In this document: positions 1-8,374 of the stretch, piece after piece
Layout of the letters: every line of letters begins with the position of its first letter
Numbering within the stretch: position 1 is the first letter of the stretch
Assembly (NCBI GenBank): GCA_023247085.1
Contig: JAHFHC010000010.1
Span: 1-8,374, forward strand
Length of the DNA stretch: 8,374 bases
Direction of reading: 5' to 3'
Origin: Microcaldota archaeon
Lineage (GTDB): Archaea > Micrarchaeota > Micrarchaeia > Norongarragalinales > UBA8480
Notes under the pieces: model-generated
Database searches by the model: none
What the model was told of the DNA's origin: nothing
The model's input: the letters and a program-made list of their open reading frames with translations, nothing else
Program-made: the position numbers and the translations under genes

Positions 1-1
1 C

Positions 2-760
2 TTCCCCGCTTACTTAGTTCACGTTGCTGATAAACTTTCTGCTGGTTGCGGTCGGAGACTAACTCGTGACGAACCAGTTCTAAACGCTTTTCTACCAAAT
101 GGCACACGCATACATGTGGTCTCCCCGCCAGTTTCTCCAGTTGTTTCAATAACAATCCGAAAATTCCCGCAAGTTCCCTACACAATGAAAAAATTAACCA
201 AAAGCGGCCTCCTTTCAAACTCAGCTTCTATTTTGCTTGTCAAAAACGTTGCCAGTAACTCAATTTTAGTTTGTGGAAATACCGGAAGCGGCAAAACAAC
301 CACGCTTAATGCCCTACTTGCTACATTGCCGGCTAATGACCGCTTTGTTTTTGTCGAAGACGTGTCAGAAATCACTCTCCCGATGCATAACAACAAAGCC
401 CGCTTGCTAGCTGACAAAAACACTTCACTCTCGCAACTTATTTACGAGTCACTCCGCATGCGGCCGGATAGACTAGTTGTAAGCGAAGTGCGAAACGAGC
501 TTGAAGTAAAAGCATTTGCAAATGCATTACTCTCCGGTGGAGGAAAAACTTGCTACTCAACTTTTCATGCAAGCAGCGCAAAAGAAGCACTGCGTAGACT
601 ACGTTTACTCGGATTCAAAAAAGCTGATCTAGATTCCATTGGATTAATTGTAATACAAAAAAGAATAGACGATAAAAAAACTGGAAAAGAAATTCGCAGA
701 ATTACAGAAATTGCAAAAGTAAAAAACGGAGAAGCAAAACTACTTTTTACCGGCAGTTAA
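2..760 (+). CDS. VirB11/GspE-type secretion or pilus ATPase, C-terminal part (5' end outside window)
   Basis: Hexameric cytoplasmic ATPases of this family power type II/IV secretion, archaeal pili or archaella. The frame is open from base 2 to the TAA at 758-760 (252 codons). The segment before the GTG at 116 already reads like the family (GRRLTRDEPVLNAFLPNGTR), so that GTG is internal and the gene starts to the left of the window. Visible in order, numbered from the window edge: the end of the N-terminal domain with IRKF (about 52-55); Walker A GNTGSGKT (92-99); an acidic Asp-box, FVEDVSEI (about 117-124); the Walker B region, LRMRPDRLVVSEVR (about 151-164); and a His-box, STFHASS (His about 189). 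The core is therefore complete and nothing looks broken. No TadC/GspF-like membrane partner follows; the next gene is convergent. The family is clear, but whether it serves a pilus, an archaellum or secretion cannot be told here. Confidence 0.93.
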   Translation, partial: FPAYLVHVADKLSAGCGRRLTRDEPVLNAFLPNGTRIHVVSPPVSPVVSITIRKFPQVPYTMKKLTKSGLLSNSASILLVKNVASNSILVCGNTGSGKTTTLNALLATLPANDRFVFVEDVSEITLPMHNNKARLLADKNTSLSQLIYESLRMRPDRLVVSEVRNELEVKAFANALLSGGGKTCYSTFHASSAKEALRRLRLLGFKKADLDSIGLIVIQKRIDDKKTGKEIRRITEIAKVKNGEAKLLFTGS

Positions 761-1213
761 AGGCGCGCGTAAACGGCCAATAATTGGCTGAAAAGCTTTA
801 CCTTCATGTTCAGGCGCCTTGACGAATTTTAGCGTGCCATTTTCAGTCATCAAAACGTGGGTAGCGCCTTTCTTTATAAATTCCTTGAATTGTACATTAT
901 TTCGGAAACGGTTTGCGTCCCTTGCCACTTCTATAGTTTGCTTTCTGACCATAGAGTTTGCACGCGCAAATAAGATTCCAATTACAATTCCTGCGGGGAT
1001 TGCTGCAAGTCCATCTTGTGAATACCTAGCCATTGCACCAGCGATTCCGGTAGATAACACATCCGCGCGCCGCAAACGCCTCGCGTGCCAAAGCTTAAAC
1101 ATTTCATCTCTAATTGAACTCGGCACCTCACTTAACTTTAAACTTCCAACTATGTGCCCGCGTTTCAATGTTTGCCTCGGCATCTTTTCTAGTTTTGGCA
1201 ACTCTAATCCCAT
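740..1213 (-). CDS. Unrecognised 157-aa protein with one hydrophobic segment
   Basis: I do not recognise this protein. Its N-terminal half is basic (LWHARRLRRA, residues 41-50). A single hydrophobic stretch lies at about 69-83 (LAAIPAGIVIGILFA), followed by a charged region and a basic C-terminus ending GKK. One membrane span is possible, but the segment is short and Gly/Pro-containing. The ATG at 1213 is chosen because a TATA-like box (1235-1242) is centred about 25 bases upstream, as expected for a leaderless mRNA, and because no ATG, GTG or TTG start occurs in frame before the upstream stop. Met11 is an alternative start. The gene overlaps the VirB11-like gene tail-to-tail by 21 bp. The opposite strand is also open (819-1259), but its translation is an unconvincing Cys- and Phe-rich string. 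I take the minus-strand frame as the real one. Confidence 0.6.
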   Translation of the reverse strand: MGLELPKLEKMPRQTLKRGHIVGSLKLSEVPSSIRDEMFKLWHARRLRRADVLSTGIAGAMARYSQDGLAAIPAGIVIGILFARANSMVRKQTIEVARDANRFRNNVQFKEFIKKGATHVLMTENGTLKFVKAPEHEGKAFQPIIGRLRAPLTAGKK

Positions 1214-1234
1214 GCATTTTCTAATGCTTTTCCG

Positions 1235-1242
1235 ATTTAAAA
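1235..1242 (-). promoter_or_regulatory. TATA-like box of the 157-aa minus-strand gene
   Basis: Read on the minus strand this is TTTTAAAT. Its centre is about 25 bases before the A of the ATG at 1213. That spacing would put the transcription start at or next to the start codon, meaning a leaderless mRNA. Position and composition are the only evidence. Confidence 0.4.
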
Positions 1243-1250
1243 ACCCACAA

Positions 1251-1260
1251 CCATTTTAAG
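1251..1260 (+). promoter_or_regulatory. TATA-like box upstream of the RNase P RNA gene
   Basis: CCATTTTAAG is centred about 27 bases before the 5' end of the P1 helix at 1283, the normal archaeal TATA-to-start distance. It lies beside the minus-strand box at 1235-1242, so the two divergent genes share a very small promoter region. Confidence 0.4.
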
Positions 1261-1282
1261 CGCAGTTTTACCTATTTGTTAA

Positions 1283-1655
1283 AGTGGCGGGGAAGTGAAA
1301 CAGCTTACCGTGTCACAACTTTTACCCTCAAAAGTATAGTTGTGTTTCGGAGGAACTTCTGCCCTCTTGATAGTCTACAAAAGACAATCCGTACAACTCG
1401 CTTAAGGCGAGTGGCTGGGGAACAGAAACGATACCCTGAAATCGCTAGAATGACCAAAAACGACATTGCGATTTGATATGGGGATGAAACGGCTTCAACC
1501 GCGAGAATCCGCAAGGAGTCAAGAGCAAGGTGAATTTCACCGCTTAGTCAAATGCTGTTGCCATGCCTTTCCTAACAAGGAAAGCAAAACGCTGGTAAAA
1601 TAATCCGCGTTGTAAAATGGTTAACTGAAGGCAGGGTACAGCTCCCGCCGCCACT
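1283..1655 (+). ncRNA. rnpB: RNase P RNA, archaeal
   Basis: This is the catalytic RNA of RNase P, which removes 5' leaders from pre-tRNAs. The ends are closed by an 8-bp P1 helix (1283-1290 with 1648-1655). The universal P4 helix is visible: ACTTCTGCC (1355-1363) pairs with GGCAGGGT (1630-1637), leaving the hallmark bulged U at 1358. A P3-like stem is CACAACT/AGTTGTG (1314-1320/1338-1344). Conserved-region strings are present in order: GGAGGAACTTCTGCCC (CR-I), ACAGAAAC at 1422-1429 (CR-II), GATGAAACGGC near 1483-1493 (CR-III), AGAGCAAGG at 1522-1530 (CR-IV), and CR-V within 1630-1640. A stem AAATCGC/GCGATTT (1439-1445/1468-1474) fits the P10-P12 region. The total of about 373 nt is usual for archaea. 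The ends are set by P1 and may be off by a few bases. A T-rich stretch follows at 1658-1670. Short open frames across this region are not genes. Confidence 0.9.
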
Positions 1656-1657
1656 AC

Positions 1658-1670
1658 TATTTCTTTTTGC
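1658..1670 (+). terminator. T-rich stretch after RNase P RNA, probable terminator
   Basis: The run TATTTCTTTTTGC begins three bases after the P1 helix closes. Archaeal RNA polymerase stops at oligo-T tracts, so this is the likely 3' boundary of the RNase P RNA transcript. No hairpin is needed. Confidence 0.4.
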
Positions 1671-1678
1671 TAGTTACA

Positions 1679-1701
1679 TTACCGCTATACCACCGCGGTA
1701 A
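1679..1701 (+). repeat. Inverted repeat in the alaS leader/promoter region
   Basis: TTACCGC (1679-1685) and GCGGTAA (1695-1701) form a perfect 7-bp stem around a 9-nt loop. The right half contains the palindrome ACCGCGGT (1692-1699). It sits about 75-95 bases before the alaS ATG. An AT-rich stretch that could be the alaS TATA box (about 1710-1720) lies just downstream. It could be an operator-like site or part of the RNase P RNA 3' flank; the sequence does not decide. Confidence 0.35.
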
Positions 1702-1774
1702 AGGTTATTGAATTAAAAACTTCCATTCCCTCGGTATTATCTAAGTGCTAGCTAGTGGCTGTGATTTTTTTGGT

Positions 1775-4465
1775 ATGTTAACAAAAGATTCTTTACAAAA
1801 GCAATTTTCTGCAAATTACAATGAGTTTTACTCGGTTCCATTATTTGACCAAGAGGGTTTCCTACGAAAAGTTTGCACTATTTGCGGTAAAGGGTTCTGG
1901 ACTGCCGGAGATAAAGAAACTTGCGGTGATTCAAGCCACGAAAAATACACTTTTTTTCGCAAAACACCACGCACTGAAACTTATGCTGGTTTTTGGAAGA
2001 AAACCGCAGATTTTTGGAAGAAAAATGGCCACGAAGTAATTGACCGTTACCCGGTTTTATCACGATGGCGTGACGATTTACCTTTTACAATAGCAAGCAT
2101 TGTCGACTTCCAGCGGCTTGAAGCCGGCAAAGTTGTTTTTGAGTACCCGTCTAATCCGTTGTTTGTGCCCCAAATGTGCCTTCGTTTTCCAGACATTGCA
2201 AATGTTGGAATCACTGGCAGGCACTTCACTTGCTTTATGATGGCGGGCCAACATTCGTTCAACTATCCAAAAGAAGGCTATTGGAAAGACAAGTGCATTG
2301 AATACAATTTCAAATACTTAACTCAAGTGCTTGGCATTTCCCCACAAGAAATTACGTACGGCGAAGACGTGTGGAATATGCCTGACTTCTCTGCCTTTGG
2401 CCCCTGCATAGAATCATTTGCAAACGGGTGCGAATTAGTAAACAGTGTATTCATGCAATACAGGCAAGATGCAACTGGAAATGGTTTTACAGAACTAGAT
2501 ATGAAAGTAATTGATGTTGGCTGGGGTTTTGAACGCTTACTATGGTATTACAACGGCACGCAATCAGCATACGACTCGGTTTTTCCACGCGAAGTTGAAT
2601 ACATGAAACAACGCGCGTCAATAGACTTAGCACCAGAAATAATGTCAGCGTACTCTTCGCTATCTGCTTCTTTAGACGTTGACAGCATGATTGATTTTGC
2701 CGGTGAAAAAAAGAAAATCGCAAATGCACTTGGCCTCTCGCTGCAAGATTTAGAAAAAGGGATTGCTCCATTGCAAGGCTTGTATGCAATTGCAGATCAC
2801 TCGCGTTCACTCTTATTTGCATTAAGCGACGGTGCACTTCCATCTAATGTAGGTGGGGGGTATAACCTACGCGTATTAGCACGAAGGGCTTTTTCATTCA
2901 TTGAAAAATACAATTTTGACTTTTCGCTATTTGACTTATGCGTAATGCATGCAGAAGATCTGCACGACGTTTTTCCAGAATTAAGCGCAAATCTTGAAAC
3001 AATTGAAAAAATACTAGATGCAGAGCGCCGCAAATACGCTGAATCAAGAGAAAAAGGAAAACGAATAGCAAGCGAAACAATACGCAAAACACCAGAAATT
3101 TCAGTTAAACAAATGATTACACTATACGAGAGCCATGGCATAACCCCCGAGACACTAGAAGATGCAGCTAAACAAGCCAATGTTGCCGTAAGCGTTCCAA
3201 CCCAATTTTATTCTGAGTTGACAAAACAACGCGTAATGCAAAAAGAACGCGCTGAAAGCGTAACTGGAAAAAAAATATTTCTCCCAGACCTAGACGCGTC
3301 CGTGATCCAACTAACAAAATCGCTTTACTACGAAGATGTTGATTTAGTGGTTTCAACTGCAAAGCTCCTTGGCTGGCATAAAAACGCGTTGATATTTGAC
3401 CAAACTATTTTCTATCCAGAAGGCGGAGGACAAATGAACGACAAAGGCACAGTCAAGATCGGCAACCACTCATTTAACGTAGAAGAAGTGCACAAGCAAG
3501 GCAAAGTCATCCTTCACTTTGTCAAAAAAGGCGAAGAACAGAAATTTGACGAGTTAAAACACGGGCAAACTGCAGTCATGCAATTAGATGAACCCCGCCG
3601 GCGAGCCATTATGCGCCACCATTCTGCAACTCACATGTTGCTTGGAACGTGCCGCGCTTATTTTGGGTCACACGTTTGGCAAGTGGGAAGCAGAAAAGAC
3701 GTGGACGAAGCGCACCTTGACATAACCCACTATGAACGACCATCAATTGAACAAGTACATGAATTAGAAAAAATCATCAATAACGTAATTCAAAAACAAA
3801 TTCCAATAAGCGTAAGCAATATGCCACGCAAAGAAGCTGAAGAACAATATGGCATGCGAGTCTACCAAGGGAGTGGTGCAGTTGCAGAAGTATTGCGTAT
3901 AATAAAAATCCCAGAAGTTGACACAGAAGCCTGTGGAGGGACACACTGCCACAATACTCGCGATTTAGGCTTTTTCAAAATAAAGGCAGTTGAACAAATT
4001 CAAGACGGTGTAATTCGCTTCCGCTACTGCGCGGCCTTATCAGCATTAAGTTACTTGCAAGAACAAGAAAACCTCCTGCAAAAATCTGCGGATATACTAT
4101 CTTCCCCTCGCCACGATTTACCTGCAACGAGTCAAAAGTTTTTCGACGAATGGAAAGAACAAAGAAAAGAACTTGACAAAATACGCGAACAACTTGCCAC
4201 TAGCATTGCAACCGAACAAGTCCTCGCGCACAGTGAAGATAAAACCGTTCAACTACAATTAGATATGCCTGCAAATTTAGTTGAAAAAATTGCAGATTCA
4301 ATAGGTAAAGCTGATGGTTTTGTTGCTATTATTTCCAACAACGATAAATTTGTCACAATTGCATGCAATGAAACAAGTGGCCAAAACGCTTTGGAATTGC
4401 TAAAAGAAGTTGGTGCAAAAGGCGGCGGTTCCCCTAATTTTGCACGTGGTAAATTAGTCACTTAG
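1775..4465 (+). CDS. alaS: Alanyl-tRNA synthetase, archaeal type
   Basis: This enzyme charges tRNA-Ala with alanine and clears mischarged Ser- and Gly-tRNA-Ala. I chose the ATG at 1775 (896 aa): from there the protein begins like other archaeal AlaRS (MLTKDSLQKQF...), whereas the in-frame GTG at 1745 adds ten residues that do not look homologous. Visible in order from that ATG: an archaeal Cys cluster, CTICGKGFWTAGDKETCGD (about 32-50); a motif 2 region with RHFTCF (about 146-151); class II motif 3, GWGFERLLWY (about 249-258); an editing domain with HSATH (about 615-619) and CGGTH (C720-H724), which together supply the metal ligands; and a C-Ala/DHHA1 tail ending KGGGSPNFARG. The length is normal for archaeal AlaRS and no catalytic residue appears lost. 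It follows rnpB on the same strand and overlaps the deacylase gene tail-to-tail by 8 bp. Confidence 0.97.
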   Translation: MLTKDSLQKQFSANYNEFYSVPLFDQEGFLRKVCTICGKGFWTAGDKETCGDSSHEKYTFFRKTPRTETYAGFWKKTADFWKKNGHEVIDRYPVLSRWRDDLPFTIASIVDFQRLEAGKVVFEYPSNPLFVPQMCLRFPDIANVGITGRHFTCFMMAGQHSFNYPKEGYWKDKCIEYNFKYLTQVLGISPQEITYGEDVWNMPDFSAFGPCIESFANGCELVNSVFMQYRQDATGNGFTELDMKVIDVGWGFERLLWYYNGTQSAYDSVFPREVEYMKQRASIDLAPEIMSAYSSLSASLDVDSMIDFAGEKKKIANALGLSLQDLEKGIAPLQGLYAIADHSRSLLFALSDGALPSNVGGGYNLRVLARRAFSFIEKYNFDFSLFDLCVMHAEDLHDVFPELSANLETIEKILDAERRKYAESREKGKRIASETIRKTPEISVKQMITLYESHGITPETLEDAAKQANVAVSVPTQFYSELTKQRVMQKERAESVTGKKIFLPDLDASVIQLTKSLYYEDVDLVVSTAKLLGWHKNALIFDQTIFYPEGGGQMNDKGTVKIGNHSFNVEEVHKQGKVILHFVKKGEEQKFDELKHGQTAVMQLDEPRRRAIMRHHSATHMLLGTCRAYFGSHVWQVGSRKDVDEAHLDITHYERPSIEQVHELEKIINNVIQKQIPISVSNMPRKEAEEQYGMRVYQGSGAVAEVLRIIKIPEVDTEACGGTHCHNTRDLGFFKIKAVEQIQDGVIRFRYCAALSALSYLQEQENLLQKSADILSSPRHDLPATSQKFFDEWKEQRKELDKIREQLATSIATEQVLAHSEDKTVQLQLDMPANLVEKIADSIGKADGFVAIISNNDKFVTIACNETSGQNALELLKEVGAKGGGSPNFARGKLVT

Positions 4466-4934
4466 CAAAACTAACGAACACTGCGCCCGATTTTTCAAAC
4501 GCTTTTTTCAATTCAATTGACTTCACGCGAATGGAAGTAGTTGTCAAACCTGCATTGAATTCATTGTACTCGTTTTCAACAACGCCCTTATCGACAAAAA
4601 TTGGCAGCTTATTCTTGTGTCCAAGGGGTGGAACTCCGCCAACTTCGCAACCAGTTTCACGCAACACTTCTTCAGGCAAAGCCATTGTAATCCCCTTTAC
4701 GCCAATAATCTCAGCTAGTTTTTTTAAGTCAACGCGCTTATCCGCAGGCACATCTGCAACGAAAAAATTGTTTGTATCCCGTTCTTTTACAATAATTGCC
4801 TTGACTCCTTCGCTTAATTTTGAACTACGCACACGCGCCGCATCTTCACTTGTACGCACTGGCTCGTGTTCAAAACATTGAAACTCGCTTCCAGCAAGTA
4901 GCTTTTTTATCCTCTCAACCTCTTCAACACCCAT
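4458..4934 (-). CDS. YbaK/ProX-family aminoacyl-tRNA deacylase (trans-editing)
   Basis: Proteins of this family hydrolyse wrongly charged tRNAs, for example Ala- or Cys-tRNA-Pro, as free-standing editors. The whole 158-aa protein is one YbaK-like domain. The family's conserved, catalytically implicated Lys is in SEGVKAIIVK (Lys45). VADVPADKRVDLKKLA (59-74) and GCEVGGVPPLG (95-105) match the family's central and glycine-rich motifs, and NAGLTTTSIRV (127-137) is the C-terminal strand motif. Substrate choice within the family (Ala, Ser or Cys; tRNA-Pro or another) cannot be read from the sequence. The ATG at 4934 is supported by a TTTAAA box (4961-4966) about 29 bases upstream. The gene converges on alaS, whose product also edits Ala/Ser errors. 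That is a plausible functional neighbour, but the two genes are not co-transcribed. Confidence 0.88.
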   Translation of the reverse strand: MGVEEVERIKKLLAGSEFQCFEHEPVRTSEDAARVRSSKLSEGVKAIIVKERDTNNFFVADVPADKRVDLKKLAEIIGVKGITMALPEEVLRETGCEVGGVPPLGHKNKLPIFVDKGVVENEYNEFNAGLTTTSIRVKSIELKKAFEKSGAVFVSFAK

Positions 4935-4973
4935 AATAGGAAATATCTTGTATGTGTATGTTTAAATTATATT
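4935..4973. promoter_or_regulatory. Compact divergent promoter of the deacylase and Nudix genes
   Basis: Only 39 bp separate two divergent start codons. For the minus gene, TTTAAA at 4961-4966 is centred about 29 bases before its ATG. For the plus gene, GAAATATCTT at 4940-4949 is centred about 29 bases before the ATG at 4974. Both fit leaderless transcription, with each TATA-like box lying close to the other gene's start, so the two initiation complexes may interfere. No SD-like sequence is seen for either gene. Confidence 0.45.
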
Positions 4974-5471
4974 ATGAATAAACAAGCGCCGTTAGTTGTA
5001 GTTGGTTCAATCATACGCCATAAAGGTAAACTACTTGCTATTAAACGAGCTAAGCCACCTTACGCCGGTTTACTTTCACTTCCAGGCGGAAAAATTGAGT
5101 TTTGCGAACACATAATAGCCGCGGCTTTGCGTGAAACAAAAGAAGAAACTGGACTAGATTGCAAGTTTGAAAAAATGCTTGGCACGTTTTCTGAAATACT
5201 TCACCAGCCCGATGGAACAAAACGACACTTCATCGTATTCGTAGCGGAGTTAAACGCCCCGAGTTTCGAAGTTGTAGAATCAAACGAAGGCCAATTAGTT
5301 TGGATTGAAGAAAATAAATTGGAAACCCTAAAAAACCAATTCATAGTCAGTGATTATCACATTGTAAAAGAGTTCCTTGCATCCGACTCAAAAATGGAAA
5401 TACGCGAAGTAAAAATGAACGAAAAACGCAACGGCGATAAAACTATCTACGAATTAGAAGAGTTCAAATAA
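4974..5471 (+). CDS. Nudix hydrolase, ADP-ribose pyrophosphatase-like
   Basis: This enzyme hydrolyses a nucleoside diphosphate linked to another moiety, such as an oxidised nucleotide, ADP-ribose or a nucleotide sugar. A complete Nudix box (GX5EX7REUXEEXGU pattern) occupies residues 39-61: G39, E45, R53-E54, E57-E58 and G60 are all present, with Thr at the position that usually holds an aliphatic residue. It is preceded by LLSLPGGK, typical of the family. The fold ends near residue 135 (VKEFLA). The last 30 or so residues, KMEIREVKMNEKRNGDKTIY and onward, are charged and look like an added tail of unknown role. The exact substrate is not predictable from the motif. It converges on the DUF218 gene with a 32-bp gap. 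Confidence 0.9.
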   Translation: MNKQAPLVVVGSIIRHKGKLLAIKRAKPPYAGLLSLPGGKIEFCEHIIAAALRETKEETGLDCKFEKMLGTFSEILHQPDGTKRHFIVFVAELNAPSFEVVESNEGQLVWIEENKLETLKNQFIVSDYHIVKEFLASDSKMEIREVKMNEKRNGDKTIYELEEFK

Positions 5472-5503
5472 TTCCAAAAGTTCAAACTCAATGGCCATGT
5501 TTA

Positions 5504-6007
5504 CTATCTCTTGCGCCGTTTTGCACGTTCAAAATTACGCATTAACCGCGTGTCCCTAGCAACGTGTTTAACTGATTCAACTGTATCCCGCATTGGCACG
5601 CTGTGCCCGACAAATTTGTTGTTTGGATAAGCTGCTTTAAATGCAGAAAGACAACGAGGTAAATGAAAATCAGAAGTAACCACGTGTATCTCTTTTGGTT
5701 TTAACTTCTCTATAATAGTCCGCGCGCCTACAATTTCTTCCATTGTTAACCGAGCATGCGGAACACGTAAAATATCAGATTCAGCTACGCCTTTATCCAC
5801 TAGCCACTTTGCGCTTATTTCATGCGCAGGCGAACCACGTTGACGCTTTCCAAATTGATAGTCTCCACTAACAACTAATTTAGAAACAAGCCCAGCCTTG
5901 TAAAGCTCAAGCCCTTTTGCAAGCCTAGCATAATGCTCATCAGTTAACTCAGGCTCTTCAACAGTATGATCCTTAAAAACATTCCAATGAATAAAAGCAA
6001 GCTTCAT
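5504..6007 (-). CDS. DUF218/YdcF-like protein
   Basis: DUF218 proteins (YdcF, SanA and ElyC relatives) have a Rossmann-like fold. YdcF binds S-adenosylmethionine and ElyC acts in envelope maintenance, but the general activity is unsettled. Matching features here are KLVVSGDYQF (43-52), an AHEISAKWLVDKGV segment (61-74), the 'S/T-x-E-E-x-x-x-A' stretch RLTMEEIVGA (86-95), and the signature VTSDFHLPRC (110-119). At 167 aa it is just the domain: no signal peptide or membrane segment is present, so a soluble cytoplasmic protein is expected, unlike SanA/ElyC. The very basic C-terminus (FERAKRRKR) could contact nucleic acid, which is speculation. A TATA-like stretch at about 6031-6040, centred about 29 bases before the ATG at 6007, supports that start. 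Confidence 0.82.
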   Translation of the reverse strand: MKLAFIHWNVFKDHTVEEPELTDEHYARLAKGLELYKAGLVSKLVVSGDYQFGKRQRGSPAHEISAKWLVDKGVAESDILRVPHARLTMEEIVGARTIIEKLKPKEIHVVTSDFHLPRCLSAFKAAYPNNKFVGHSVPMRDTVESVKHVARDTRLMRNFERAKRRKR

Positions 6008-6109
6008 AAGAATAACAAAAACAAACTACGTTATTATTTCTAACTATGTGCGCCTTTGAATAATAAACATAAATGCCGCGGGGGAGACTCGAACACCCGA
6101 CCTCTAGAT

Positions 6110-6140
6110 GGCTCGAGCAAACCTTGAGTTAAGTTTACTT
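6110..6140 (-). other. tRNA-Met intron 2 (31 nt, canonical position 37/38)
   Basis: The anticodon stem CTAGA/TCTAG is the outer helix. The 5' bulge is TA|A and the 3' bulge CC|A. The central helix pairs 32-35 (CTCA) with intron CGAG: three Watson-Crick pairs plus an A-C mismatch. The intronic helix AGTAAAC/GTTTGCT has 7 pairs, one of them G-U, around a 10-nt loop. Its outer helix exists only after intron 1 is gone, because residue 31 lies beyond intron 1. Confidence 0.82.
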
Positions 6141-6147
6141 TATGAGT

Positions 6148-6211
6148 GTCGCTAAACCCCCTTTTTCTTTAAAAAGAAAAAGGCCGTTTACGGTTCAAAA
6201 AGAAAGGTTAG
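6148..6211 (-). other. tRNA-Met intron 1 (64 nt, position 30/31)
   Basis: This is a non-canonical intron inside the anticodon stem. The splice site shows a full bulge-helix-bulge. The outer helix is GAG (22-24) with CTC (32-34). The 5' bulge is AG|C. The central 4-bp helix is CGCT (25-28) with intron AGCG. The 3' bulge is AC|A. The intronic helix is AACC/GGTT, flanked by U-G pairs. Inside the intron an 11-bp A/T-rich hairpin (CCTTTTTCTTT/AAAGAAAAAGG) has a 2-nt nominal loop. Boundaries follow from the bulge pattern and from A31 completing the stem with U39. Confidence 0.82.
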
Positions 6212-6341
6212 CTAGCGCTCTAAACCAACTGAGCTACCGCGGCAAGCCCTCCCAAAAAGAATTGAAGATCTTATTCTATAAGGAAAAGGTAAAAATAAAG
6301 AATTAATCACCAATAAAAAACCCGTTGCAGTTGTATATATT

Positions 6342-6848
6342 GTGTCTTCTATAGAGGATTTTTTACATTCGTTTGCCGGTAACGACGCTTTTAAGGCGTT
6401 TAACTACTTCATGCAAGAACCGGCTTTTATCGTACTAATAGCCCTGTTTGCTTTAGTGATACTTTGGCTTAAGCGAGATAAATATTCTAGGTTAACAATT
6501 ATAATTTCTTTGCTCGTTACGCTTGTACTAGTTACTGTTTTGAAGCAATTGTATGCTGATCCTCGGCCGTGTGTTGGTTTGCCGGGTTGCGAGGGAGATT
6601 TTGGCTTTCCATCTGGCCACTCGGCATTGTCTTTTTCACTTGCGATGAACCTATTCGGTGCTAGTAGTTTTTATTTAGCAATTTTTTTAGCTACACTAAT
6701 TGCACTTTCTCGCGTGGTTAGCGGCGCGCATACATTCGCGCAAATCGCCGGAGGCATGATTCTCGGAGTAATTGTATCAACTACTATTGCTATTGTTTTT
6801 CAAAAGTTAAGAGAAAAATATGAGCAAAACAAACGGGCTAAAAAATGA
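6342..6848 (+). CDS. PAP2-type membrane phosphatase (phosphatidic acid phosphatase/haloperoxidase superfamily)
   Basis: PAP2 enzymes dephosphorylate membrane lipid phosphates such as polyprenyl diphosphate or phosphatidate, using a His nucleophile. The 168-aa protein has hydrophobic segments at about 28-43, 51-68, 94-120 and 135-153. Three signature motifs are visible: K68...R75-P76, P90-S-G-H93, and S123-R124...H130. In the third motif the usual Asp four residues after the His is Gln134, so the charge-relay partner may be missing. Cys79 and Cys83 lie between motifs and could form a disulfide on the outer face. The GTG start at 6342 is preferred because an AT-rich box (6312-6321) lies about 26 bases upstream. 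The stop overlaps the next ATG by 4 bp, so the two genes are surely co-transcribed. A lipid phosphatase role is likely; the substrate is unknown. Confidence 0.87.
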   Translation: MSSIEDFLHSFAGNDAFKAFNYFMQEPAFIVLIALFALVILWLKRDKYSRLTIIISLLVTLVLVTVLKQLYADPRPCVGLPGCEGDFGFPSGHSALSFSLAMNLFGASSFYLAIFLATLIALSRVVSGAHTFAQIAGGMILGVIVSTTIAIVFQKLREKYEQNKRAKK

Positions 6849-7414
6849 AAATTGATTTTTTCAAGGAAGATTTACGCCAAGCTACTCACCTTATGGTGGG
6901 GGTAGTTTCAGTCCTATTAGTTCAGTACATTGGGTTTAACTCTGCGTTACTCTTCCTCTCAGCTATTTTCGTTGTTGGCTTAGTTCTTTCTAATTTTAAA
7001 CTACTTGGTGGAAAAGTCAAGCTAGTTGATTATTTATTATCGCTAACTGACCGAAACGACCCGATTCCAGGAAAAGGCGCCATGTTTTTTGCAGCCGGCA
7101 TTCTATTTCTTTTAGTATTTGCAAAGCCACTTGACTTTGCTTTGGCAATGATCCTCTTACATGCAGCTGGTGATGCATTTGCAACTGTCATCGGCCTTCG
7201 TTTTAAGCAGCCACTCCCGTGGAATGAAAAAAAATCTTGGTTTGGTTTTACATCTTTCATTGTCTTCGGTGCAGTTGCTGCTCAGTTTTTTATCTCTTTA
7301 CAAACTGCATTTTTATACGCTTTCCTCCTAGCTATAGTTGAGTCACTGAATTTGCCAATAGACGACAATATTTCAGTTCCAGTATTCGCTTTGCTATTAT
7401 CAAAGGTGGTTTAA
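6845..7414 (+). CDS. SEC59/dolichol-kinase-like membrane protein (CTP-dependent lipid kinase or cytidylyltransferase superfamily)
   Basis: This superfamily holds CTP-dependent polyprenol/dolichol kinases, phytol kinase (VTE5), yeast DGK1 and CDP-lipid synthases, all integral membrane enzymes. The 189-aa protein is mostly hydrophobic, with about six likely membrane segments. Family marks visible are an N-terminal RQATHL (His15), the loop AAGDAFATVIG (107-117), the KKSWFGF box (129-135), and a C-terminal E166 followed by LPIDDNISVP (170-179). The protein is shorter than eukaryotic dolichol kinases, as prokaryotic members are. It overlaps the PAP2 gene by ATGA, which pairs a putative lipid kinase with a lipid phosphatase. 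The substrate (a polyprenol, or an archaeal lipid precursor) is inferred, not shown. It does not resemble the DUF46 CDP-archaeol synthase CarS. Confidence 0.72.
   Translation: MKIDFFKEDLRQATHLMVGVVSVLLVQYIGFNSALLFLSAIFVVGLVLSNFKLLGGKVKLVDYLLSLTDRNDPIPGKGAMFFAAGILFLLVFAKPLDFALAMILLHAAGDAFATVIGLRFKQPLPWNEKKSWFGFTSFIVFGAVAAQFFISLQTAFLYAFLLAIVESLNLPIDDNISVPVFALLLSKVV
7405..7409 (+). promoter_or_regulatory. SD-like site before the thymidylate kinase GTG
   Basis: GGTGG lies six bases before the GTG at 7416, overlapping the last codons of the upstream gene. It is the clearest ribosome-binding-site candidate in the window. It fits an internal cistron, in contrast to the apparently leaderless first genes, and it supports GTG rather than a downstream ATG as the start. 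Confidence 0.5.
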
Positions 7415-7415
7415 C

Positions 7416-8045
7416 GTGAAAGGTATATTCATTGCAGTTGAAGGTATAGACGGCGCAGGCAAAGGCTACATAATGATGAAGCTACAAGAGTACATAACTG
7501 GCCGGAGTAAAAAATACGACCACGTTCTACTTACTCGCGAGCCAACGAATTCAAACATTGGCCAAAAAATGCGTGAAATCCTTGCCAAAGAAGACGACCC
7601 AAAATCAGGCGCAAGAAAATGTCTTGACTTATACGTTTCTGACCGAAAACAACATTTAGAAAACCACATTTTGCCAGCCTTAGAAAAAGGTTACGTTGTA
7701 CTGTGCGATCGCTACAAGTATTCAACAATGGCTTTTCAAGCCGCGCAGGGTATCCCGCTAGAAGAATTAATCGAAATACAAAAAGATTTTCTAGTTCCAC
7801 ATTTAACTTTAATCCTTGACCTTCCAGCAAGGCAAGCTATTGCGCGTATAAAATACCGCGATTGGCAAGGCGGAAAAGAAAAATTTGAAGACCCCACATT
7901 CATGGAAACTGTGCGGCAAAATTACTTGTTAATTGCAAATAAATTACCTGATCCAATTACCATAATAGACGCGGGGCAAGATAAACAAGAAACTTTCAAA
8001 CAAGTCAAACAAGCAATTGAAAAAAAAGGGATACTGCCGTACTAA
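7416..8045 (+). CDS. tmk: Thymidylate kinase (dTMP kinase)
   Basis: This enzyme phosphorylates dTMP to dTDP with ATP, the step committing thymidylate to DNA synthesis. The 209-aa length is normal. Recognisable parts are the P-loop region VEGIDGAGKG (8-17), LLTREPT (38-44) with the conserved Arg of the dTMP site, YVSDRKQH (73-80), the DRY motif CDRYKYSTMAFQAAQG (97-112), LILDLP (132-137), and a LID-like RDWQGGKEKFED (148-159). The residue after the P-loop Lys16, usually Ser or Thr, is Gly17, followed by Tyr; adenylate kinases have GKGT at this place. The GTG start is one base after the upstream stop and has an SD-like GGTGG. I infer dTMP kinase from the DRY and REPT motifs. A related NMP-kinase activity is the alternative. 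Confidence 0.88.
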   Translation: MKGIFIAVEGIDGAGKGYIMMKLQEYITGRSKKYDHVLLTREPTNSNIGQKMREILAKEDDPKSGARKCLDLYVSDRKQHLENHILPALEKGYVVLCDRYKYSTMAFQAAQGIPLEELIEIQKDFLVPHLTLILDLPARQAIARIKYRDWQGGKEKFEDPTFMETVRQNYLLIANKLPDPITIIDAGQDKQETFKQVKQAIEKKGILPY

Positions 8046-8068
8046 TTTAACCAACCGCAGCGGTTAAA
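8046..8068 (+). repeat. Inverted repeat between tmk and tRNA-Glu
   Basis: TTTAACC (8046-8052) and GGTTAAA (8062-8068) form a 7-bp stem. An alternative 5-bp stem AACCG/CGGTT (8053-8057/8061-8065) nests within it. It begins at the tmk stop codon. It may mark the mRNA 3' end, but no T tract follows directly, so a terminator call is weak. Confidence 0.3.
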
Positions 8069-8116
8069 AACAAAAAACTCTCCTAATTTCATTCTATTTT
8101 ATTGTTTTCATCACAT

Positions 8117-8253
8117 GCCCCGATCGTCTAGCTCGGTCAAGGACACGGGCCTTTCATTCAGGGGTCGCCAGCGTCGACCCCTGCTGACCCCTCTGCAACC
8201 AGTGGGGGGATAGAAGAAAGCCTGTAACTCGGGTTCAAATCCCGATCGGAGCA
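8117..8253 (+). tRNA. tRNA-Glu(UUC) with one intron
   Basis: Exons are 8117-8156 and 8219-8253, giving 75 nt with no encoded CCA. The acceptor stem is GCCCCGA/TCGGAGC with A73, one mismatch at C3/A70. The D arm is GTCT/GGAC. The anticodon stem is CGGGC/GCCTG with one G-U pair, and the loop is CTTTCAA with anticodon UUC. The variable region has 4 nt (TAAC). The T arm is TCGGG/CCCGA around TTCAAAT. The body resembles archaeal tRNA-Glu. Eight T residues (8254-8261) follow immediately, a likely terminator. The upstream AT-rich stretch has no clear TATA box at the expected distance. Confidence 0.92.
8157..8218 (+). other. tRNA-Glu intron (62 nt, position 37/38)
   Basis: The central helix pairs CTTT (32-35) with intron GAAG (8213-8216). 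The 5' bulge is CA|T and the 3' bulge AA|A, the expected canonical geometry. The intronic helix beside the 5' bulge is weak, so this is a relaxed form of the motif. Within the intron there are two hairpins: AGGGGTCG/CGACCCCT (8160-8167/8175-8182), and CCCC-CTG/CAG-GGGG (8188-8195/8200-8207) with a CAAC loop and a T-T mismatch. The intron is clearly more GC-rich than its surroundings. Confidence 0.85.
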
Positions 8254-8261
8254 TTTTTTTT
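8254..8261 (+). terminator. Oligo-T terminator after tRNA-Glu
   Basis: Eight consecutive T residues start at the base after the discriminator A73. This is a standard archaeal RNA polymerase stop signal and implies a very short 3' trailer. The remaining sequence to 8374 is AT-rich and has stops in every frame I checked; I see no gene there. Confidence 0.55.
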
Positions 8262-8374
8262 AATTTAAACGTTAAGTTTTACCTTAATTGCCAGCTGTGT
8301 AGTAATATTGCCTTGCGATTAAACTATCTAATTTCTGAATCAACGGGGAATTAAAAACATAACTTTGTTAACTT

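Follow-up and report, generated by a model that had tools for sequence, protein, structure and literature searches.

The locus at positions 6243-6074 of the window, by which is meant the whole 8,374-nt stretch of Micrarchaeota DNA that was analysed, was found to be an elongator tRNA-Met(CAU) gene on the minus strand, interrupted by two introns and with a middle exon of only 7 nt. It is the sole elongator tRNA-Met(CAU) gene detected in the genome, and we are highly confident that its transcript would be cut at two bulge-helix-bulge (BHB) motifs by an epsilon-2 endonuclease and its exons joined, with the first intron probably being an older one at position 30/31 that holds an inverted copy of a hairpin repeat. 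The coordinates are exactly those of the original prediction. The features of the gene are as follows:

6243-6074, minus strand: elongator tRNA-Met(CAU) gene, with exons of 32, 7 and 36 nt.
6271..6281, minus strand: possible TATA box TTATAGAATAA, 28-38 nt upstream of exon 1 (a candidate, found by eye).
6212..6243, minus strand: exon 1, tRNA positions 1-30, with the 3' end ...GCGCTAG; conserved in congeners.
6148..6211, minus strand: intron 1 (64 nt), in the 30/31 site, with a 3-4-3 BHB; precisely missing from congener G004.
6141..6147, minus strand: exon 2 (microexon) ACTCATA, tRNA positions 31-37, with the anticodon CAU; the same in six relatives.
6110..6140, minus strand: intron 2 (31 nt), in the canonical 37/38 site, with a BHB of three out of four central pairs; recognised by ARAGORN when intron 1 has been taken out.
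6074..6109, minus strand: exon 3, tRNA positions 38-73; supported by Rfam and ARAGORN.

Joining of the exons yields a product of 75 nt (GCCGCGGTAGCTCAGTTGGTTTAGAGCGCTAGACTCATAATCTAGAGGTCGGGTGTTCGAGTCTCCCCCGCGGCA), which ARAGORN calls an intron-free tRNA-Met(cat). Every position of its acceptor, D and anticodon stems is paired, the latter being the CTAGA/TCTAG stem that had been foreseen, and the T-arm has a single U.U mismatch (52:62). Removal of the introns restores a canonical tRNA, as is characteristic of archaeal BHB tRNA introns, and this tRNA has the CAU anticodon of an elongator tRNA-Met, being neither initiator nor Ile2. A purpose-written multi-intron finder, run blind to the expected result, ranked the two-intron structure first with a score of 61.2, a check which the original prediction had itself proposed. 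The predicted introns of 64 and 31 nt and the exon ACTCATA are borne out by this ranking and by the ARAGORN call on the joined exons, and the exon and both intron sites by six orthologues.

Both junctions agree with the 3-4-3 bulge-helix-bulge rule, BHB 2 being good if short of perfect. The central helix of BHB 1 (CGCT(25-28)/AGCG) has all four pairs, with bulges AG^C and AC^A (^ marking the junction) and outer pairs GAG(22-24)/CTC(32-34). The geometry claimed for both sites therefore stands in full at intron 1, while intron 2 fits with three central pairs and an A.C mismatch (CTCA/CGAG; bulges TA^A and CC^A). The outer helix of BHB 2 is CTAGA/TCTAG and the internal stem of intron 2 is 9 bp in length (from the sequence and folding). 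Nucleotides 25-28 of BHB 1 overlap the helix 27-30 that is required by BHB 2, so the 30/31 intron is most likely excised before the 37/38 intron. In some archaeal tRNAs, formation of one BHB reportedly depends on the prior removal of another intron, and tRNAscan-SE 2.0 already takes out close introns in order (PMC8450103). The cloverleaf was not seen in the minimum-energy fold of the full precursor, as is to be expected with overlapping BHBs, and this result was not used. Splicing at both introns, as predicted from the sequence, would begin with an ARMAN-type epsilon-2 endonuclease cutting the tRNA-Met transcript at the two BHB motifs. Intron 1 would leave first, whereby the CTAGA/TCTAG helix would be formed for BHB 2, and the three exons would then be ligated, probably by RtcB, a ligase that we infer.

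Epsilon-2 type endonucleases have a broad intron specificity, and a gene for an ARMAN-type enzyme of this kind was identified on contig C26 of the genome. Its two halves, in adjacent frames flanking an N run, match residues 12-180 and 198-387 of the ARMAN-2 enzyme (4fz2); the N run splits the gene in the assembly and the continuity of the chain is assumed. Residues Y236, H251, K282, R275 and W384 are kept, together with Y160/K161 of the ASL (for their roles see PMC12397907). With continuity assumed, the protein has the three units on one chain, the catalytic Y, H and K and the ASL with Y160/K161 of the epsilon-2 type.

The possibility of a chance structure was evaluated, for this locus only, with 400 dinucleotide shuffles of the 113 nt from the D-stem to the end of the anticodon stem. 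The score was equalled by 4 of the 400 with a normal variable loop and by 17 with any variable loop, while none of the 400 reached it with CAT. The single-sequence evidence for the two-intron solution is moderate, that is, suggestive and not conclusive. The structure is settled because orthologues share it: exon 1, a 30/31 intron, ACTCATA, a 37/38 intron and exon 3 were found in six relatives, one of the same genus as the source genome (G003), two of the same family (G006 and G001) and three of the same order (G080, G170 and G125). The tRNA-Met of G260 has the 30/31 intron only, and the 30/31 intron is lacking in that of G004, G067, G078, G202, G256 and G074. Among the related genomes, identity to the tRNA-Met of the window is 83-93% for the mature tRNA and only 30-54% for intron 1. 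At the anticodon-stem pair 28:42, the T-A of the window is replaced by C-G in G001 and G006; this covariation spans both introns. The alanyl-tRNA synthetase encoded in the window has 97% identity to that of Candidatus Micrarchaeota archaeon nzgw34.

In the congener G004, exon 1 abuts ACTCATA, leaving an exact empty site for intron 1. The parsimonious reading is that intron 1 is an old intron which was lost in G004; independent gains of the 30/31 intron among the relatives are not favoured by parsimony. This empty site, and the fact that a hairpin repeat (see below) makes up most of intron 1, would also be in keeping with intron 1 having been born whole from an insertion of the repeat. We consider such an origin unlikely, as the 30/31 introns of G001, G006, G080 and G170 are short (24-44 nt) and repeat-free, which makes the site probably older. 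The 30/31 intron itself is probably of older date, the inverted copy of the repeat that it now houses having entered later.

It is very improbable that the locus is a decayed pseudogene in which the "introns" are killing insertions. The U.U mismatch in the T-arm and the presence of a repeat element within the gene would suit such a reading, but the other three stems are fully paired once spliced, the exons are conserved and have a covarying stem pair while the introns drift, and the search for another elongator tRNA-Met in the assembly came up empty. An intact second gene had been named in the original prediction as evidence that would tell against it, and as far as sequence goes none was found in the assembly by BLAST, Rfam or the finder. 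BLAST with the mature tRNA returned the locus itself and otherwise only a 14-nt match, and no CAT anticodon occurs among the Rfam tRNAs above the cut-off; the assembly is a draft (92% complete), so that a further tRNA-Met gene could lie in the missing part.

As had been anticipated, tRNA finders miss or misname the gene. ARAGORN at default settings reports zero tRNAs in the window, the unspliced gene included, and in the genome-wide Rfam search 11 tRNAs pass the cut-off, the tRNA-Met locus not being among them. These misses are limits of sensitivity. Positions 6243-6074 score 42.5 bits with the Rfam tRNA model (gathering score of 29), with 104 nt in the anticodon arm left unaligned. Removal of intron 1 alone results in an ARAGORN call of tRNA-Met with a 31-nt intron, whereas the unspliced gene with long introns allowed gives a wrong tRNA-Leu(caa) and removal of intron 2 alone a wrong Pro(ggg). 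These latter outputs, and the shuffles of equal score, could be taken to mean that there is one longer intron and a different anticodon such as Leu-CAA or Pro-GGG. Such a reading is scarcely credible, as it leaves the conserved ACTCATA exon common to relatives unused, the boundaries of intron 1 are set by the empty site of G004, and the genome already has another Leu-CAA gene and (by eye) a Pro-GGG gene. Equally hard to credit is an AUA-reading tRNA-Ile(CAU), which has the CAU anticodon in its DNA in common with tRNA-Met, as there is a separate tRNA-Ile(TAT) gene (C35:5655-5821, L014) and the anticodon arm ACTCATAAT is of a sequence that we take to be typical of archaeal elongator tRNA-Met.

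A TAT anticodon in tRNA-Ile is uncommon among archaea, and such a tRNA would make an agmatidine-modified tRNA-Ile(CAU) dispensable. The initiator tRNA, which bears CAT as well, is a separate gene on C5 near 12,400-12,620 (by eye).

The two-intron gene is not isolated in this genome. The purpose-written finder, applied to stretches around candidates amounting to less than the whole genome, located 43 tRNA genes, of which 36 bear introns and seven are intron-free. Thirty-five genes were confidently resolved and contain 49 introns (19 at 37/38 and 14 at 59/60), of which 48 have at least three of the four central BHB pairs. Eight genes with incomplete boundaries (e.g., Ser-GCT, Phe and initiator Met) were excluded from the exact counts; with these included, the genome total is at least about 60 introns. 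This load is comparable to that of Pyrobaculum calidifontis, the maximum in a published survey with 71 introns in 46 genes (PMC8450103). In the window itself, a tRNA-Glu(TTC) gene with a 62-nt intron at 37/38 lies at 8117-8253 (plus strand), which is missed by ARAGORN and scores 40.3 bits with Rfam. Archaeal tRNA introns number up to three per tRNA in the published survey; for a tRNA-Asn(GTT) gene of G001, from the same family (L147, 1500-1695), the best solution has four introns of 22, 18, 14 and 18 nt in the D-loop and at 30/31, 37/38 and 59/60, each with all four central BHB pairs.

The sequence of intron 1 was found again elsewhere in the genome, its recurring element being antisense to the tRNA:

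6160..6183, plus strand: repeat hairpin CC-T5CT3-AA-A3GA5-GG in intron 1.
6197..6205, plus strand: third tract of the repeat, AAAAAGAAA, within intron 1; the mirror of the hairpin's purine strand.

The hairpin pattern TTTTCTTT-N(0-10)-AAAGAAAA has 40 matches in the genome, compared with one for the reversed pattern used as control. Thirty-one of the 40 copies lie inside tRNA genes, which are roughly 1% of the genome, and on this ground a chance hairpin or terminator was rejected for intron 1. Where the orientation of copies in tRNA genes could be read it is mostly sense, with four antisense copies including that of the window. The same repeat family occupies BHB introns in most tRNA genes of the genome. 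Many genomes of the order, and some of the class, also contain the pattern, the inspected loci often being within tRNA genes. In G160, G101 and G011 (L095-L109), which belong to other families of the order and class, the hairpin and mirror tract were observed in tRNA introns, with copies also sitting directly past tRNA 3' ends or in intergenic positions. The repeat in intron 1, the interruption of nearly all tRNA genes and the retention of the two-intron layout across genera all go beyond what had originally been noted.

Intron 1 has 79% identity to the reverse complement of a D-arm intron in the tRNA-Ser of G003, compared with 57% in direct orientation; for the Met 30/31 intron of the same genome the corresponding values are 69% (reverse complement) and 54% (direct). 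This likeness means that two congeners have the repeat facing opposite ways at one and the same Met 30/31 site. Movement or inversion at the DNA level would fit such an arrangement, whereas reverse splicing of RNA would preserve orientation, and the repeat is accordingly suggested by sequence comparison to move as DNA.

The tracts of the repeat follow the order T(x)CT(y) ... A(y)GA(x) ... A(x)GA(y). In 66 of 73 copies the third tract opens with a run of length x, against a mean of 21 and a maximum of 36 of 73 in 20,000 permutations, a figure which is not a clean probability as the copies are kin; lengths from 3 to 7 all obey the rule. No direct-order length correspondence was found across the copies (r = -0.12). 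A purine tract of mirror symmetry, covarying with the hairpin, is the layout of class II intrastrand-triplex motifs (Y-R-R' order, with R' mirroring R), and a triplex may form. In bacteria, such repeats have been associated with instability of the genome (PMC4666352). We tentatively propose, as a possibility rated somewhat below even, that a triplex-type hairpin repeat spreads at the DNA level in Micrarchaeota genomes and joins BHB introns in tRNA genes in either orientation, as an archaeal counterpart of "introners" that would be tolerated via the permissive epsilon-2 endonuclease.

By itself, the tRNA-Met locus is a further member of the published class of multi-intron archaeal tRNAs, known from Thermoproteales (Sugahara 2008; reviewed in PMC4090602 and PMC4033280). 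Multiple introns, the 30/31 and 59/60 sites, ordered splicing and intron transposition have all been published for other archaea (PMC4090602, PMC4033280, PMC8450103). As in Thermoproteales, there are several BHB introns per tRNA, including at 30/31 and 59/60, and most tRNA genes are interrupted; however, the endonuclease is of the epsilon-2 type here and (alpha-beta)2 in Thermoproteales. ARMAN-1/-2 are listed among the archaea with multiple-intron tRNAs (Fujishima 2011; PMC12397907, PMC4033280) and share with this genome the epsilon-2 enzyme with ASL loop, non-canonical and multiple introns and a small genome, whereas hairpin-repeat introns and T-loop introns like those of the present genomes find no mention in the passages on ARMAN that were consulted. 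The repeat resembles the class II intrastrand-triplex (PIT/TM) repeats of PMC4666352 in having pyrimidine, purine and mirror purine tracts on one strand, and in being dispersed and tied to genome rearrangement. Unlike these, it is A/T-rich, archaeal and mostly found in tRNA introns, tRNA being without mention in that paper.

Near-alike introns at different positions of different tRNAs recall published tRNA-intron transposition, with the difference that the shared sequence here is a hairpin repeat, found beyond tRNA introns as well and in either orientation. Within the open-licence literature that was searched, the occurrence of repeat-borne introns of both orientations in a Micrarchaeota clade appears to be a new form of this process. 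The mechanism by which archaeal tRNA introns spread has been described as still unknown (PMC4090602). The close relatives offer snapshots of one site in different states (intron-free, or occupied by a short intron, a repeat-bearing intron or an intron whose repeat is inverted), and suggest that gain, loss and even flipping of such introns can occur; the inverted copy suggests DNA movement over RNA reverse splicing. Many tRNA genes in these genomes would be missed or misnamed by standard annotation.

Copies or likely relatives of the repeat were also observed outside tRNA introns. In the endonuclease gene, one copy is situated at the 3' end (L025, 1129-1242; G000:C26). When copies were compared for the target-site duplication that a MITE would be expected to leave, this one had flanking 29-nt direct repeats of 93% identity; flanking repeats at other copies are weak. 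A 66-nt insert with the repeat hairpin is present in the 16S rRNA gene (L087, near 1570-1640; G000:C28) and may be an intron or an expansion. An archaeal RNase P RNA candidate in the window (1287-1651, plus strand; 45.8 bits compared with a gathering score of 84) has an insert of ~60 nt near its 3' end, the start of which (GCCATGCC...) is similar to the repeat family; no match to this gene was found at the corresponding upstream place in the 97% relative. Just upstream of an intact tRNA-Thr gene (L061, 1468-1624; G000:C36:25,600-25,760), a truncated 5' copy of the gene (TTGCCTCCGTAGCTCAG) occurs together with two repeats, as if an insertion had duplicated its target.
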